From NCBI RefSeq assembly GCF_024347435.1, contig NZ_AP025480.1:186001-250000 (forward strand): a stretch of 64,000 bases of DNA, given 5' to 3'. This stretch comes from Vibrio cyclitrophicus (lineage in GTDB: Bacteria > Pseudomonadota > Gammaproteobacteria > Enterobacterales > Vibrionaceae). The translations under genes were made by a program, and so were the position numbers. Under the pieces are notes generated by a model. The model ran no database searches. It was not told the origin of the DNA and saw only the letters and a program-made list of their open reading frames with translations. Below, in pieces: positions 1-64,000 of this stretch. Within the stretch, counting starts at the first letter, position 1. Each line of letters opens with the position of its first letter.

Positions 1-308
1 AACACCAAAATACCTAGCGTTAGCACGGCTGAGAAGACACCTAACCATTGGCTACCAAAAACAACAGCCGCTTGTGCACCTGCTGTCGCAGCACCGATAG
101 TATGCGCGATGGTGTTGAGCGTTAAAATTGACGCAAGCGGGCGGTCAATATCTGTTTTCAGTTTGTCTAATGACTCTGCTGCAGGGTGCCCATTTTGTTT
201 TAGTTGAGCAATATAGCTCGGACTAATACTCAAAAGTACAGCTTCCAAAACAGAACAAATAAAAGAAACTCCAATGGCAATGGAGACGTAAATAGTTAGC
301 AGCAGCAT
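1..308 (-). CDS. CNNM (DUF21) domain membrane protein, partial
   Basis: The reading frame starts with ATG at 308 and runs off the left edge of the window after about 102 codons. The visible N-terminus begins MLLLTIYVSIAIG, has a hydrophobic helix with the segment CSVLEAVLLSISPSYI, a polar stretch, and a second hydrophobic block ending in SQWLGVFSAVLTLGILV. This is the pattern of the CNNM transmembrane domain found in HlyC/CorC-type proteins implicated in divalent cation transport. The CBS and C-terminal domains, if present, lie outside the window. The family call rests on the N-terminal pattern only; substrate cannot be told. Confidence 0.7.
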   Translation of the reverse strand, partial: MLLLTIYVSIAIGVSFICSVLEAVLLSISPSYIAQLKQNGHPAAESLDKLKTDIDRPLASILTLNTIAHTIGAATAGAQAAVVFGSQWLGVFSAVLTLGILV

Positions 309-578
309 GTTTGCCCTTAAATTAAATTGTACGCTTTAGCAGCGATTCAGCGTGGATTATAGAGATAAAGTAGTGGTTAGGTCATCATTAATTTTGCTCT
401 CAGCCCCTTTTAAACAAGGGCTTGCCATCGAAATTCAGTAACAAATTGTGAGTTATTACTCATATTATGGCTAAAACTCCGTCATTAGAGCTAAAGATCG
501 ACGACAAACCTTTGCCAGATGGGGCATTTATGTTTTAGAGTGAATTGAATTCAAAAATACAAAGAAGGGAAACCTAAA

Positions 579-851
579 ATGAACAAGACTCAATTAATCG
601 ACTTTATTGCTGAAAAAGCGGACCTTTCTAAAGCACAAGCTAAAGCTGCTCTAGAAGCGACTCTTGGTGGTGTTACAGATGCTCTTAAAGACGGCGATCA
701 AGTTCAGCTAATTGGTTTTGGTACTTTTAAAGTAAACCACCGTGCAGCTCGCACTGGTCGTAACCCAAAAACTGGTGATGAGATCCAAATCGCTGCGGCA
801 AATGTTCCAGCATTTGTTGCAGGTAAAGCGCTGAAAGATTCAGTGAAATAA
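579..851 (+). CDS. hupA: DNA-binding protein HU-alpha
   Basis: A 90-residue protein of the usual HU length. It starts [20 protein letters not shown] and carries the HU signature [18 protein letters not shown] around residues 46-63, the beta-arm that contacts DNA, followed by the conserved [13 protein letters not shown] end. HU is a nucleoid-associated dimer that bends DNA. The alpha assignment rests on the adjacent purHD genes, the same neighbourhood as hupA in Escherichia coli. An AGAAGGGA ribosome binding site lies about 9 bases before the ATG, and a 12-bp hairpin follows the stop codon. Confidence 0.95.
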
Positions 852-857
852 TCTAAA

Positions 858-897
858 CTGTACCGAGGTAGTCGTATTCCACCTCGGTACAGGTTTT
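858..897 (+). terminator. hupA terminator or intercistronic hairpin
   Basis: CTGTACCGAGGT (858-869) pairs perfectly with ACCTCGGTACAG (881-892) and is followed by only four T. The ATG of the next gene begins at 898, and its only Shine-Dalgarno-like bases (AGG) overlap the 3' end of the hairpin. The element may end hupA transcripts and limit translation of the downstream lipoprotein. Confidence 0.75.
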
Positions 898-1596
898 ATG
901 AAAAAAGCATTTCTTCTCGTTTCACTGTTATCTACATTTCTCATTGGCTGTTCTTCAACCAGTCCTCGCACCAACCTAGAGCAATTTGAAACCCACACCG
1001 GCGGCCAAGTTATGGGCGATGCGACGAGTTTCTACTGGGTCACTAACAAGCTAACGCAACCTCATACCTCTGCTGACTATGTCACTATGGGCGATTACGG
1101 CTGGTACAAAACTGACTATGCTTGGTCAGAAGATGTGCTTCGTGAATTTGTCCGTGAAGGCGAGCTACGCGATGACTCACTCTCATTAGTTCCGTATCGT
1201 GTGCATGTGCGTTTCAATCAATCTGGTGAAGCGGTATACCAGCAATATCGCCTTGATGGAAAAGTCCTACCGCTACAGTCGGTTCAACTGGACAGATTTA
1301 AACAGGAAGCGACATCTGCTCTCGACGTTACTGAGAAGCAAAATGATGCAGGGTTAGAGCTTTTACAGGGTTACTGGAATGGTAAAGTGTTTCAGACTTG
1401 TTCTGGTCAGCAATTTACTGACATTGAGTTCAACCAAACATTGCCTAATTTTGTGATTAACCGTTTGTCGTCTGTAGAAAGCTATGGTGCTTTTGTCGGC
1501 AAGGGATCTCTTAGAAAATTATCAGTCGCTGAATTCTTGATGTTGGCAGATGATAACCATCAGTGCATCGCAAGACCATCTTTACTGAAAGAGTAA
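898..1596 (+). CDS. DUF1481 family lipoprotein
   Basis: The protein has 232 residues and begins MKKAFLLVSLLSTFLIGCSS, a lipoprotein signal peptide whose lipobox Cys is residue 18, so it should be anchored in a membrane facing the periplasm. The remainder is soluble and resembles the YjaH/DUF1481 family encoded beside hupA in enterobacteria and vibrios. No catalytic motif is visible and no function is known to me. It shares the hupA direction and starts immediately after the hupA hairpin, so read-through may supply part of its expression. Confidence 0.8.
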   Translation: MKKAFLLVSLLSTFLIGCSSTSPRTNLEQFETHTGGQVMGDATSFYWVTNKLTQPHTSADYVTMGDYGWYKTDYAWSEDVLREFVREGELRDDSLSLVPYRVHVRFNQSGEAVYQQYRLDGKVLPLQSVQLDRFKQEATSALDVTEKQNDAGLELLQGYWNGKVFQTCSGQQFTDIEFNQTLPNFVINRLSSVESYGAFVGKGSLRKLSVAEFLMLADDNHQCIARPSLLKE

Positions 1597-1676
1597 AGAA
1601 TATTGAAAAGATATAAGAGTATTTGGCCTACTATAGGCCAAGTGCTGATTAGTCAGTACAAGTACCACTAATCGGT

Positions 1677-1708
1677 AAAAAAGGCGCCTGTTGAGGCGCC
1701 TTTTCTTT
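1677..1708 (+). terminator. Intrinsic terminator after the DUF1481 gene
   Basis: GGCGCC TGTTGA GGCGCC flanked by A and T runs. The symmetric flanks suggest it serves both this gene and the convergent purD. Confidence 0.9.
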
Positions 1709-1766
1709 TATTCAATTGCAGTTATTCATTTGCTGATATTCGAATCTAGCCGAATGATGATGTTGA

Positions 1767-3056
1767 TTACTGCTCTTGTTCGCGCGCAATCGCACGATAA
1801 CCGATGTCATTGCGGTGAAACATACCATTCCAGCTAACTTGCTTAGTCAACGCGTAAGCGCGTTCCTGAGCCTCAGAAACCGTGTTACCGAGTGCAGTCG
1901 CACAAAGTACACGACCACCGTTTGTCACCACATCGCCAGCTTGGTTATTTGTCGTACCTGCATGGAAAACCTTTTGGCCTTCAACTTCGCTTGTTGGTAG
2001 TGAAATAACGTCACCTTTTGCGTAGTCAGCAGGGTAACCGCCAGCTGCAAGAACGACACCAATAGACGCGCGTGGATCCCACTTAGACTCTGCTTCGTCG
2101 AGTTTCTCGTCGATAGCCATTAGGCAAAGCTCAACAAGATCCGATTCCATACGCATCATGATAGGTTGCGTCTCTGGGTCGCCGAAGCGGCAGTTGTATT
2201 CGATAACCTTAGGTGTGCCGTCAGCATCGATCATTAGTCCAGCGTAAAGGAAACCAGTGTAAGGTGCACCTTCTGCGTCCATACCACGTACCGTAGGGTA
2301 GATAACTTCCTCAAGGATACGGTTGTGGATTTCAGGCGTTACCACTGGGGCTGGAGAGTAAGCACCCATGCCACCTGTGTTAGGGCCTGTGTCTTTGTCG
2401 CCAACACGTTTGTGATCTTGGCTGGTGGCCATAGGAAGGACGCTAGAACCGTCAACCATTACGATGAAGCTTGCTTCTTCGCCTTCAAGAAACTCTTCGA
2501 TAACCACGCGGCTGCCCGCTTCGCCAAATGCGTTGCCTGCTAGCATGTCTTTGATTGCGTCTTCTGCTTCTTCAAGGGTCATCGCAACGATAACGCCTTT
2601 ACCTGCTGCAAGGCCGTCCGCTTTTACTACGATTGGAGCGCCTTGCTCACGTACGTAAGCGAGAGCTGGCTCAATCTCAGTGAAGTTTGCGTAGTAACCT
2701 GTTGGGATGTCATGACGAGCTAGGAAATCTTTAGTGAATGCTTTAGAGCCTTCAAGCTGTGCTGCCGCTTGAGTTGGACCAAAGATAGGAAGACCTACTT
2801 CGCGGAATGCGTCAACGACCCCAATAACTAATGGCGCTTCAGGGCCAACGATGGTCAGTTCGATTTTTTTCTCTTGAGCAAACGAGACTAAACCAGCGAT
2901 GTCTTCAACGCCGATGTTTACGTTCTCAAGTTTCGGCTCAAGTGCAGTACCTGCGTTACCTGGAGCGATGAATACCGTTTCGACATTTGGGTTTTGTGCC
3001 GCTTTCCAACCCAAAGCATGTTCTCTACCGCCAGCACCGATGATTAATACGTTCAT
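1767..3056 (-). CDS. purD: Phosphoribosylamine-glycine ligase
   Basis: GARS catalyses the ATP-dependent joining of phosphoribosylamine and glycine, the second step of de novo purine synthesis. The 429-residue length is normal. The N-terminus MNVLIIGAGGREHALGWK is the family nucleotide-fold start. The ATP-grasp core shows VVKADGLAAGKGV (about residues 143-155), the block around QDHKRVGDKDTGPNTGGMGAYSPAP, and the metal-binding segment EYNCRFGDPETQ. It lies 85 bases downstream of purH on the same strand, giving the purHD operon order. It converges with the DUF1481 gene at a shared terminator. Confidence 0.97.
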   Translation of the reverse strand: MNVLIIGAGGREHALGWKAAQNPNVETVFIAPGNAGTALEPKLENVNIGVEDIAGLVSFAQEKKIELTIVGPEAPLVIGVVDAFREVGLPIFGPTQAAAQLEGSKAFTKDFLARHDIPTGYYANFTEIEPALAYVREQGAPIVVKADGLAAGKGVIVAMTLEEAEDAIKDMLAGNAFGEAGSRVVIEEFLEGEEASFIVMVDGSSVLPMATSQDHKRVGDKDTGPNTGGMGAYSPAPVVTPEIHNRILEEVIYPTVRGMDAEGAPYTGFLYAGLMIDADGTPKVIEYNCRFGDPETQPIMMRMESDLVELCLMAIDEKLDEAESKWDPRASIGVVLAAGGYPADYAKGDVISLPTSEVEGQKVFHAGTTNNQAGDVVTNGGRVLCATALGNTVSEAQERAYALTKQVSWNGMFHRNDIGYRAIAREQEQ

Positions 3057-3141
3057 GTTTCAATCCTTAAGTCTTTAATTCTTAAAAGCCCCTCAAAATT
3101 GAGAGGCTCGATAGCTACTAATCGTTTAGATAAACTAAATA

Positions 3142-4734
3142 TTAGTGGCGGAAGTGACGCATGCCCGTAAAGATCATCGCCATGCCGTGTTCGTCTGCTG
3201 CTGCGATAACTTCGTCATCACGCATAGAGCCGCCTGGTTGGATAACACACTTGATGCCAGCTTCTGCTGCCGCGTCGATACCGTCACGGAATGGGAAGAA
3301 CGCGTCCGATGCCATTACACAGCCTTCAACCTGTAGACCTTCGTCTGCCGCTTTGATGCCTGCGATTTTCGCAGAGTAAACGCGGCTCATTTGGCCAGCG
3401 CCGACACCAATTGTCATGTCGCCTTTCGAGTAAACGATAGCGTTAGATTTAACGTATTTCGCTACTTTCCAGCAGAATAGGGCATCTTTTAGCTCTTCAG
3501 CTGTAGGTTGGCGCTTAGAAACCACTTTAAGGTCATCTTCAGACACCATGCCTTGGTCGCGGTCTTGAACTAGCAAACCACCGTTAACGCGTTTAACGTC
3601 AAAGCCGGTTGTCTTCGTTGTCCACTCACCACACTCAAGTAGGCGAAGGTTTTTCTTAGCCGCTACGATTTCTACTGCTTCAGCAGAAACTGATGGTGCA
3701 ATGATAACTTCAACGAATTGACGCTCTGTGATAGCCGTTGCTGTTGCAGCATCTAGTTCACGGTTGAAAGCGATGATGCCGCCAAATGCAGACGTTGGGT
3801 CTGTTTTGAATGCACGGTCGTAAGCTTCTAGGATGTCTTCACCTAGTGCTACACCACATGGGTTAGCGTGCTTAACAATCACACATGCTGGCTGGTCGAA
3901 CTCTTTCACACACTCAAGTGCTGCGTCAGTATCAGCGATGTTGTTGTAAGAAAGGGCTTTGCCTTGAATTTGGCGAGCAGTAGACACTGACGCTTCTTCA
4001 GGGTTTGCTTCAACGTAGAATGCGGCTGCTTGGTGGCTGTTCTCACCGTAGCGCATGTCTTGTTTTTTCTCGAACTGTTGGTTGAACGTGCGAGGGAATT
4101 TAGACTCTTCGTCGCCTTCTTTGTTCTCGCCGTAGCTAGGAACCATAGTGCCGAAGTAGTTTGCGATCATACCGTCGTAAGAAGCCGTGTGTTCGAATGC
4201 TGCGATAGCTAGGTCGAAGCGAGTCTCTAGCGTTAGAGATTTCTCGTTCGCGTCCATTTCAGCGACAACGCGCTCGTAGTCGTGTGCGTTTACAACGATA
4301 GTCACGTCTTTGTGGTTTTTCGCTGCGGAGCGAACCATTGTTGGACCACCGATGTCGATGTTCTCAACTGCATCAGCAAGGGTACAACCTTCTTTAGCAA
4401 CGGTTTCTGCGAATGGGTATAGGTTTACAACAACCATATCGATAGGGTTGATACCGTGAGTTTCCATCACGTCATCATCTTGGCCACGACGGCCTAGAAC
4501 ACCACCATGAACTTTTGGGTGCAGAGTCTTAACACGGCCATCCATCATTTCTGGGAAACCAGTGTAGTCAGATACTTCTGTAACAGAGATGCCTTTTTCA
4601 GCAAGCAGGCGAGCAGTGCCACCGGTAGATAGGATATCTACACCACGGTTAGCAAGAGCTTGTGCAAATTCAACGATACCAGTTTTGTCTGATACGCTGA
4701 TTAGAGCGCGGCGAATTGGACGAGCGTTATTCAT
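3142..4734 (-). CDS. purH: Bifunctional AICAR formyltransferase / IMP cyclohydrolase
   Basis: The 530-residue enzyme carries out the last two steps of IMP synthesis. The N-terminal MGS-like cyclohydrolase domain shows [18 protein letters not shown] and the loop [13 protein letters not shown] (about residues 10-50). The C-terminal formyltransferase domain shows KHANPCGVA (Lys-His pair) and the closing [22 protein letters not shown]. The ATG at 4734 has GAGGAAG upstream. purH leads the purHD unit. The 324-base gap to the divergent zntR holds a PurR-like box. Confidence 0.97.
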
Positions 4735-4955
4735 GCTTCCATCTTCCTCAAATTCATGGGGTTAAAATAAAGATATTTGCCAAAAAAGAACTTGTTTCTA
4801 CCTTCTTAACATGGGTTATCTTAGATACCGGTAAGAGATAAAATATTGGCCAGTTTTGGTAAAGACCTTTTGGGGTCGTCTTATGATTAAGCTATAAGAT
4901 AACCAACTCCAAATTTGATGGCGCAGATTCTAACTAATTTATTACAAAAAAGCTC

Positions 4956-4971
4956 GCGCAATCGTTTGGCA
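4956..4971 (-). promoter_or_regulatory. Candidate PurR box in the purH/zntR divergent region
   Basis: GCGCAATCGTTTGGCA matches the PurR consensus ACGCAAACGTTTTCGT at 10 of 16 positions, including the CGCAA and CGTTT cores. It lies about 220 bases before purH in the 4735-5058 gap, which otherwise holds only unassigned promoter sequence for the two divergent genes. The distance from purH is rather large, so the call is tentative. Confidence 0.4.
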
Positions 4972-5058
4972 TCTCAAAATTAATTATGAAAAGTGTCATT
5001 TCAACCTGAAAAGTAACGATAAGGTTAATTATGGAATGGACGAAGGAATAGGAAAAAC

Positions 5059-5499
5059 ATGTTTCAGATCGGTGAATTAGCGAAACGATGCGGTGTGACA
5101 GCCGATACCTTACGGTTTTATGAAAAAAATAACCTGATCGCACCTGCCAGTCGCAGTGAATCAGGTTATCGACTATATGATGAAAATAATCAGAAACAGG
5201 TGACCTTTATTCTAAAATCTAAAGAGTTAGGGTTGAGTTTGGATGAGATCAAAGAATTACTCGAGATTCGCTTGGAAGCGACGCAGCACAGTTGTGCCGA
5301 AGTTAAATCGATTACAACAGCCAAGTTGGAGATGATTGATGAGAAAATTACAGAGCTCACTAAGATTCGCACTGCTCTGAGGAAGATTAACGATGCGTGC
5401 TGTGGCCACATAGACGACAACGCAAGCCATTGTTCTATTTTAGCCGCCTTGGACTCTGCAAACATTGATAAAGGACGCTGTTGTCGCTCTGGAGACTAA
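5059..5499 (+). CDS. zntR: Zn(II)-responsive MerR-type regulator ZntR
   Basis: The 146-residue protein has an N-terminal MerR helix-turn-helix (FQIGELAKRCGVTADTLRFYEK, shown here in parts: residues 2-23) and a dimerising coiled coil. The metal-binding residues are Cys79 (HSCAEV), Cys114-Cys115 (ACCGH) and the closing HCSIL segment around residue 124. That set matches ZntR rather than CueR or MerR. ZntR activates zinc efflux genes by distorting promoter DNA when zinc binds. No zinc efflux pump is next to it. An extra CCRS motif at the C-terminus could add metal contacts. A shared terminator separates it from the convergent fis. Confidence 0.85.
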   Translation: MFQIGELAKRCGVTADTLRFYEKNNLIAPASRSESGYRLYDENNQKQVTFILKSKELGLSLDEIKELLEIRLEATQHSCAEVKSITTAKLEMIDEKITELTKIRTALRKINDACCGHIDDNASHCSILAALDSANIDKGRCCRSGD

Positions 5500-5534
5500 C
5501 CTGCGGCTAATTGAAGAACCATAAGCCAAAAAAA

Positions 5535-5566
5535 AGCCAAACTCAAAAAATGAGCTTGGCTTTCAT
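5535..5566. terminator. Bidirectional terminator between zntR and fis
   Basis: AGCCAA-ACTCA ... TGAGC-TTGGCT hairpin with A run on the left and T-rich right flank, placed between two convergent genes. Confidence 0.85.
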
Positions 5567-5588
5567 TCAAAAAATTACGAAAGAACGA

Positions 5589-5885
5589 TTAGTTCATGCC
5601 GTATTTTTTAAGTTTCTTGCGAAGAGTACCGCGGTTAATACCCATCATGGTTGCTGCGCGAGTTTGATTACCGCGAGTGTATTGCATGATAGTGTCTAGT
5701 AGTGGCTGTTCAACTTCAGCTAATACTAATTCGTATAACTCGCTGACTTCTTGACCGTTTAATTGAGCAAGGTAATTTTTCAATGATGCTTTAACTGAGT
5801 CACGTAGTGGCTTCTGCGTGATTTGGTCTTGTGATGTAACTGTAGTTACTGTCAATGCTTCTGAAGTCAGATTTTGTTCGAACAT
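5589..5885 (-). CDS. fis: Nucleoid-associated regulator Fis
   Basis: Fis has 98 residues here, the standard length. The C-terminal helix-turn-helix is intact ([25 protein letters not shown] end, visible as [18 protein letters not shown]). The N-terminal arm has [16 protein letters not shown]. Fis bends DNA and activates rRNA and growth-phase promoters. It follows dusB after 23 bases on the same strand, the classic dusB-fis operon, and its own start has no competing upstream ATG. Confidence 0.97.
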
Positions 5886-5908
5886 ATTCGGTCTAGCTCT
5901 TCTCGTAA

Positions 5909-6889
5909 TTATGGTGCAACGTTATCAAAAAAACCTTCTAGCGCCTCAAGCTGCAGATCACCTGCTTCGAATGCGTTGAAGGTACGGCGAAACTCACTCG
6001 CTTGTTCATGTTCTTTTAGGTACCAACCCACATGCTTACGAGCGATGCGAGGGCCTAAAAACTCTCCATAAAATTCATGTAGAGCATGCACATGACCAAG
6101 CATGATGTCTTTCACTTCCGAAATCGGGAGTGTGTCCATCGTGGTACCGTTTTCCAAATAGTGTAGGATTTCGTTAAAAATCCAAGGACGTCCTTGGGCA
6201 GGTCGACCTATCATTAAAGCATCAGCGCCAGTGTACTCCAGCACAAACTTCGCTTTTTCCGGACTATCGATATCACCGTTAGCGATGACCGGAATAGATA
6301 CTGCTTGTTTCGCTGCTTTAATGTGTTTGTATTCTGCCTCACCTTTGTACATACAAGCGCGTGTTCTTCCATGGAGGGCAAGAGCTTGTATGCCGCAGTC
6401 TTCGGCTATTTTAGCAATTTGGACACAGTTTCTATTGTCTGTATCCCAGCCTGTTCGCGTTTTCAACGTTACTGGAACGTCGACAGCATTTACCACAGCT
6501 TTCAGAATTTCTTCAATGAGTTCTGGATGCTGAAGTAGGGCTGAGCCCGCAAGCTTCTTATTCACTTTTTTGGCTGGACATCCCATGTTGATATCGATGA
6601 TTTGCGCACCGTTATCCACATTAAATTGAGCAGCCTCGGCCATAAGCTGTGGATCTGCACCAGCGATTTGTACTGAACGAATGCCCGATTCGCCTTCATG
6701 TACCATACGCTGCTGAGACTTTGACGTTTTCCAAACTTTCGGATTGGAGGACATCATTTCACTGACTGCCATCCCCGCACCGTAGCGAAGACACAACTCA
6801 CGGAATGGTCTATCCGTTACGCCAGCCATAGGAGCGACGATTAGATTGTTCTTAAGTTGATAATTTCCGATTTTCAAAAATGTCATCAC
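5909..6889 (-). CDS. dusB: tRNA-dihydrouridine synthase B
   Basis: The 326-residue flavoenzyme reduces uridine in the tRNA D-loop. Visible motifs are the FMN-barrel start [19 protein letters not shown], the catalytic-region CPAKKVNKK (Cys near residue 104), TRTGWD, LHGRTR, and [10 protein letters not shown]. The order prmA-dusB-fis on one strand is the typical operon, so expression is likely tied to fis and growth rate. Confidence 0.95.
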
Positions 6890-7017
6890 AGTTCTGTACC
6901 AGCAAGGGCGCGCATTTTACGCATTTTTTCGCTGCGTGAAAAGACTAATATTTGAGCATTTACAATTTGTTTTTGTAATTCGCTTAAATTTCAGTCAATT
7001 AGCGCCCAAAGTCTTGT

Positions 7018-7905
7018 CTAGCCTTGCTTGCGACCTGAGATGCGACACCATTCTTGTTGTTCAATGATCGGATCAATGTGAAGTTCATCACGATAATAAG
7101 TCGCTACATCTTCCGCTTGTGTATCTAAAACACCCGACATCGCTAGTACACCATTTGGCTTAACTAGGCCTTTGATGATGCTTGAAAGGTCACGTAATGG
7201 ACCTGCAAGAATGTTGGCAACCACAACGTCAGCTAGCAAACCTTCAGGTTGATCTTGTGGTAAGAATACGTCTAATTGGTCTGCCACGCCGTTGCGCTGT
7301 GCGTTGTCTTTTGAAGCCAGCAGAGCTTGAGGATCAATGTCGATCCCGATAACTCTTGCTGCGCCAAGTTTGATTGCAGCGATCGCAAGGATGCCAGAGC
7401 CACAACCGAAGTCGATTACGGTTTTTCCCGTTAGATCTAGGCCTTCAAGCCACTCAAGACACAATGCGGTGGTTGGGTGAGTACCCGTACCAAACGCTAG
7501 ACCAGGGTCCAGCATGACGTTTACTGCGTCTGGTTCTGGGATATCACGCCAGCTAGGGCAAATCCAAAGACGCTCACCAAACTTCATTGGGTGGAAGTTA
7601 TCCATCCATTCACGTTCCCAGTCTTTGTCTTCGATTTGCTCTACTTTATGAGCAAAGTCAGTAGGGAACATGTTGCTAGCTTTAATCTGTGCTAGGACGA
7701 CACCTGTATCAGTCTCAGCGTCATAAAGCGCGAGAATGTCAGTATCACCCCAAAGGCGAGTTTCACCCGGCAGAGGCTCAAATACAGGGGTATCTTGTGC
7801 ATCAAGGAAAGTTACGGAAAGAGCACCAGTCTCTTCCATTAACATGTCGCCGATCTGTTCGGCATTTTCATTGGTAGCATTAAGCTTGATTTGAATCCAA
7901 GGCAT
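7018..7905 (-). CDS. prmA: Ribosomal protein L11 methyltransferase
   Basis: The 295-residue SAM-dependent enzyme methylates ribosomal protein L11. It begins [17 protein letters not shown], the small N-terminal L11-recognition domain, followed by a Rossmann domain with the SAM motif [13 protein letters not shown] near residue 165 and the motif [10 protein letters not shown]. It is the first gene of the prmA-dusB-fis unit. The 128-base gap to dusB has no terminator I can see. Confidence 0.96.
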
Positions 7906-8028
7906 GGCTGCATCTTCTATATGAGAAAAATTGGATGGCGAGTCTAGCAGAAAATATGAGCAAATTCACCAAAACCCCATGGAATATAAAAGGGATTATC
8001 GATTGATTTTTTCGAGTGCTCTAAAAAC

Positions 8029-8056
8029 AAAAAATGCCCACCGAAGTGAGCATTTT
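8029..8056 (-). terminator. accC terminator
   Basis: On the minus strand AAAATGCTCAC TTCG GTGGGCATTTT, followed by a T run; the arms have one mismatch. Confidence 0.85.
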
Positions 8057-8093
8057 ACCTGTTCTTAAAAGAACGAATGATAGAGGCTAGCTT

Positions 8094-9437
8094 CTATTGG
8101 AGACCAAGCTTCTTCTCAAGGTAGTGGATATTTGCACCACCATGTTGGAAGTTTTCGTCGTTCATAATAGCCAATTGAAGCTCAGTATTAACGTTAATGC
8201 CTTCAATAATCATCTCACCCAATGCGTTCTTCATACGAGCGATAGCAACATCACGGTTCTCACCGTAAGTGATCAGCTTACCAATCATTGAATCGTAGTG
8301 TGGTGGTACTGTGTAACCCGTATAGATATGAGATTCCCAACGTACACCCATGCCGCCTGGAGCGTGGAAGCGTTGAATCTTACCTGGTGAAGGTAGGAAA
8401 CGAACAGGATCTTCCGCGTTGATGCGACATTCGATTGAGTGACCACGCAGCTTAATATCATCCTGTGTAAATGATAGAGGCTGACCTGCAGCAATACGCA
8501 GTTGCTCTTTCACTAGGTCTATACCTGTTACCATTTCAGTAATCGTGTGCTCAACCTGGATACGAGTGTTCATTTCGATGAAGTAGAACTCACCGTTCTC
8601 GTATAGGAATTCAAATGTACCTGCGCCACGGTAACCAATCTCAAGACATGCACGAGTACAGCGTTCGCCGATGTATTTACGCATCTCTTCAGTGATACCT
8701 GGGGCTGGTGCTTCTTCCACAACTTTCTGGTGACGACGCTGCATAGAACAGTCACGTTCACCTAGGTGGATAGCATTGCCTTGGCCATCTGCAAGTACTT
8801 GTACTTCAATGTGACGTGGGTTTTCTAGGAATTTCTCCATGTAAACCATATCGTTGTTGAAACAAGCTTTTGCTTCTGCACGAGTCATTGCGATAGCTTC
8901 TGTTAGTTCTGCTTCAGAACGAACAACACGCATACCACGACCGCCGCCACCGCCAGATGCTTTGATGATAACTGGGAAACCAATGCGCTTAGCGTGCGCT
9001 TTGTTTTTTGCATCGTCATCATCAAGAGGGCCATCAGAACCGGGTACACAAGGTACGCCAGCTTTCTTCATTGACGTGATAGCTGACACTTTGTCACCCA
9101 TCATGCGAATGGTTTCAGCTTTAGGGCCAACGAAGATAAAACCACTGCGTTCTACCTGTTCTGCAAAGTCTGCATTTTCAGATAGGAAGCCGTAGCCTGG
9201 GTGGACAGCGACTGCACCCGTTACTTCAGCTGCGCTGATGATACGAGGAATGTTCAGGTAGCTATCGATACCACGAGCTGGACCGATACAAATGGTTTCG
9301 TCTGCAAGTAGTACATGCTTAAGATCACGGTCAGCAGTTGAGTGAACCGCTACCGTTTTAATACCAAGTTCTTTACATGCACGCAGAATACGTAGTGCAA
9401 TTTCACCACGGTTCGCGATTACTAATTTATCTAACAT
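8094..9437 (-). CDS. accC: Biotin carboxylase subunit of acetyl-CoA carboxylase
   Basis: AccC carboxylates the biotin on AccB, the first half reaction of fatty acid synthesis. The 447-residue length is standard. It starts [20 protein letters not shown], has the glycine-rich ATP-binding loop [13 protein letters not shown] (about residues 160-172), and the catalytic blocks [15 protein letters not shown] and [10 protein letters not shown]. It follows accB by 15 bases, so the two are one operon. Confidence 0.97.
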
Positions 9438-9452
9438 AATGAGTGCTCTCTA

Positions 9453-9908
9453 TTATTCGATAATTACTAGAGCTTGGTCGAATTCTACTGGCTGACCGTC
9501 TTCAACAAGGATTGCGGTTACCACACCAGATTTATCAGCTTCGATTTGGTTCATCATTTTCATTGCTTCAACGATACATAGCGTTTCGCCAGCAGTTACA
9601 GATTGACCAACCTTAACGAATGGTTTTGCATCTGGGCTTGGAGCGCCGTAGAAAGTACCAACCATTGGAGAAAGAACTTGGTGACCAGTTGGAACTGCAG
9701 GAGCCGCTGCTTCTGCTGCTACAGGTGCCGCCGCAGGAGCTGCTGCCGCTGCTACAGGAGCTGGAGCTGCTGCATATTGAATCGGTGCAACAGGTGCAGT
9801 ACTGTTACGACTGATTCGTACTGACTCTTCACCTTCAGAGATTTCTAGCTCAGAAATACCAGACTCTTCAACCAATTCGATTAGCTTTTTGATTTTGCGA
9901 ATATCCAT
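9453..9908 (-). CDS. accB: Biotin carboxyl carrier protein
   Basis: The 151-residue protein has an N-terminal dimer segment, an Ala/Pro-rich flexible linker (about residues 35-75, [24 protein letters not shown]), and a C-terminal biotinyl domain with the biotinylation motif EAMKMMN, where the second Lys context MKM marks the modified residue. It carries carboxylated biotin between the AccC and AccAD active sites. It precedes accC by 15 bases. aroQ lies 74 bases upstream on the same strand. Confidence 0.96.
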
Positions 9909-9982
9909 TGTTTCTTTCTCTTTATCTGTTAATTGAACTTACTCTATGACTGAGTAGGTTAGTAATAGTTCGTTGTTTATGT

Positions 9983-10432
9983 TTACTTTGAGTTGAGCTT
10001 GCTGAGCGCAGCGGTCAAAGCAAATTGATAACCTTGAGCACCTAAGCCACAAATCACACCTTCTGCTTTATCAGATAGGTATGAGTGGTGACGGAATGGT
10101 TCACGTGCGTGAACATTCGATAGATGAACCTCAATAAATGGGATAGCTACACCAAGTAGTGCATCACGCAGTGCCACACTGGTATGTGTAAAGGCTGCTG
10201 GGTTGATAATAATGAAATCAACATTTTGATAAGCACTATGGATAGCCTCAATCAGCTCATACTCACGATTTGACTGTAAGTGAGATAGCTCAACATCGTG
10301 TGCTTTCGCTTGCTCTGTCAATGAGCTAATAATCTGGTCAAGTGTTTGAGAACCGTAGTGTGCAGGCTCTCTAAGGCCTAACAGGTTAAGGTTTGGGCCA
10401 TTTAAAACTAGAATGCGAAACTTTGTAGACAT
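9983..10432 (-). CDS. aroQ: Type II 3-dehydroquinate dehydratase
   Basis: The enzyme performs the third shikimate-pathway step. I place the start at the ATG at 10432, giving 149 residues and the N-terminus [19 protein letters not shown]; the longer frame to 10480 adds 16 residues that the family lacks. Signature elements are [12 protein letters not shown], the catalytic loop Arg/Tyr region, [16 protein letters not shown] and [16 protein letters not shown] with the catalytic His. aroQ upstream of accBC is a common arrangement in gammaproteobacteria. Confidence 0.95.
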
Positions 10433-10680
10433 CGTGGGGCTATCTTCCTTTATCGTGTTTACGAACGTGAATGTTGCCATTTTATTGAAAATTTGGGGTT
10501 AATTTCCAGTGAGAAAAACCCAAAATTAAAAATTAGAACCAGATTATAGCTAATTCAGCGCAAATCGCAGCAATTTACTGGTCTAATCTCCTATTGATAC
10601 AACATGGAATTGTTACCAACTTAACAAAAAACCGTTGTATCCTTAATTTTGTGGGAGATATTTGAGATCAAGATCAGCCA

Positions 10681-10712
10681 TAAAAAAACCGCCACATAGG
10701 TGACGGTTTAGG
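10681..10712 (-). terminator. acs terminator
   Basis: Minus-strand AAACCG-T-CAC and GTG-G-CGGTTT arms followed by a T run, 45 bases after the acs stop. Confidence 0.8.
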
Positions 10713-10755
10713 ATGAGCCTGTTTTAAACGGTAATTAGCTCGTGTTGCTGGTTGA

Positions 10756-12705
10756 TTATGCCAGTTCGGCTTTCTCTGCGATGAGCTTATCGACCACACT
10801 TGGATCTGCTAGTGTCGAAGTATCACCTAAGTTCCCCGTGTCGCCAGTGGCAATCTTACGCAAGATACGGCGCATAATTTTGCCTGAACGCGTTTTCGGT
10901 AACGAGTCGGTCCAGTGCAGGACATCGGGTGTTGCGATTGGGCCAATTTCTTTTCGTACCCAGTCTTTCACTTCTTTATGAAGCTCTGCGGTTGGGAACT
11001 CGCCATCATTCAGTGTGATGTAAGCATAAATTGCTTGGCCTTTAATATCATGAGGGATACCCACAATCGCAGCCTCAGCGATCTTATCGAATGCCACTAG
11101 AGCCGATTCAATCTCAGCGGTACCCATACGGTGACCTGATACGTTAAGTACATCATCGACACGACCAGTAATCCAGTAGTAGCCGTCTTCATCACGACGA
11201 GCACCGTCACTGGTGAAGTACATCCCTTTAAAAGTAGAGAAGTAAGTCTGTTCAAAACGGTCATGATCGCCATGAACGGTACGCATTTGACCTGGCCAAG
11301 AGTCCAGAATAACTAGGTTGCCGTCGGTTGCACCCTCAATGATATTACCCATGTTGTCAACCAACGCCGGTTGCACACCGAAGAATGGACGAGTTGCAGA
11401 GCCTGGTTTTAAGTCTGTTGCGCCCGGCAGTGGTGCAATCAAGATACCGCCCGTTTCTGTTTGCCACCATGTATCAACAATTGGCGATTGCTCATCACCG
11501 ATTGTTTTGTAGTACCACTCCCACGCTTCAGGGTTAATAGGTTCACCCACTGACCCCATGATTCGTAAACTGTCACGAGAGGTGCCTTCAACGGCTTCAT
11601 TACCTTTCGCCATTAATGCACGAATCGCGGTTGGCGCAGTATAAAGAATATTGACTTGGTGCTTATCAACCACTTCGCTCATACGACTGGTATTAGGGTA
11701 ATTAGGCACACCTTCGAATAGGATTGTTTTTGCACCATTGGCTAGTGGTCCGTAAACAAGGTATGTGTGACCGGTAATCCAACCCACATCGGCAGTACAC
11801 CAGAAAGTCTCGCCTTCTTGATAGTCGAATACGTATTTGAAGGTCATTGCTGCATAAACAAGGTAGCCACCTGTAGTGTGCATAACGCCTTTAGGTTTAC
11901 CTGTTGAGCCTGACGTATAAAGAATGAATAGTGGATCTTCTGCGTTCATCTCTTCTGGTGGGCAATCTGTAGATACATTAGCAATAGCATCGTGCCACCA
12001 CACATCGCGGTGTTCGTGCCATGCAACATCACCGCCAGTGCGTTTGAATACAACAACCTTCTCGATGTTTTTCACTTCAGGGTTAGTCAGTGCTTCGTCG
12101 ACATTCTTCTTCAGTGGAACCGCACGGCCGCCACGCACGCCTTCATCGGCAGTGATAACGACTTTAGAGTTGGAATCGATAATACGACCGGACAGTGCTT
12201 CTGGTGAGAAACCGCCAAATACCACTGTGTGAACCGCACCGATACGGGTACATGCCAGCATGGCAACTGCAGCTTCTGGAACCATTGGCATGTATAAACA
12301 AACCACATCCCCTTTGCGTACGCCTTGCTCTTTTAAAGCATTAGAAAACAGGCACACTTCTTTGTGCAGTTCGTTGAAGGTTAGGGTTTTATCATCAGTA
12401 GGGTCATCGCCTTCCCAGATGATAGCAACCTCATCACCTCGTTCAGCAAGGTGACGGTCGATACAGTTAGCCGAAACGTTAAGCGTGCCATCTTCAAACC
12501 ATCGAATATCAATGTGGCCAGGGTCGAAAGAAGTATTTTTTACCTGTGTGAAAGGCTTGATCCAATCAACGATTTTTCCGTGTTCACCCCAAAAGCCTTC
12601 AGGGTCAGAAACAGATTGCTGGTACATGGCTAGGTAAGTGTCATTATCCGCGTGTGTGGTTGATTTAATATTTTCTTTTACCGGATAAACGTGGGCTTCA
12701 CTCAT
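10756..12705 (-). CDS. acs: Acetyl-CoA synthetase
   Basis: Acs converts acetate, ATP and CoA to acetyl-CoA through acetyl-AMP, the high-affinity route of the acetate switch. The 649-residue protein shows the adenylate-forming signature [20 protein letters not shown] (about residues 265-284), the [10 protein letters not shown] block, and the C-terminal [14 protein letters not shown], whose Lys is the usual acetylation site that switches activity off. The start ATG has an AAGGAGAG site. The upstream region contains an ACTTTAGGAT element related to the repeats upstream of the symporter pair. CrbS/CrbR control of acs is known in Vibrio cholerae; here it is inferred. Confidence 0.97.
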
Positions 12706-12830
12706 TGCATCTCTCCTTGTGCCTACATTCTAAATGAACTGGCAACTTCCTTTGTGTTCAGTTTTTAAGTCTATTACAGGACTGTCGTTGTGTTATCACT
12801 CTCGGCTAGGACGACGATTTCCACAATTAG

Positions 12831-12840
12831 ACTTTAGGAT
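12831..12840. promoter_or_regulatory. Candidate CrbR half-site upstream of acs
   Basis: ACTTTAGGAT matches the ACTTTAGTCT repeat found at 24584-24593 at 8 of 10 positions and lies about 130 bases before the acs start. A weaker TTTTAAGTCT stretch lies nearer the gene. Assignment to CrbR is inference. Confidence 0.35.
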
Positions 12841-12923
12841 GAGACGCCGCTTTTCACTTACAAAATAGCAAGTTAAGTTCATTTTTGAGATGTTGCTCTC
12901 TATGTGGAAAGCTTGCAGTTGAA

Positions 12924-13556
12924 TTACGAATAAGAAGAGTTGAAGCGGGGCAAGTCGCCGTGCTTAAGGCGGACAAAGATCAGTGCTGCGGAGATAGCGT
13001 CTTGTAATGCATCATGTTTATTGACCGGGATAGGTAAATCGAGCTGGCGACAAATCGCATCCATGCTGAGGTCGAAATAAGCGTTGGGTAGCTGTCTTTC
13101 GAGTTTGTCTTGATAGAGTTGGCTCACTTCGACTAATCGGTTAGGCAGTGGAAATCCAAGCTGTTTTAAACAGGCACGATCGAGGATTTTCTTATCATAA
13201 CGAATGTGATAGCCGACTAAAGGACGATTTCCGATGAAGTTTAGTAGCTCAATCAGGGCTTGTTTTTCTTCTAGACCGTGCTTTAAATCTTGGTGACGAA
13301 TACGGTGAATCTTGATGGAATTGCAATCGAGCGATTGTGGCGCTCGAAGCCTAACTTCAAAAGGCTCACTGGTAATAATTCGATTGCCAATGATTTTTGT
13401 GGCGGCAATGGTGACTAATTCGGCCTGATTGGGGTCGAGGCTGGTGGTTTCACAATCTAAAGATACGTATTCATTATGGGCAGGCGCAACAAACAGAGGC
13501 TGATAAGGGGACCCTTTGAGTTTGTGGTGCCAGAAATAACGAACCAATCTATTCAT
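12924..13556 (-). CDS. DEDDh 3'-5' exonuclease (DnaQ-like)
   Basis: The 210-residue protein has all three exonuclease motifs: SLDCETTSLDP (ExoI, Asp and Glu), GYHIRYDKKILD (ExoII) and HDALQDAISAA (ExoIII with the general-base His and last Asp). It should degrade DNA or RNA ends from the 3' side, but it is too short to be the polymerase III epsilon subunit with its linker, and its substrate is unknown. It starts 12 bases after the cNMP/CBS/DUF294 gene, so the two are co-transcribed, and acs lies just downstream after the acs promoter gap. The constant pairing with an acetate locus hints at a regulatory rather than repair role, which is speculative. Confidence 0.85.
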   Translation of the reverse strand: MNRLVRYFWHHKLKGSPYQPLFVAPAHNEYVSLDCETTSLDPNQAELVTIAATKIIGNRIITSEPFEVRLRAPQSLDCNSIKIHRIRHQDLKHGLEEKQALIELLNFIGNRPLVGYHIRYDKKILDRACLKQLGFPLPNRLVEVSQLYQDKLERQLPNAYFDLSMDAICRQLDLPIPVNKHDALQDAISAALIFVRLKHGDLPRFNSSYS

Positions 13557-13568
13557 CGCTCAATTGCC

Positions 13569-15401
13569 TCAATCTCTTATCTGATAATGATAGCCGAGCC
13601 ATTGCTTGAACTTTTTGACCACATGCAGGCTATGGCGAAGCAGATCTCTATCTGCTCGCTCCATCAATTTAACGTTAATTTTATTGCTGCTGTGCTGTTG
13701 GGATAGTCGCTGAGATAACCGCCACTTAAAGAACTGCTTGAGTGCCTCGTTAAGGTTGTCAGCGGTGCTTTGTTCTAATACATTTTTATTGACGAGCTGT
13801 TCAATACGCTCAAAGGTGTTGTTTACGGTGACTCCATGCTCAAGGCTGAGTGCCCGAATACCATGGACTAGAGGAAAAATACCGCCTCGTTTGATATCGA
13901 GCCCTGACTTGGACTGTTTAACATTGCCAAACAAAGTGAGGGGAACCGAAAAGCTAAGGGCAGGGCGACAAAACTCAGTGAGGATTAACTCCTGTCCCAA
14001 CATCAAATTACTCAGGTGCTGCTTGACCGGTTTTAAAAGTTCTCTGTTACCCGCAACGGCGTGTGCATCCGCCATGATAGCAATATCCATGACGGTTTCT
14101 GGCGTGGCTTTTCTTACCCAACTCGTGAGGGTTTGTTTCCATTCTTGCTGAGAGTGCACCCATTTAGGGTTGTTGACCATTACGTTGCCTGGGCACAGTG
14201 GGTAACCTAATTGTTGCAGAGTGTGGGTGAGCTCGTTCATGGCACTTTGGCATTGATGCCACTCCAAGCCATCTTGAATGATGAGCGCATTATCTTGATC
14301 GGTTTTGAGAATCTGCTCTCCACGGCCTTCTGACCCCAGAACAATTAGACAGCAGTGATTATGCAGCGCGGGTGGAATCGTGAGTTCAAAGGCTTTCTCA
14401 ATTATCTGCTCGTTGACCGCTGAAATGAGCTCCATGATAAAGCGCGTGCGAATGCCATTACCGAGCAGGCTTTCGACCAATTGACGTTGTTTGTTGGAGG
14501 CCATTGCCAATTCTTCAACGCTGGTAGCTCGCGCAATACGTAAAGTGAGAACGTGTGAATGAGTGGAAAACGCACTAAGAATCTGAGTCATGTCCACCAT
14601 ACCAACTGCATTTAAACCATCACAAACCATCAACCTTTTTACGCGATTTCTGGTCATGGTAATCATGGCATTAAACAGGAAGTCACCTTGATTGACATTC
14701 ATCACTGGAAAGGTCGCTATGTCACCAACAGGCGTATCCAGAGGGCGGTTATCTAACATTACAGCATGTAATAAATTGGTTCTTGTGACAATTCCATACG
14801 GTAAGGTACATGATGATCTAAAAGCTTTTTGATCATAATGTTCTAAATGAACCAAGGCCGAGTCCAGCCCTTGTTCTTTAAGGGTTTGAGTGACTTGGTT
14901 GATAGGTTGGTTTGGTTCAAGTATCAGTGGAGGGTGATAGATCGACTCGTCTACTTTGGTCAGTATGAACTCGGCAAGATTCTGTTGCTGTTGAGCGGCT
15001 TCAATTAGCGCTTTTCTTGTCGAAAGGTTGTTATCAAAGTATGCGGCAAACTGGCCATTGGCGTGGTACAGCTCGAGAAAGACATCGGTTGGTAGTAGGT
15101 AGCTTAAAGTATCTTCTAGCGCGATATATTGGTGTTTGGTATGCGCGTCGAATTGGCTGCGGACATCAAAAATATCGTCATTGGCATAGTGAGCATAGAT
15201 CTCACCATCACTGCTTGCCCGCTCTTCGACTGCGCCTTTAATCAGAATATGCAGGTGACGACTTGGTTGGTCAGCTTCCAAAATCACCTCGTGCGCTCGG
15301 TAGTAAACCACATCCAATGACGAACGCAGTGTTAACTGCTCCGTATCGGACAGGCTATCGAAAGGTGGGTGCTGCATATTAAATTTATCAGGCATAAGCA
15401 T
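13569..15401 (-). CDS. cNMP-binding / CBS pair / DUF294 nucleotidyltransferase-like protein
   Basis: A soluble 610-residue protein with three parts. Residues about 15-130 form a cyclic-nucleotide-binding type beta roll (HLHILIKGAVEERAS). Residues about 150-280 form two CBS motifs (ALVHLEHYDQ and GDIATFPVMNVN to RLMVCDG). Residues about 300-600 form the DUF294 region with the nucleotidyltransferase-like motif VLGSEGRGEQILKTDQDNAL, which keeps the GS and DxD-type acidic residues seen in GlnD/GlnE enzymes. It may bind an adenine nucleotide and modify a partner, but no substrate is known. It is co-transcribed with the exonuclease and is divergent from the MFS-crbS genes. The upstream region carries an exact ACTTTAGTCT motif. 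Confidence 0.85.
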   Translation of the reverse strand: MLMPDKFNMQHPPFDSLSDTEQLTLRSSLDVVYYRAHEVILEADQPSRHLHILIKGAVEERASSDGEIYAHYANDDIFDVRSQFDAHTKHQYIALEDTLSYLLPTDVFLELYHANGQFAAYFDNNLSTRKALIEAAQQQQNLAEFILTKVDESIYHPPLILEPNQPINQVTQTLKEQGLDSALVHLEHYDQKAFRSSCTLPYGIVTRTNLLHAVMLDNRPLDTPVGDIATFPVMNVNQGDFLFNAMITMTRNRVKRLMVCDGLNAVGMVDMTQILSAFSTHSHVLTLRIARATSVEELAMASNKQRQLVESLLGNGIRTRFIMELISAVNEQIIEKAFELTIPPALHNHCCLIVLGSEGRGEQILKTDQDNALIIQDGLEWHQCQSAMNELTHTLQQLGYPLCPGNVMVNNPKWVHSQQEWKQTLTSWVRKATPETVMDIAIMADAHAVAGNRELLKPVKQHLSNLMLGQELILTEFCRPALSFSVPLTLFGNVKQSKSGLDIKRGGIFPLVHGIRALSLEHGVTVNNTFERIEQLVNKNVLEQSTADNLNEALKQFFKWRLSQRLSQQHSSNKINVKLMERADRDLLRHSLHVVKKFKQWLGYHYQIRD

Positions 15402-15421
15402 CGAAACAATTGGGAGTCTTT

Positions 15422-15467
15422 ACTTAGTCTGGCAAATTACCAGCGAAGCTCCAGACGACTTTAGTCT
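15422..15467. promoter_or_regulatory. Candidate CrbR sites upstream of the DUF294 gene
   Basis: ACTTAGTCTGG at 15422-15432 and an exact ACTTTAGTCT at 15458-15467 lie 20-66 bases before the DUF294 start, in the 230-base divergent gap with the MFS gene. Both match parts of the inverted repeat at 24584-24614. Shared control is inferred. Confidence 0.4.
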
Positions 15468-15631
15468 AAATGCGAGAATGGGTATCGATGAGAGTGAGAT
15501 ATTTCATTGAAATGCGACATTCAAACTAATTGAATATGGGAATACTATCCCAGTAATAATTCCCTTTTTCATCGTATGCGAGATAGGCATAATTAGTGCT
15601 GCCTTTTTCCGCACATTTTTATAGGTTATTT

Positions 15632-16828
15632 ATGTTTAGCCCTTCCCCTTATGGCTGGATCTCTCAGTATTTTCTTGGTTTCTTTTTTGCGTATGGCGTG
15701 TACTTGCCATTTTGGGCATTGTGGTTTGAAGACCAGGGCGTGTCTGCTGGTGATATTGGCGTATTAATTGGTATCGGTTTTGCGACGCGTTGTGTTGCCA
15801 ACCTAGTGATTACTCCACGAATCCATAAAGTGGAACATCTAATGCCAGCTCTGCGTTGTTTGAGCTTTGCAGCCTTATTGTTTGTCGGTTTCCATTTCTT
15901 TACTGGTGGTAGCTTCTTATTGATGTTGCTAGCCACAGTATTGTTCAATCTATGTTGTGGGCCGATCATTCCTCTTTCTGATGCGATGGCGAACCATTAC
16001 AGCTGCTTGAAAATGCTCGACTACGGCCGTACTCGTTTGTGGGGGTCGATTGCTTTTATTGCAGGTTCAACCGTGGTTGGTTTCCTAGTGGCCAAATTTG
16101 GCACTGATATGATTCTGTATACGGCTCTTGCGGGTGTGCTGCTGTCATTAGTTTTAGCGATGAGAAATCCTAACGTGATGCCAGTGACGTTATCGGAACA
16201 ACAAGCGGAACGACCTAAATTAGCTGAACTGTTGCGTGAATCATCTGTGGTTAAGTTTTTGGCTTTGATGGCACTGCTACAAGGTAGCCACGCCGCTTAT
16301 TACAGCTTTAGTGCTATTTATTGGAAAGAAGCAGGGCATTCGGAAGCGGTTATTGGTTATTTGTGGAGTTTAGGTGTTGTCGCAGAAGTTGCGGTGTTTG
16401 CTTTAAGTAAGCGACTTTTCTCTGGTCTTACTCTTCGCACTCTGTTTGTGATTGCTGCATTCGGTGTGATGGCTCGTTGGGGTATTACAGCATCAACGAC
16501 AGCGATTTTTGCACTGGTTATGGTGCAACTGCTGCACGGTGTGACGTTTGCGATGGCACACATCGCAGCGATTCAATACATCCAGTCTGAAGAACCGAAT
16601 AAGATGGTCGCACTACAGGCTCTGTATAACGCGATTCCATTAGGTGCTTTTATCGCACTAATGACCACCTTTAGTGGTTGGGGCTACGAGCTTTGGGGCG
16701 CCAATATTTTCTGGGGTATGGCTGCTATGGGTGCACTTGCTCTATTCATTAAGTTGGATGAGAGAAGTTCAGTGGTTGAGATTAATCAATTAGATTCGGA
16801 ACAGTCAGAATCTCAAAGCAAATGCTGA
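15632..16828 (+). CDS. HcaT-like MFS transporter
   Basis: I prefer the ATG at 15632 (MFSPSPYGWISQYFLG, 398 residues); the longer frame from 15596 adds 12 residues upstream of the first membrane helix. The protein shows about 12 hydrophobic segments and the MFS signature region GRTRLWGSIAFIAGS. It resembles the 3-phenylpropionate transporter HcaT of the nucleoside/phenylpropionate permease group. The true substrate is unknown; no aromatic degradation genes are nearby. It lies upstream of crbS on the same strand with a strong terminator in between. Confidence 0.75.
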   Translation: MFSPSPYGWISQYFLGFFFAYGVYLPFWALWFEDQGVSAGDIGVLIGIGFATRCVANLVITPRIHKVEHLMPALRCLSFAALLFVGFHFFTGGSFLLMLLATVLFNLCCGPIIPLSDAMANHYSCLKMLDYGRTRLWGSIAFIAGSTVVGFLVAKFGTDMILYTALAGVLLSLVLAMRNPNVMPVTLSEQQAERPKLAELLRESSVVKFLALMALLQGSHAAYYSFSAIYWKEAGHSEAVIGYLWSLGVVAEVAVFALSKRLFSGLTLRTLFVIAAFGVMARWGITASTTAIFALVMVQLLHGVTFAMAHIAAIQYIQSEEPNKMVALQALYNAIPLGAFIALMTTFSGWGYELWGANIFWGMAAMGALALFIKLDERSSVVEINQLDSEQSESQSKC

Positions 16829-16895
16829 TAATTAGAGTCTGAAGCACAGAATTTAAGCGATGCGATTGAGTTAATGCCCCATCCTTAGTTAAATA

Positions 16896-16927
16896 AAACC
16901 TCTCCCTTATGGAGAGGTTTTTTTATG
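16896..16927 (+). terminator. Terminator between the MFS gene and crbS
   Basis: AAACCTCTCC CTTAT GGAGAGGTTT followed by a T run to 16924. The T run abuts the first possible ATG of crbS at 16925, which argues for the later start at 16946. Confidence 0.9.
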
Positions 16928-16945
16928 GATGAAAAAGGGTTTTTA

Positions 16946-19900
16946 ATGCAAGGATGGATAGTAATTCCAGTCTCTTTAGCCTACTTGGGTGTGTTATTTC
17001 TGATCGCTTGGTATGGAGACAGGCAGGTTCGTTGGCTATCGAGTTGGCGCCCGTGGATCTATAGCCTCTCAATTGCGGTGTATTGTACTTCGTGGACATT
17101 CTATGGAACGGTCGGGCAGGCCAGCAATAACCCTTGGTCCTTTTTACCCATTTATCTCGCGCCTATTTTGGTATTTACACTTGGGTGGCGGATCTTAGCG
17201 CGGCTGATACTCATTGCGAAACGTGAACATATCACCTCAATTGCTGACTTTATTGCGGCTCGTTATGGCAAATCTCAAGGGCTAGCGGTTGCCGTGACCA
17301 TCATTGCTGTGGTCGGTATTCTTCCTTATATCGCATTACAACTTCGCGGTATTACCATGGGGTTAGATATTGTTGCCCCAAATCTGGCGGCTGATTTCGG
17401 CTATCAAGATTATCACGTGTCTTGGTTTGTGGTTGGTGCTTTGGCTATTTTTACGATGCTGTTTGGTACTCGGCACATCGATAACACAGAGCATCACCGT
17501 GGCATGATGATGGCGGTGGCATTTGAATCCATCGTTAAGCTCGCGGCTTTTTTAATTGTCGGTCTGTTTATTATTTATCTGGCGATGAGTAGCGATAAAA
17601 TCGACCTACTTGATGTTGCAGCCTCCACCTATAAATCACCTAACATTCCGACCTTAATCATTCATACCGTTTTAACCATGCTGGCGATTGTTTGCTTACC
17701 TCGTCAGTTCCATACCATGGTTGTTGAGAACGAGCGCCCACAGGATTTACATACCGCTCGTTGGTTATTCCCGGTTTACCTAATCTTGATGGGGCTGTTT
17801 GTTCTGCCCATTGCTTGGGCGGGTCAGGGGTTACTCACCAACATGCCTGCCGATACTTATGTCATCAGTGTACCAATGGCTGAAGGAGCGAATCACATTG
17901 CCTTGTTAGCCTTTCTTGGCGGTACTTCAGCGGCCAGTGGTATGGTGATTGTTTCGACTATTGCACTAGCGATTATGGTGTCGAACGACTTAGTGATGCC
18001 ATTGCTGCTGCGCCGGATGCGTTTGACTCAAAGAACCCATAAGCATTTTTCTGGCCTGTTATTGGTGATTCGTCGTGGGTTAATTCTACTGCTTTTACTT
18101 GGCGCTTGGGTGTTCTATCAGGCGCTAGATACGATCCATTCTTTGTCGGCGATCGGTTTTCTCTCCTTTGCTGCTATCGCGCAATTTGCACCGGCATTAT
18201 TAGGTGGTTTGTATTGGCGTCCAGGTAATCGCAAAGGTGTCTATGTCGGTTTGTTAGTCGGGTCAGTCGTTTGGCTTATTACCTTGATGAGCCAAACCAG
18301 CATGTTGGCAGGTGATAGCGAAAGCAACCTATTGTTATGGATAATCACGCCACCCGAATTGCTCAGTAGCTGGGATATCAGTAGCTCAAACTGGGGTATT
18401 GTATTGAGTATTACGCTCAATACTTTGTGTTATACCGTGGTGTCAATGACGACCAGACCAAGCCTAAGTGAGCGCTTACAATCAGCGGCATTTGTTGGCA
18501 CTCCGCTGCCTGAAAATGAAAATATAAGCCTCTATCAGAGCCGTGTCACGGTAGCTGAATTGGAGATGTTGGCGTCTCGTTTTGTCGGTCGTAAACGGGC
18601 AAAAAGTGCCTTACACAGTTACTGGCAACAACATGGTCAACCGCTACTTCCGAATCAACAAGCGCCTGCAAGTTTGATTCGACATGCAGAACGCGTGCTT
18701 GCGGGTGTGTTTGGTGCATCTTCAGCTAAGTTAGTACTTACTTCCGCTTTACAAGGCAGAAATATGCAGCTTGAAGAAGTGGCGACCATCGTTGATGAAG
18801 CCTCTGAGCTATATGACTTTAGTCGTGGCTTACTGCAAGGTGCAATCGAGCATATTGGCCAAGGTATTGCGGTGGTAGATAAACAGATGAGGCTGGTGGC
18901 ATGGAATCAGCGCTATTTAGAATTGTTTGAATTTCCTGCGGGGTTGATTCAAGTCGGTCGACCAATCGCTGATGTCATTCGTCATAATGCTGAACAAGGT
19001 TTGTGTGGTCCAGGCGACCCAGAGGATCACGTTCGACGTCGTGTTTATCACCTTGAGCAAGGCACTCGACATACATCTTCTCGTATTCGTCCTGATGGTC
19101 GAGTCATTGAAGTTCAAGGTAACCCGATGCCAAGTGGTGGCTTCGTCATGAGTTTTACTGACATCACGGTATTTAGACAAGCCGAGCAAGCGCTGAAAGA
19201 TGCCAATGAAAGTTTAGAATCAAGAGTCCATGAACGAACCCAAGAGCTCGAAAAACTTAACCATCGCTTAGTAAAAGCAACGCAAATATCTGATCAAGAA
19301 TCACAATCTAAGAGTCGTTTTTTAGCAGCGGTTAGCCATGATTTAATGCAACCACTGAATGCTGCTCGTTTGTTTGCTTCTTCACTCTCTGAAGTGGCAA
19401 AGGAACAAGAGGTGAAGCAGCTTTCATCCCATATCGAAAGTGCACTTGGTGCTGCTGAGGACTTGATTGGTGATTTATTAGATATCTCTCGATTGGAGTC
19501 GGGAAAGTTAGAAACCAATGTTCATGCGATTGCCGTGCATGATGTTCTTATCCATTTGAATGCTGAATTTAGTGCTTTGGCGACACAACAAAAAATCCAG
19601 TTCAAGATGATCCCTTCATCTCTGTTTATTCATTCTGACCCCAAATTGTTAAGGCGTGTTATTCAGAACTTTTTGACCAATGCTTTTCGTTACAACCCGG
19701 AAGGGAAAGTAGTACTGGGTGCGAGACGAGTTAACGGCCAGGTGCGAATTGATGTGTGGGATAACGGAACGGGTATCGACGAAGATAAGCAGCAAGAGAT
19801 CTTTGAAGAGTTTACTCGTGGTAGCCAAGTTCGTGCCGATCAAGGCTTGGGGTTAGGGCTCGCGATTTCTAAAGGCATCGCTCATGTTTTAGGTCACCAA

Positions 19901-20377
19901 ATATCAATGCGATCATGGCCAGGGCAAGGCAGTGTTTTTTCTATCACCTTGGCTAGAGCCGAACACGTTACTCCAATTGTACAAGTTTCAGCGCCAATGG
20001 CGACCAGCGACATCGAACACCTGAAAATATTGTGTGTCGATAATGAGCGCGAGATTTTGGTCGGGATGGAGAACTTGATTGGTCGCTGGGGCTGTGAGGT
20101 TAAGACGGCCGTCGACTTAGTCGAAAGCTTGAAGTGTCTCGATGATGATTGGCATCCGGATGTAATTTTCTCTGATTATCGCCTCGATAATGGCCGAACG
20201 GGGCTGGAAGTTTTGCAACAGTGTCGTTTACGTCTTGGCGACTCTTTTGAAGGTGTCATCATCAGTGCTGATAGAACCGATGACATGTTGGCTGCGATAA
20301 AGGCTAACAGCTTCAGCTTTATTGCTAAGCCAGTGAAACCGCTAAAACTCAGAGCAGTCTTAAATCGGGTGAGTTAA
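16946..20377 (+). CDS. crbS: Hybrid sensor histidine kinase with SSS-transporter domain (CrbS)
   Basis: The start at 16946 (MQGWIVIPVSLAYLGVLFL, 1143 residues) has AAAAAGGG upstream, whereas the ATG at 16925 sits on the T run of a terminator. Domains in order: about 13 membrane helices of the sodium/solute symporter family (1-500), a linker, a PAS domain (about 635-745), a short coiled coil, HisKA with the phospho-acceptor in VSHDLMQPLNAARLF (His near 798), HATPase with NAFRYNPEG, DNGTGI and GLGLGLAIS, and a receiver with SDYRLD and IAKPVKP (about 1025-1140). The CrbS/CrbR pair activates acs in Vibrio cholerae. Which ligand the transporter-like domain sees is unknown. Confidence 0.9.
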   Translation: MQGWIVIPVSLAYLGVLFLIAWYGDRQVRWLSSWRPWIYSLSIAVYCTSWTFYGTVGQASNNPWSFLPIYLAPILVFTLGWRILARLILIAKREHITSIADFIAARYGKSQGLAVAVTIIAVVGILPYIALQLRGITMGLDIVAPNLAADFGYQDYHVSWFVVGALAIFTMLFGTRHIDNTEHHRGMMMAVAFESIVKLAAFLIVGLFIIYLAMSSDKIDLLDVAASTYKSPNIPTLIIHTVLTMLAIVCLPRQFHTMVVENERPQDLHTARWLFPVYLILMGLFVLPIAWAGQGLLTNMPADTYVISVPMAEGANHIALLAFLGGTSAASGMVIVSTIALAIMVSNDLVMPLLLRRMRLTQRTHKHFSGLLLVIRRGLILLLLLGAWVFYQALDTIHSLSAIGFLSFAAIAQFAPALLGGLYWRPGNRKGVYVGLLVGSVVWLITLMSQTSMLAGDSESNLLLWIITPPELLSSWDISSSNWGIVLSITLNTLCYTVVSMTTRPSLSERLQSAAFVGTPLPENENISLYQSRVTVAELEMLASRFVGRKRAKSALHSYWQQHGQPLLPNQQAPASLIRHAERVLAGVFGASSAKLVLTSALQGRNMQLEEVATIVDEASELYDFSRGLLQGAIEHIGQGIAVVDKQMRLVAWNQRYLELFEFPAGLIQVGRPIADVIRHNAEQGLCGPGDPEDHVRRRVYHLEQGTRHTSSRIRPDGRVIEVQGNPMPSGGFVMSFTDITVFRQAEQALKDANESLESRVHERTQELEKLNHRLVKATQISDQESQSKSRFLAAVSHDLMQPLNAARLFASSLSEVAKEQEVKQLSSHIESALGAAEDLIGDLLDISRLESGKLETNVHAIAVHDVLIHLNAEFSALATQQKIQFKMIPSSLFIHSDPKLLRRVIQNFLTNAFRYNPEGKVVLGARRVNGQVRIDVWDNGTGIDEDKQQEIFEEFTRGSQVRADQGLGLGLAISKGIAHVLGHQISMRSWPGQGSVFSITLARAEHVTPIVQVSAPMATSDIEHLKILCVDNEREILVGMENLIGRWGCEVKTAVDLVESLKCLDDDWHPDVIFSDYRLDNGRTGLEVLQQCRLRLGDSFEGVIISADRTDDMLAAIKANSFSFIAKPVKPLKLRAVLNRVS

Positions 20378-20419
20378 TTAGGAATAATAAGCTCTAATTC
20401 CTAATTAATGAACGGATGT

Positions 20420-20446
20420 AAAAAGGCCTCGGGTGAGGCCTTTTTT
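20420..20446. terminator. Bidirectional terminator between crbS and fumC
   Basis: AAAAAGGCCTC GGGT GAGGCCTTTTTT, a perfect hairpin between two convergent genes. Confidence 0.93.
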
Positions 20447-20504
20447 GTTTCAGTAAGGCTCGTTAATACCTATTTATTTACTAATTTAATAATTTGCTAA
20501 CGAG

Positions 20505-21890
20505 CTAGCCCGCAATGCCGCCCTGCGTCAGTGTGCTTGGATCAAGCAGCTTGCTGAGTTCTTCTCGGCTTAGGTCTGTTTCTCGCTCTGCAACATCGAG
20601 GATCGGTAAACCTTCTTTATAGGCCTTCTTGGCAATATCTGCCGCTTTTAGGTAACCAATCACAGGGTTTAGCGCTGTGACTAAAATCGGATTCTTTGAC
20701 AGTGCCAAATCGAGATTGTCTTGGCGTACAGCGAAGGAAACGATGGCTTTGTCTGCCAAGGCGACAGAACTATTTGCTAACAATTCAATACTTTCTAACA
20801 CGTTATGAGCAATCACCGGCAACATCACATTCAGTTGGAAGTTACCAGATTGCCCAGCCAGCGTAATGGTGGTGTCATTTCCTATCACTTGCGCTGCAGC
20901 CATTGCTGCGGCTTCTGGAATCACTGGGTTTACTTTTCCAGGCATGATAGACGACCCTGGCTGTAGCGCCTGTAATTCAATCTCACCTAAGCCCGCCAAC
21001 GGCCCGGAGTTCATCCAGCGAAGATCGTTTGAGATCTTCATGATCGCAACTGCTGCAGTTTTAAGCTGGCCAGACAATGCGACGATCGCATCTTGGCTGC
21101 TGAGGTTAAAAAAGAAGTTTTCACTCGAGGTAAAACTGATCTTTGTCGATTGAGAAAGGTTACTCGCAAATTTATCGGCAAAGCGCGGGTCAGCATTGAT
21201 CCCTGTTCCTACCGCTGTGCCACCTTGAGCAAGTGCCTTGGTTGCTGGCAAACTGCTTTCAATGGCTTGCTTGGCATGCTCAATCTGAAACTTCCAACCA
21301 CCTAGCTCTTGAGCAAAGGTAATTGGCATCGCATCCATTAGGTGAGTGCGGCCTGTCTTCACTACCTCAGCAAGCTCCTGTTGCTTGATAGTGAGAGCTT
21401 CAGCAAGGTGAGTTAGTGCTGGCAACAACTTGTTTTCTGCCATCAAAGCAACGCTCACTTGAATGGCGGTTGGTACCACATCGTTGCTGCTTTGGCCCAT
21501 GTTGACGTGGTCATTCGGGTTCACGTCACCTTGTAAACTTCTTGAAGCGAGCGTTGCAATCACTTCATTGGCATTCATATTGGAGCTAGTGCCAGAGCCG
21601 GTTTGGTAGACATCGATTGGGAATTGATCGAGGTATTTACCATCAATGATCTCTTGGCTTGCTTCGGAAATCGCGTTGGCAATATCACCTTCCAATAAAC
21701 CTAACTGAGCGTTGGTGTCAGCGGCGGCCTGCTTAATGAATGCTAGTGCTTGAATGAAGCTAATTGGCATTTTGTGTGAACTAAAAGCAAAGTTATCTGC
21801 TGCACGCTGAGTTTGTGCTTGGTATAGCGCATCGGCAGGGACTTTCACTTCTCCCATGCTGTCTTTCTCAATTCGATATTGTAGGGTCAT
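20505..21890 (-). CDS. fumC: Class II (iron-independent) fumarate hydratase
   Basis: FumC interconverts fumarate and malate without an iron-sulfur cluster. The 461-residue protein has GSGTSSNMNANEV, the HVNMGQSSNDV block, TGRTHLMDAMP and the superfamily signature GSSIMPGKVNP (about residue 315). It follows a FagA-like gene by 12 bases, and a Fur box precedes that gene, so fumC should be induced under iron limitation, when iron-dependent fumarases fail. This agrees with the fagA-fumC-sodA iron-starvation operon known in Pseudomonas; here sodA is elsewhere (44533). Confidence 0.95.
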   Translation of the reverse strand: MTLQYRIEKDSMGEVKVPADALYQAQTQRAADNFAFSSHKMPISFIQALAFIKQAAADTNAQLGLLEGDIANAISEASQEIIDGKYLDQFPIDVYQTGSGTSSNMNANEVIATLASRSLQGDVNPNDHVNMGQSSNDVVPTAIQVSVALMAENKLLPALTHLAEALTIKQQELAEVVKTGRTHLMDAMPITFAQELGGWKFQIEHAKQAIESSLPATKALAQGGTAVGTGINADPRFADKFASNLSQSTKISFTSSENFFFNLSSQDAIVALSGQLKTAAVAIMKISNDLRWMNSGPLAGLGEIELQALQPGSSIMPGKVNPVIPEAAAMAAAQVIGNDTTITLAGQSGNFQLNVMLPVIAHNVLESIELLANSSVALADKAIVSFAVRQDNLDLALSKNPILVTALNPVIGYLKAADIAKKAYKEGLPILDVAERETDLSREELSKLLDPSTLTQGGIAG

Positions 21891-21902
21891 CTTCTATCCT
21901 TG

Positions 21903-22295
21903 TTAGCCAAGTGGGGCTTGGACTTGTTGTAGTGTTTGGCTGAGATTCAAAAAACGCGCTTGGCCTTGAGGTAGCTGGCAGTAGTGGCGTTTCAGATAAA
22001 ATAGCGGTGAGTGAATAGAGTCTAGGCAGATATGACGAAAGGCGAAACTGCGCTCAGGAGACTCAATCGCTTCAATTAAATGGAAGAAAACTTGGCGCAG
22101 GTAAAGCTCGCACAACAAGATGTTTTCTTGGGCGGCGTGTTTTTCATAGTAAGCAGAAAGCGTGAGTGCACACTCTATATACTCTCTAATCACAAAAGGC
22201 TCATGGCCTTGTACTTGTTCTAATGAAGCAAAGCGATCCTGTGCTTTGTAAAATCTCGAATAGAGACTTTGCTGTTCTTTCATCATAATCTGCAT
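21903..22295 (-). CDS. FagA-like protein of the Fur-controlled fumC operon
   Basis: A small soluble protein of up to 130 residues with a helical sequence (YEKHAAQENILLCELYLRQVFFHL), no signal peptide and no catalytic motif. The ATG triplets at 22295, 22286 and 22283 compete; the later pair has AGAG at a better distance. It resembles the Fur-associated protein FagA encoded before fumC in Pseudomonas; I infer this from position and composition. It leads the operon under the Fur site. Function unknown. Confidence 0.6.
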   Translation of the reverse strand: MQIMMKEQQSLYSRFYKAQDRFASLEQVQGHEPFVIREYIECALTLSAYYEKHAAQENILLCELYLRQVFFHLIEAIESPERSFAFRHICLDSIHSPLFYLKRHYCQLPQGQARFLNLSQTLQQVQAPLG

Positions 22296-22308
22296 CTCTT
22301 TATTGGAT

Positions 22309-22327
22309 GTTAATGATAATTATTATC
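22309..22327 (-). promoter_or_regulatory. Fur box upstream of fagA-fumC
   Basis: GTTAATGATAATTATTATC matches the 19-bp Fur consensus GATAATGATAATCATTATC at 17 positions and lies 14 bases before the first possible start of the fagA-like gene. Confidence 0.85.
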
Positions 22328-22377
22328 AAATGAGATTTTAAAAACAACCCTTTGTTTATCTTTCTATAAAATGAAAA

Positions 22378-22408
22378 GAAAAAGCCGATACATGAATGCA
22401 TCGGCTTT
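22378..22408 (-). terminator. Hairpin in the fagA / symporter gap
   Basis: AAAGCCGAT-AC-ATGA-ATGC-ATCGGCTTT at 22381-22408, followed on the minus strand by TTTTC-rich sequence. Since the symporter gene ends at 22495, this is its terminator. Confidence 0.85.
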
Positions 22409-22494
22409 CTTGGAGTCAGTACCTAATCCCTACAATGTAAGCACTGATTCATTTTCTAAGTACTTCTTATCCTAGTCACTAAGTCGCGAGCTTC

Positions 22495-24198
22495 TTAGTG
22501 GTCGTGAGCTTCACCAGCACCTTTAGGATAACGGATAGACTCAACCATCTCTTGTACATCTTCAGGAACTTCAGCGGTCACTTTGTTCACTGCAATTGAT
22601 ACTACAAAGTTTAGACACATACCTAGCGTACCGATGCCTTCTGGGCTGATACCAAACCACCAGTTTTCCGGTGTGCTTGCTGCTGGGTTAATGAACTTGA
22701 AGTAGATGATGTAGCTTGCTGTGAAGGCAATACCTGACAACATACCTGCAATAGCGCCTTCCTTGTTCATCTTCTTGTAGAAGATACCTAGGATGATGGC
22801 AGGGAAGAAGGATGCTGCGGCTAGGCCGAAGGCAAACGCGACTACCTGTGCTACGAAGCCTGGTGGATTAATACCTAAGTAACCCGCGCCGACAATGGCG
22901 ACCATAGCGGCTAAACGAGCGGCTAATAGCTCCTGCTTGTCGGTCATGTTTGGTCTGAAGCCTTTCTTCAATAAGTCATGTGAAATCGACGTTGAGATGA
23001 CCAATAGTAGACCCGCGGCTGTTGATAGTGCGGCTGCTAGGCCACCAGCTGCAAGTAGTGCGACAACCCAGTTTGGTAGTTTTGCTAGCTCTGGAGAAGT
23101 CAGTACGATGATGTCACGGTTAATCTTCATCTCGTTACGTTCATCGCCCGAGTAGAACATTTTGCCATCGCCGTTCTTATCTTCCCAACCTACAAGGCCA
23201 GTGCTTTCCCAGTTTTTGTACCAGCTTGGTGCGTCTGCTGCTGCGACACCTTGCATGTCTGGGCCGTTAATGGTTTCGATCATGTTTACACGAGCGAATG
23301 CTGCAACGCCAGGTGCTGTTGTGTATAGCAATGAGATGAACAGTAGTGCCCAACCCGCTGAAATACGAGCATCACGTACTCTTGGCACAGTGAAGAAACG
23401 AATGATTACGTGTGGAAGACCTGCTGTACCTACCATTAGAGCCGCACAGATGAAGAATACATCTACCATGCTCTTGTTACCTTCGGTATAGGCGGTAAAC
23501 CCGAGCTCTTCGGTTAGACCATCCAGTTTATCAAGTAGGTAAACGTCGGTGCCAGAGAGAGTTGAACCCATACCAACCTGTGGAAGCGGGTTACCTGTCA
23601 TCATGATCGAAGTAAAAATAGCTGGAACAAGGAAGGCGAAAATGAGGACACAGAATTGAGCTACCTGCGTATAAGTGATGCCTTTCATGCCACCAAGTAC
23701 TGCGTAGAAGAACACAATACCCATACCGATGATGATGCCGAGGTTAATGTCGACTTCTAGGAAACGTGAGAATACAACACCAACCCCACGCATTTGACCA
23801 GCAACGTATGTGAATGATACGAAGATTGCACAGAATACCGCTACCATACGTGCCGTTTTCGAGTAGTAACGTTCGCCGATGAAATCAGGAACCGTAAACT
23901 GACCGAATTTACGTAGATAAGGTGCTAAACATAGTGCAAGCAGTACGTAACCACCTGTCCAACCCATTAGGTAAACTGCACCGTCGTAACCAACAAATGA
24001 GATGATACCTGCCATTGAGATGAATGATGCTGCCGACATCCAGTCAGCCGCTGTCGCCATACCATTGGCTACTGGGTGTACACCGCCGCCGGCTACGTAG
24101 AACTCACTGGTTGACCCTGCACGAGCCCAGATTGCGATGCCGATATATACTGCAAAAGTAATACCGACGAGAATAAACGTCCAAGTTTGAATATCCAT
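22495..24198 (-). CDS. Acetate-type sodium:solute symporter (VC_2705-like subfamily)
   Basis: The 567-residue protein has about 13 membrane helices of the SSS family and the start MDIQTWTFILVGITFAVYIG. It differs from enterobacterial ActP by a large loop (about residues 310-370) that contains an EF-hand-like segment DKNGDGKMFYSG. With the small DUF4212 partner just upstream (10-base gap) it forms the two-gene symporter unit common in marine gammaproteobacteria, usually annotated as cation/acetate symporter. Acetate as substrate is inferred from the CrbS/CrbR-acs context. A perfect ACTTTAGTCT inverted repeat lies upstream of the pair. Confidence 0.85.
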   Translation of the reverse strand: MDIQTWTFILVGITFAVYIGIAIWARAGSTSEFYVAGGGVHPVANGMATAADWMSAASFISMAGIISFVGYDGAVYLMGWTGGYVLLALCLAPYLRKFGQFTVPDFIGERYYSKTARMVAVFCAIFVSFTYVAGQMRGVGVVFSRFLEVDINLGIIIGMGIVFFYAVLGGMKGITYTQVAQFCVLIFAFLVPAIFTSIMMTGNPLPQVGMGSTLSGTDVYLLDKLDGLTEELGFTAYTEGNKSMVDVFFICAALMVGTAGLPHVIIRFFTVPRVRDARISAGWALLFISLLYTTAPGVAAFARVNMIETINGPDMQGVAAADAPSWYKNWESTGLVGWEDKNGDGKMFYSGDERNEMKINRDIIVLTSPELAKLPNWVVALLAAGGLAAALSTAAGLLLVISTSISHDLLKKGFRPNMTDKQELLAARLAAMVAIVGAGYLGINPPGFVAQVVAFAFGLAAASFFPAIILGIFYKKMNKEGAIAGMLSGIAFTASYIIYFKFINPAASTPENWWFGISPEGIGTLGMCLNFVVSIAVNKVTAEVPEDVQEMVESIRYPKGAGEAHDH

Positions 24199-24208
24199 GT
24201 TCTAGCCT

Positions 24209-24475
24209 CTAGTCTTCCTGTACGTTGTATTTTTTGTCGAGCGCATTCATGCGAACAACGTAAATAAATATCAGCGCCACGAAGGTGTATATCGAACCTT
24301 GCTGAGCGAACCAAAAGCCTAGCTTGAACCCGCCAAACTGAACGGTATTGAGGGCATCCACAAATAAGATGCCAGCGCCGTAAGACACTGCAAACCAAAC
24401 CGCGAGCAGTGTTCCCATAATTCCCAAGTTTTCCTTCCAGTAGGCTTGAGCATGTTCCGTAGATTCGAACGCCAT
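24209..24475 (-). CDS. DUF4212 small subunit of the sodium:solute symporter
   Basis: The start at 24475 (MAFESTEHAQAYWKENLGIM, 88 residues) has AAGGAGA 5 bases upstream; the frame open to 24571 adds residues not expected in the family. Two hydrophobic helices (about 21-42 and 55-75) and the end VVRMNALDKKYNVQED match the DUF4212 small-subunit family that accompanies large SSS partners. It likely assists assembly or function of the downstream symporter. First gene of the unit. Confidence 0.88.
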   Translation of the reverse strand: MAFESTEHAQAYWKENLGIMGTLLAVWFAVSYGAGILFVDALNTVQFGGFKLGFWFAQQGSIYTFVALIFIYVVRMNALDKKYNVQED

Positions 24476-24583
24476 TGCCTTCTCCTTTATTCCGTTTTCG
24501 TAGAAACCGTTTTTGTAAAATAGCCGTGTTAACGTAATGTTACGATTTAGAATGTAGCAAGGATAAGTCAAGGGATCTGTGCA

Positions 24584-24614
24584 ACTTTAGTCTGGACGGT
24601 ATTGAGACTAAAGT
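24584..24614. promoter_or_regulatory. Perfect inverted repeat, candidate CrbR operator
   Basis: ACTTTAGTCT (24584-24593), 11-base spacer, AGACTAAAGT (24605-24614). The half-site centres are 21 bases apart, two helical turns, which suits a dimeric LuxR/NarL-type regulator. It lies 109 bases before the DUF4212 start in the 413-base divergent gap (24476-24888). The rest of that gap is AT-rich promoter sequence for the antiporter gene; I see no other gene in it. Confidence 0.55.
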
Positions 24615-24888
24615 GCTGAAATATGGGGGCTAGAGGGCATAACCATAGAAAAGTGTGATGTTGCAATGTTGTTAAATTAGCCAAAGGTCTAACAAAATAG
24701 AGCGAATTAGAGTGCGAGTCATAAAATTTAACAACTAAATCACCGATAAATGGTATTTAGTCCTGCATATGACACGAAGCGAAACATAAGTTTGTTATAG
24801 TATCTAAGGCACTTTCACCGACCGTGCTCTGCTAAACGGCAGAAGATCAACAGGCTTAAAGCTCGGGTTTATTATTTGGGGGAACGAA

Positions 24889-26640
24889 TTGGACGCAATA
24901 ACTATCAACCACTTATTCTTAACTGGTGCTGTACTCATCGCCATCAGTGTACTCTTCTCGCAAGTGTCCTCTCGATTGGGCGTACCTATTCTTTTGATCT
25001 TCCTTTTCGTTGGCATGTTAGCCGGTGAAGATGGTCCCGGTGGCATCAATTTTGATGATTACTCTCTGACATACTTAGTGAGTAACTTGGCTCTTGCCGT
25101 GATCTTGCTAGATGGCGGTATGCGAACTAAGGTGGCGAGTTTCAAGGTTGCTTTTTGGCCATCGCTCTCCCTAGCAACGATAGGCGTGGCATGTACTGCA
25201 ACCTTAACGGGCTTAATGGCCGCATGGCTGTTTGAGCTGTCACTGATGCAGGGGATTTTGGTTGGGGCCATTGTAGGCTCAACCGATGCTGCGGCGGTAT
25301 TCTCTTTACTTAAAGGGCAAAGTCTCAATGAGCGTGTAGGCTCAACCCTAGAGATTGAATCGGGTACCAACGATCCAATGGCCGTCTTCCTTACGGTAAC
25401 CCTAATCGCGCTGTTAGGTAACCCCGAACCTGAAATGGGAATGAATTTCCTACTGAAAAGTTTCGCAATGCAGTTTGGTATCGGCACCCTTGTAGGTATC
25501 GGTGGCGGCTGGGTTTTATGGAGCCTAATCAATCGAGTTAAGTTGGCTGATGGTCTCTACTCTATTTTGGTGCTGAGTGGTGGCGTAGCGCTGTTTGCGT
25601 TCTCCAACATGCTTGGCGGCAGCGGTATTTTATCTATTTACTTAGTGGGCTTGTTCATCGGAAATCGTCCGACTCGCTCTCGACACTCTATTCTCAATGT
25701 TCTTGATGGCATGACGTGGCTTAGCCAAATCGTGATGTTCTTAGTGTTAGGTTTGTTGGTGACACCATCGACACTAATGGACATTGCGATACCGGCGCTT
25801 GCGCTTGCTTTCGGTATGATTTTGTTTGCTCGTCCAATCTCTGTTTGGCTCGGTTTATTGCCGTTTCGACGTTTTACCACCAAAGAGCGCTGGTTTGTTT
25901 CTTGGGTGGGTTTACGCGGTGCAGTGCCGATCATCTTGGCGGTTTTCCCGATGATGGCAGGCCTGCAAAATGCTCAGTTGTATTTCAATATTGCCTTCTT
26001 CGTGGTTATGGTTTCGCTGATTGTTCAGGGCGGCAGCTTAATGAAAGTCGCTAGACTCGCGAAAGTGACCTTACCGCCAACGCCGACACCGATTTCTCGT
26101 ACCGGCATTGAGATCTACCCTACCAGTGAGTGGGAGATGTTTGTCTATAAGTTGAAAGAGGACAAGTGGTGTATTGGCGAACCGCTTAAACGCTTGTCTA
26201 TGCCTGAAGGGACGCGAATTACCGCGTTATTTAGAAAAGATGCTTTGCTCCACCCATCGGGCAGTACCGTGTTAGAGGCGAATGATATCTTATGTGTACT
26301 TGGGCAAGATAAAGACCTAGATAGCTTAAGCGAACTGTTCAGTGAGGCTCCTTTGGCTGAAGATACCGCTCGATTCTTTGGCGACTTCTTCTTAGATGTT
26401 GGGCTATCGGTCGCTGCCGTCAGTGATTGTTATGGTATAGAGTTGGGTTCCGAGCAGGAGCGAGAAATGACGCTAAAACAATTGGTTGTTCAAGAGCTTG
26501 GTGCACACCCTGTATTGGGCGATAACTTCAAGTGGAATGGCATTAATTGGGTGGTGGCAGAGATAAATGATTATAAAGTCGTCAAGTTGGGTTTATGTTT
26601 GCCCAAGACGACTTTAGGAAAGGATATTGACGAAGTTTAA
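24889..26640 (+). CDS. nhaP2: NhaP2/CvrA-type potassium/proton antiporter
   Basis: The 583-residue protein starts at a TTG (24889) with GGGGGAA 5 bases upstream. It has 12-13 membrane helices of the CPA1 family, with the ion-site region [13 protein letters not shown] and [11 protein letters not shown] (Asp pair typical of this group), then a soluble part with a TrkA-C-like domain (about 400-490). The Vibrio cholerae homologue exchanges potassium for protons and protects at low pH with high potassium. It ends 4 bases into crbR on the other strand, a tail-to-tail overlap. Confidence 0.88.
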
Positions 26641-27275
26641 TTGTGGACTTCTTGTAGCAAGATAACTGCTTGAGTTCGGTTTTTCACATCCAATTTACGG
26701 AAGATGGCTGTCATATGTGCTTTGATGGTCGCTTCCGAAACATTTAGTTCATACGCGATTTGCTTGTTAAGTAAGCCGTCAGAAAGCATCCCCAATACTT
26801 TGTATTGCTGAGGTGTCAGTGTGGAAATCTTTTCTGCAAGGTCGGTGCAGGCAGCATTATTGGTGATCAGTCCTTCAGGGAAGAACGGGTCGCCATTGAG
26901 CACTTGATTGAGTGCACTCACTAATTCGCGCATATCACTCGATTTTGGAATAAAGCCAAAAGCACCATGACTCTTCACTTGGCTGACGACGCTCGCTTCT
27001 TCACTGGCTGAAATCACGACTATAGGTAAGTCGGGGTATTCTGCGCGCAGTTGAATCAAGCCTGACATCCCATTCGCACCGGGCATTTTAAGGTCGAGAA
27101 GCAACAGATCGGGTTCATCTTCTTTTTTTAGTAGAGTCAGTAAGGCATCGAGAGAATCAGCCTCAAGCAGGTTCGCACCACTGATCGCCATATGAACTGA
27201 CTGAAATAGGGCGTTGCGAAAAAGAGGGTGGTCATCAGCAATGATGATGGTATAGGTCGAGTCCATGACGTTCAT
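26637..27275 (-). CDS. crbR: LuxR/NarL-type response regulator CrbR
   Basis: The 212-residue regulator has an N-terminal receiver ([25 protein letters not shown] with the phospho-Asp near residue 59, and KSS at about 115) and a C-terminal LuxR helix-turn-helix ([25 protein letters not shown], seen in parts over residues 153-205). Its place beside the antiporter, the DUF4212/SSS pair and dsbD matches the crbR locus in Vibrio cholerae. CrbS (16946) is 6 kb away, so the kinase and regulator are in separate transcripts. Two ATGs (27275, 27266) compete; neither has a clear ribosome site. Confidence 0.85.
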
Positions 27276-27401
27276 ACTTTTAACAATTTAGTTAATATTT
27301 ATTATCATCCTGATTGAGTATGTGGACAATATTTATGCATTAAAAGTCTGAACCATATCGACTTTTATTGCCAGAACAGGAATCCGTTGCTTTCATTAAC
27401 A

Positions 27402-27448
27402 AAAAAGCCGAGCAACCATCCCACTTAGGGAGAAGTTTACTCGGCTTT
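27402..27448 (-). terminator. dsbD terminator
   Basis: AAAGCCGAG at 27404-27412 pairs with CTCGGCTTT at 27440-27448; the minus-strand product ends in a T run. Confidence 0.8.
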
Positions 27449-27518
27449 CAGGTTTACTTTATATAACTGAATAGCTTAGAAGTGGTCAGTTATTGCTTTC
27501 GTTACTGCTTTAGCAAGG

Positions 27519-29369
27519 TTATAGCTGGTGGTCTTGCATGTGTTTTAAGAATACATCTGCAGGCATAAAGCCAGTGACACGAGCATTTGGAACATGGTTA
27601 CCCTCGCCATCCCAGAACTCTATAGTTGGCAAACCGAGCACTTGTAATTGTTTAAGCAGTTCAATGTCTTGAGGCATGTTTCTCGTCACGTCAGCCTGAA
27701 GCAGGACGAAATCAGAAAGCTTGTTCTCAACATCAGCTCGGTGGAAGGTGTACTTCTCAAACTCTTTACATGCCACACACCAATCGGCGTAGAAATCGAG
27801 CATCACTGGCTTTCCGAGTTTCTTGGCTTCGATGATCTGGATTTCTAACTCTTCAACCGTGTTGACGCGTGCAAATTGGATTTGTTGTTCAACCACAACG
27901 CTCTTTTCTGCGAACCAGTAATTCAATGCTGGTTGCGCTGAAGCGAACAGGCCGAGCATCGCGATGATGCCCACTGCGCTCTGTTTCCAGTCGCCGAATG
28001 GCAGTGCATTCTTGCTGTGGTAAAGCCAACCAAAGGCGATGAAGCCAAGGCCAGACCAAAGCACGGTTGCCCACAACTCAGGGATAATACGCTCTAGTAG
28101 GAAGATAGGTGCAGCCAGCAAGATAAAGCCAAATACTACCTTCACCTTGTCCATCCAGCTACCCGCTTTCGGCAGCAGCTTATTACCAAACACCGCAACC
28201 AAGATCAGTGGGATACCCATACCCATCGCTAAGGCATACAGAGCAATCGCACCCGTTAATAGGTCACCACTTTGAGCGACATACAGCAGCGCACCTGACA
28301 ATGGAGCCGTGGTACAAGGTGAACACACCAAGCCAGAGATAGCACCCATCGCGAACACGCCCAAGGTATTACCACCTTGTTGCTTGTTACTTTGGTTGTT
28401 GAGCCAGGTTTGGATGCTGCTTGGCAGTTGCAGGTTATAAACGCCAAACATCGACATCGCTAAAGCCACGAACAGAACGCTTAGCGCGATTAGCACATAG
28501 GGGTGTTGCATGGCAGCTTGGAACTGCATACCCGCAGAGGCAACCACTAGACCTAATAAGGTGTAGGTTAACGCCATACCTTGCACATAGATGAAGGACA
28601 GCATCAGTGCACGGCCTTGGCTGAGCTTGCCACCACCTAATACGATACCCGTTAGAATTGGGTACATCGGCAGAACACACGGTGTAAAGGCTAAGCCAAC
28701 ACCAAGTGCTAAGAATAATAATGGCGTCCACCAACTGTCACCGAGCTTATCGGCTAGGCTCGCTTCTTTTGAAACGGGTGCGCTTGATTGTGGAGTGGTG
28801 TTATTGGCAACGTCTGCTTTTGGAGAAGCCTGTTGCATTGAAGCATCGGCCTCATTGTTAACAGCCGATGACTCTTGCGACACGGCATTGGCTTGAGAGT
28901 CGCTTGAACCTGAAGCCGTAAATGGCTCAATGTCGATGATTCGAGTTTCGGGTGGATAGCAGAAACCCGCATCCGCACAGCCTTGATACTTAACGACCAG
29001 CTTTGAGCCATCTTGGTAACTCTGTAGAGGAACTTGCACGAATAACGGCTGAGTATAAATGCTCACCTCACCGAAGAATTCATCTTGGTGTGGTTGGCCA
29101 TCTTCCATTTCAACATTGCCGATAGCGAGATTCTGGCCAGTGAACGATAGGCTGTGTTGATAGAGGTAGTAGCCCTCTTTTACTTGCCAGTCTAGAAGGA
29201 CCTTACCGTCTTGCTGGTAGTAATTGAAAGGGAAAGCCTGGTCTACAGGGACAAAACCGTTGTTATTGCCTCCGAAGCTTGGCTCGGCGTTGTTGTTTCC
29301 AAAAAGCGCCCACGCAGGCTGGGTGTACAGGGAAACACAAACAAAAAGTAATGTGGCAAGTCGTCGCAT
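27519..29369 (-). CDS. dsbD: Thiol:disulfide interchange protein DsbD
   Basis: The 616-residue inner-membrane protein passes electrons from cytoplasmic thioredoxin to periplasmic DsbC, DsbG and cytochrome maturation proteins. It has a signal peptide (1-21), a periplasmic alpha domain with the Cys pair in [11 protein letters not shown], eight membrane helices with redox Cys in [10 protein letters not shown] and [14 protein letters not shown], and a C-terminal thioredoxin fold with [12 protein letters not shown] low-complexity Ser/Ala/Asn linker (about 155-205) joins the first two parts. All three Cys pairs are present. Confidence 0.95.
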
Positions 29370-29543
29370 ACTATTTAGTCATCAAAATGGAGTTGAAGGT
29401 ATCTTAACTCAATCAGACCGTAATAGTTTGTGATTAGTTTCATCGACCAGCAAATATCCGCTAGGGCGGGTGAGCCACTTTTTTAGGCTGTCGAGAGAGG
29501 GTTAGCTGCGCAACTGCAGTAACAGCCCTTGCCAATAAGACAT

Positions 29544-30032
29544 TTAGGCAACACCTAAGCGTGCTCTTACTACTTGTTCACAAGCATCAATGTTCATCGT
29601 GTCTTTCGGGATAATTAGCACGGTGTCATTGCCGCCAACCGTACCGATAATCTCGGTATGTGGGTCGATATCGACTAATCTTGCGACCAACTGTGCGCAG
29701 CCAGGGTTTGTTTTTACGATCACCATCGCTTGGTTGTGAGTAATTAATTCGATTTGTGATGAGATTGAGGCATCGACACGCACAGGCGCGCTTTCAACCG
29801 TGATGCAGTAAACCTTTTTACCACAGGCATTCTGAATTTTGACAACGCCAAGCTGTGACAAAATGCGAGAGACGGTCGATTGGCTGATACCTGTATAGCC
29901 AATGTCGACCAGTTTCTCGCGCAGTTGGTTCTGGGTCGAGAAGCTTTGTTGTTGTAGTAAGCGTTTGCACGCGGCAGTCAGTGTTTTATCTTCAGCTGAA
30001 TACAAGCAACCGTGCTCAGTGATTTCGTTCAT
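29544..30032 (-). CDS. argR: ArgR-family arginine-responsive regulator
   Basis: Start placed at the ATG at 30032 (MNEITEHGCLYSAEDKTL, 162 residues) because AAGGAG lies 6 bases upstream; the frame open to 30074 has no site. The N-terminal winged helix ends in GISQSTVSRILSQLGVVKI, and the C-terminal hexamer/arginine domain shows GTVGGNDTVLIIP with the arginine-contact region. In many vibrios argR sits beside mdh; here it sits beside pyrBI and the arginine deiminase operon, so this may be a second ArgR-type regulator of that operon. Palindromic ARG-like boxes lie upstream. Confidence 0.85.
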   Translation of the reverse strand: MNEITEHGCLYSAEDKTLTAACKRLLQQQSFSTQNQLREKLVDIGYTGISQSTVSRILSQLGVVKIQNACGKKVYCITVESAPVRVDASISSQIELITHNQAMVIVKTNPGCAQLVARLVDIDPHTEIIGTVGGNDTVLIIPKDTMNIDACEQVVRARLGVA

Positions 30033-30280
30033 GAACAACTCCTTAAGGTCAAACTGTGGATATCGCTTGTCCATAGCGCTGAGCGCACTCCCAAAGCCGT
30101 AGAGTACGATGATTAATTAGGCTTACCGATGAATCCCGAAGTAGAGAAGGAAGGGTATGCGAGATGTATGATCATCTATACATTGAGTCTACCACTAAAG
30201 AATAGTTATCTTTTTGAAGGTGATCACCAAACAAAATTCTGGTTAATTGCTTTTTTTGTGGGGTTTTATTCTTTGACTAA

Positions 30281-30316
30281 ATGGATATTTATTCCGTGTT
30301 GGGAATAAATATCCAT
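30281..30316. promoter_or_regulatory. Perfect 15-bp inverted repeat resembling paired ARG boxes
   Basis: ATGGATATTTATTCC (30281-30295) and GGAATAAATATCCAT (30302-30316) are perfect complements with a 6-base spacer. Each arm resembles an ARG box (TGAAT-N4-ATTCA) with two mismatches, and box centres are 20 bases apart, near the usual ARG-box pair spacing. It lies between pyrI and argR in the 327-base gap 30033-30359. A pyrI 3' hairpin is the other reading, but there is no T run. Confidence 0.45.
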
Positions 30317-30359
30317 AAACTTTAAATGGTTTTTGTTGCGGAGGTAGTAGCGCTAAGGG

Positions 30360-30824
30360 TTAGCGAATTTCACTCATGATCTCGCGAGAGAATACTTTTT
30401 CACAATAGTGACATTTTAGCTGTACGTTTTCGTGTTTTAGCTGCACTTTAAAGCTACTTTCGACAGGTTCACCGTGTGAAATACAGTTGCTATTTGGGCA
30501 GGCGAACACACTGTTGATTTGTTCTGGCAGAACAAGTGTGAGCTTGTTGACCACTTTGTACTCTTCAATCTGATTCACAGTCGCTTGTGGAGCGTACAGA
30601 GCCAATTGATTGGCTTGTTCCTTGGTCAGAAAGATGTTCTCAATCTTGATTAGGTCTTTGTTGCCGAGCGCTGATGATGGCAGATTTAACCCCATGGTGA
30701 TGCGTTGCTCTGTTTTATGCAGCTTGAACAGTTTGAGAATTTTAATCCCAAGATGAGCAGGGATGTGGTCAATCACGCTGCCGTTACGGATCGCTTCTAC
30801 TTGTAGCTGAGTTTGTTTAACCAT
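30360..30824 (-). CDS. pyrI: Aspartate carbamoyltransferase regulatory subunit
   Basis: The 154-residue protein binds CTP/ATP and transmits allosteric control to PyrB. The nucleotide domain shows [19 protein letters not shown], and the zinc domain has four Cys as CPNSNC and CHYC (about residues 109, 114, 138, 141). It follows pyrB by 15 bases, so the two subunits are made from one mRNA. Confidence 0.97.
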
Positions 30825-30839
30825 GACTGTATCTCCTGC

Positions 30840-31769
30840 TTATAAAGTGTCGTTTAGAACTAGGGCTAATAAAGCTTCACGTGCATACACACCGTTTTCA
30901 GCTTGTTCGAAGTAGTAAGCGTGTGGCGTTTTATCAACGTCAGTGGTGATTTCGTCGACGCGTGGCAGTGGGTGAAGTACCTTCATGTTTTGACGAGCGT
31001 TTTTCAATGTATCGGCGGTTAGGATGTAAGCCGACTTCATGTGTGCGTATTCCGATGCATCAAAGCGCTCTTTCTGTACGCGAGTCATGTACAGGACATC
31101 CAGTTCAGGCACCACCTCTTCAATGCTGCTGTGGGTGCTGTATTGGATACCCATCTCTTCTAATTCTTCACAGATATAATCTGGCATCGCTAACACTTCT
31201 GGCGCGATAAAGAAGAAACGCACGTTATTGAATTTTGATAGTGCTTGCGTCAATGAGTGCACAGTTCGGCCATATTTTAGGTCGCCGACGAACGCCACAT
31301 TGAGGTTATCAAGCGTACCTTGTGTTTCGTAAATCGAGAACAGATCCAACAAGGTTTGAGTTGGGTGCTGGTTGGCACCGTCGCCGCCATTCACCACCGG
31401 AACACCGTTTGAAAATTCTGAGGCCAAACGTGCTGCGCCTTCTTGTGGGTGACGCATCACAAAGGCATCGACATAAGATGAAATAACCTGCACCGAATCG
31501 GCAAGCGTTTCACCTTTCTTCGCTAGTGAGGTGTTGCCGCCATTATCAAAACCGATGACGGTGCCGCCAAGGCGCTGAACCGCGGTTTCGAATGAGAGGC
31601 GAGTTCGAGTTGAAGGCTCAAAGAAGCAGCTCGCAACGACTTTATTTTTCAGCAACTCAGGGTTTGGCTCTGCCTTGAGCCTTGCTGCGGTGTCGACGAT
31701 AAGCTCCAGTTCATTACGAGTGAGCTCAGGTATGGAGATGATGTGCTTGTTAAATAACGAATGCGCCAT
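30840..31769 (-). CDS. pyrB: Aspartate carbamoyltransferase catalytic subunit
   Basis: PyrB joins carbamoyl phosphate and aspartate in the first committed step of pyrimidine synthesis. The start at 31769 ([19 protein letters not shown], 309 residues) has GAAGGAAG upstream. The frame open to 31850 only reads through the attenuator and is not coding. Signatures are [14 protein letters not shown] (carbamoyl phosphate loop) and the HPLPRVDE block near the end. It is transcribed behind a pyrL leader and attenuator. Confidence 0.97.
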
Positions 31770-31809
31770 AACGGGTCTTCCTTCTATGCATACAGTCAAA
31801 TTGCGGACA

Positions 31810-31838
31810 AAAAAAAGCCCCCTAAAAATAGGAGGCTT
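31810..31838 (-). terminator. pyrBI attenuator
   Basis: Minus-strand GCCTCCTA TTTTT AGGGGGC followed by eight T, 40 bases before pyrB. The leader peptide pyrL ends inside the hairpin loop region, so a ribosome close behind RNA polymerase would block hairpin formation, as in the known UTP-sensing attenuator of Escherichia coli pyrBI. Confidence 0.85.
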
Positions 31839-31929
31839 CGAAACGATCAATAGAGCAAAATAAAAATGACACCACCGCCACTCTTTGGCGTGTAGTTTGA
31901 CAATAATGTGCGACAGAATTGCGGTTCAT
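31822..31929 (-). CDS. pyrL: pyrBI leader peptide
   Basis: A 35-codon frame starting ATG at 31929 with AAGAGAG 7 bases upstream and stopping with TAG at 31822-31824 within the attenuator hairpin. The peptide begins [16 protein letters not shown] and ends FEASYF. Its C-terminal half is encoded by T-rich DNA (about 31845-31866), the kind of uridine-rich tract at which RNA polymerase pauses when UTP is low. Peptide sequence is not conserved in this family; position, U-rich tract and overlap with the terminator support the call. Confidence 0.75.
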
Positions 31930-31959
31930 TTTTTGCTCTCTTAAGACAAATTGCGGAGG

Positions 31960-31987
31960 ATTATACTCAGATAAAAACGCCATGCAA
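31960..31987 (-). promoter_or_regulatory. pyrL-pyrBI promoter
   Basis: Minus-strand TTGCAT (31982-31987), 16 bases, TATAAT (31960-31965), 30 bases before pyrL. A perfect 8-bp inverted repeat, AATACTTT CTGT AAAGTATT (31986-32005), overlaps the -35 element and might be an operator. Confidence 0.75.
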
Positions 31988-32103
31988 TACTTTCTGTAAA
32001 GTATTCATTTAAGGGATTTTTATGCGAAATGATGTCCGTTTTTAACTTCTATTTAAGCCTTTGTTGAAACAGAAAAACTTGTGTTTTTTGGGGTGATAAC
32101 TTC

Positions 32104-33646
32104 GTAACTATTCACCCGCGAGCTATTGACGTCGGTTTATGCTAAGAATACTGGCGTCTGATAGTCCTCTTTAAGCATATGGTGCTCGACGATTTTACGT
32201 AGCCACTTATAAGCTGAGATTTTCTGAAGCTTGGCGGTTTCTATCAGTGAGAACATTCGCTCACGGAACAGATCTCCTCGATATGAGCGAGTCACGTAAC
32301 AGCACTTTCTCATCAATATATAATTACGCAGGACTCGCTCTGCAGCGTTGTTTGTTAACGGGCACTCGGAGTCATCCATAAAACGCCAGACCATAGTGTC
32401 ATCAGCGATGAGGTTTCGACATCTACCTCGATATCGTTTTGAGCATTGATAACTGCCCAATTTGAGCCAATGAAGCCAACTCTTTCGTAACCGCCGGAGT
32501 CGGCGGTAATACTGGCTTTCGGTAACTTTTCCTTCGATATACCGGTGGTGACACCTGAATACGCTATGAGCGATTAAAGCGAGTTTTTCTCCGATTTTTT
32601 GGTTTTCAGGACAAACGCTCTCCTCGATTGCAATGACGTTCCTTAATATGTGAGCCCAGCATAATTGCCGCTTAGATTCGTCGATATATTTGTAGGCAGA
32701 ATATTGGTCCGTCACTAAAAGGTGTAAAACCGCTTCACCAAGTAGTCGTTTGGCTGCATGTTGGCTTCTTCCGCTGTTAATTTGGAAAAAGGCGACATCA
32801 TTGCTTAGTGCGGCCCACATCCAGCTTTTATCCTTATTGCGCTGATGCGAAGTCTCATCAGCCATAATCAGTTTAGATGCTTTGACTGTTTCATGGATTT
32901 GAGCATGCGTATCGGCTAAGTATTCCGTGACTCGCCCTTGTGCCGCTGATATTGCACCAGTTGAGAAGTTAAGTTGGAAGACGTCTTTCAACATAGATTG
33001 TATTTTACCTATGCTTTGGTGGTGCTGGGTTGCTTGGATTCCGATAAAGCTATGTAGATTTGGCCCCATTTGAACATCAGGCACATACTCTGGAAGCTCC
33101 GCTTGATGCTTATCACCACACCATGAGCACTCGCCTTTAAAGACTTGATGCTCAATAAGTGTGTACGAAATATCAGGCAAATCGAAGATTTGATGTCGTT
33201 TGTAGGGATGTCGATTTGGAACAACACAGCCACCGCAATGGCATGTCTTGTTTGGTAAGTATTGCTCAACCGAGGCACTGTCTTCAACGGGGTGAAGCAG
33301 TCGGCGATGGCCTTTATGACCTGGTTGAGCTCCTTGCTTTTTTCCTGATTTCTTCCGATTAGGTGAAGTATTCTTAGCTTTATTATGCAAAGGCTGCTGT
33401 GATGATGGCACAGAAGAGTTTCGACTATTTTGATTTAGTCGGTCTTCAAGTTCAGCCAACTTATTCCATAAAAAATGGATGATATCTTTCGCTTCTTCAG
33501 GCGAATCGAAATCTGGCGGAGGTGGTAATGTTTTCTTATTCATACCTCCAGGTTGCCACCGAAAAAAGATCACTCAAGTTGAATGTGGGATCAAGTTAAC
33601 CCGGTCACATAACTTTAGTGTCAAGGCCTCGCGGGTGAATAGTTAC
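32104..33646 (-). mobile_element. IS66-family insertion sequence, apparently intact
   Basis: A 1543-base element bounded by 27-bp inverted repeats, GTAACTATTCACCCGCGAG plus eight bases at 32104-32130 and its complement at 33620-33646 (24 of 27 match). It is flanked by a perfect 8-bp target duplication, ATAACTTC at 32096-32103 and 33647-33654, as expected for IS66. It carries only the transposase gene, without tnpA/tnpB accessory frames. It separates the terminator of the arc operon from the pyrBI promoter, about 116 bases upstream of the -35 box, and disrupts no gene. Confidence 0.95.
32137..33543 (-). CDS. IS66-family transposase
   Basis: A DDE transposase of 468 residues from the ATG at 33543 (GGAGG lies almost directly before it; 478 residues from 33573). 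The N-terminal leucine-zipper-like segment (FLWNKLAELEDRLNQNSRNSS) and basic KKQGAQPGHKGHRR are typical, then a zinc-finger-like CHCGG...CSWCG, the catalytic domain with MADETSHQ and TDQYSAYKYI (two Asp) and NNAAERVLRN (Glu), and a C-terminal domain. The frame is uninterrupted, so the enzyme could be active. Confidence 0.93.
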   Translation of the reverse strand: MNKKTLPPPPDFDSPEEAKDIIHFLWNKLAELEDRLNQNSRNSSVPSSQQPLHNKAKNTSPNRKKSGKKQGAQPGHKGHRRLLHPVEDSASVEQYLPNKTCHCGGCVVPNRHPYKRHQIFDLPDISYTLIEHQVFKGECSWCGDKHQAELPEYVPDVQMGPNLHSFIGIQATQHHQSIGKIQSMLKDVFQLNFSTGAISAAQGRVTEYLADTHAQIHETVKASKLIMADETSHQRNKDKSWMWAALSNDVAFFQINSGRSQHAAKRLLGEAVLHLLVTDQYSAYKYIDESKRQLCWAHILRNVIAIEESVCPENQKIGEKLALIAHSVFRCHHRYIEGKVTESQYYRRLRRLRKSWLHWLKLGSYQCSKRYRGRCRNLIADDTMVWRFMDDSECPLTNNAAERVLRNYILMRKCCYVTRSYRGDLFRERMFSLIETAKLQKISAYKWLRKIVEHHMLKEDYQTPVFLA

Positions 33647-33665
33647 ATAACTTCTTCAGTCGAAT

Positions 33666-33721
33666 GAAAAAAAATACGGGCTTTATCCAAGGGTTAAATC
33701 CCAAGTATGCCACCCGCATTT
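33666..33721 (-). terminator. Terminator of the arcA-arcC-argF operon
   Basis: Minus-strand AAATGCGGG ... CCCGTATTTTTTTT, with an inner GGGATTTAACCC stem. It lies between the argF stop and the IS66 target duplication. The gap 33722-33817 holds nothing else I can identify. Confidence 0.65.
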
Positions 33722-33817
33722 CCCTGCTATTACACTTAACTTGTTAATGTCTTGCGAACAAGTGAGTGCTTAACTATTTAGATTATTAGTTATCTAGATT
33801 CTTAGTTGTTCAGCTTA

Positions 33818-34828
33818 TTAACTGCCTAATGTCGCAACCATTACTGCTTTGATGGTGTGCATGCGGTTTTCAGCTTCATCGAACACGATAGAGTATTCAG
33901 ACTCAACCACTTCATCTGTTACTTCAACGCCGTCTTTTAGTTGTGGGTATTCAGCAGCAAGCTGTTTGCCTACTGTTGTGTCTTCGCCGTGGAAAGCGGG
34001 TAGGCAGTGCATGAATTTTACATGTGGGTTGCCGGTCGCTTTGATCATGTCCATGTTGACTTGGTAAGGCATCATTAGGTTAATACGCTCAGCCCATGCT
34101 TCTTTTGCTTCACCCATGGATACCCAAACGTCGGTGTATAGGAAGTCGCAACCTTGCACGCCTTCTTGAACATCTTCAGTCAGTGTGATTTTGCCGCCAG
34201 TGTGCTCTGCAATTTCACGACATTGAGCCAATAGCTCTTCTTGTGGCCAGAATTGTTTTGGAGCAACAAGGCGAATGTCCATGCCCATTTTCGCCGCGCC
34301 AATCATCAGAGAGTTGCCCATGTTGTTGCGAGCATCACCTAGGTAAGCAAAGCTGATTTCATGCAGTTGTTTACCACGGCTGTATTCCGTCATGGTTAGG
34401 AAGTCAGCCAGGATTTGTGTTGGGTGGAATTCGTTAGTCAGACCATTCCATACAGGAACGCCAGCGTAAGCGCCTAGTTCTTCAACGATTTCTTGACCGA
34501 AGCCGCGGTATTCGATGCCATCGTACATACGACCTAGAACGCGAGCGGTGTCTTTCATTGATTCTTTGTGGCCAATTTGAGAGCCAGATGGGCCTAAGTA
34601 AGAAACTCGAGCACCTTGGTCGAATGCAGCAACTTCAAATGCACAGCGAGTACGAGTTGAGGTTTTCTCAAAGATAAGCGCAATGTTTTTGCCAGTCAGT
34701 GTTGGCTGTTCGTAACCGTTGTACTTCGCTTTTTTTAGCTCCATAGAAAGATCTAACAAGTGTTGAATTTCGCGTGGAGTGAAATCTAGTAGTTTTAGGA
34801 AGTTACGATTGCGTAGGTTAAAAGCCAT
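33818..34828 (-). CDS. argF: Ornithine carbamoyltransferase
   Basis: The 336-residue enzyme carries the carbamoyl phosphate loop [13 protein letters not shown] and the ornithine-site signatures [14 protein letters not shown] and [12 protein letters not shown]. It can act in arginine synthesis or, in reverse, as the catabolic step of the deiminase pathway. Being last in arcA-arcC-argF it most likely serves catabolism, but no other OTC gene can be checked here, so it may serve both. The 178-base gap to arcC contains a hairpin. Confidence 0.92.
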
Positions 34829-34851
34829 GATGTATTCCTTCTTAGATTTAG

Positions 34852-34891
34852 GCGCTTTCCTGTTACAGGGAAAGAAAATTCAAGAAAGCGC
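34852..34891 (-). other. Intercistronic hairpins between arcC and argF
   Basis: GCGCTTTC (34852-34859) pairs with GAAAGCGC (34884-34891), and an alternative inner pairing CTTTCC / GGAAAG exists (34855-34860, 34869-34874). No T run follows, so the structure may set mRNA processing or stability rather than end transcription. Confidence 0.5.
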
Positions 34892-35006
34892 GATTCAATT
34901 TTTAGTTAAATTTGTTCGGTTCGGTTTGTTTCGTTTAATCTGTTTTCGCAAGCTTTAAAAGCTCTCAAGGTTTAAGGTTCTCAAGATGATAAAGCTCGCT
35001 AGTACG

Positions 35007-35918
35007 TTAACCTTTGGTGATATTGGTGCCCGCTTGGCCTTGCAGAATTTGCAAGCCATCTTCGAGTGCACCGATACCTACAACTTTGCCGCCTTGCTGA
35101 ATGAATTCGCACGATGCTTCAATTTTTGGCCCCATAGAGCCTGCGTCAAATGTGAATTTCGCCAATTCGCTTGGTGTGGTGCTGCGCAGTGCGTGTTGAG
35201 TTGGTTTGCCCCAGTCAAGGTATACAGCGTCAGCATCAGTCAGAATAAGCAGTGCATCTGCATCCAATTGTTTTGCTAAGAAAGCCGCTGACATGTCTTT
35301 GTCGATAACCGCTTCAACACCCACTAATTTGCCATTTTCTTTTTTCACTGGGATGCCACCACCGCCAGTACAAATCACGAGATGACCTGCATCGATAAGT
35401 TGGGTGATCGCGTCGTGTTCAACAATCCCGGTAGGGCGTGGGCTTGGTACTACGCGACGGAAATGTTGGCCGTCGGGTTTTACGATCCAGTGGAATTTCT
35501 CTGCCAATTCACGCGCTTCTGCTTCTTTGTAGATCGGGCCAATCGGTTTGGTTGGATCCGCAAATGCAGGATCGTTTGGATCGACTGTCATTTGCGTCAA
35601 CATGCATGAGATGTTGCGGTTGGGAAGATAGTTCTTGAACTCTTGCATCAGCATGTAGCCGATCATGCCTTGAGTCTCACTGCCCAATACATCCAGCGGG
35701 TACGGATTTACTTTCTTGTACTCCAAGCCTTGCAGAGCAAGTAAACCAACTTGTGGGCCATTACCGTGCACTAACACCACGTTGTACACTTTTGCGATTT
35801 CAGAGATGGTTTTAACCGCGGTTTCAATATTACGGCGTTGAACATCGGCTTCTAACGGCTCACCGCGACGAAGTAGGGCATTACCGCCGAGTGCAACAAC
35901 AACAGTTTGCTTAGTCAT
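35007..35918 (-). CDS. arcC: Carbamate kinase
   Basis: ArcC makes ATP from carbamoyl phosphate, the energy-yielding step of arginine fermentation. The 303-residue protein starts MTKQTVVVALGGNALLRRG (amino acid kinase fold), with VLVHGNGPQVG, CTGGGGIPV and the Lys/Asp region DKDMSAAFLAKQLDADAL. It lies 73 bases after arcA. Confidence 0.95.
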   Translation of the reverse strand: MTKQTVVVALGGNALLRRGEPLEADVQRRNIETAVKTISEIAKVYNVVLVHGNGPQVGLLALQGLEYKKVNPYPLDVLGSETQGMIGYMLMQEFKNYLPNRNISCMLTQMTVDPNDPAFADPTKPIGPIYKEAEARELAEKFHWIVKPDGQHFRRVVPSPRPTGIVEHDAITQLIDAGHLVICTGGGGIPVKKENGKLVGVEAVIDKDMSAAFLAKQLDADALLILTDADAVYLDWGKPTQHALRSTTPSELAKFTFDAGSMGPKIEASCEFIQQGGKVVGIGALEDGLQILQGQAGTNITKG

Positions 35919-35991
35919 AATTGTGTTCTCTCATTTTGGCCAAGCTGAGGTGATTTAAGATTCATTCAACCTGGCCGTTTCGTCTTAGTGA

Positions 35992-37215
35992 TTAAATACC
36001 ATCACGCTCAATTGGGCAGCTCATGCAGCGTGCGCCACCGCGACCGCGACCAAGTTCGTCTCCTGGAATCGGAAGAACCGTGATGCCTGCTTTGTCGTAT
36101 TTTTCGTTGGTGTATGTGTTGCCTTCGTAGCCAATAACGACGCCAGGTTTAACCGTTAGAACGTTGTTTGCATCGTTCCACTGTTCACGTTCTGCATGGA
36201 AGTTGTCGCCACCCGTTGTGATTAGGTTTAGCTTGTCTACGCCAAGTGCTTTTTCGATAGCCGTTACGAAGTAGCCTTCTTCTTTCACTTTCACAGCGCC
36301 TGACTCATCACCAGTTAGGTTCCAGCACTGCACATCCTTACTCACCACTTCAGGGTAAACAGAGAACGTATCTTCGTTCATGTGCGTCATAACGGTGTCT
36401 AAGTGCATGCAAGAGCGGTGTTTTGGTAGCTGCATTGCGATAACTTGTTTCGCTTGACCGTGTTTGAATAGGTTCGATGCTAAGTGCTCAACACCTTGTG
36501 CTGTTGTACGCTCAGACATACCGATAAGCACCGTGCCACGACCGATAACAAGAACGTCACCACCTTCAATTGTTGAGTTGTCGTAGTTGATGTTTTCTTC
36601 ATCGCCAAAGTATTTAATGAAGTCTTGACCTGCGAATGTTGGATGCCAGCGATAAATAGCACGAACGTGGTTGGTTTCACGTTGACGAGCGGGTTTCGCC
36701 ATTGGGTTGATAGATACGCCACCGTATACCCAGCAAGATGTGTCGCGAGTAAATAGGTGGTTTGGTAAAGGCTCGATTATGAAGTCGGTTGGTGCGTGCA
36801 TGCCTTGCATCATTGAAGATGATTTCATTGGCATCTCAGCGTAAGACAAACCGCCCGTTAAGATTTTTGCTAACTCTAGGGTTGGTAAATCGCCCAAGTA
36901 GCAGCGCACATCATTGGCGAATGTTTTACCCAAACGGTAATCAGATACTTGGCAGTTTAGTAGCCAATCTTTCGCTTCTGGCACGGCTAGCGTGTCTGCT
37001 AGCAGGTCTGTAAGAAGAAGAACCTCTACACCTTGATCACGTAGCGTTTGAGTAAATGCGTCATGCTCTTTACCCGCACGCTCAACAGCCAATACGTCAT
37101 CAAACAGCAAATCGTGACAGTTAGAGGGTGTTAGGTGAGTCAGTGCGCGTCTTGGGCGGTGAACTAGAACGCGGCGTAATTGACCTATTTCAGAACCTAC
37201 ATAGAACTTACTCAT
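35992..37215 (-). CDS. arcA: Arginine deiminase
   Basis: The 407-residue enzyme hydrolyses arginine to citrulline and ammonia. Catalytic residues are visible: the FTRDTSCWV block (Asp), the EGGD motif in [23 protein letters not shown] (His) and the C-terminal [12 protein letters not shown] with the nucleophilic Cys. It leads the arcA-arcC-argF operon. An ARG-box-like palindrome lies 72-88 bases upstream. The order fits the deiminase pathway, used for ATP and acid resistance when oxygen is low. Confidence 0.96.
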
Positions 37216-37286
37216 GATCGTCTCTCTCTTATATATTTGAATTACTTTTATCGCTAAGAGTAATTATTTATTTTCAGTTGAGAAGA

Positions 37287-37303
37287 ATGAATTATTTATT
37301 CAT
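37287..37303. promoter_or_regulatory. ARG-box-like palindrome upstream of arcA
   Basis: ATGAAT TATTT ATTCAT, a perfect palindrome one base wider than the ArgR consensus. The 11-mer AATTATTTATT recurs 28 bases nearer arcA (37262-37272). The remainder of the long gap 37216-38022 (about 800 bases) is AT-rich, with no gene I can support and a terminator at its far end. Confidence 0.45.
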
Positions 37304-37967
37304 GTCTCTTGTCTGGAATTAATATTACGCCTGCTAGTCAGGTATTCTTAGAGATCTATCACAAATCGTTTTTTATCCCGCAGCCCTTTAAAATCAAGGG
37401 TTTTAACAAACTTTATGCACTTTCAACTATTGCCAACCTTTTCTAAATAGTTAACTCCTTGGGAATATTATGCATGCTTTTTTAACTCAACTTACTAGAA
37501 TCTAATTTATGAGGGATTATATGCAGAATAGTTTTATTGATAAGAATGTACTTAGATTGGAAGTATGCAGAGTTTCTATTTATATATTTAATTTTGGATG
37601 TGAAATTAATTAAATTTTAACAAAATAAATTAGAATAAAGCTGTTGTGGTCACATTTTAAAATCGTCTGTTTAAGTGTGTTTTTTGATAAAAAAGAGCGT
37701 TAATCCTCGTCTGTTTATTAGACTGTAAATTACTTTAAATATAATTAGCTCTAATAAGTGACTAACTATCTGGATAAATATCATGGCTGCTAATTGAGTG
37801 TTATTTCATCAAGCTAATTTGATGTCTATAAGTAGGGTGTTTCTTTAGTGATGAGTACTTTTGGTTACGCTGAGCCTTAGTAGGAGCAGGAGGTGTCTTG
37901 AATGTCGCGTGTATGGCTTTGAGGACCTATTTTAGCAGCAGAGGGTCACATTGGGAGAGGGATTAAT

Positions 37968-37996
37968 AAAAAAGCCGCTATGGGAAGCGGCTTTGG
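37968..37996 (-). terminator. Terminator of the yfcC-like gene
   Basis: AAAGCCGCT ATGGGA AGCGGCTTT at 37971-37994, with the T run on the minus strand. Confidence 0.85.
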
Positions 37997-38022
37997 ATGA
38001 GAACAGAGTGAAGCGTTTTGAG

Positions 38023-39471
38023 TTAGATCAGAGCACCAATACTCAGTACCACAATACAAAATACCATTAAGATGCCGACTAATGGCATCACCCATTTAAC
38101 CCAGCGTACATATGGAACGCGAGCAATCGCTAAGCCACCCATCACAACCGCAGAGGTTGGGGTGATTAGGTTTACCAAGCCTGATGCGGATTGGTAAGCG
38201 GTAATCACTAGGTCTCGACCTACACCTGCAAAGTCAGCCAGTGGTGCCATGATTGGCATGGTGAGTACCGCTAAGCCAGAGGTCGATGGCACTAAGAATG
38301 ACAATAGAATTTCTAAGAAGAACATCACGTTAATAAAGATAACTGAAGAAAGTCCGGTAACCATTTGTTCTGCAGAGAATAGAATTGTATCGGTGATCAT
38401 ACCGCGGTCCATTACGACCACGATACCACGTGCAATACCTATGATAAGCGCAACACCCAGTAGATCACGGGCACCGTCAATGAAGCTCGTGGTAAACTCT
38501 TCTTCGCTCATGCGAGCCACAATACCAACGATAATAGTTGCAGCTAGGAACATCGCTGAGATTTCAGCCATCCACCATCCAGCAACGGATACGCCGTAAA
38601 TCATCACAGCGAACGAGCCACCAAAAATAGTCAGAATCAGTTTACGAGTCATGGTGAATTCAAGTTTTTCGCCGCTCGCATTACCTAAGAAGTGCGCTTT
38701 GTTCTCTTCGTATTTGTCGAACACAATGGATTTCGAAGGATCTGCTTGAACCATTCTGGCGTAGCGCATGACGTAAGCGACACAAATAACCCAACCAATA
38801 ATCAACATGGCAATACGCAGCACGATACCGTCAGTAAATGGGATACCAGAGGCGTTGGCAGCGATCACGGTTGCGAATGGGTTAATGGTGGAACCTAGCA
38901 CCCCAATCCCTGCGCCAAGCAGTACGGTCGCAGCGGCGACAAGCGGGTCAAAACGCGCCGCCATCATTACAGGCACTAGCAATGTATAGAATGGCAGTGA
39001 TTCTTCCGCCATGCCGTAAACGGTACCGCCAGCAGCAAACAATGCCATCAGTATCGGTATCATCAACTCTTCTCGCCCTTCTAGGCGGGCGGTGACGCGT
39101 TCGATACCGGCATCAATGGCGCCAGTTTTGGTTACTAGCCCTAAGAAGCCACCAATGATTAAGATGAACAGTGAAACGTCGATTGCTGCAGCTTCATAGC
39201 TATTGTGGTCGTAGAAACCGTCAATAGGCGCGAGTAGTACGTCAATCACACCTTGAGGATTACCTTCTACTGCTTGATAGGTGCCGGTTACCGGTACTTC
39301 TCGACCTAACTCTTCATTCATTGCTCGGTCGTATTGGCCTGCTGGAACAACCCAGGTAAGCAGGGCTACGAATGCAATTAGAATAAATAGAATGGTGTAG
39401 GCAGAAGGGAATTTAAAGTTGGCAAAGAAGCCACCCTTTTTTGTTTCGCTTGGTATCGTCTGAGTCGTCAT
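38023..39471 (-). CDS. YfcC/DcuC-family carrier, probable basic amino acid antiporter
   Basis: Start at 39471 (MTTQTIPSETKKGGF, 482 residues) with AAGGAGA 6 bases upstream; the frame open to 39543 lacks a site. About 12 membrane helices, with the family motifs GTVYGMAEESLPFY, GSTINPFATVIAANASGIPFTDG (seen in parts) and PSTSGLAVLTMPIMAPL. Formally it belongs to the C4-dicarboxylate DcuC/YfcC group, yet such proteins beside arc genes are thought to exchange arginine for ornithine. The arginine:ornithine role is inferred from the neighbouring arcA operon only. Confidence 0.8.
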   Translation of the reverse strand: MTTQTIPSETKKGGFFANFKFPSAYTILFILIAFVALLTWVVPAGQYDRAMNEELGREVPVTGTYQAVEGNPQGVIDVLLAPIDGFYDHNSYEAAAIDVSLFILIIGGFLGLVTKTGAIDAGIERVTARLEGREELMIPILMALFAAGGTVYGMAEESLPFYTLLVPVMMAARFDPLVAAATVLLGAGIGVLGSTINPFATVIAANASGIPFTDGIVLRIAMLIIGWVICVAYVMRYARMVQADPSKSIVFDKYEENKAHFLGNASGEKLEFTMTRKLILTIFGGSFAVMIYGVSVAGWWMAEISAMFLAATIIVGIVARMSEEEFTTSFIDGARDLLGVALIIGIARGIVVVMDRGMITDTILFSAEQMVTGLSSVIFINVMFFLEILLSFLVPSTSGLAVLTMPIMAPLADFAGVGRDLVITAYQSASGLVNLITPTSAVVMGGLAIARVPYVRWVKWVMPLVGILMVFCIVVLSIGALI

Positions 39472-39931
39472 AGCTATCTCCTTACACCATCTTAAATAGA
39501 ATTGATGTGAATTAGCGACTAATGATTTATAGATTGTAAACACAGTGACATTTATAAAGTATTCAAAGATATAAAACTATTGCCATTATTAAGCAGTTAA
39601 CTATATAAAACTTCCGAATTTAAACTAAAAATGTTTATATATTTACATGTCCGAATGAATATAGATCCAATTTAACTACGGTTATTTTATGCCTTAAGTA
39701 AGCATTTAAGTTTGGTGCTGTTCACAAAAATAGTGGCCAATAAGATGGCTTGAAAGTGGCATAAAAGCAGCAAGGTTTTTTGGTTAGTTAGCTTGGATTA
39801 ATATTCGATGTGGATTAGGTGGAAGCGAGGGGGGATTGATTTGGTAAGTGTTGTTATTAGTTGGGTTGAATAATCTTGGAATTTTATTCAAATTTTATTT
39901 TTGGGCGGATTTTAAAGTTTATAATAGTTAT

Positions 39932-39945
39932 TTGATGTGTATCAA
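39932..39945. promoter_or_regulatory. FNR-type palindrome in a long gap upstream of the yfcC-like gene
   Basis: TTGAT GTGT ATCAA, an exact FNR consensus, inside the larger palindrome TTATTTGAT GTGT ATCAAATAA (39928-39949). It is 460 bases before the yfcC-like start, so a promoter here would make an mRNA with a leader over 400 bases. The gap 39472-40015 is otherwise AT-rich with no coding frame I can support. FNR and CRP-family sites of this form also overlap in specificity. Confidence 0.6.
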
Positions 39946-39966
39946 ATAACACATTGAGTAGAAAAC

Positions 39967-39994
39967 AAAAAAGGAAGCCGAAGCTTCCTTTTAA
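39967..39994 (-). terminator. dcuA terminator
   Basis: AAGGAAGC CGAA GCTTCCTT with flanking A and T runs (39971-39990). Confidence 0.9.
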
Positions 39995-40015
39995 AGTTTT
40001 AATCATCAGCGAATG

Positions 40016-41323
40016 TTAGATAAACAGACCGCCGAATGCGAAGCCGAGTGCTACCGCAGTACTGATTGTTGCCACACCAGGAATGAAGAATGGGTGGTTA
40101 AATACATACTTACCAATACGCGTTGAACCTGTGTCGTCCATCTCAACTGCTGCCAGTAGCGTTGGGTAAGTTGGAAGTACGAACAACGCACTTACTGCAG
40201 CAAAAGAAGCGACAGCTGTTAATGGTGCCACGCCAATCGCCAGAGCGGCAGGCATCAGTGCAACCGTTGTTGCACCTTGAGAATAAAGCAGCATAGAAGC
40301 GAAGAACAGAACAAGCGCTAGCATCCACGGGTAGTCAGCCAATAGAGCGCCTGCTACGTCTTTGATCTCAGCAACGTGTGCGTTTACAAACGTTGAACCT
40401 AACCAGGCCACACCCAGTACACATACACATGCTGTCATACCTGAGCGGAATGTTGGTGCAGAAGAAATCTTCGCAGCATCAATTTTAGTGAACATAACAA
40501 TTGCCGCTGCTGCTGCCAGCATCACAGACATGATCGCTTCGTTACGGCCTAGAGCTGGGTTTTCAATTAGGCCGACAGAGCTAGAGATAGCCGCTGCGTA
40601 GCAAACCACAAAACCAATCGCTGCTAGAAAGATGTAAGTCGCTCTCTTTGCCGTTGGTAGAATTTCGCGTTTCTCTTCAGTTGCTAGCTTGATTAGACCT
40701 TTCTCAAGACGCTCTTGGTAAACTGGATCGTCTTTCAGTTCGCTACCCATGTAGTTAGCAACAACCGCACCAACCATACAAGCGATGAAGGTTGTTGGGA
40801 TACAAACCATGAGTAGCGTTAGGTAATCAACACCAAATGGTGCAAGCATCGCAGCGAAAGCCACAACTGCTGCCGAAATTGGCGAAGCTGTGATAGCAAT
40901 TTGAGATGCCACAACTGCAATAGAAAGAGGACGAGAAGGACGAACACCTTGGCCCTTCGCTACTTCAGCGATAACAGGCAGTGTAGAGAATGCTGTGTGA
41001 CCTGTACCTGCCATTAATGTCATTACAAAAGTAACGATAGGCGCATAGAAGGTAATGCGTTCAGGATGTTTACGTAAAAAGTTTTCTGCAATTTGTACTA
41101 ACCAATCCATACCACCGGCAACTTGCATCGCAGCAATTGCAGTGATTACCGACATGATGATCAAGATGACATCGATCGGAATGAAAGATTGGCTTGTTGG
41201 AACACCAAGAATAAGTGAAAGGGCAATAACACCAGCACCACCGGCAAAACCGATACCGATACCGCCAATTCTAGCCCCCAAAAAGATAAAGAGTAGGACG
41301 ACAAATAGTTCTACTGCAATCAT
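40016..41323 (-). CDS. dcuA: C4-dicarboxylate transporter DcuA
   Basis: Start at the ATG at 41323 (MIAVELFVVLLFIFLGARIGG, seen in parts, 435 residues), with GAGGTG upstream; the GTG at 41330-41332 is less likely. About 10-12 membrane helices, with the family patterns MQVAGGMDWLV, GTGHTAFSTLPVIAEVAKGQG and FVLPTYPTLLAAV. DcuA exchanges aspartate or fumarate for succinate. It lies downstream of aspA, giving the aspartate-to-fumarate unit. A 16-bp perfect inverted repeat precedes it. Confidence 0.93.
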   Translation of the reverse strand: MIAVELFVVLLFIFLGARIGGIGIGFAGGAGVIALSLILGVPTSQSFIPIDVILIIMSVITAIAAMQVAGGMDWLVQIAENFLRKHPERITFYAPIVTFVMTLMAGTGHTAFSTLPVIAEVAKGQGVRPSRPLSIAVVASQIAITASPISAAVVAFAAMLAPFGVDYLTLLMVCIPTTFIACMVGAVVANYMGSELKDDPVYQERLEKGLIKLATEEKREILPTAKRATYIFLAAIGFVVCYAAAISSSVGLIENPALGRNEAIMSVMLAAAAAIVMFTKIDAAKISSAPTFRSGMTACVCVLGVAWLGSTFVNAHVAEIKDVAGALLADYPWMLALVLFFASMLLYSQGATTVALMPAALAIGVAPLTAVASFAAVSALFVLPTYPTLLAAVEMDDTGSTRIGKYVFNHPFFIPGVATISTAVALGFAFGGLFI

Positions 41324-41346
41324 AAGTAACACCTCATTTTAGATTT

Positions 41347-41385
41347 TATTATGTGAACATTCACCGATGGAATGTTCACATAATA
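41347..41385. repeat. Perfect 16-bp inverted repeat before dcuA
   Basis: TATTATGTGAACATTC (41347-41362) and GAATGTTCACATAATA (41370-41385), 7-base spacer. It lies 24 bases before dcuA and about 90 bases after the aspA terminator. It may be a repressor operator or an mRNA-stabilising hairpin; no T run follows in the dcuA direction. Confidence 0.7.
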
Positions 41386-41469
41386 GTTCTATTGTTTAGA
41401 TTCTATTGAGCAAAAGTGCAACCAACATAAGCCCACAAAATAAACATGGTTAACCGTATTGGAGCCTAA

Positions 41470-41495
41470 AAAAGGGCTCCGTTTGGAGCCCTATT
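41470..41495 (-). terminator. aspA terminator
   Basis: AGGGCTCC GTTT GGAGCCCT (about 41473-41492), A run on the left giving T in the transcript. It should reduce read-through from aspA to dcuA. Confidence 0.85.
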
Positions 41496-41503
41496 TGCTA
41501 GAT

Positions 41504-42955
41504 TTACTCGTAGCGTTTTGCTTTATACTGAGGATGCATCAAATTTTCAACAGAGAAAATGTCATCAAGTTCTTCTTCGGTTAATAAACCACGCTCTAGA
41601 ACCACGTCACGAACGCTCTTACCTGTCTCAGCACAGATCTTACCAACGATGTCACCTTCGTGGTGGCCAATGTATGGGTTTAGGTAAGTCACGATACCGA
41701 TAGAGTTAAATACGTGAGATTCACACACTTCTTTGTTGACCGTAATGCCGTCTACACACTTGTCGCGTAGGTTCACACATGCATTAGTTAGAATGTCTAG
41801 AGACTCAAACATGCTTTGTGCAATAACGGGTTCCATTACGTTCAGTTGAAGTTGACCGCCTTCTGCAGCGAAAGAAACCGTGTTGTCGTTACCTAGAACT
41901 TTAAAGCAAACTTGGTTCACTACTTCAGGTACAACTGGGTTTACTTTAGCAGGCATGATTGAAGAACCCGCTTGCAGTTCCGGTAGGTTTAGCTCGTTGA
42001 AACCAGTGCGTGGACCTGAAGAAAGCAGACGCAAATCGTTACAAATTTTAGACAGCTTAACCGCTAAGCGTTTAAGTGCGCCGTGCGTCATTACGTAGGC
42101 ACCACAGTCAGATGTTGCTTCGATTAGGTCTTCCGCAGGAACACATTCTAGGCCAGTTACTTCAGCTAGGTGTTTAACTGCTAGACCTTGGTAACCCGGT
42201 GCTGCGTTCAGACCAGTACCGATAGCTGTTGCGCCTAGGTTAACTTCAAGCAGTAGTTTTGAAGTGTATTCTAGGTTTTTGATTTCTTCATTGATGGTTA
42301 CCGCCCAAGCGTGGAACTCTTGGCCAACCGTCATTGGAACTGCATCCTGAAGTTGAGTACGACCCATTTTCAGGATGGTGTTGAATTCTTGGCTCTTAAG
42401 TTCGAATGCACCTTTTAGGTATTCAATCGCATCGATCAGTTTCAGTACGCTGTTGTAAACAGAGATACGGAAGCCCGTTGGGTAGGCGCAGTTTGTCGAT
42501 TGGCTGCGGTTTACATGGTCATTTGGGTTGATGAACTCGTATTGACCTTTTTCTTTGCCCATAAGTTCAAGTGCCACGTTCGCAACCACTTCGTTTGCGT
42601 TCATGTTTACAGAAGTACCTGCACCACCTTGGAATACATCCGATGGGAATTGATCCATACACTTGCCAGTATCTAGAATTAGGTCACAAGCTTGAATGAT
42701 GTATTTAGCCACTTCGCTTGGAATTACACCTAACTCTTTGTTTGCTAAAGCCGCAGCTTTTTTAGTCATCACCATACCGCGAACGAATTCAGGTACATCT
42801 GAGATCGTTACATTTGAGATGTTGAAGTTTTCAACTGCGCGTAGGGTGTGGATGCCGTAGTAAGCATCAGCTGGAACATGACGTTGACCTAAAAGATCTT
42901 CTTCGAGACGAGTAGCTTGAGGAGCATCAACTTGAGCTTCTGATAGAGTAGCCAT
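41504..42955 (-). CDS. aspA: Aspartate ammonia-lyase
   Basis: AspA deaminates aspartate to fumarate and ammonia. The 483-residue protein has [16 protein letters not shown], the [13 protein letters not shown] block, and the superfamily signature [11 protein letters not shown] (about residue 325). It forms a functional unit with dcuA, supplying fumarate for respiration or succinate exchange, usually with FNR and CRP input. I did not find a convincing FNR site in the 278-base gap upstream. Confidence 0.96.
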
Positions 42956-43239
42956 AACAGGATCCTTAGATAATTATTCTGATTATATAGTTAGTTATTA
43001 GCCTATTCTGTGTGCAAATACTCCGTTCGCTAGAATATTGGGCTGATAAATCCGTCCTGACTTATGTGGCACATGATACTGTACTTAGCGCATAAAAATA
43101 GTAAGTTGATCACCTTTTTCGTTTTTGTTTCGTCAATATTTAGCAAACTTATTCCGGGTCAATAAACACGCTTATTTACAGGATAAATTTGAGATTGGTA
43201 GGGCTTTCAGCGTAAACTGGATGTAACAAAGGAGTGCGT

Positions 43240-43764
43240 GTGTTTCCTATCTTATTATTACTATTTATCTTCGTACCGATCATTGAGATTGGACTATTTA
43301 TTCAAGTTGGTGGCTTCTTAGGGTTGTGGCCAACGATTGCGTTGGTTCTGATCACTGCATTTGTCGGTGCATCACTTGTTCGTAGCCAAGGCATTCAAAC
43401 ATTAATGTCTGTTCAAGGCCGATTACAACAAGGCGAAATGCCAGCTCAACAGATTCTTGAAGGCGTGATGCTTGCGGTTGCAGGCGTATTGCTGCTGACT
43501 CCGGGCTTTATGACGGATGCACTTGGTATGTTGGTATTACTGCCTGCACCAAGAGCGATGATTGCTAAGAAAATGATGGAAAAAATGGTGGTTACCAATA
43601 TGTCTGGTGGTTTCCAAGCAGGTGGACAAGGTGGTTTTGGGCAGAGCCCATTTGGACAAGACCCATTCAATCGAGATCCATCTGATCAATCAAAAGACGG
43701 CAACACCTTTGAGGGTGAGTTTGAAAAGAAAGACGACGACAACGATCGTAACCGACTAAACTAA
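43240..43764 (+). CDS. fxsA: FxsA family membrane protein
   Basis: Two in-frame GTG codons (43234, 43240) compete; the AAAGGAG site overlaps the first and is 5 bases from the second, so I place the start at 43240 (174 residues). Four hydrophobic segments in the first 125 residues (FVPIIEIGLFIQVGGFLGLW region) match FxsA, which in Escherichia coli relieves phage F exclusion of T7 when overproduced. The tail is rich in Gly, Gln and Asp and ends NTFEGEFEKKDDDND. It lies divergent from aspA, as in enterobacteria. Confidence 0.88.
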   Translation: MFPILLLLFIFVPIIEIGLFIQVGGFLGLWPTIALVLITAFVGASLVRSQGIQTLMSVQGRLQQGEMPAQQILEGVMLAVAGVLLLTPGFMTDALGMLVLLPAPRAMIAKKMMEKMVVTNMSGGFQAGGQGGFGQSPFGQDPFNRDPSDQSKDGNTFEGEFEKKDDDNDRNRLN

Positions 43765-43799
43765 TCCGTTTTCTCTCTTCTTTATATAGAGGGAAAAAC

Positions 43800-43859
43800 A
43801 GAAAAGGCTCTTACCTTTATCTTTCACATGAAAGCGATAATGGTAAGAGCCTTTTTTAT
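43800..43859 (+). terminator. Long hairpin terminator after fxsA
   Basis: AAAAGGCTCTTACC pairs with GGTAAGAGCCTTTT across an inner stem TTATC-TTTC/GAAAG-C-GATAA, followed by a T run. Confidence 0.93.
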
Positions 43860-43894
43860 TGCGTGTCGCTTGTTGTTACTTACTGTTTATTATT

Positions 43895-43950
43895 GATAAC
43901 AGATAACAGATAACAGATAACAGATAACAGATAACAGATAACAGATAACA
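43895..43950. repeat. Tandem heptanucleotide repeat, (GATAACA)x8
   Basis: Eight perfect 7-base copies, then a degenerate ninth (AATAAGT). It lies between the fxsA terminator and the 3' end of trmL, outside any gene. Copy number of such arrays changes easily by slippage. Confidence 0.97.
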
Positions 43951-43969
43951 AATAAGTTTGAGCGCTCAG

Positions 43970-44449
43970 TTATACCGCGCCTTCGAAACCCATTTGACGC
44001 CATGCTTCAAAAGCAATGATTGCCACAGCATTAGATAGGTTTAGGCTGCGCGCATCTGGCATCATTGGAATACGAATGCGTTGTTCCATTGGCATGCTTT
44101 CGATGAGCTCAGCAGGTAGGCCGCGTGTCTCAGGGCCAAACATCAATACATCACCTTGTTGGAATTTAGCATCAACGTGGTGGCCTGTGGTTTTTGTGGT
44201 ACATGCGAAGATACGGAAGTCACCTTCACGTTCATTCTCTAAGTACTCAAGAAAGGCTTCTAGATTCTTGTGGCGTTTTACTCGCGCTAGGTCGTGGTAG
44301 TCCAAACCGGCACGGCGTACTTTCTTCTCTTCAAAGTCAAAACCAAGCGGTTCAATTAGGTGTAGGTTCGCGCCACAGTTAGCAGATAGGCGGATGATGT
44401 TACCCGTATTGGGTGCAATTTCTGGTTCGTATAGAGCGATATCAAACAT
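43970..44449 (-). CDS. trmL: tRNA (cytidine/uridine-34-2'-O)-methyltransferase
   Basis: A 159-residue SPOUT-class methyltransferase that methylates the wobble base of leucine tRNAs. It starts [20 protein letters not shown] and has the knotted SAM site motifs [11 protein letters not shown] and [18 protein letters not shown]. The heptanucleotide array begins 20 bases beyond its stop. Confidence 0.95.
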
Positions 44450-44532
44450 GTTGGTTCACAAGAATAATCAAAGATAGCCAGAGTATACGGTGGCAAGCAG
44501 AGTGAGTACAGTTCGCCACCGTCACCATTTGC

Positions 44533-45150
44533 TTAAGCTTGGTTCGCTAGTGCTTGTGCGTAGTTTTCAGATACCGCATTCCAATTCACCACGTTCCACC
44601 ATGCATTGATGTAATCAGGGCGACGGTTTTGGTAGCTGATGTAGTAGGCGTGCTCCCAAACGTCGAGCGCAAGAACCGGTTCTCCGTTACTGGCAATGGT
44701 ATCCATCCATGGGTTGTCTTGATTCGAGGTCGAGACGATGTTCAGCTGTCCTTTTTCCACCACCAACCAAGCAAAGCCTGAACCAAAGGTATTGATTGCC
44801 GCTTGAGCAAACTGGTCTTGGAAGGTTTTGAAATCTCCGAATGTACTTTTGATCGCTTCACCTAGTTCGCCCGTAGGTTCACCCCCACCGTCTTGCGACA
44901 TGCAGTTCCAATACAAGATGTGATTGTAGTAACCGCCACCATTGTTACGAACGGCTGGACTGTGCTGAGAGATGTTAGCGAAAATCTCGGTGAGAGACTG
45001 GTGCTCAAGCTCGCTACCAGAAACCGCAGTAATAAACTTATCGTAATAGGTTCGATGGTGTTTGCTGTAATGCACTTCCATTGTTTTTGCATCAATGTAA
45101 GGTTCTAGGGCATCGTAAGCGTAGGGTAGATCTGGGAAAGAGTGTGACAT
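44533..45150 (-). CDS. sodA: Manganese-type superoxide dismutase
   Basis: The 205-residue enzyme detoxifies superoxide. Metal ligands are HYSKHH (His), NNGGGYYNH (His), DVWEHAYY (Asp and His). The Gly pair in NNGGGYYNH and Gln in TSNQDNP are the manganese-type pattern rather than the iron-type (AAQ, NAGTP). Cytoplasmic, no signal peptide. A Fur box and a hairpin over the ribosome binding site lie directly upstream, so it should be raised when iron is scarce. Confidence 0.92.
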   Translation of the reverse strand: MSHSFPDLPYAYDALEPYIDAKTMEVHYSKHHRTYYDKFITAVSGSELEHQSLTEIFANISQHSPAVRNNGGGYYNHILYWNCMSQDGGGEPTGELGEAIKSTFGDFKTFQDQFAQAAINTFGSGFAWLVVEKGQLNIVSTSNQDNPWMDTIASNGEPVLALDVWEHAYYISYQNRRPDYINAWWNVVNWNAVSENYAQALANQA

Positions 45151-45180
45151 GGTAAATCCTCCTTAATTAGAGGATTTACC
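45151..45180 (-). promoter_or_regulatory. Hairpin covering the sodA ribosome binding site
   Basis: On the minus strand GGTAAATCCTC, 8-base loop, GAGGATTTACC, immediately before the ATG. The Shine-Dalgarno AAGGAGG straddles the loop and 3' arm, so the 11-bp perfect stem would hide it. Confidence 0.75.
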
Positions 45181-45185
45181 ATAAT

Positions 45186-45204
45186 GATAATAACTATCAT
45201 TATC
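45186..45204 (-). promoter_or_regulatory. Fur box upstream of sodA
   Basis: GATAATAACTATCATTATC matches the Fur consensus at 16 of 19 positions and lies 36 bases before the start, next to the hairpin. Confidence 0.8.
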
Positions 45205-45226
45205 AACTGTGATCTTTGTAGGGGTA

Positions 45227-46609
45227 TTACGCTGGTAGGATTGGCAGAGTGATCTCTAGTTGTAATCCACCTAGTTTACTGCGGCTTGCTGTGATCGAAC
45301 CACTGTGTTGACGAATCGCACTTTCTGTAATAGTTAACCCCAATCCTGTTCCGCCTGAGTTTCGATCTCTTGCCGTTGAAACACGATAGAAAGGTCGGAA
45401 AATTGAATCTAATTCGTCATCAGGAACGCCTTCACCGTTGTCATTTACGCAAATCGTCAGTTGGTCTTGTTGAACACTAAATTGAACATCAACTTGGTCT
45501 CTACCATAGTAAATGGCATTGCGAGTAATATTGTCGAGCGCGCTCATCAATAACTTCGGATTACCCGAGATAGAACGATTAGGAATTTTTGAAAACCTCA
45601 TCTGCTTGCCCATTTGCTCTGCTTCAAACTCTGCGTCTTTTAGGATCTCTTCCCACAGGCTCGATAAGGGTTGCACTTCACGTGTGATGTGACTATCGAC
45701 CTGCATACGAGACAAAGTTAAAAGTTCACTGATCATCTGTTCTAAACGCTGCGCTTCAGTATCGATACGCTCTAGCTCTTGGCTGTCGCCTTGCTTACGA
45801 ATGGCGAGTGCATTCGCCATGCGTAATCGAGTGAGTGGAGAACGTAATTCATGAGATATATCAGACAATAAACGTTGCTGCCCTGAAATCATCTGGTTTA
45901 CTGCTTCGACCATCTGGTTAAAGCTCTCACCGGCTTGTCTGAATTCTGATGTGCCTTTTTCCAGTTGAGGGTCAACCTCAAATTGACCTTTAGCAACGCG
46001 TTGTGCAGCAAGTTCTAGCCTTCGTGCTGGTTGACTTAGCGCCCAAGCTAACCAAAGCAGCAGCGGGGTACTCGCCAGCATCACGGCAAGTAATAACTGT
46101 AATGGTTTATCAAACAGTCGCAGTAAAAATGGTGGTGGCTGATCCCATTTAACTCCGATGTACATCATCAGGTCTTCACCGGCGAGTGAAACTGGGATTG
46201 GGCCTGCCACCATGTAATGCCCATACAGCTTTTGTTTTGGCACTTCAGGGTTATCAATCGTAGTCACGAAATTGCGAATTGCTTTCACTTTGTAATCTGA
46301 ATGCTTTTTAGTCGTTAGTACTGAGCCTTCAAGGTCAGTCAAATACATCCGAGGGCGTGTGTCTTTTCTGCTGCGGGTTGGGCCTTCCAGTTGGAAGACA
46401 ATCTTGCCTAAGTTGTCTTCTTTGGCGAATCGCTTCTCTGTACTTTTCGCAATGCGTTCTAATTTCTTGAGGTGCTCGACCGGTACATCGCGAGCAACTC
46501 GAGGATCTAAGTGTGGCAGTGATAGCACCGACAAAAGCACCAGTAACATGGTGAACCAAAAGATAGCAAAGATACGTCCATATAAGCTGGTGATTTTAGG
46601 TATACGCAT
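45227..46609 (-). CDS. cpxA: Envelope-stress sensor kinase CpxA
   Basis: A 460-residue inner-membrane histidine kinase. It has a membrane helix at about 8-28, a periplasmic domain to about 165, a second helix (LLLAVMLASTPLLLWLAWAL), a HAMP linker, HisKA with LLSDISHELRSPLTRLRMA (phospho-His), and HATPase with NITRNAIYYG, NDNGEGVPDDEL and GGTGLGLTI. It senses envelope protein damage together with CpxP. Its ATG overlaps the cpxR stop by one base (TAATG), implying translational coupling. Confidence 0.94.
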   Translation of the reverse strand: MRIPKITSLYGRIFAIFWFTMLLVLLSVLSLPHLDPRVARDVPVEHLKKLERIAKSTEKRFAKEDNLGKIVFQLEGPTRSRKDTRPRMYLTDLEGSVLTTKKHSDYKVKAIRNFVTTIDNPEVPKQKLYGHYMVAGPIPVSLAGEDLMMYIGVKWDQPPPFLLRLFDKPLQLLLAVMLASTPLLLWLAWALSQPARRLELAAQRVAKGQFEVDPQLEKGTSEFRQAGESFNQMVEAVNQMISGQQRLLSDISHELRSPLTRLRMANALAIRKQGDSQELERIDTEAQRLEQMISELLTLSRMQVDSHITREVQPLSSLWEEILKDAEFEAEQMGKQMRFSKIPNRSISGNPKLLMSALDNITRNAIYYGRDQVDVQFSVQQDQLTICVNDNGEGVPDDELDSIFRPFYRVSTARDRNSGGTGLGLTITESAIRQHSGSITASRSKLGGLQLEITLPILPA

Positions 46610-47298
46610 TAATCCTCCTCTACTAACAAGTAGCCACGACCTCGTAAGGTTTTAATGCGAGATTTCCCGTCGCTGCGTTCTGGAATCTTCTTGCGCAGGT
46701 TAGATATGTGCATATCAATCGCACGGTCAAACGCCGCTAGCCTTTTACCTAACACGTCTAAACTCAATGCTTCTTTGGTGATCACTTGTCCAGGGTTCTG
46801 GATTAGGTGACTCAAGAGAGCGAACTCGGTAGTGGTGAGATCGATAATCTGACCATTGCAATAAGCTTCTTGTTTGCCAGGGAATACTTCAATGTCTTGG
46901 TATTGAATCCTATCACTGGCCGCTTTAGGCACTGTGTTGGTTTGCGTACGACGCAAGATGGCACGAATACGAGCGAGCAGCTCTCGATCACTGAAGGGCT
47001 TTGGCAAGTAATCATCCGCACCAAGTTCAAGGCCAATAACACGATCTATTTCTTCGCCTTTCGCTGTCAGCATTAGTACCGGCGTTTCCCAATTTTCTCT
47101 CAGCTTTTTTAGCGTTTCCATGCCATTAAGGCGCGGCATCATCACATCCAAAAGGACCAGATCAATCTCATCATTGATCGCTTCAAGCCCGGCATAGCCA
47201 TCATTGGCTTCGGAGATAGTGAAGCCCTCAAAGCTCAAAATGTCTTTAAGTAAGCTGGTTAACTCTGTGTCGTCATCAATAAGAAGAATGTTCGCCAT
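46609..47298 (-). CDS. cpxR: Envelope-stress response regulator CpxR
   Basis: A 229-residue OmpR-type regulator. The receiver shows ILLIDDDTEL, the phospho-Asp in LVLLDVMMPRLNG (near residue 51) and MLTAKG...KPF; the C-terminal winged helix ends KSRIKTLRGRGYLLV. It activates cpxP and usually its own operon. Two CpxR boxes lie in the 178-base gap to cpxP. Confidence 0.96.
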   Translation of the reverse strand: MANILLIDDDTELTSLLKDILSFEGFTISEANDGYAGLEAINDEIDLVLLDVMMPRLNGMETLKKLRENWETPVLMLTAKGEEIDRVIGLELGADDYLPKPFSDRELLARIRAILRRTQTNTVPKAASDRIQYQDIEVFPGKQEAYCNGQIIDLTTTEFALLSHLIQNPGQVITKEALSLDVLGKRLAAFDRAIDMHISNLRKKIPERSDGKSRIKTLRGRGYLLVEED

Positions 47299-47361
47299 TG
47301 GGAAGCCTTAATCATTTAGTTAGGTTAATAATACTGCTAATTATTCGTCAACTTTCACTCT

Positions 47362-47397
47362 TTACGATTCTTTACGCTTTCTAAACGTCACTTTACG
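47362..47397 (-). promoter_or_regulatory. Two CpxR boxes between cpxR and cpxP
   Basis: Minus strand GTAAA-GAATC-GTAAA (47362-47376) is an exact CpxR box. GTAAA-GTGAC-GTTTA (47383-47397) is a second with one mismatch. Both are placed to control the divergent genes. Confidence 0.85.
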
Positions 47398-47476
47398 AGG
47401 GAAAGACTAATCTATATTCAAGCGCTGAGAAACAGACGCAACACATGACTTATTATACCGAATTGAGGCAACAATT

Positions 47477-47986
47477 ATGAAAATGACTAAGAAACTTGTA
47501 CTAGCAGCTGCGGCACTTCCACTTATTTTTGGTACAGCAAGCGCGTATGCTTACGGTGGTGGTGATAAAGGTGACCACAAAGGTATGCACGACAAGTGTG
47601 GCGGTTTCGATAAAAAAGTAATGCGCCAACTAGACCTAACCGACGCTCAAAAAGAACAGTTAAAAGAGATGCGTGAAGCAGACCGTGCTGAGATGAAAGC
47701 AAAGCGCGGTGCAAACAAAACGGCAAAAATGGCGCAAATGAAAGCGCATCACGAAAAGGTTCAAGCTCTAGTATTGGCCGACAACTTCGATGAAGCCGCT
47801 GCAAACGATCTAGCAAGCCAAATGGTTGCTAAGCAAACTGAACGTCGTGTCGCAATGCTGAAGAAACAACACGACATGATGAGCGTTCTGACAGCAGAGC
47901 AAAAAACTCAATTGAAAGAGATCCAACAAGAGCGTATGAGTAAGTGCGCTGACAAAATGGAAAAACGCATGAACAAAGACAAATAG
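47477..47986 (+). CDS. cpxP: CpxP/Spy-family periplasmic stress protein
   Basis: A 169-residue secreted protein with a signal peptide (cleavage likely after SAYA, residue 25), then a mostly helical, Lys/Met-rich domain with two LTxxQ-type motifs (DLTDAQKEQLKEM and VLTAEQKTQLKEI), the hallmark of the CpxP/Spy family. It should bind CpxA and misfolded proteins in the periplasm. Divergent from cpxRA, with the CpxR boxes in between. Confidence 0.92.
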   Translation: MKMTKKLVLAAAALPLIFGTASAYAYGGGDKGDHKGMHDKCGGFDKKVMRQLDLTDAQKEQLKEMREADRAEMKAKRGANKTAKMAQMKAHHEKVQALVLADNFDEAAANDLASQMVAKQTERRVAMLKKQHDMMSVLTAEQKTQLKEIQQERMSKCADKMEKRMNKDK

Positions 47987-48026
47987 TCTTTCATCTAATC
48001 TGGTGTTTAATCCCCAGAATAATGTG

Positions 48027-48053
48027 AAAAAGCGGCCGTGTGCCGCTTTTTTT
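48027..48053 (+). terminator. cpxP terminator
   Basis: AAGCGGC CGTGT GCCGCTT followed by a T run. Confidence 0.9.
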
Positions 48054-48149
48054 GATCCCTTAAAATGAATCTCTTACATCATGTCTGTCATATTCAATTG
48101 ATTGTTTGCAGGTTATACTTTGTGCTATCAGTCATTTTATAGCCAAATT

Positions 48150-49058
48150 ATGAAACAAGAATACGCACGTTTAGTTACGCTCGCCGCTTGGGCAGCCACT
48201 ACCATCGCCACAATTTTATTGATCGTGAAGGTCGCAGCATGGTGGGTGACCGGCTCTGTGAGTCTGTTGGCTTCCGTGGTTGATTCCTTGTTAGATATTG
48301 CGGCGTCAGTCGTGAACCTAATCGTCGTTCGATACTCTCTCCAGCCTGCCGATAAAGAACATACTTTTGGTCATGGCAAAGCTGAATCTCTTGCAGCACT
48401 AGCACAGGCGATGTTTATTTCCGGCTCCGCTTGTTTCCTTATACTTAATGGTATTGAACGCTTCTTTAGGCCTCACGAACTGAACTCTCCTGAAATTGGT
48501 ATCTACGTCAGCTTATTCGCGATGGTGATGACTTTTGGTTTGGTTCGATTCCAAAAACATGTCGTGAAAAAAACCGGTAGCCAGGCTATTGCGGCGGACT
48601 CACTGCATTATCAATCGGATCTCTATATGAATGCGGCCATTATGCTGGCATTGGCGTTGAGCTGGTTTGGTATTGGGCAAGCGGACTCGGTATTCGCGAT
48701 TGGTATCGGTATCTACATTCTTTACAGCGCTTATCAAATGGCAAATGAAGCGATTCAGTCATTGCTTGATAGAAAGCTACCGGATGAAGAGCTTAAACAG
48801 ATTAAAGAGACGTCGTTGAGTATCGAAGGTGTATTGGGTGTGCATCAATTACGAACGCGTCGTTCGGGCCCAATTCGCTTTATTCAATTGCATTTGGAGC
48901 TTGAAGATAATATCCCACTTATTGAAGCGCATCGCATTTCTGACGAAGTAGAAGACAAGCTTATCTCTGTTTTTCCTGATGCTGATGTATTAATTCATCA
49001 AGATCCGTATTCGGTGGTATTTGGCCCAGAGAAACAGCAGAAGTTTCATTCTTGGTAA
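48150..49058 (+). CDS. fieF: Cation diffusion facilitator FieF
   Basis: Start at the ATG at 48150 ([18 protein letters not shown], 302 residues, family length); the frame open to 48102 has no site. Six membrane helices with metal-site motifs [15 protein letters not shown] (Asp pair) and HYQSDLYMN, then a cytoplasmic domain with the His/Asp motifs [11 protein letters not shown] and [10 protein letters not shown]. It exports Zn(II) and Fe(II) in exchange for protons. It lies between cpxP and pfkA as in enterobacteria. Confidence 0.94.
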
Positions 49059-49130
49059 TGAGTGATAAAGCTGAGAGCAAATGGTAAGTGGCCGGCTTTT
49101 GAACTAGAGTGAGTAAAAATTACTAACTCA

Positions 49131-49199
49131 AAGGTGATTCAAAAATCACCTTAGTAACAATTAATGTTGATTCTGATGTGAATCAACAAAGTTACTGAG
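49131..49199. other. Two adjacent hairpins in the fieF-pfkA gap
   Basis: AAGGTGATT CAAA AATCACCTT (49131-49152, 9-bp perfect arms) and GTTGATTC TGATGT GAATCAAC (8-bp arms, about 49165-49186), the second extended by AGTAAC/GTTACT. Neither has a T run. The rest of the 315-base gap 49059-49373 is AT-rich promoter sequence for pfkA. Confidence 0.5.
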
Positions 49200-49373
49200 T
49201 AAAACTGTAATACTCTTACAGAAGTAGAAATGTTACATAATTTTACGCGATTTGAGTGCTATTCCTGTTGAGGAAATGTAACATAACGCACAAATATAGA
49301 TTTAAAATCTTGTTGATATACAATCAGCAAGAATAAGAATTGAATAATAGATTCCCAAAAATCGAGGGTGAGC

Positions 49374-50336
49374 ATGATTAAGAAGATCGGTGTTTTGACC
49401 AGTGGTGGTGACGCTCCAGGCATGAACGCAGCAGTTCGCGGTGTAGTTCGTACAGCGCTATCAGTTGGCATTGAAGTTTACGGTATTTACGATGGCTACC
49501 AAGGCCTTGTTGAAGACCGTATCGAAAAGCTTGACCGTTCAAGCGTATCTGACGTGATCAACCGTGGTGGTACTTTCTTAGGTTCTGCACGTTTCCCTGA
49601 GTTTAAAGATGTTGCTGTTCGTGAGAAAGGCATTGAGAACCTTAAAAAGCACGGTATCGAAGCACTTGTTGTTATCGGTGGTGACGGCTCTTACATGGGC
49701 GCTAAGAAACTGACTGAGATGGGTTACCCATGTATCGGTCTTCCAGGTACTATCGACAACGATATCGCAGGTACTGATTACACAATCGGTTACCTAACAG
49801 CGCTTAACACTGTTATCGACTCAATTGACCGTCTACGTGACACGTCTTCTTCTCACCAACGTATTTCTATTGTTGAAATCATGGGCCGTCACTGTGGTGA
49901 CCTTACGCTTATGTCAGCAATTGCAGGTGGTTGTGAATACATCATCACTCCTGAGACTGGCTTAGATAAAGATCAGCTGATCAGCAATATCCAAGATGGT
50001 ATTGCGAAAGGTAAGAAGCACGCAATCATCGCTCTAACAGAGCTTATGATGGACGCGAACGAACTTGCGAAAGAGATCGAAGCTTCAACAGGTCGTGAAA
50101 CTCGTGCAACGGTTCTTGGTCACATCCAACGTGGTGGTCGCCCGACTGCATTTGACCGTGTACTGGCTTCTCGCATGGGTAACTACGCAGTTCACCTTCT
50201 TCAAGAAGGCCACGGTGGTCGTTGTGTTGGTATTGAGAAAGAAGCGCTTGTTCACCACGACATCATCGACTGTATCGAGAACATGCAGAACCCAGACCGT
50301 TCTGAGCTATTCCGCGTTGCAGAAGAGTTGTTCTAA
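49374..50336 (+). CDS. pfkA: ATP-dependent 6-phosphofructokinase
   Basis: Phosphorylates fructose 6-phosphate, the committed step of glycolysis. Start at the ATG at 49374 ([20 protein letters not shown]), giving the standard 320 residues; the GTG two codons earlier is less likely. Motifs: [25 protein letters not shown] (catalytic Asp), [21 protein letters not shown]. It faces tpiA convergently across two terminators. Confidence 0.97.
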
Positions 50337-50365
50337 GCAACGCTTAGCGTTCGCTTAAAATATTA

Positions 50366-50396
50366 AAAACCGCTGATTTATCAGCGGTTTTTTTGT
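50366..50396 (+). terminator. pfkA terminator
   Basis: AAACCGCTGA TTTA TCAGCGGTTT followed by T. Confidence 0.93.
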
Positions 50397-50432
50397 GCCT
50401 GTTGTTTGAGGCTTTAGAACTGACAGGTAATA

Positions 50433-50458
50433 AAAAAGGCCAACCTAAGTTGACCTTT
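50433..50458 (-). terminator. tpiA terminator
   Basis: Minus-strand AAAGGTCAAC TTAG GTTGGCCTTT with one mismatch, then T run. Confidence 0.88.
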
Positions 50459-50485
50459 CATTCAATCTAAACGGTGACGTTTAAA

Positions 50486-51256
50486 TTAAGCTTTTGCTTC
50501 AGCTGCTGCTTTAGCGATAGCTGCGAAGCTTTTCGCGTCTAGCGCTGCGCCGCCAACTAGAGCACCGTCGATGTCTGGTTGTGCGAAGTAAGCTGCTGCG
50601 TTTTCTGGTTTAACAGAACCGCCGTATTGGATAACAACTTTCTTAGCAACGTCTTCAGATTTCTCTGCGATGTGTGCACGGATTTGAGCGTGGATGCGTT
50701 GTGCATCTTCAGCTGTCGCTGCTTTACCAGTACCGATAGCCCAGATTGGTTCGTAAGCGATGATAGCGCCTTCAAGAGCTTCAACACCTTGAGTGTTGAT
50801 AACAGCGTCAAGTTGACGAGCACATACTGCAACAGTTTCGCCTGCTTCGTTTTGTGCTTCAGATTCACCGATACAAAGAACTGGAGTTAGGCCGTTCTCT
50901 TTTAGGAATGCGAATTTCTTAGCAACGAATTCATCTGATTCGTTGTGGTATTCACGACGCTCAGAGTGACCGATGATGATGTGAGATGCGCCGAACTCTT
51001 TAAGCATTGCTGGAGACATGTCGCCAGTGAATGCACCGCTGTTGTTTAGGTCAGAGTTTTGAGCACCTAGGATGATTGCGCTGCCCGCTTCAGTAAGCGT
51101 ACGTTCTGCAAGATCAACGAAAAGTGCTGGTGGAGCAACTGCTACGTCTACGCCTGTTACGCCTTCAAGTTCAGCGTTAAGACCGTTTAGTAGATCAACA
51201 ACCATTTCTTTGCTGCCGTTTAGTTTCCAGTTACCCATAACTACAGGATGACGCAT
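50486..51256 (-). CDS. tpiA: Triose-phosphate isomerase
   Basis: The 256-residue TIM-barrel enzyme interconverts dihydroxyacetone phosphate and glyceraldehyde 3-phosphate. Catalytic residues: Lys in GNWKLNGSK, His in [10 protein letters not shown], Glu in [14 protein letters not shown] (with the mobile loop). The gap 51257-51506 holds its promoter region and a perfect TCATGAC TGTG GTCATGA repeat. Confidence 0.97.
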
Positions 51257-51506
51257 AGGAATATCTCCAAAGTATTTAAATAAATCGAATGTAAAAAAGT
51301 AAACTTTATTACGAAATAATATAACAGATTAATATCAACAGATCATGACTGTGGTCATGACTTTCTTGGATCTTACTCAATGGTCAGAGTAGATTCTGAG
51401 CAAATATCAGTGATCCGGCAGACAGAATAATAGCTAACTTCTCGGATTTTTCATCGTTAGTTGCTATTAAGGGACAAACGATTGCGTTAACAATAAGGAA
51501 GTAACA

Positions 51507-51854
51507 ATGCCGAACCTAGTTCTAGAGTACTCAAATTCAGTGGATGAGCGTGTGAATATCCAAGGTTTACTAGAAGATCTTCATCAAGTTACATTAAACT
51601 GTGGTTTGTTTGATGTTCCTTCTGTGAAGTCTCGTTCACTGCGCTGTCATAACTGGCTAGTCGGTGATGAAGAAGATAATGTGGACTTTGTTCATATTAG
51701 CTTTGAGTTACTTTCAGGGCGTACCGAAGAGCAAAAAAGAGAATTGTCCCGTCTGTTAATGCAAACCTTACAAAAACAGGCAAGCCATATCCGAAGCCTA
51801 ACGGTCAACATACGAGATATGGATAAAAGTTGCTTTCAGAAAGTGATTAATTAG
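51507..51854 (+). CDS. 5-carboxymethyl-2-hydroxymuconate isomerase family protein
   Basis: A 115-residue protein of the tautomerase-related CHMI family. It starts MPNLVLEYSNSVDE, so that Pro becomes N-terminal after Met removal and can act as the catalytic base, and has LRCHNWLVGDEED and FVHISFELLSGRTEEQKREL. In other bacteria the enzyme serves homoprotocatechuate breakdown, but no such pathway genes are near, so the real substrate is open. AAGGAAG lies upstream of the ATG. Confidence 0.8.
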   Translation: MPNLVLEYSNSVDERVNIQGLLEDLHQVTLNCGLFDVPSVKSRSLRCHNWLVGDEEDNVDFVHISFELLSGRTEEQKRELSRLLMQTLQKQASHIRSLTVNIRDMDKSCFQKVIN

Positions 51855-51939
51855 CTAAAAATAATCAACGATCTAAAAGTGATTAACCAACTATTTGCTG
51901 CTAACTTTTGGTAGCGTATTAATTTTTGAGTATTTTAAG

Positions 51940-52362
51940 ATGTCGATGAAAGATTTACTGCTCTCTTTCAAAGGGAGAATTGGTCGTAAGACTTACTGGA
52001 TTTGGAATGTTTTCTACTATGTAGCGATTACTGGTTTTGCTTCCGGTATTTCTGTTCTGTTCCCTGCATATTCCTATATCCTGCTACCAATCTTCCTACT
52101 GTTGCTGGTTATCCCAGATCTTGCAATTACCGCTAAACGCTGGCACGACCGCAATAAGTCGAACTACTGGTTGCTGTTGAACGTGCCACTGGTGCTTGGG
52201 CGTTTGGCTTCGCCAATGGTCGCAACGACAACAGAGTCGGTATCGCCAGTTCACATGGCAGCAACGGTTGCAGCATTAGTATGTGGTTTATGGATTTTGA
52301 TTGAATGTGGATTGCTCAAGGGAACTGAAGGCCGTAATGATTACGGTGACGACCCAGTGTAA
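51940..52362 (+). CDS. DUF805 membrane protein
   Basis: Start taken at the ATG at 51940 (MSMKDLLLSFKGRIGRKTYW, 140 residues), because DUF805 proteins begin just before the FxGRxxRxxYW motif seen here. Four hydrophobic segments follow, with the typical short loop AKRWHDRNKSNYW and the closing CGLLKGTEGRNDYG. Inner membrane, function unknown. The ribosome site is weak. Its terminator is the apparent target of the group II intron. Confidence 0.85.
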   Translation: MSMKDLLLSFKGRIGRKTYWIWNVFYYVAITGFASGISVLFPAYSYILLPIFLLLLVIPDLAITAKRWHDRNKSNYWLLLNVPLVLGRLASPMVATTTESVSPVHMAATVAALVCGLWILIECGLLKGTEGRNDYGDDPV

Positions 52363-52384
52363 AGATTGAATGATTGAGAAATAA

Positions 52385-52411
52385 GAAGGGAGCATTGTGC
52401 TCCCTTTTTTT
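52385..52411 (+). terminator. DUF805 terminator
   Basis: AAGGGAGC ATTGT GCTCCCTT with a run of seven T. The group II intron begins at the next base. Confidence 0.9.
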
Positions 52412-52929
52412 GTTTGCCCAGCGAAGCTGGCAAACCCGTCAGGTTGAAAGAAACCTGAATCACCCCGACTGAGGGGAAGATAATCCGAATCGCAAGGGCG
52501 TTGTTGGCTAACGGCAGGGTCTGAAGGAAGCGATAGGAAGTTAGCAGTACACAACGCAAGTAAACCTGCTTCGGCAGCATAGGTGGGTAAGCGTCCGAAA
52601 TAGCGCGAAGCCCTATACTCAGTCAGACCTATGCTGTGCTTGAGGGTGGCATTGTTAACAGGGAGCCAGTGCAGTAACTGGGGAAGCCTGACACCACATC
52701 CAGACAGTCTGGAAGCACAAACTCGAAGCGAAAGCTAAGAGGTGTGTTGGTGCGAGGTGGCAGATGAATCCGTAGTAGTGAGTAAGGCTAAGCCAGAGAA
52801 GCCCAGTAATGGTGTGGAGGAGAAAACTTAGCTGACCAGCAGCATCAAGTCTGATGGAGCACTGAAATGCCAAAAGCACTCAGTGTTGCGAAGGGAGGAA
52901 GTACACTTTAAGTCTGTGATGAACAGATG

Positions 52930-54377
52930 TTTTTTTTTTCAGTGATACCCAAACCGAATCGCTATCGGGGTATTCCTAGTTTGGTTGATTGTGGAAGCAA
53001 GATACTGCGCTAAGAAACTGATGTATGGAATCCAATCCCTCTCTGCCAGTCTACACTTAGCAGAGCGACGTTATAACGAGGGTTCCAATATGTTGACTAA
53101 AAATGTTATCGCTATCGACTTAGCAAAAAATGTTCTACAAGCGTGCCATATCAATGTTCACGGTGAGCTACTATCGAACAAGCCTTTGAGCCGTCAAAAA
53201 ATGAAAGAGTTTCTGGTTAAGGCTAAACCTTCTATCGTTGCAATGGAAGGTTGTTGCGGTAGCCACTATTGGGGACGATTAGCCGAAAGTTTTGGCCACG
53301 AAGTTAGGGTAATCAACCCTAAGAAGGTGAAAGGGTATTTGGAAGGTCATAAAACAGATCATAATGATGCACTCGCCATCGCTAATGCTGCTCTTCAAAT
53401 CGGTATCAAATACAGTCAACCCAAATCTCTCGAACAGCAATCTATGCAATCTTTAGAAAGCAGTCGCCGTTTCTTATCACGCAGTGTTGTTTCATTGGGG
53501 CAGCACATTCGAGGCACCATTTTAAGCTATGGGATAGCAAACCCTAAGGGTGAAAAAGGTTTAAAAGCGTCGGTTCAAACTGTGCTCGATGGGGAAACAT
53601 CAATACCAGCCAATGTCGTATCTGTCCTGTCTATGTTGTGGGAGCAATATAAGGAACTGAAGGCAAAACTCATCGCATTCGAAAAAGAGAAAAATGCTTT
53701 AACCCGCCAGATAGAGCCGTGCCAACGATTAATGGACATTGAAGGTGTTGGTGAAACAACTGCTGCGATGCTCTATTCAACTCTTGGTGATGGAAAGCAG
53801 TTCAAGAATGGAAGACAAGCTTCTGCATTTGTTGGTCTTACACCAAAGCAACACAGTTCGGGCGGTAAGGTATTTATGATTGGGATCGATAAATGCGGCG
53901 GTGTGAAGGAACTACGCTCTCTTCTTTATCTTGGTGCCATGTCCTATGTTGGACGGCTACCCGAAAAGCCAAAAACTCAGAAAGACGCTTGGCTGAAGAG
54001 TATCATTGAGCGTATTGGTTTCAAAAAAGCTTGCATAGCACTAGCTAACAAGGTGGTACGCACTGCATGGGCGATGCTTCGATATGAAACCGAATATAAA
54101 CCAGTATTACTCAACGATTAATCGATAAATCAATTTCTAATATTTTACAAAATGATGATGCATAAAAGATAAGACCAACCTACTGAAAACCTGACCTTTA
54201 TGTAACGCTTTAAGAGGCTGAGAAACTGACAAGGACAGTAGGTGCGCAAACATCAAAGGCTAGAAGGTAGCTCCTTCAATAAGAAGCCGAATATACGAAC
54301 GCATCTTAACTTTTATTTATGTTATCACTTTGTAAATACGTGGATTCCATATACGTATAGGGGAGTAACTCTGACTC
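52930..54377 (+). mobile_element. IS110-family element inside the intron RNA region
   Basis: Bounds are approximate, set where intron-like sequence stops (GATGAACAGATG before 52931) and resumes (CTTCAGTAAATTGCC after 54377). The family makes no terminal inverted repeats or clear target duplication. Non-coding flanks of about 160 bases upstream (52931-53089) and 255 bases downstream (54122-54377) accompany the transposase. The upstream flank holds competing pairings, CCAAAC/GTTTGG and ATACC...GGTAT around 52944-52985, as expected for a bridge-RNA type guide. Confidence 0.6.
53090..54121 (+). CDS. IS110-family transposase
   Basis: A 343-residue enzyme from the ATG at 53090 (MLTKNVIAIDLAKNVLQ), with GAGGG upstream; the longer frame to 52985 is non-coding flank. 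The N-terminal RuvC-like DEDD domain shows AIDLAKN (Asp), VAMEGCCGSHYWG (Glu) and KTDHNDALAIA (two Asp). The C-terminal Tnp domain shows IEGVGETTAAML, GRQASAFVGLTPKQHSSGGK and the closing serine-containing part. The frame is complete. Confidence 0.92.
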   Translation: MLTKNVIAIDLAKNVLQACHINVHGELLSNKPLSRQKMKEFLVKAKPSIVAMEGCCGSHYWGRLAESFGHEVRVINPKKVKGYLEGHKTDHNDALAIANAALQIGIKYSQPKSLEQQSMQSLESSRRFLSRSVVSLGQHIRGTILSYGIANPKGEKGLKASVQTVLDGETSIPANVVSVLSMLWEQYKELKAKLIAFEKEKNALTRQIEPCQRLMDIEGVGETTAAMLYSTLGDGKQFKNGRQASAFVGLTPKQHSSGGKVFMIGIDKCGGVKELRSLLYLGAMSYVGRLPEKPKTQKDAWLKSIIERIGFKKACIALANKVVRTAWAMLRYETEYKPVLLND

Positions 54378-55484
54378 ACTTCAGTAAATTGCCACTGAGC
54401 TAGAAGGCTGAACAGCAGAGAGAAATAACACCCACGCTGAAGATGAAACACCTGTCCCCACACAGCACACAATCCAAGGAGAGAAAGTGCGAGTTTATTA
54501 CAGCTTATATGGTCATCTACTCAACAAAGAGAGGCTGTATAAAGGGTTTAAAAAGGTAAAGAAAGCGAAAGGCGCGGCTGGAATAGATGAGCAGAGCCTG
54601 AGCAACTACGCCGAAAATCTGAGTGATAACCTCGATCAACTCCTCTCTGAACTTAAAACCAAGCAATACAAACCTCAGCCAGTCAAACGGGTAGAGATAC
54701 CCAAAGAAGACGGAGGGGTGCGATTGCTCGGGATCCCAACAGTTAGGGATAGAGTTGTCCAACAAGCGCTCAACGATATCCTCACCCCCATCTTCGAAGA
54801 GCAATTTCACCCATCAAGTTTTGGGTATAGGCCGAATCGAAGCTGTCACGATGCAATCAACAAATCCACGATGTTCATCCGGCGTTACGGGTTACAACAC
54901 GTTGTAGATATGGACTTGTCGAAGTGCTTTGACAAACTCGACCACGAGTTGATTATCAAAAGCATCAGAAAACGAGTCACAGATAGCAGTGTATTAGAGC
55001 TGATAAAACAGTTTCTAAAAAGTGGGGTGATGATAGACGGTAGTTGGCAGGAGACAGAGCTAGGAAGTCCACAAGGTGGTGTTATCAGTCCTTTGATAGC
55101 CAATATCTACCTTGATGCGTTCGATCAGGAAATGCGAAAGCGTGGCCATAGGATTGTTCGTTATGCGGATGACATACTCATCTTCTGTCGTAGCAAGGCA
55201 GGGTCAGAGAATGCCCTTGCACAAGCGACGAAGATCTTAGAAGGAGAGCTTAAACTCACAGTGAACCAGACGAAATCACATATAGCGCACAGCAGTGATG
55301 GCGTGAAGTTTTTAGGTGTAGAAATCGGGAGTCAATTTACCCGCATTCAAACTAAAAAACTGAAAGTGTTCAAAAGCAAGTTAAAGCGAATGACGAAGCG
55401 AGGGTGCGGTAAGCCACTTGAGCAAGTCATAAAAGATCTAAACCCAGTGTTAAGAGGGTTCAGCCAATACTTCAGGTGTAGTGG

Positions 55485-56704
<1,220 letters not shown>

Positions 56705-57029
56705 CTAAGTGACCAAATTCACCGTACCACTACAAGGATCACCAATAGCCGCAGGGAGTTCTCAAGACTAGCAGGATGGCTACGAAGAAGACTGCGTAGT
56801 ATCCAGTTGAAACTTTGGAAGAAGCCTCTACGCTTACATCGAAAGTTAAAACAGTTAGGGTATAAGCCGCCGTTCCAGCATATCTCAATGACAAGTTGGG
56901 TCAGTGCAGCGAGTCCACTATCAAGCTATGCGATGCCAAATCAATGGTTTAATGACCAAGGATTGGTAAATCTTGGGACAATAAGGACAGGGTATGTGTT
57001 CAGCCAATATGCTGAATGGAAGTGTGCAT

Positions 57030-57095
57030 GAGCCGTATACGAGGTCCGTACGTACGGTTCTGTGAGAGGGATGAGGCGGTAACGCCTCACCCTAC
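57030..57095 (+). ncRNA. Group II intron domains V and VI
   Basis: Domain V: GAGCCGTA pairs with TACGGTTC, with an AGC triad on the 5' strand, a two-base CG bulge on the 3' strand and an inner TACG/CGTA stem with loop AGGTC (57030-57060). Domain VI: GATGAGGCG GTA ACGCCTCA flanked by GGG/CCC, then CTACTCGAT with the likely branch A. Confidence 0.8.
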
Positions 57096-57155
57096 TCGAT
57101 GTTTTTGGTCTCTAATATCTTGCTACTGATGCTTGGGCGTTTGAGTAACGATTTT

Positions 57156-57503
57156 TTAATACATTTTCGGTTCTGTGTTCGGCCTAAAAGGAACCACATT
57201 TTCAGATTCAGGCTCTTCAAAACTACAGCGGCCTTGAAGCGCATCTTGAAATTTACAGACCTGACAGCGTAGCTCTTGCATCAGTACAACATTAGCATGG
57301 TGTGGATTCTTGCAACGGCTGACCACTAAGTCGAGGTGACTTTGTTGGGCTCGAAGTCGATCTTGCATCACCTCAGAGGCAGAACAAATCATTTGTTCAC
57401 ACATATCATGTTTGAATTGATTAAATGCTTCAGGATCACTTTTCGCTAGTTGGACGAGTTCGTCAAAGGGGGGCAGTTTTTGATCCGACTGTGGATATGC
57501 CAT
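57156..57503 (-). CDS. DUF3135 family protein
   Basis: Start at the ATG at 57503 (MAYPQSDQKLPPFDELVQLA, 115 residues) with AAGGAAAG upstream. A soluble helical protein with a Cys-containing middle (HDMCEQMICSA, SRCKNPHHANVV, LRCQVCKF, RCSFEEP). Six Cys hint at metal binding or disulfides, though this is not established for the family. The group II intron ends 55 bases beyond its stop codon. Confidence 0.75.
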   Translation of the reverse strand: MAYPQSDQKLPPFDELVQLAKSDPEAFNQFKHDMCEQMICSASEVMQDRLRAQQSHLDLVVSRCKNPHHANVVLMQELRCQVCKFQDALQGRCSFEEPESENVVPFRPNTEPKMY

Positions 57504-57657
57504 GTTTCTTTCCTTAGCGTTAAGCATGTTTCATATGCTTTAAGCTTAAGAAATAAATTAGTACAAATTTTAATCAATTTGTATTTTCTCAATCTTGAGA
57601 CAAGATCAATGACTTGGCGTCAGCCTGCTGGACTTGGACTTGGTATTGATACAGAGG

Positions 57658-58284
57658 CTACGTTAAAAGTGCTGGTGTTAAAGTATAAGTACAGCGTCGC
57701 TCACCAGCGATAATGTGTTCAGTGCGGCTTACATGACACTCACCTTTGAGTAACTCAGTAAATACATTGAGCTCAGATTGACAGAGGCTTGGACAGCGAG
57801 TCGCTGCTTTACAGATAGGACAGTGATTTTCGATCAAGATATAGTTATCACCTTGTTCTTGAAGTTCTGCCATGTAGCCTTCTTCTTCGCGAAGTTGGGT
57901 GAGTTTTTCAAGTTTACTGATCAGATTATTACAGTCGGATAGAGCGGCTTGATATTGCTTAAGAGTGTGCTGTTCACGTTCAGCTGCAACTTTAGCTAAG
58001 CCTTCTTTGCCAAATAGGTTTTCGACAGCGTCAATCACCTGAATGGTGAGTTCACCGTGTCGGTCTGAGAATTGACTATGCCCTTGCTGAGTCAGAGACC
58101 AGTGGCGGGTAGGGCGTCCCACTTTTACTTTTACGTCATGAAACGCAAGAATACCGTCATCTTCCAAACTTTGCAGGTGCTGTCTTGCACCCATTGTCGT
58201 CATGCCAAATTCTTCTGACAATTGTTTCGCGGTTACCGCGCCTTGACGCTTAATGGTTTGTAAGATTTTGTCGCTCGTTTTCAT
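57658..58284 (-). CDS. Winged-helix regulator with iron-sulfur-type Cys cluster (SufR/ArsR-like)
   Basis: A 208-residue protein. The N-terminal winged helix (TIKRQGAVTAKQLSEEFGMT, then ARQHLQSLEDDGIL) is like SufR and DeoR-type regulators. The C-terminal half has Cys in CPICKAATRCPSLCQ and then GECHVSRTEHIIAGERRC, the arrangement that holds a [Fe-S] cluster in SufR. It may sense iron-sulfur status or oxidants. No suf or isc genes are adjacent. A 19-bp tandem duplication and an inverted repeat lie directly upstream, suggesting autoregulation. Confidence 0.7.
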   Translation of the reverse strand: MKTSDKILQTIKRQGAVTAKQLSEEFGMTTMGARQHLQSLEDDGILAFHDVKVKVGRPTRHWSLTQQGHSQFSDRHGELTIQVIDAVENLFGKEGLAKVAAEREQHTLKQYQAALSDCNNLISKLEKLTQLREEEGYMAELQEQGDNYILIENHCPICKAATRCPSLCQSELNVFTELLKGECHVSRTEHIIAGERRCTYTLTPALLT

Positions 58285-58336
58285 ACTATCCCTACCTCTG
58301 AACCTTACTATTATGGGGCAAGGTGTTTATAAAGCA

Positions 58337-58384
58337 AACCATTTACTATATTGATAACCATTTACTATATTGATTGTAAATGGT
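58337..58384. repeat. Tandem 19-bp repeat and palindrome before the SufR-like gene
   Basis: AACCATTTACTATATTGAT occurs twice back to back (58337-58355, 58356-58374). The second copy also forms CCATTTAC-N10-GTAAATGG (58359-58366 with 58377-58384). It lies 53-100 bases before the regulator gene; a role as its operator is inferred. Confidence 0.8.
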
Positions 58385-58406
58385 GCCATTCTCGTAGGAC
58401 ATAAAA

Positions 58407-58434
58407 CAAAAGGCTGATACTTGGTATCAGCCTT
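58407..58434 (-). terminator. glpX terminator
   Basis: AAGGCTGATAC TTG GTATCAGCCTT; the T-rich side is on the minus strand. Confidence 0.9.
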
Positions 58435-58462
58435 CGAATGTTTTGTTTAACCGAGCTTAGGT

Positions 58463-59470
58463 TTACAGGATATGACCCACTACTTCTGGGTCTTTACGCT
58501 CTAGATAGTGGATAGACTTGATACGACGGATCGTACGGCAGCGACCACGGATAAGCAGTGTTTCTGTGGTTGCGATATTACCTTTGCGAGAAATACCTTC
58601 TAGTAAGTCACCCTTAGTGATACCTGTTGCTGAGAATACAACGTTGTCGCTGCGCGCCATGTCTTCCATTTTTAACACGATGCCCGCTGTTACGCCCATT
58701 TCAGCACAACGTTCTAGTTCAATTTCGCCGTGTTTACGGTTTTCTTCTGTGTCGCCTTTGACTTCATGACGAGGGAGAAGACGGCCGTGCATGTCGCCGT
58801 CTAGTGCGCGAATAACCGCAGCAGAAACTACACCTTCAGGTGCACCGCCGATGCAGTACATGACGTCTACTTCGCTATCTGGCATACACGTTAGGATTGA
58901 AGCAGCAACATCACCATCAGGCACTGCAAATACACGGACGCCCATTGCTTGCATGTCAGCGATGATTTGATCGTGACGAGGTTTAGCAAGCGTGGTTACT
59001 ACTAGAGTATCGAGTGTTTTACCTAATGCTTTAGCGATGTTTTCGAGGTTCTCGGTCAATGGAAGCTCTAGGTCAATCACGCCTTTAGCGCCAGGGCCTA
59101 CTACCAATTTTTCCATGTACATATCAGGCGCTTTAAGGAAGCTGCCTTTTTCGCCTGCAGCAAGTACTGCCAATGCATTTGATTGACCCATTGCTGTCAT
59201 GCGTGTCCCTTCAATTGGGTCAACTGCGATGTCGACAGCGTCGCCGCCTACACCTACGTTTTCGCCGATGTATAGCATGGGTGCATCATCGATTTCACCT
59301 TCGCCGATAACAATCTCACCGCTAATTTCGGTTTTGTTTAATAGGCTACGCATTACTTCTACAGCAGCGCCATCTGCAGCGTTTTTATCGCCACGGCCAA
59401 GCCACTTGTAACCAGCTAGTGCTGCACCTTCTGTGACACGAGAGAATGACATTGCTAAATCGCGTTTCAT
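58463..59470 (-). CDS. glpX: Class II fructose-1,6-bisphosphatase
   Basis: The 335-residue gluconeogenic enzyme hydrolyses fructose 1,6-bisphosphate. It shows VIGEGEIDDAPMLYIGE, the metal site DPIEGTRMTAMGQSNAL, CMPDSEVDVMYCIGGAPEG and the closing SIHYLERKDPE. It begins MKRDLAMSFSRVTEGAALAG. In this window it is divergent from zapB. A LacI-family-like palindrome lies 61-79 bases upstream. Confidence 0.96.
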   Translation of the reverse strand: MKRDLAMSFSRVTEGAALAGYKWLGRGDKNAADGAAVEVMRSLLNKTEISGEIVIGEGEIDDAPMLYIGENVGVGGDAVDIAVDPIEGTRMTAMGQSNALAVLAAGEKGSFLKAPDMYMEKLVVGPGAKGVIDLELPLTENLENIAKALGKTLDTLVVTTLAKPRHDQIIADMQAMGVRVFAVPDGDVAASILTCMPDSEVDVMYCIGGAPEGVVSAAVIRALDGDMHGRLLPRHEVKGDTEENRKHGEIELERCAEMGVTAGIVLKMEDMARSDNVVFSATGITKGDLLEGISRKGNIATTETLLIRGRCRTIRRIKSIHYLERKDPEVVGHIL

Positions 59471-59530
59471 GCGGACTCCAAAATTTTCAAAGGGGGAATA
59501 GAAATTTCGCGGCGAATTTTACCATATCCA

Positions 59531-59549
59531 AAAGGAAACGTTTGCCTTT
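59531..59549. promoter_or_regulatory. FruR/PurR-like palindrome upstream of glpX
   Basis: AAAGGAAACGTTTGCCTTT centres on AAACGTTT, the LacI-family core. It resembles a Cra (FruR) site, which would suit a gluconeogenic gene, but also the PurR core. The rest of the 324-base glpX-zapB gap holds nothing else I can assign. Confidence 0.4.
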
Positions 59550-59794
59550 TTGTTTTTTGGGGATTGCTCTTGATCAATTTGCGGTCGAAAACCGGTAATA
59601 TTCATCAAAATAATCAGTCTGTTGTTGCGTTGGTAATAGTTCACGTCAATATTCGGTAAAAAGCGCTGTTTTTTTCATCGAATGGCGCAAAATATCGAAT
59701 ATATTGAGTGTTTATCCTTGCTCTGCTGAGTAGAATGGGGAAATAAGTGGAGTGAACCTTCACCATCAAACGAATAACTTAAAGGTAGGCCAGA

Positions 59795-60037
59795 ATGTCT
59801 TTTGAAGTACTAGAGCAGCTAGAAGCAAAAATTCAAACAGCAGTAGATACAATTGCACTTCTTCAAATGGAAGTGGAAGAGCTTAAAGAAGAGAAACAAG
59901 CACTAGCAACTGAAGCTAGTGAGCTTAAAGCAAGTCGTCATGAGCTAGAGCAAAAAACTCAGCAAATGCAGGAAGAGCATTCTGCATGGCAAGATCGTAT
60001 CCGTAACCTTCTTGGTAAAATGGATGACGTAGAGTAA
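59795..60037 (+). CDS. zapB: Cell division protein ZapB
   Basis: An 80-residue protein that is almost all coiled coil (VLEQLEAKIQTAVDTIALLQ through QKTQQMQEEHSAW), the usual ZapB size. ZapB stabilises the FtsZ ring through ZapA. AGGTAGG lies upstream of the ATG. Neighbours rraA and glpX match the enterobacterial order. Confidence 0.94.
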   Translation: MSFEVLEQLEAKIQTAVDTIALLQMEVEELKEEKQALATEASELKASRHELEQKTQQMQEEHSAWQDRIRNLLGKMDDVE

Positions 60038-60053
60038 TTGACTCTTCGGATTT

Positions 60054-60090
60054 AAAAAAACGCCCGCTACTGATTAGCGGGCGTTTTTGT
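60054..60090 (+). terminator. zapB terminator
   Basis: AACGCCCGCTA CTGAT TAGCGGGCGTT with A and T runs on both sides, so it may also serve rraA. Confidence 0.93.
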
Positions 60091-60143
60091 TTGTGTTCTA
60101 ATGCTTCGTACTCTTATGCTTTGTTTTATTATTCAAAGCTGAG

Positions 60144-60662
60144 TTACTCGACCTCTTCTTCTTCAACATCCAGATCAAGTTCTACATCCAGAGGCTCTGC
60201 AGAAAGGATGATGCCGGTGTTGTCTGCGTAGAGGTAATCTTCCGGTAAGAAGGTCACGCTACCAAAGTTAACCGGTACATCAATCTCACCTACTCCACCT
60301 TGGCTTGCGCCGACAGGTATAGAGGCTAGGGCTTGAATACCTAGGTTCATATCTTCAAGCTCATCGACTTCACGCACACAGCCGTAAACCACAATACCTT
60401 CCCACTCATTGTCTTCGGCAAGTAGGGCTATCTCCGCATCGATCAGCGCTTTACGTAGTGAGCCGCCACCATCGATTAACAACACTCGCCCCAAGCCATC
60501 TTGCTCTAATACGGAGCGAATCAAAGCGTTGTCTTCAAAACACTTTAATGTCGTGATCTGTCCGGCGAAGGATGCTCGTCCACCGAAGTTGCTGAACATT
60601 GGCTCCACGACATCCACTTGATCCAGATATATGTCGCACAGTGCTGAAGTGTTGTATTCCAT
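60144..60662 (-). CDS. rraA: Regulator of RNase E activity A
   Basis: The 172-residue ring protein binds RNase E and lowers mRNA decay. It starts [21 protein letters not shown] and shows [18 protein letters not shown] and [17 protein letters not shown]. The tail after residue 160 is very acidic ([14 protein letters not shown]), longer than in Escherichia coli RraA. It follows menA by 73 bases. Confidence 0.95.
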
Positions 60663-60735
60663 TTGCGTACCTTTTGAACAATGAGCTTAGTTTGAGTATA
60701 TCGGTGCTTGATCCCTTTGCAATGATTAGTCTCAA

Positions 60736-61653
60736 TTAACTCAGTAGAGTTTGAGCTACGACAACCCCTGCAAACAATAGGTTAGTGACCAGTGAGCATT
60801 TCACAATGACAGGCATCATCGGCGCTATTTGTGCTGGCTTCTCTGTTTCCCACACGGCCTTGCCATGCTTATAGACAATAATAATGCTGAGTAAAAACGG
60901 TAGACTGATCCAGACTGGTTTTTCTTGAATGAGTAGGTACAGAGCGAAAGACGCGAGAGCCAATCCAAGAAGTGCAAAGTGGTATTGCTTAGCTTTGCGT
61001 TGTCCTAGACGAACGGCCATGGTGCGTTTCCCGCATTCACTGTCGTTTTCGATATCACGCATGTTATTGATATTGAGTACCGCAACCGCCATCATTCCGC
61101 AGCCTAACGCTGGAAGAAATAGACTTGGTTCAACATGACCAGTGTGTAAGAAGTAAGTACCAGAAACACCTAACAAACCAAAGAAGATAAAGACAGATAA
61201 GTCCCCTAGGCCAATATATCCATAGGGTTTGTTGCCTACGGTATATGCGATAGCCGCGACAATCGCTAATACGCCGAGTGCGATGAAAGACAGAATGCTT
61301 TCAATTGATGTCAGCGCATGGAAAATCAGAATGAGCCCTGCGATAACGGTAAACACGATATTGAGGATGATCGCTTGCTTCATGGTTGTTGCCTTCACCG
61401 CGCCAGATTGCATTGCGCGTGTTGGTCCTAGACGATTTTCGTTGTCGGTGCCTTTAGCCGCATCGCCATAGTCATTCGCTAGGTTCGATAAAATTTGTAA
61501 GAGTGTGGCGGTTAAAAAAGCCAGTAGTGCTATCGATAAAGAAAAGTGATCGCTGGAGAACGCTAAACTACTTCCTGTAAGAATAGAGACGAGTGCGAGA
61601 GGCAGAGTTTTCGGTCGTGCGGCATCAAGCCAAATCAGTAGAGATTGTTTCAT
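60736..61653 (-). CDS. menA: 1,4-dihydroxy-2-naphthoate polyprenyltransferase
   Basis: A 305-residue UbiA-type membrane enzyme that prenylates DHNA in menaquinone synthesis. The first Asp-rich motif is in NLANDYGDAAKGTDNENRLGP (seen as NDYGDAAKGTD), the second in NNMRDIENDSECGKRT. Eight to nine membrane helices. Menaquinone suits the anaerobic respiration genes elsewhere in the window. hslU lies upstream behind its own terminator. Confidence 0.95.
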   Translation of the reverse strand: MKQSLLIWLDAARPKTLPLALVSILTGSSLAFSSDHFSLSIALLAFLTATLLQILSNLANDYGDAAKGTDNENRLGPTRAMQSGAVKATTMKQAIILNIVFTVIAGLILIFHALTSIESILSFIALGVLAIVAAIAYTVGNKPYGYIGLGDLSVFIFFGLLGVSGTYFLHTGHVEPSLFLPALGCGMMAVAVLNINNMRDIENDSECGKRTMAVRLGQRKAKQYHFALLGLALASFALYLLIQEKPVWISLPFLLSIIIVYKHGKAVWETEKPAQIAPMMPVIVKCSLVTNLLFAGVVVAQTLLS

Positions 61654-61723
61654 CGTAGGTCTATTTCTTTGTAAGTCTTCGTTTCAAACTGTGATTTGAG
61701 TATACGCCCATTCTTCAAGTAAT

Positions 61724-61750
61724 AAAAAGCCCACTCGAAAGTGGGCCTTG
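61724..61750 (-). terminator. hslU terminator
   Basis: AGCCCACT CGAA AGTGGGCC, with the T run on the minus strand. Confidence 0.88.
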
Positions 61751-61808
61751 AATTCGCTTATTAGCTGCTATTTCTTTGAGATAGAGCAATAAGTTGGAGT
61801 TTCGTGTG

Positions 61809-63149
61809 CTACAGGATGAAGCGGCTTAGGTCTTCGTCTTCAACGAATTCACCGAGCTTCGACGTTACGTAAGCTTCATCAATGACGAGTTTGCTGCCGG
61901 CTTTTTCTGTTGCGTCGAATGAAATCTCATCCATTAGGCGTTCCATAACAGTATGTAGGCGACGCGCCCCGATATTCTCCGTGGTTTCGTTAACACGCCA
62001 TGCCGCGTCAGCAATCTGATTAATGCCATCTTCAGTGAACTCAATGCTCACATCTTCTGTTTTCATCAGGGCAATGTATTGCTCTGTTAAAGATGCTTTT
62101 GGCTCAGTAAGAATTCGTTTGAAGTCATGTGCAGAAAGCGCTTCAAGTTCTACACGGATTGGTAGACGACCTTGCAGCTCAGGGATCAGGTCAGATGGCT
62201 TAGCCACTTGGAATGCGCCTGATGTGATAAACAAGATGTGATCAGTTTTAACCATGCCGTGTTTCGTTGATACTGTGCTGCCTTCGATAAGAGGCAGTAG
62301 GTCACGTTGAACACCTTCGCGAGATACGTCTGGGCCTGAGCTGTCACCACGTTTACAGATTTTGTCGATCTCATCGATGAACACGATACCGTTGTTTTCA
62401 GCGTTGAAGATCGCGTTCTCTTTTAGCTCTTCCTGGTTCACAAGCTTCGCAGCTTCTTCTTCTGTCAGTGCTTTGAATGCGTCTTTGATTTTCATCTTAC
62501 GCTTTTTCTTGGTGTCGCCAGCGAGATTTTGGAACATGCCTTGTAGCTGGTTAGTCATCTCTTCCATACCTGGAGGTGACATGATTTCAACACCCATTTG
62601 CGGTGCCGCTACATCAACTTCGATCTCTTTGTCGTCTAGCTTACCTTCGCGCAGTTTTTTACGGAAAATCTGACGAGTGTTTGAAGAGGTTGTGTCTTCA
62701 GTTGATTGCTCATTCTGACCCCAAGCATCACGAGCTGGTGGTAGAAGGGCATCAAGAATGCGTTCTTCAGCTTGTTCTTCAGCGCGGTATTGTACTTTTT
62801 CCATCGCTTGTTGGTGCGTCATCTTGATCGCAACGTCCGTTAGATCACGGATGATGGTTTCAACTTCTTTACCAACGTAACCCACTTCGGTGAACTTAGT
62901 CGCTTCTACCTTGATGAAAGGCGCGTTTGCTAATTTCGCTAGGCGGCGAGCGATTTCAGTTTTACCTACACCCGTTGGGCCAATCATTAGGATGTTCTTT
63001 GGTGATACTTCAACACGCAGGCTTTCTTCAAGCTGCATACGACGCCAGCGGTTACGCAGGGCAATAGCAACTGAACGCTTAGCGTTGTCTTGGCCGATAA
63101 TGTGGCGATTGAGTTCGTGAACAATTTCGCGAGGAGTCATCTCAGACAT
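61809..63149 (-). CDS. hslU: ATPase subunit of the HslVU protease
   Basis: The 446-residue AAA+ unfoldase feeds substrates to HslV. Walker A is GPTGVGKTE (about 57-65), Walker B is [10 protein letters not shown], and sensor 2 is in [15 protein letters not shown]. The intermediate domain spans about 110-240. The end EDLSRFIL is the conserved tail that docks in HslV. It follows hslV by 58 bases, one operon. Confidence 0.97.
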
Positions 63150-63207
63150 GGTTTTTCCTTAATTCTTTAATCACTGTTGAATACAACGTTATTGATGGAA
63201 GCGGTCG

Positions 63208-63756
63208 TTACTCTGGCTTTGGCAGCTCAACGGTGCTTTCTAGTTCTTCAATAGTGTGGTGATGGTTGGTGAAGACACAGATATCGCCGGCAATGTTCAG
63301 CGACTTTTCTGCGATTTCACGCGCATCTAAATCAGTATTTTCTAATAGTGCAGTAGCTGCTGCTTGAGCGAAGTTACCGCCCGAACCGATCGCAATCAGA
63401 TCATTCTCAGGTTGAACTACGTCACCGTTACCAGTGATGATCAGTGAAGCGGTCTCATCCGCTACTGCAAGCAATGCTTCTAACTTACGTAGAGCACGGT
63501 CGCTACGCCAATCCTTCGCTAGCTCAACGGCAGCTTTGGTCAGGTGGCCTTGGTGCATTTGTAGCTTGCTTTCAAATTTTTCGAATAGCGTGAAAGCATC
63601 AGCGGTACCGCCAGCAAAACCTGCCAGTACTTTGTTGTTGTATAGGCGACGTACTTTACGGGCATTGCCCTTCATTACAGTATTGCCTAGAGATACTTGT
63701 CCATCACCCGCGATGACGACTTTATTATTACGACGTACAGATACAATGGTAGTCAC
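63208..63756 (-). CDS. hslV: Peptidase subunit of the HslVU protease
   Basis: A 182-residue proteasome-type peptidase. It starts [20 protein letters not shown]; removal of Met exposes the catalytic Thr. Lys in NARKVRR and the [15 protein letters not shown] block are also conserved. It is the first gene of hslVU. The 240-base stretch to the window edge holds its promoter region and the end of the next gene. Confidence 0.97.
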
Positions 63757-63895
63757 GAGTAGGGCCTCTTAATATTTCTTATCTTTGGGTATAAAAAGTA
63801 TATGAGGATGGCACTCGGATAATTCAAGGAACCACGAGTGATGTCGTGCAACTTATCGACGGAAGTTGTAAGGAAAGTTGGAGAAAGGGAGCGAA

Positions 63896-63922
63896 TAAAA
63901 GAAAACCTCCACAATGGGAGGC
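63896..63922 (-). terminator. Terminator of the gene at the right edge
   Basis: Minus-strand CCTCCC ATTGT GGAGG followed by TTTTCTTTT. Confidence 0.75.
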
Positions 63923-63962
63923 CTTCAGTGTTTGGTTTTTTCTGCTTCTGCTAAATCTGTAA

Positions 63963-64000
63963 CTACTCGGTATCTTTCCAAATAGCACAAGGTTCTATTT
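63963..64000 (-). CDS. 3' end of an upstream gene, possibly ftsN
   Basis: A minus-strand frame enters at the edge and stops with TAG at 63963-63965, about 40 bases before a terminator; the visible end reads PCAIWKDTE. Gene order in gammaproteobacteria (ftsN-hslVU) suggests ftsN, but 12 residues cannot confirm it. Confidence 0.3.
   Translation of the reverse strand, partial: IEPCAIWKDTE

Follow-up and report, generated by a model that had tools for sequence, protein, structure and literature searches.

Regulation of acetate use by the two-component system CrbS/CrbR has been described in Pseudomonas fluorescens, where the portions of Sepulveda & Lupas 2017 (PMC5715377) drawn on here show that activation of acs by CrbR requires ACTU, a 17-bp imperfect inverted repeat built around GAC(Y)NN(R)GTC and exemplified in their Table 4 by TACGACTAAAGTCTAAA. 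The same dependence on ACTU is found in E. coli (section 16), the motif at P. fluorescens acs was mapped to -52 to -36, just upstream of the -35 element, and Table 3 lists ACTU as positive at acs, actP and the DUF294 gene pflu5625 in five species listed as Vibrio. In the MxtR/ErdR system of P. putida, ErdR binds the pp_0354, scpC and yjcH/actP-I promoters by EMSA (PMC8402216); the phrase 'ACTU motif' occurs in both papers. A comparable architecture is known for NarL, whose operators pair 7-bp elements in inverted orientation with 2 bp between them (7-2-7), as in the tandem sites of E. coli ogt centred at -44.5 and -77.5 (PMC7419079).

The window (the whole 64-kb stretch of DNA analysed) lies in a genome that encodes both components of this system, judged from domain matches and a below-threshold match to an ErdR model. 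The hybrid histidine kinase gene at 16925..20377 (+ strand) has Pfam kinase and receiver domains and a fitting place in the locus, and its name, crbS, is taken from the original prediction and PMC5715377. The NarL/LuxR-type response regulator gene crbR (26637..27275, - strand) has Response_reg and GerE domains; its product scores 247.5 bits against ErdR model NF041830, under the cut-off of 390, and its nearest solved chain is NarL 1a04. The genes whose promoters concern us all lie on the - strand: acs, for acetyl-CoA synthetase (10756..12705); a DUF294 nucleotidyltransferase gene with cNMP and CBS domains (13569..15401), with an RNase_T exonuclease as the second gene of its unit (12924..13556), all three assigned by Pfam; and the DUF4212 small symporter subunit (24209..24475; PF13937, TIGR03647) with an actP-like symporter of the VC_2705 family (22495..24198; TIGR03648, 865.6 bits). 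At the place of the symporter/DUF4212 pair (window 22495-24475), the 80 related loci (L001-L080) carry two versions, one with ~90% or more and the other with ~60% identity to that of the window, and the two differ in the bases directly after the ACTU core. An IS66-family transposase is located at 32137-33573.

The original prediction held that a decamer shared by the upstream regions of acs, DUF294 and DUF4212/actP marks the targets of CrbS/CrbR, and this claim stands, both in its match to the published ACTU and in conservation across Vibrionaceae. By comparison of the sequences, the decamer, read on the opposite strand, is the ACTU core (PMC5715377), with the same GACTAAAGTC-type core and the same targets. 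Because ACTU at acs, actP and DUF294 was described in that paper, neither the motif nor any of its three targets here is new. The ACTU inverted-repeat pattern is present upstream of acs at 12827-12842 (TCATCCTAAAGTCTAA, - strand), upstream of DUF294 at 15454-15469 (TTAGACTAAAGTCGTC, - strand) and, as a distal actP site, at 24677-24692 (TTAGCCAAAGGTCTAA, + strand); the proximal actP site, a degenerate GACTAAAGTTG, occupies 24580..24595 (- strand) as a 7-2-7 element with core GACTAAAGTT.

The individual matches reported earlier are present as letters. The perfect inverted repeat ACTTTAGTCT-N11-AGACTAAAGT occupies exactly 24584-24614, and 109 bp separate it from the likely DUF4212 start codon (24473-24475) downstream of it; its gene-proximal arm is the core of the proximal actP site; an exact decamer copy lies at 15458-15467 and an 8/10 match at 12831-12840 upstream of acs. 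The letters of TTAGTCTGG at 15424-15432 are likewise there, but they are not a further ACTU copy: TTAGTCTGG is the complement of CCAGACTAA and falls on the opposite strand of a conserved -10-like TTTGn-CAnACT downstream of the DUF294 ACTU, and is predicted to be the -10 region of that promoter. In number, such matches are at chance level. The window holds 5 decamer matches with at most one mismatch against 4.75 expected, exact decamers in the 5.28-Mb genome number 11, compared with 16 for the reversed control, and the ACTU core occurs 413 times genome-wide against 658 for its control, so there is no enrichment. The refuting test that came with the original prediction thus has a split outcome: chance frequency in the genome, yet conservation next to the orthologous genes. 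Decamer and core counts, which in both window and genome match or fall short of control, were rejected as sole support.

Conservation upstream of the orthologous genes, unlike number, supports the matches. From 80 CrbS-anchored Vibrionaceae loci and the window we assembled the sequences upstream of acs (77), DUF294 (75) and DUF4212 (62), dropping from each set loci without the gene, without its start or with too little upstream DNA. With the window counted, the exact core [AC]C[CT]AAAGT[CT] is present in 76/77 acs, 75/75 DUF294 and 60/62 DUF4212 upstreams, against means of 1.75, 1.2 and 2.1, respectively, in shuffled upstreams, and in only 2 of 294 control upstreams from the same loci (crbS, crbR, the exonuclease gene, a 130-aa gene and actP). 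At all three genes the conserved core is always on the strand reading towards the gene. Gene-specific anchors match every acs (77/77), DUF294 (75/75) and DUF4212 (62/62) upstream with at most one mismatch, counts that are not independent, the anchors having been derived from those very alignments and the loci being related. With few exceptions the gene-specific versions are CTAAAGTCTAATTG at acs (in all distinct rows of the alignment), GAC[TC]AAAGTCGTCT at DUF294 and GACTAAAGTTG[CA]A at DUF4212. The presence, conservation and orientation of these sites are direct observations. Autoregulation of CrbS/CrbR by way of the core was considered and rejected, the core being nearly absent upstream of crbR (0/59) and crbS (1/79).

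Placement relative to the putative promoters is similar at the three genes. A -10-like hexamer starts 31 bp from the ACTU centre at actP (TACATT, 24551..24556, - strand, with an extended TGC at 24557-24559; conserved as TGC-TAnnnT), 31 bp at acs (GAGAGT, 12798..12803, - strand; conserved as gAnAGT) and 30 bp at DUF294 (CAGACT, 15426..15431, - strand, inside TTAGTCTGG; conserved as CAnACT), the hexamers of acs and DUF294 being poor matches to consensus. These distances place the predicted ACTU centre close to -43 at all three genes, with centres near -43.5 and -42.5 as counted from the putative -10 elements. This predicted position agrees with the mapped interval of the P. fluorescens acs motif (-52 to -36), just upstream of -35 (PMC5715377), and with the NarL site at -44.5 of E. 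coli ogt (PMC7419079).

The inverted repeat that drew attention to the locus behaves differently from the site that it overlaps. Among 329 Vibrionaceae genomes, the present one alone has the exact N11 repeat. Its gene-proximal arm, GAC[TC]AAAGT, is exact in 62/62 loci, whereas the place of the distal arm (24605..24614, - strand) has 3 to 8 mismatches per ten bases in 61 relatives, 3 or 4 of them in the nearest, and several Splendidus-clade relatives carry ACATTAGCGC there. Either arm alone approximates a whole palindrome GACTNNAGTC, of a type consistent with a NarL dimer site of 7-2-7 form (PMC7419079), and the 7-2-7 centres of the two arms are 23 bp apart. Judged across the family, the N11 perfect inverted repeat is a private feature, not a conserved operator. 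Conservation of a near-repeat with at most 3 mismatches was also rejected: it is found in 10 of 61 genomes including our own, the other nine only at 3 mismatches, against 14 of 61 for the reversed control. Perfect 10-bp repeats with short gaps number 18 in the window (terminators possibly among them), compared with 0-2 in each of five resamples, so that the private arm may have been gained recently and be functional. One could go further and regard it as a third CrbR site, newly acquired, with an effect on actP expression in this strain, in keeping with its exact ACTU core where the closest relatives differ and with the rarity of such repeats in resampled sequence; the arm is absent from every other one of the 329 genomes and is oriented opposite to the conserved promoter-proximal sites, and we regard this as unlikely, at a minor but real share of the probability.

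The distal actP site, which the original prediction overlooked, is conserved to a degree that the private arm is not. The best upstream palindrome matches at least 11/14 positions in 62/62 loci and at least 12/14 in 55/62, compared with 89/1240 and 8/1240 shuffled upstreams; the 11/14 threshold is soft, since shuffles reach it in several per cent of cases (82/900 in the cobB and htpX test described below). The distance between distal and proximal centres is 97 bp in 40 loci, 96 in 12, 95 in 5, 94 in 3 and 98 in 1, so that 61 of 62 loci fall within 94-98 bp; the exception, L062, has 86 bp, about one turn less. This directly observed spacing has a standard deviation of 1.6 bp, against 13.7 bp for the distance from the proximal site to the ATG, and in the 40 loci with 97 bp the spacer is on average 53% identical whereas the sites are 90-95% identical.

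The distal site lies between actP and a divergent Na+/H+ antiporter gene at 24889, with its better half towards the latter, and a palindrome of at least 12/14 is present in 21/24 antiporter upstreams, which are the same intergenic DNA. It could thus serve the antiporter, instead of actP or as well. However, among nine loci whose neighbours were compared, the spacing to the proximal site is kept beside the divergent antiporter, beside a 207-208 aa gene in actP direction (L022, L052, L066) and beside crbR (L076, L079), and antiporter matches occur in 24/80 loci against 62/62 for the distal site. Because the spacing holds whatever the neighbour gene, the distal site most likely belongs to actP, and a role at the antiporter, exclusive or shared, seems improbable to us.

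We found no comparable second site at fixed spacing in the acs or DUF294 upstreams. Outside Vibrionaceae, 24 families of the order were sampled with one genome apiece, and 12 of these genomes have DUF4212. A palindrome of at least 11/14 (the weaker matches being soft) is present upstream of the gene in 9 of the 12; two of these nine (L236, L238) have a second palindrome, at 228 and 116 bp, and none of the 12 has the 97-bp pair, which on this small sample looks particular to Vibrionaceae. The portion of PMC5715377 drawn on here describes no such second site at actP. The ogt promoter resembles actP in having a second, farther-upstream NarL site, but that site is at -77.5 (PMC7419079), whereas the actP site lies ~97 bp beyond the proximal one. 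Four of the loci were searched against Rfam without a match. TTAAC-type repeats ~11 bp apart occur at window ~24654-24676, beside the distal actP site, where they are clearer in relatives, and at 24527-24545, downstream of the -10; they may be ArcA-like boxes.

Taken together, we are highly confident in identifying the shared sequence as CrbR's ACTU operator, with sites near -43, a two-site actP promoter and an N11 repeat private to this genome. Each site would be a 7-2-7 imperfect palindrome, approximately TTAGACYNNRGTCTAA, bound by one CrbR dimer. The site near -43 at acs, DUF294 and DUF4212/actP would abut the -35 region, and phosphorylated CrbR, on signals from CrbS, would recruit RNA polymerase. 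The strong upstream actP site ~97 bp away probably binds a second CrbR dimer, which probably cooperates with the weaker proximal site by looping or by contacts with RNA polymerase. We infer CrbR binding in this organism, the -10 positions and the cooperation from sequence; CrbR dependence of the motif was established by others in Pseudomonas (PMC5715377).

GerE-type regulators share site shapes, and with binding by CrbR predicted here from sequence, the motif might instead be that of a different NarL-type regulator whose site is similar, CrbR acting indirectly. Such a regulator has a very slight chance of being the true one, given that CrbR activation of acs needs ACTU in both P. fluorescens and E. 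coli (PMC5715377) and that purified ErdR shifts the pp_0354, scpC and yjcH promoters of P. putida (PMC8402216). Hardly any weight is left for the proposal, made in the original prediction, of one NarL/LuxR dimer using both arms of the N11 repeat as half-sites 21 bases apart: the repeat is perfect, precisely placed and of a kind rare in resampled sequence, but conservation of both arms with their spacing, which such an operator requires, failed in all but one of 329 genomes and at the second arm's place in 61/61 relatives, acs and DUF294 have no fixed-spacing partner of this kind, and a single decamer already matches nearly the whole ACTU core and is a nearly complete 7-2-7 site. The earlier observation as a whole is partly confirmed, and its interpretation partly supported.

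A profile built from the acs, DUF294 and actP sites gave 11 matches in the whole genome, with DUF294 ranked first, actP fourth and acs joint fifth. Because its E-values are weak (best 0.116), the predicted regulon rests on conservation and not on those values. The third match is the genome's only perfect TTAGACTWWAGTCTAA (C1:2898981-2898996), ~247 bp upstream of a 43-codon frame (C1:2898621-2898749, - strand) for a hydrophobic protein of 43 residues, probably a membrane protein. Of 61 Vibrio genomes, 34 gave a match to the frame and 27 did not; a palindrome of at least 12/14 precedes it in 29/30 returned loci (the miss being L143), against 16/6000 shuffled sequences, and among the matches listed, 21 of 22 perfect sites in the 61 genomes are upstream of this frame. 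Over pairs of 30 sequences, differences within the frame are 7543 synonymous against 1993 non-synonymous, and a terminator-like hairpin follows its stop. The protein has no NCBIfam or Rfam match, 25 homologues have no precomputed Pfam domain, and named homologues, that of V. cholerae included, carry hypothetical, uncharacterised or unknown-function labels.

Similar sites precede cobB and a gene presumed from its sequence to be htpX. A palindrome of at least 12/14 lies 76-94 bp upstream of cobB in 29 of the 30 loci returned (L172-L201; L174 scores 14/14, and the sole miss, L186, 10/14) and 166-353 bp upstream of htpX in 24/30 (L202-L231), against 6/900 shuffled sequences in each case, counts that overstate independence, both genes having been picked because of such sites in some genomes. 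The cobB gene of the present genome (C1:1652033-1652833), outside those 30, also has the palindrome (C1:1652818-1652833). The htpX-associated palindrome (C1:2167112-2167127 in our genome) has no conserved promoter behind it. At cobB and the small-protein gene a hexamer starts ~41 and ~43 bp, respectively, from the ACTU centre, roughly one helical turn further than at the three known targets. On this basis cobB and the 43-residue protein gene are predicted to be further CrbR targets.

CobB activates Acs by deacetylation, and a joint downward trend, not significant in every case, is reported for crbRS, the symporter, acs and cobB in a stationary-phase V. cholerae csrA mutant; the portion of that study drawn on here does not report CrbR control of cobB (PMC7858070). 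The words cobB and deacetylase are absent from the main text of PMC5715377, and a search of literature on cobB with CrbR, ErdR or the Vibrio acetate switch, subscription papers being outside its coverage, found no such control. As far as the searched literature shows, novelty thus lies in the paired sites of the actP promoter and in the predicted links to cobB and to the small protein. The actP target is shared with P. putida, but the portion of PMC8402216 drawn on here gives no ACTU motif or binding at acsA-I, whereas here the site is present in all 77 acs upstreams examined.

We give an about even chance to a broader reading, in which CrbR would act as a Vibrio feed-forward acetate switch over acs, uptake through the two-site ~97-bp actP promoter, cobB, whose product would deacetylate and thereby activate Acs, and the 43-residue membrane protein. 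If this is true, a regulator that induces both Acs and its activating enzyme would couple control of the acetate switch by transcription to its control by acetylation. The analysis fixes what is most likely the CrbR site in Vibrio and its places, with testable 16-bp sites replacing a misleading inverted repeat. The fixed 97-bp pair would make a simple model of how a NarL-type regulator activates over a long range, and acetate use is a condition in which to seek the function of the 43-residue protein.

Other matches in the genome recur less widely. The site before a formate/nitrite transporter gene (C1:2140502-2140518, L087) was not counted as a conserved target: a 12/14 palindrome is found in 1/30 loci, the core is retained mainly in the closest relatives (L092-L099), and locus L113 scores 8/14. 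A profile match in front of a SnoaL gene (C2:1212633) is shared by two relatives (L160, L161), and further matches are those at an acyltransferase gene (C1:112736) and those of L088-L091. One-mismatch ACTU palindromes occur in a few genomes (L163, L165, L166, L168, L169) near a gene of ~97-102 codons beside a presumed cobT-like gene and near a presumed alcohol-dehydrogenase-like gene, the names being suggested by the first residues. Finally, ACTAAAGTC is present in our own genome as three copies at 14-bp steps (C1:917239-917275).
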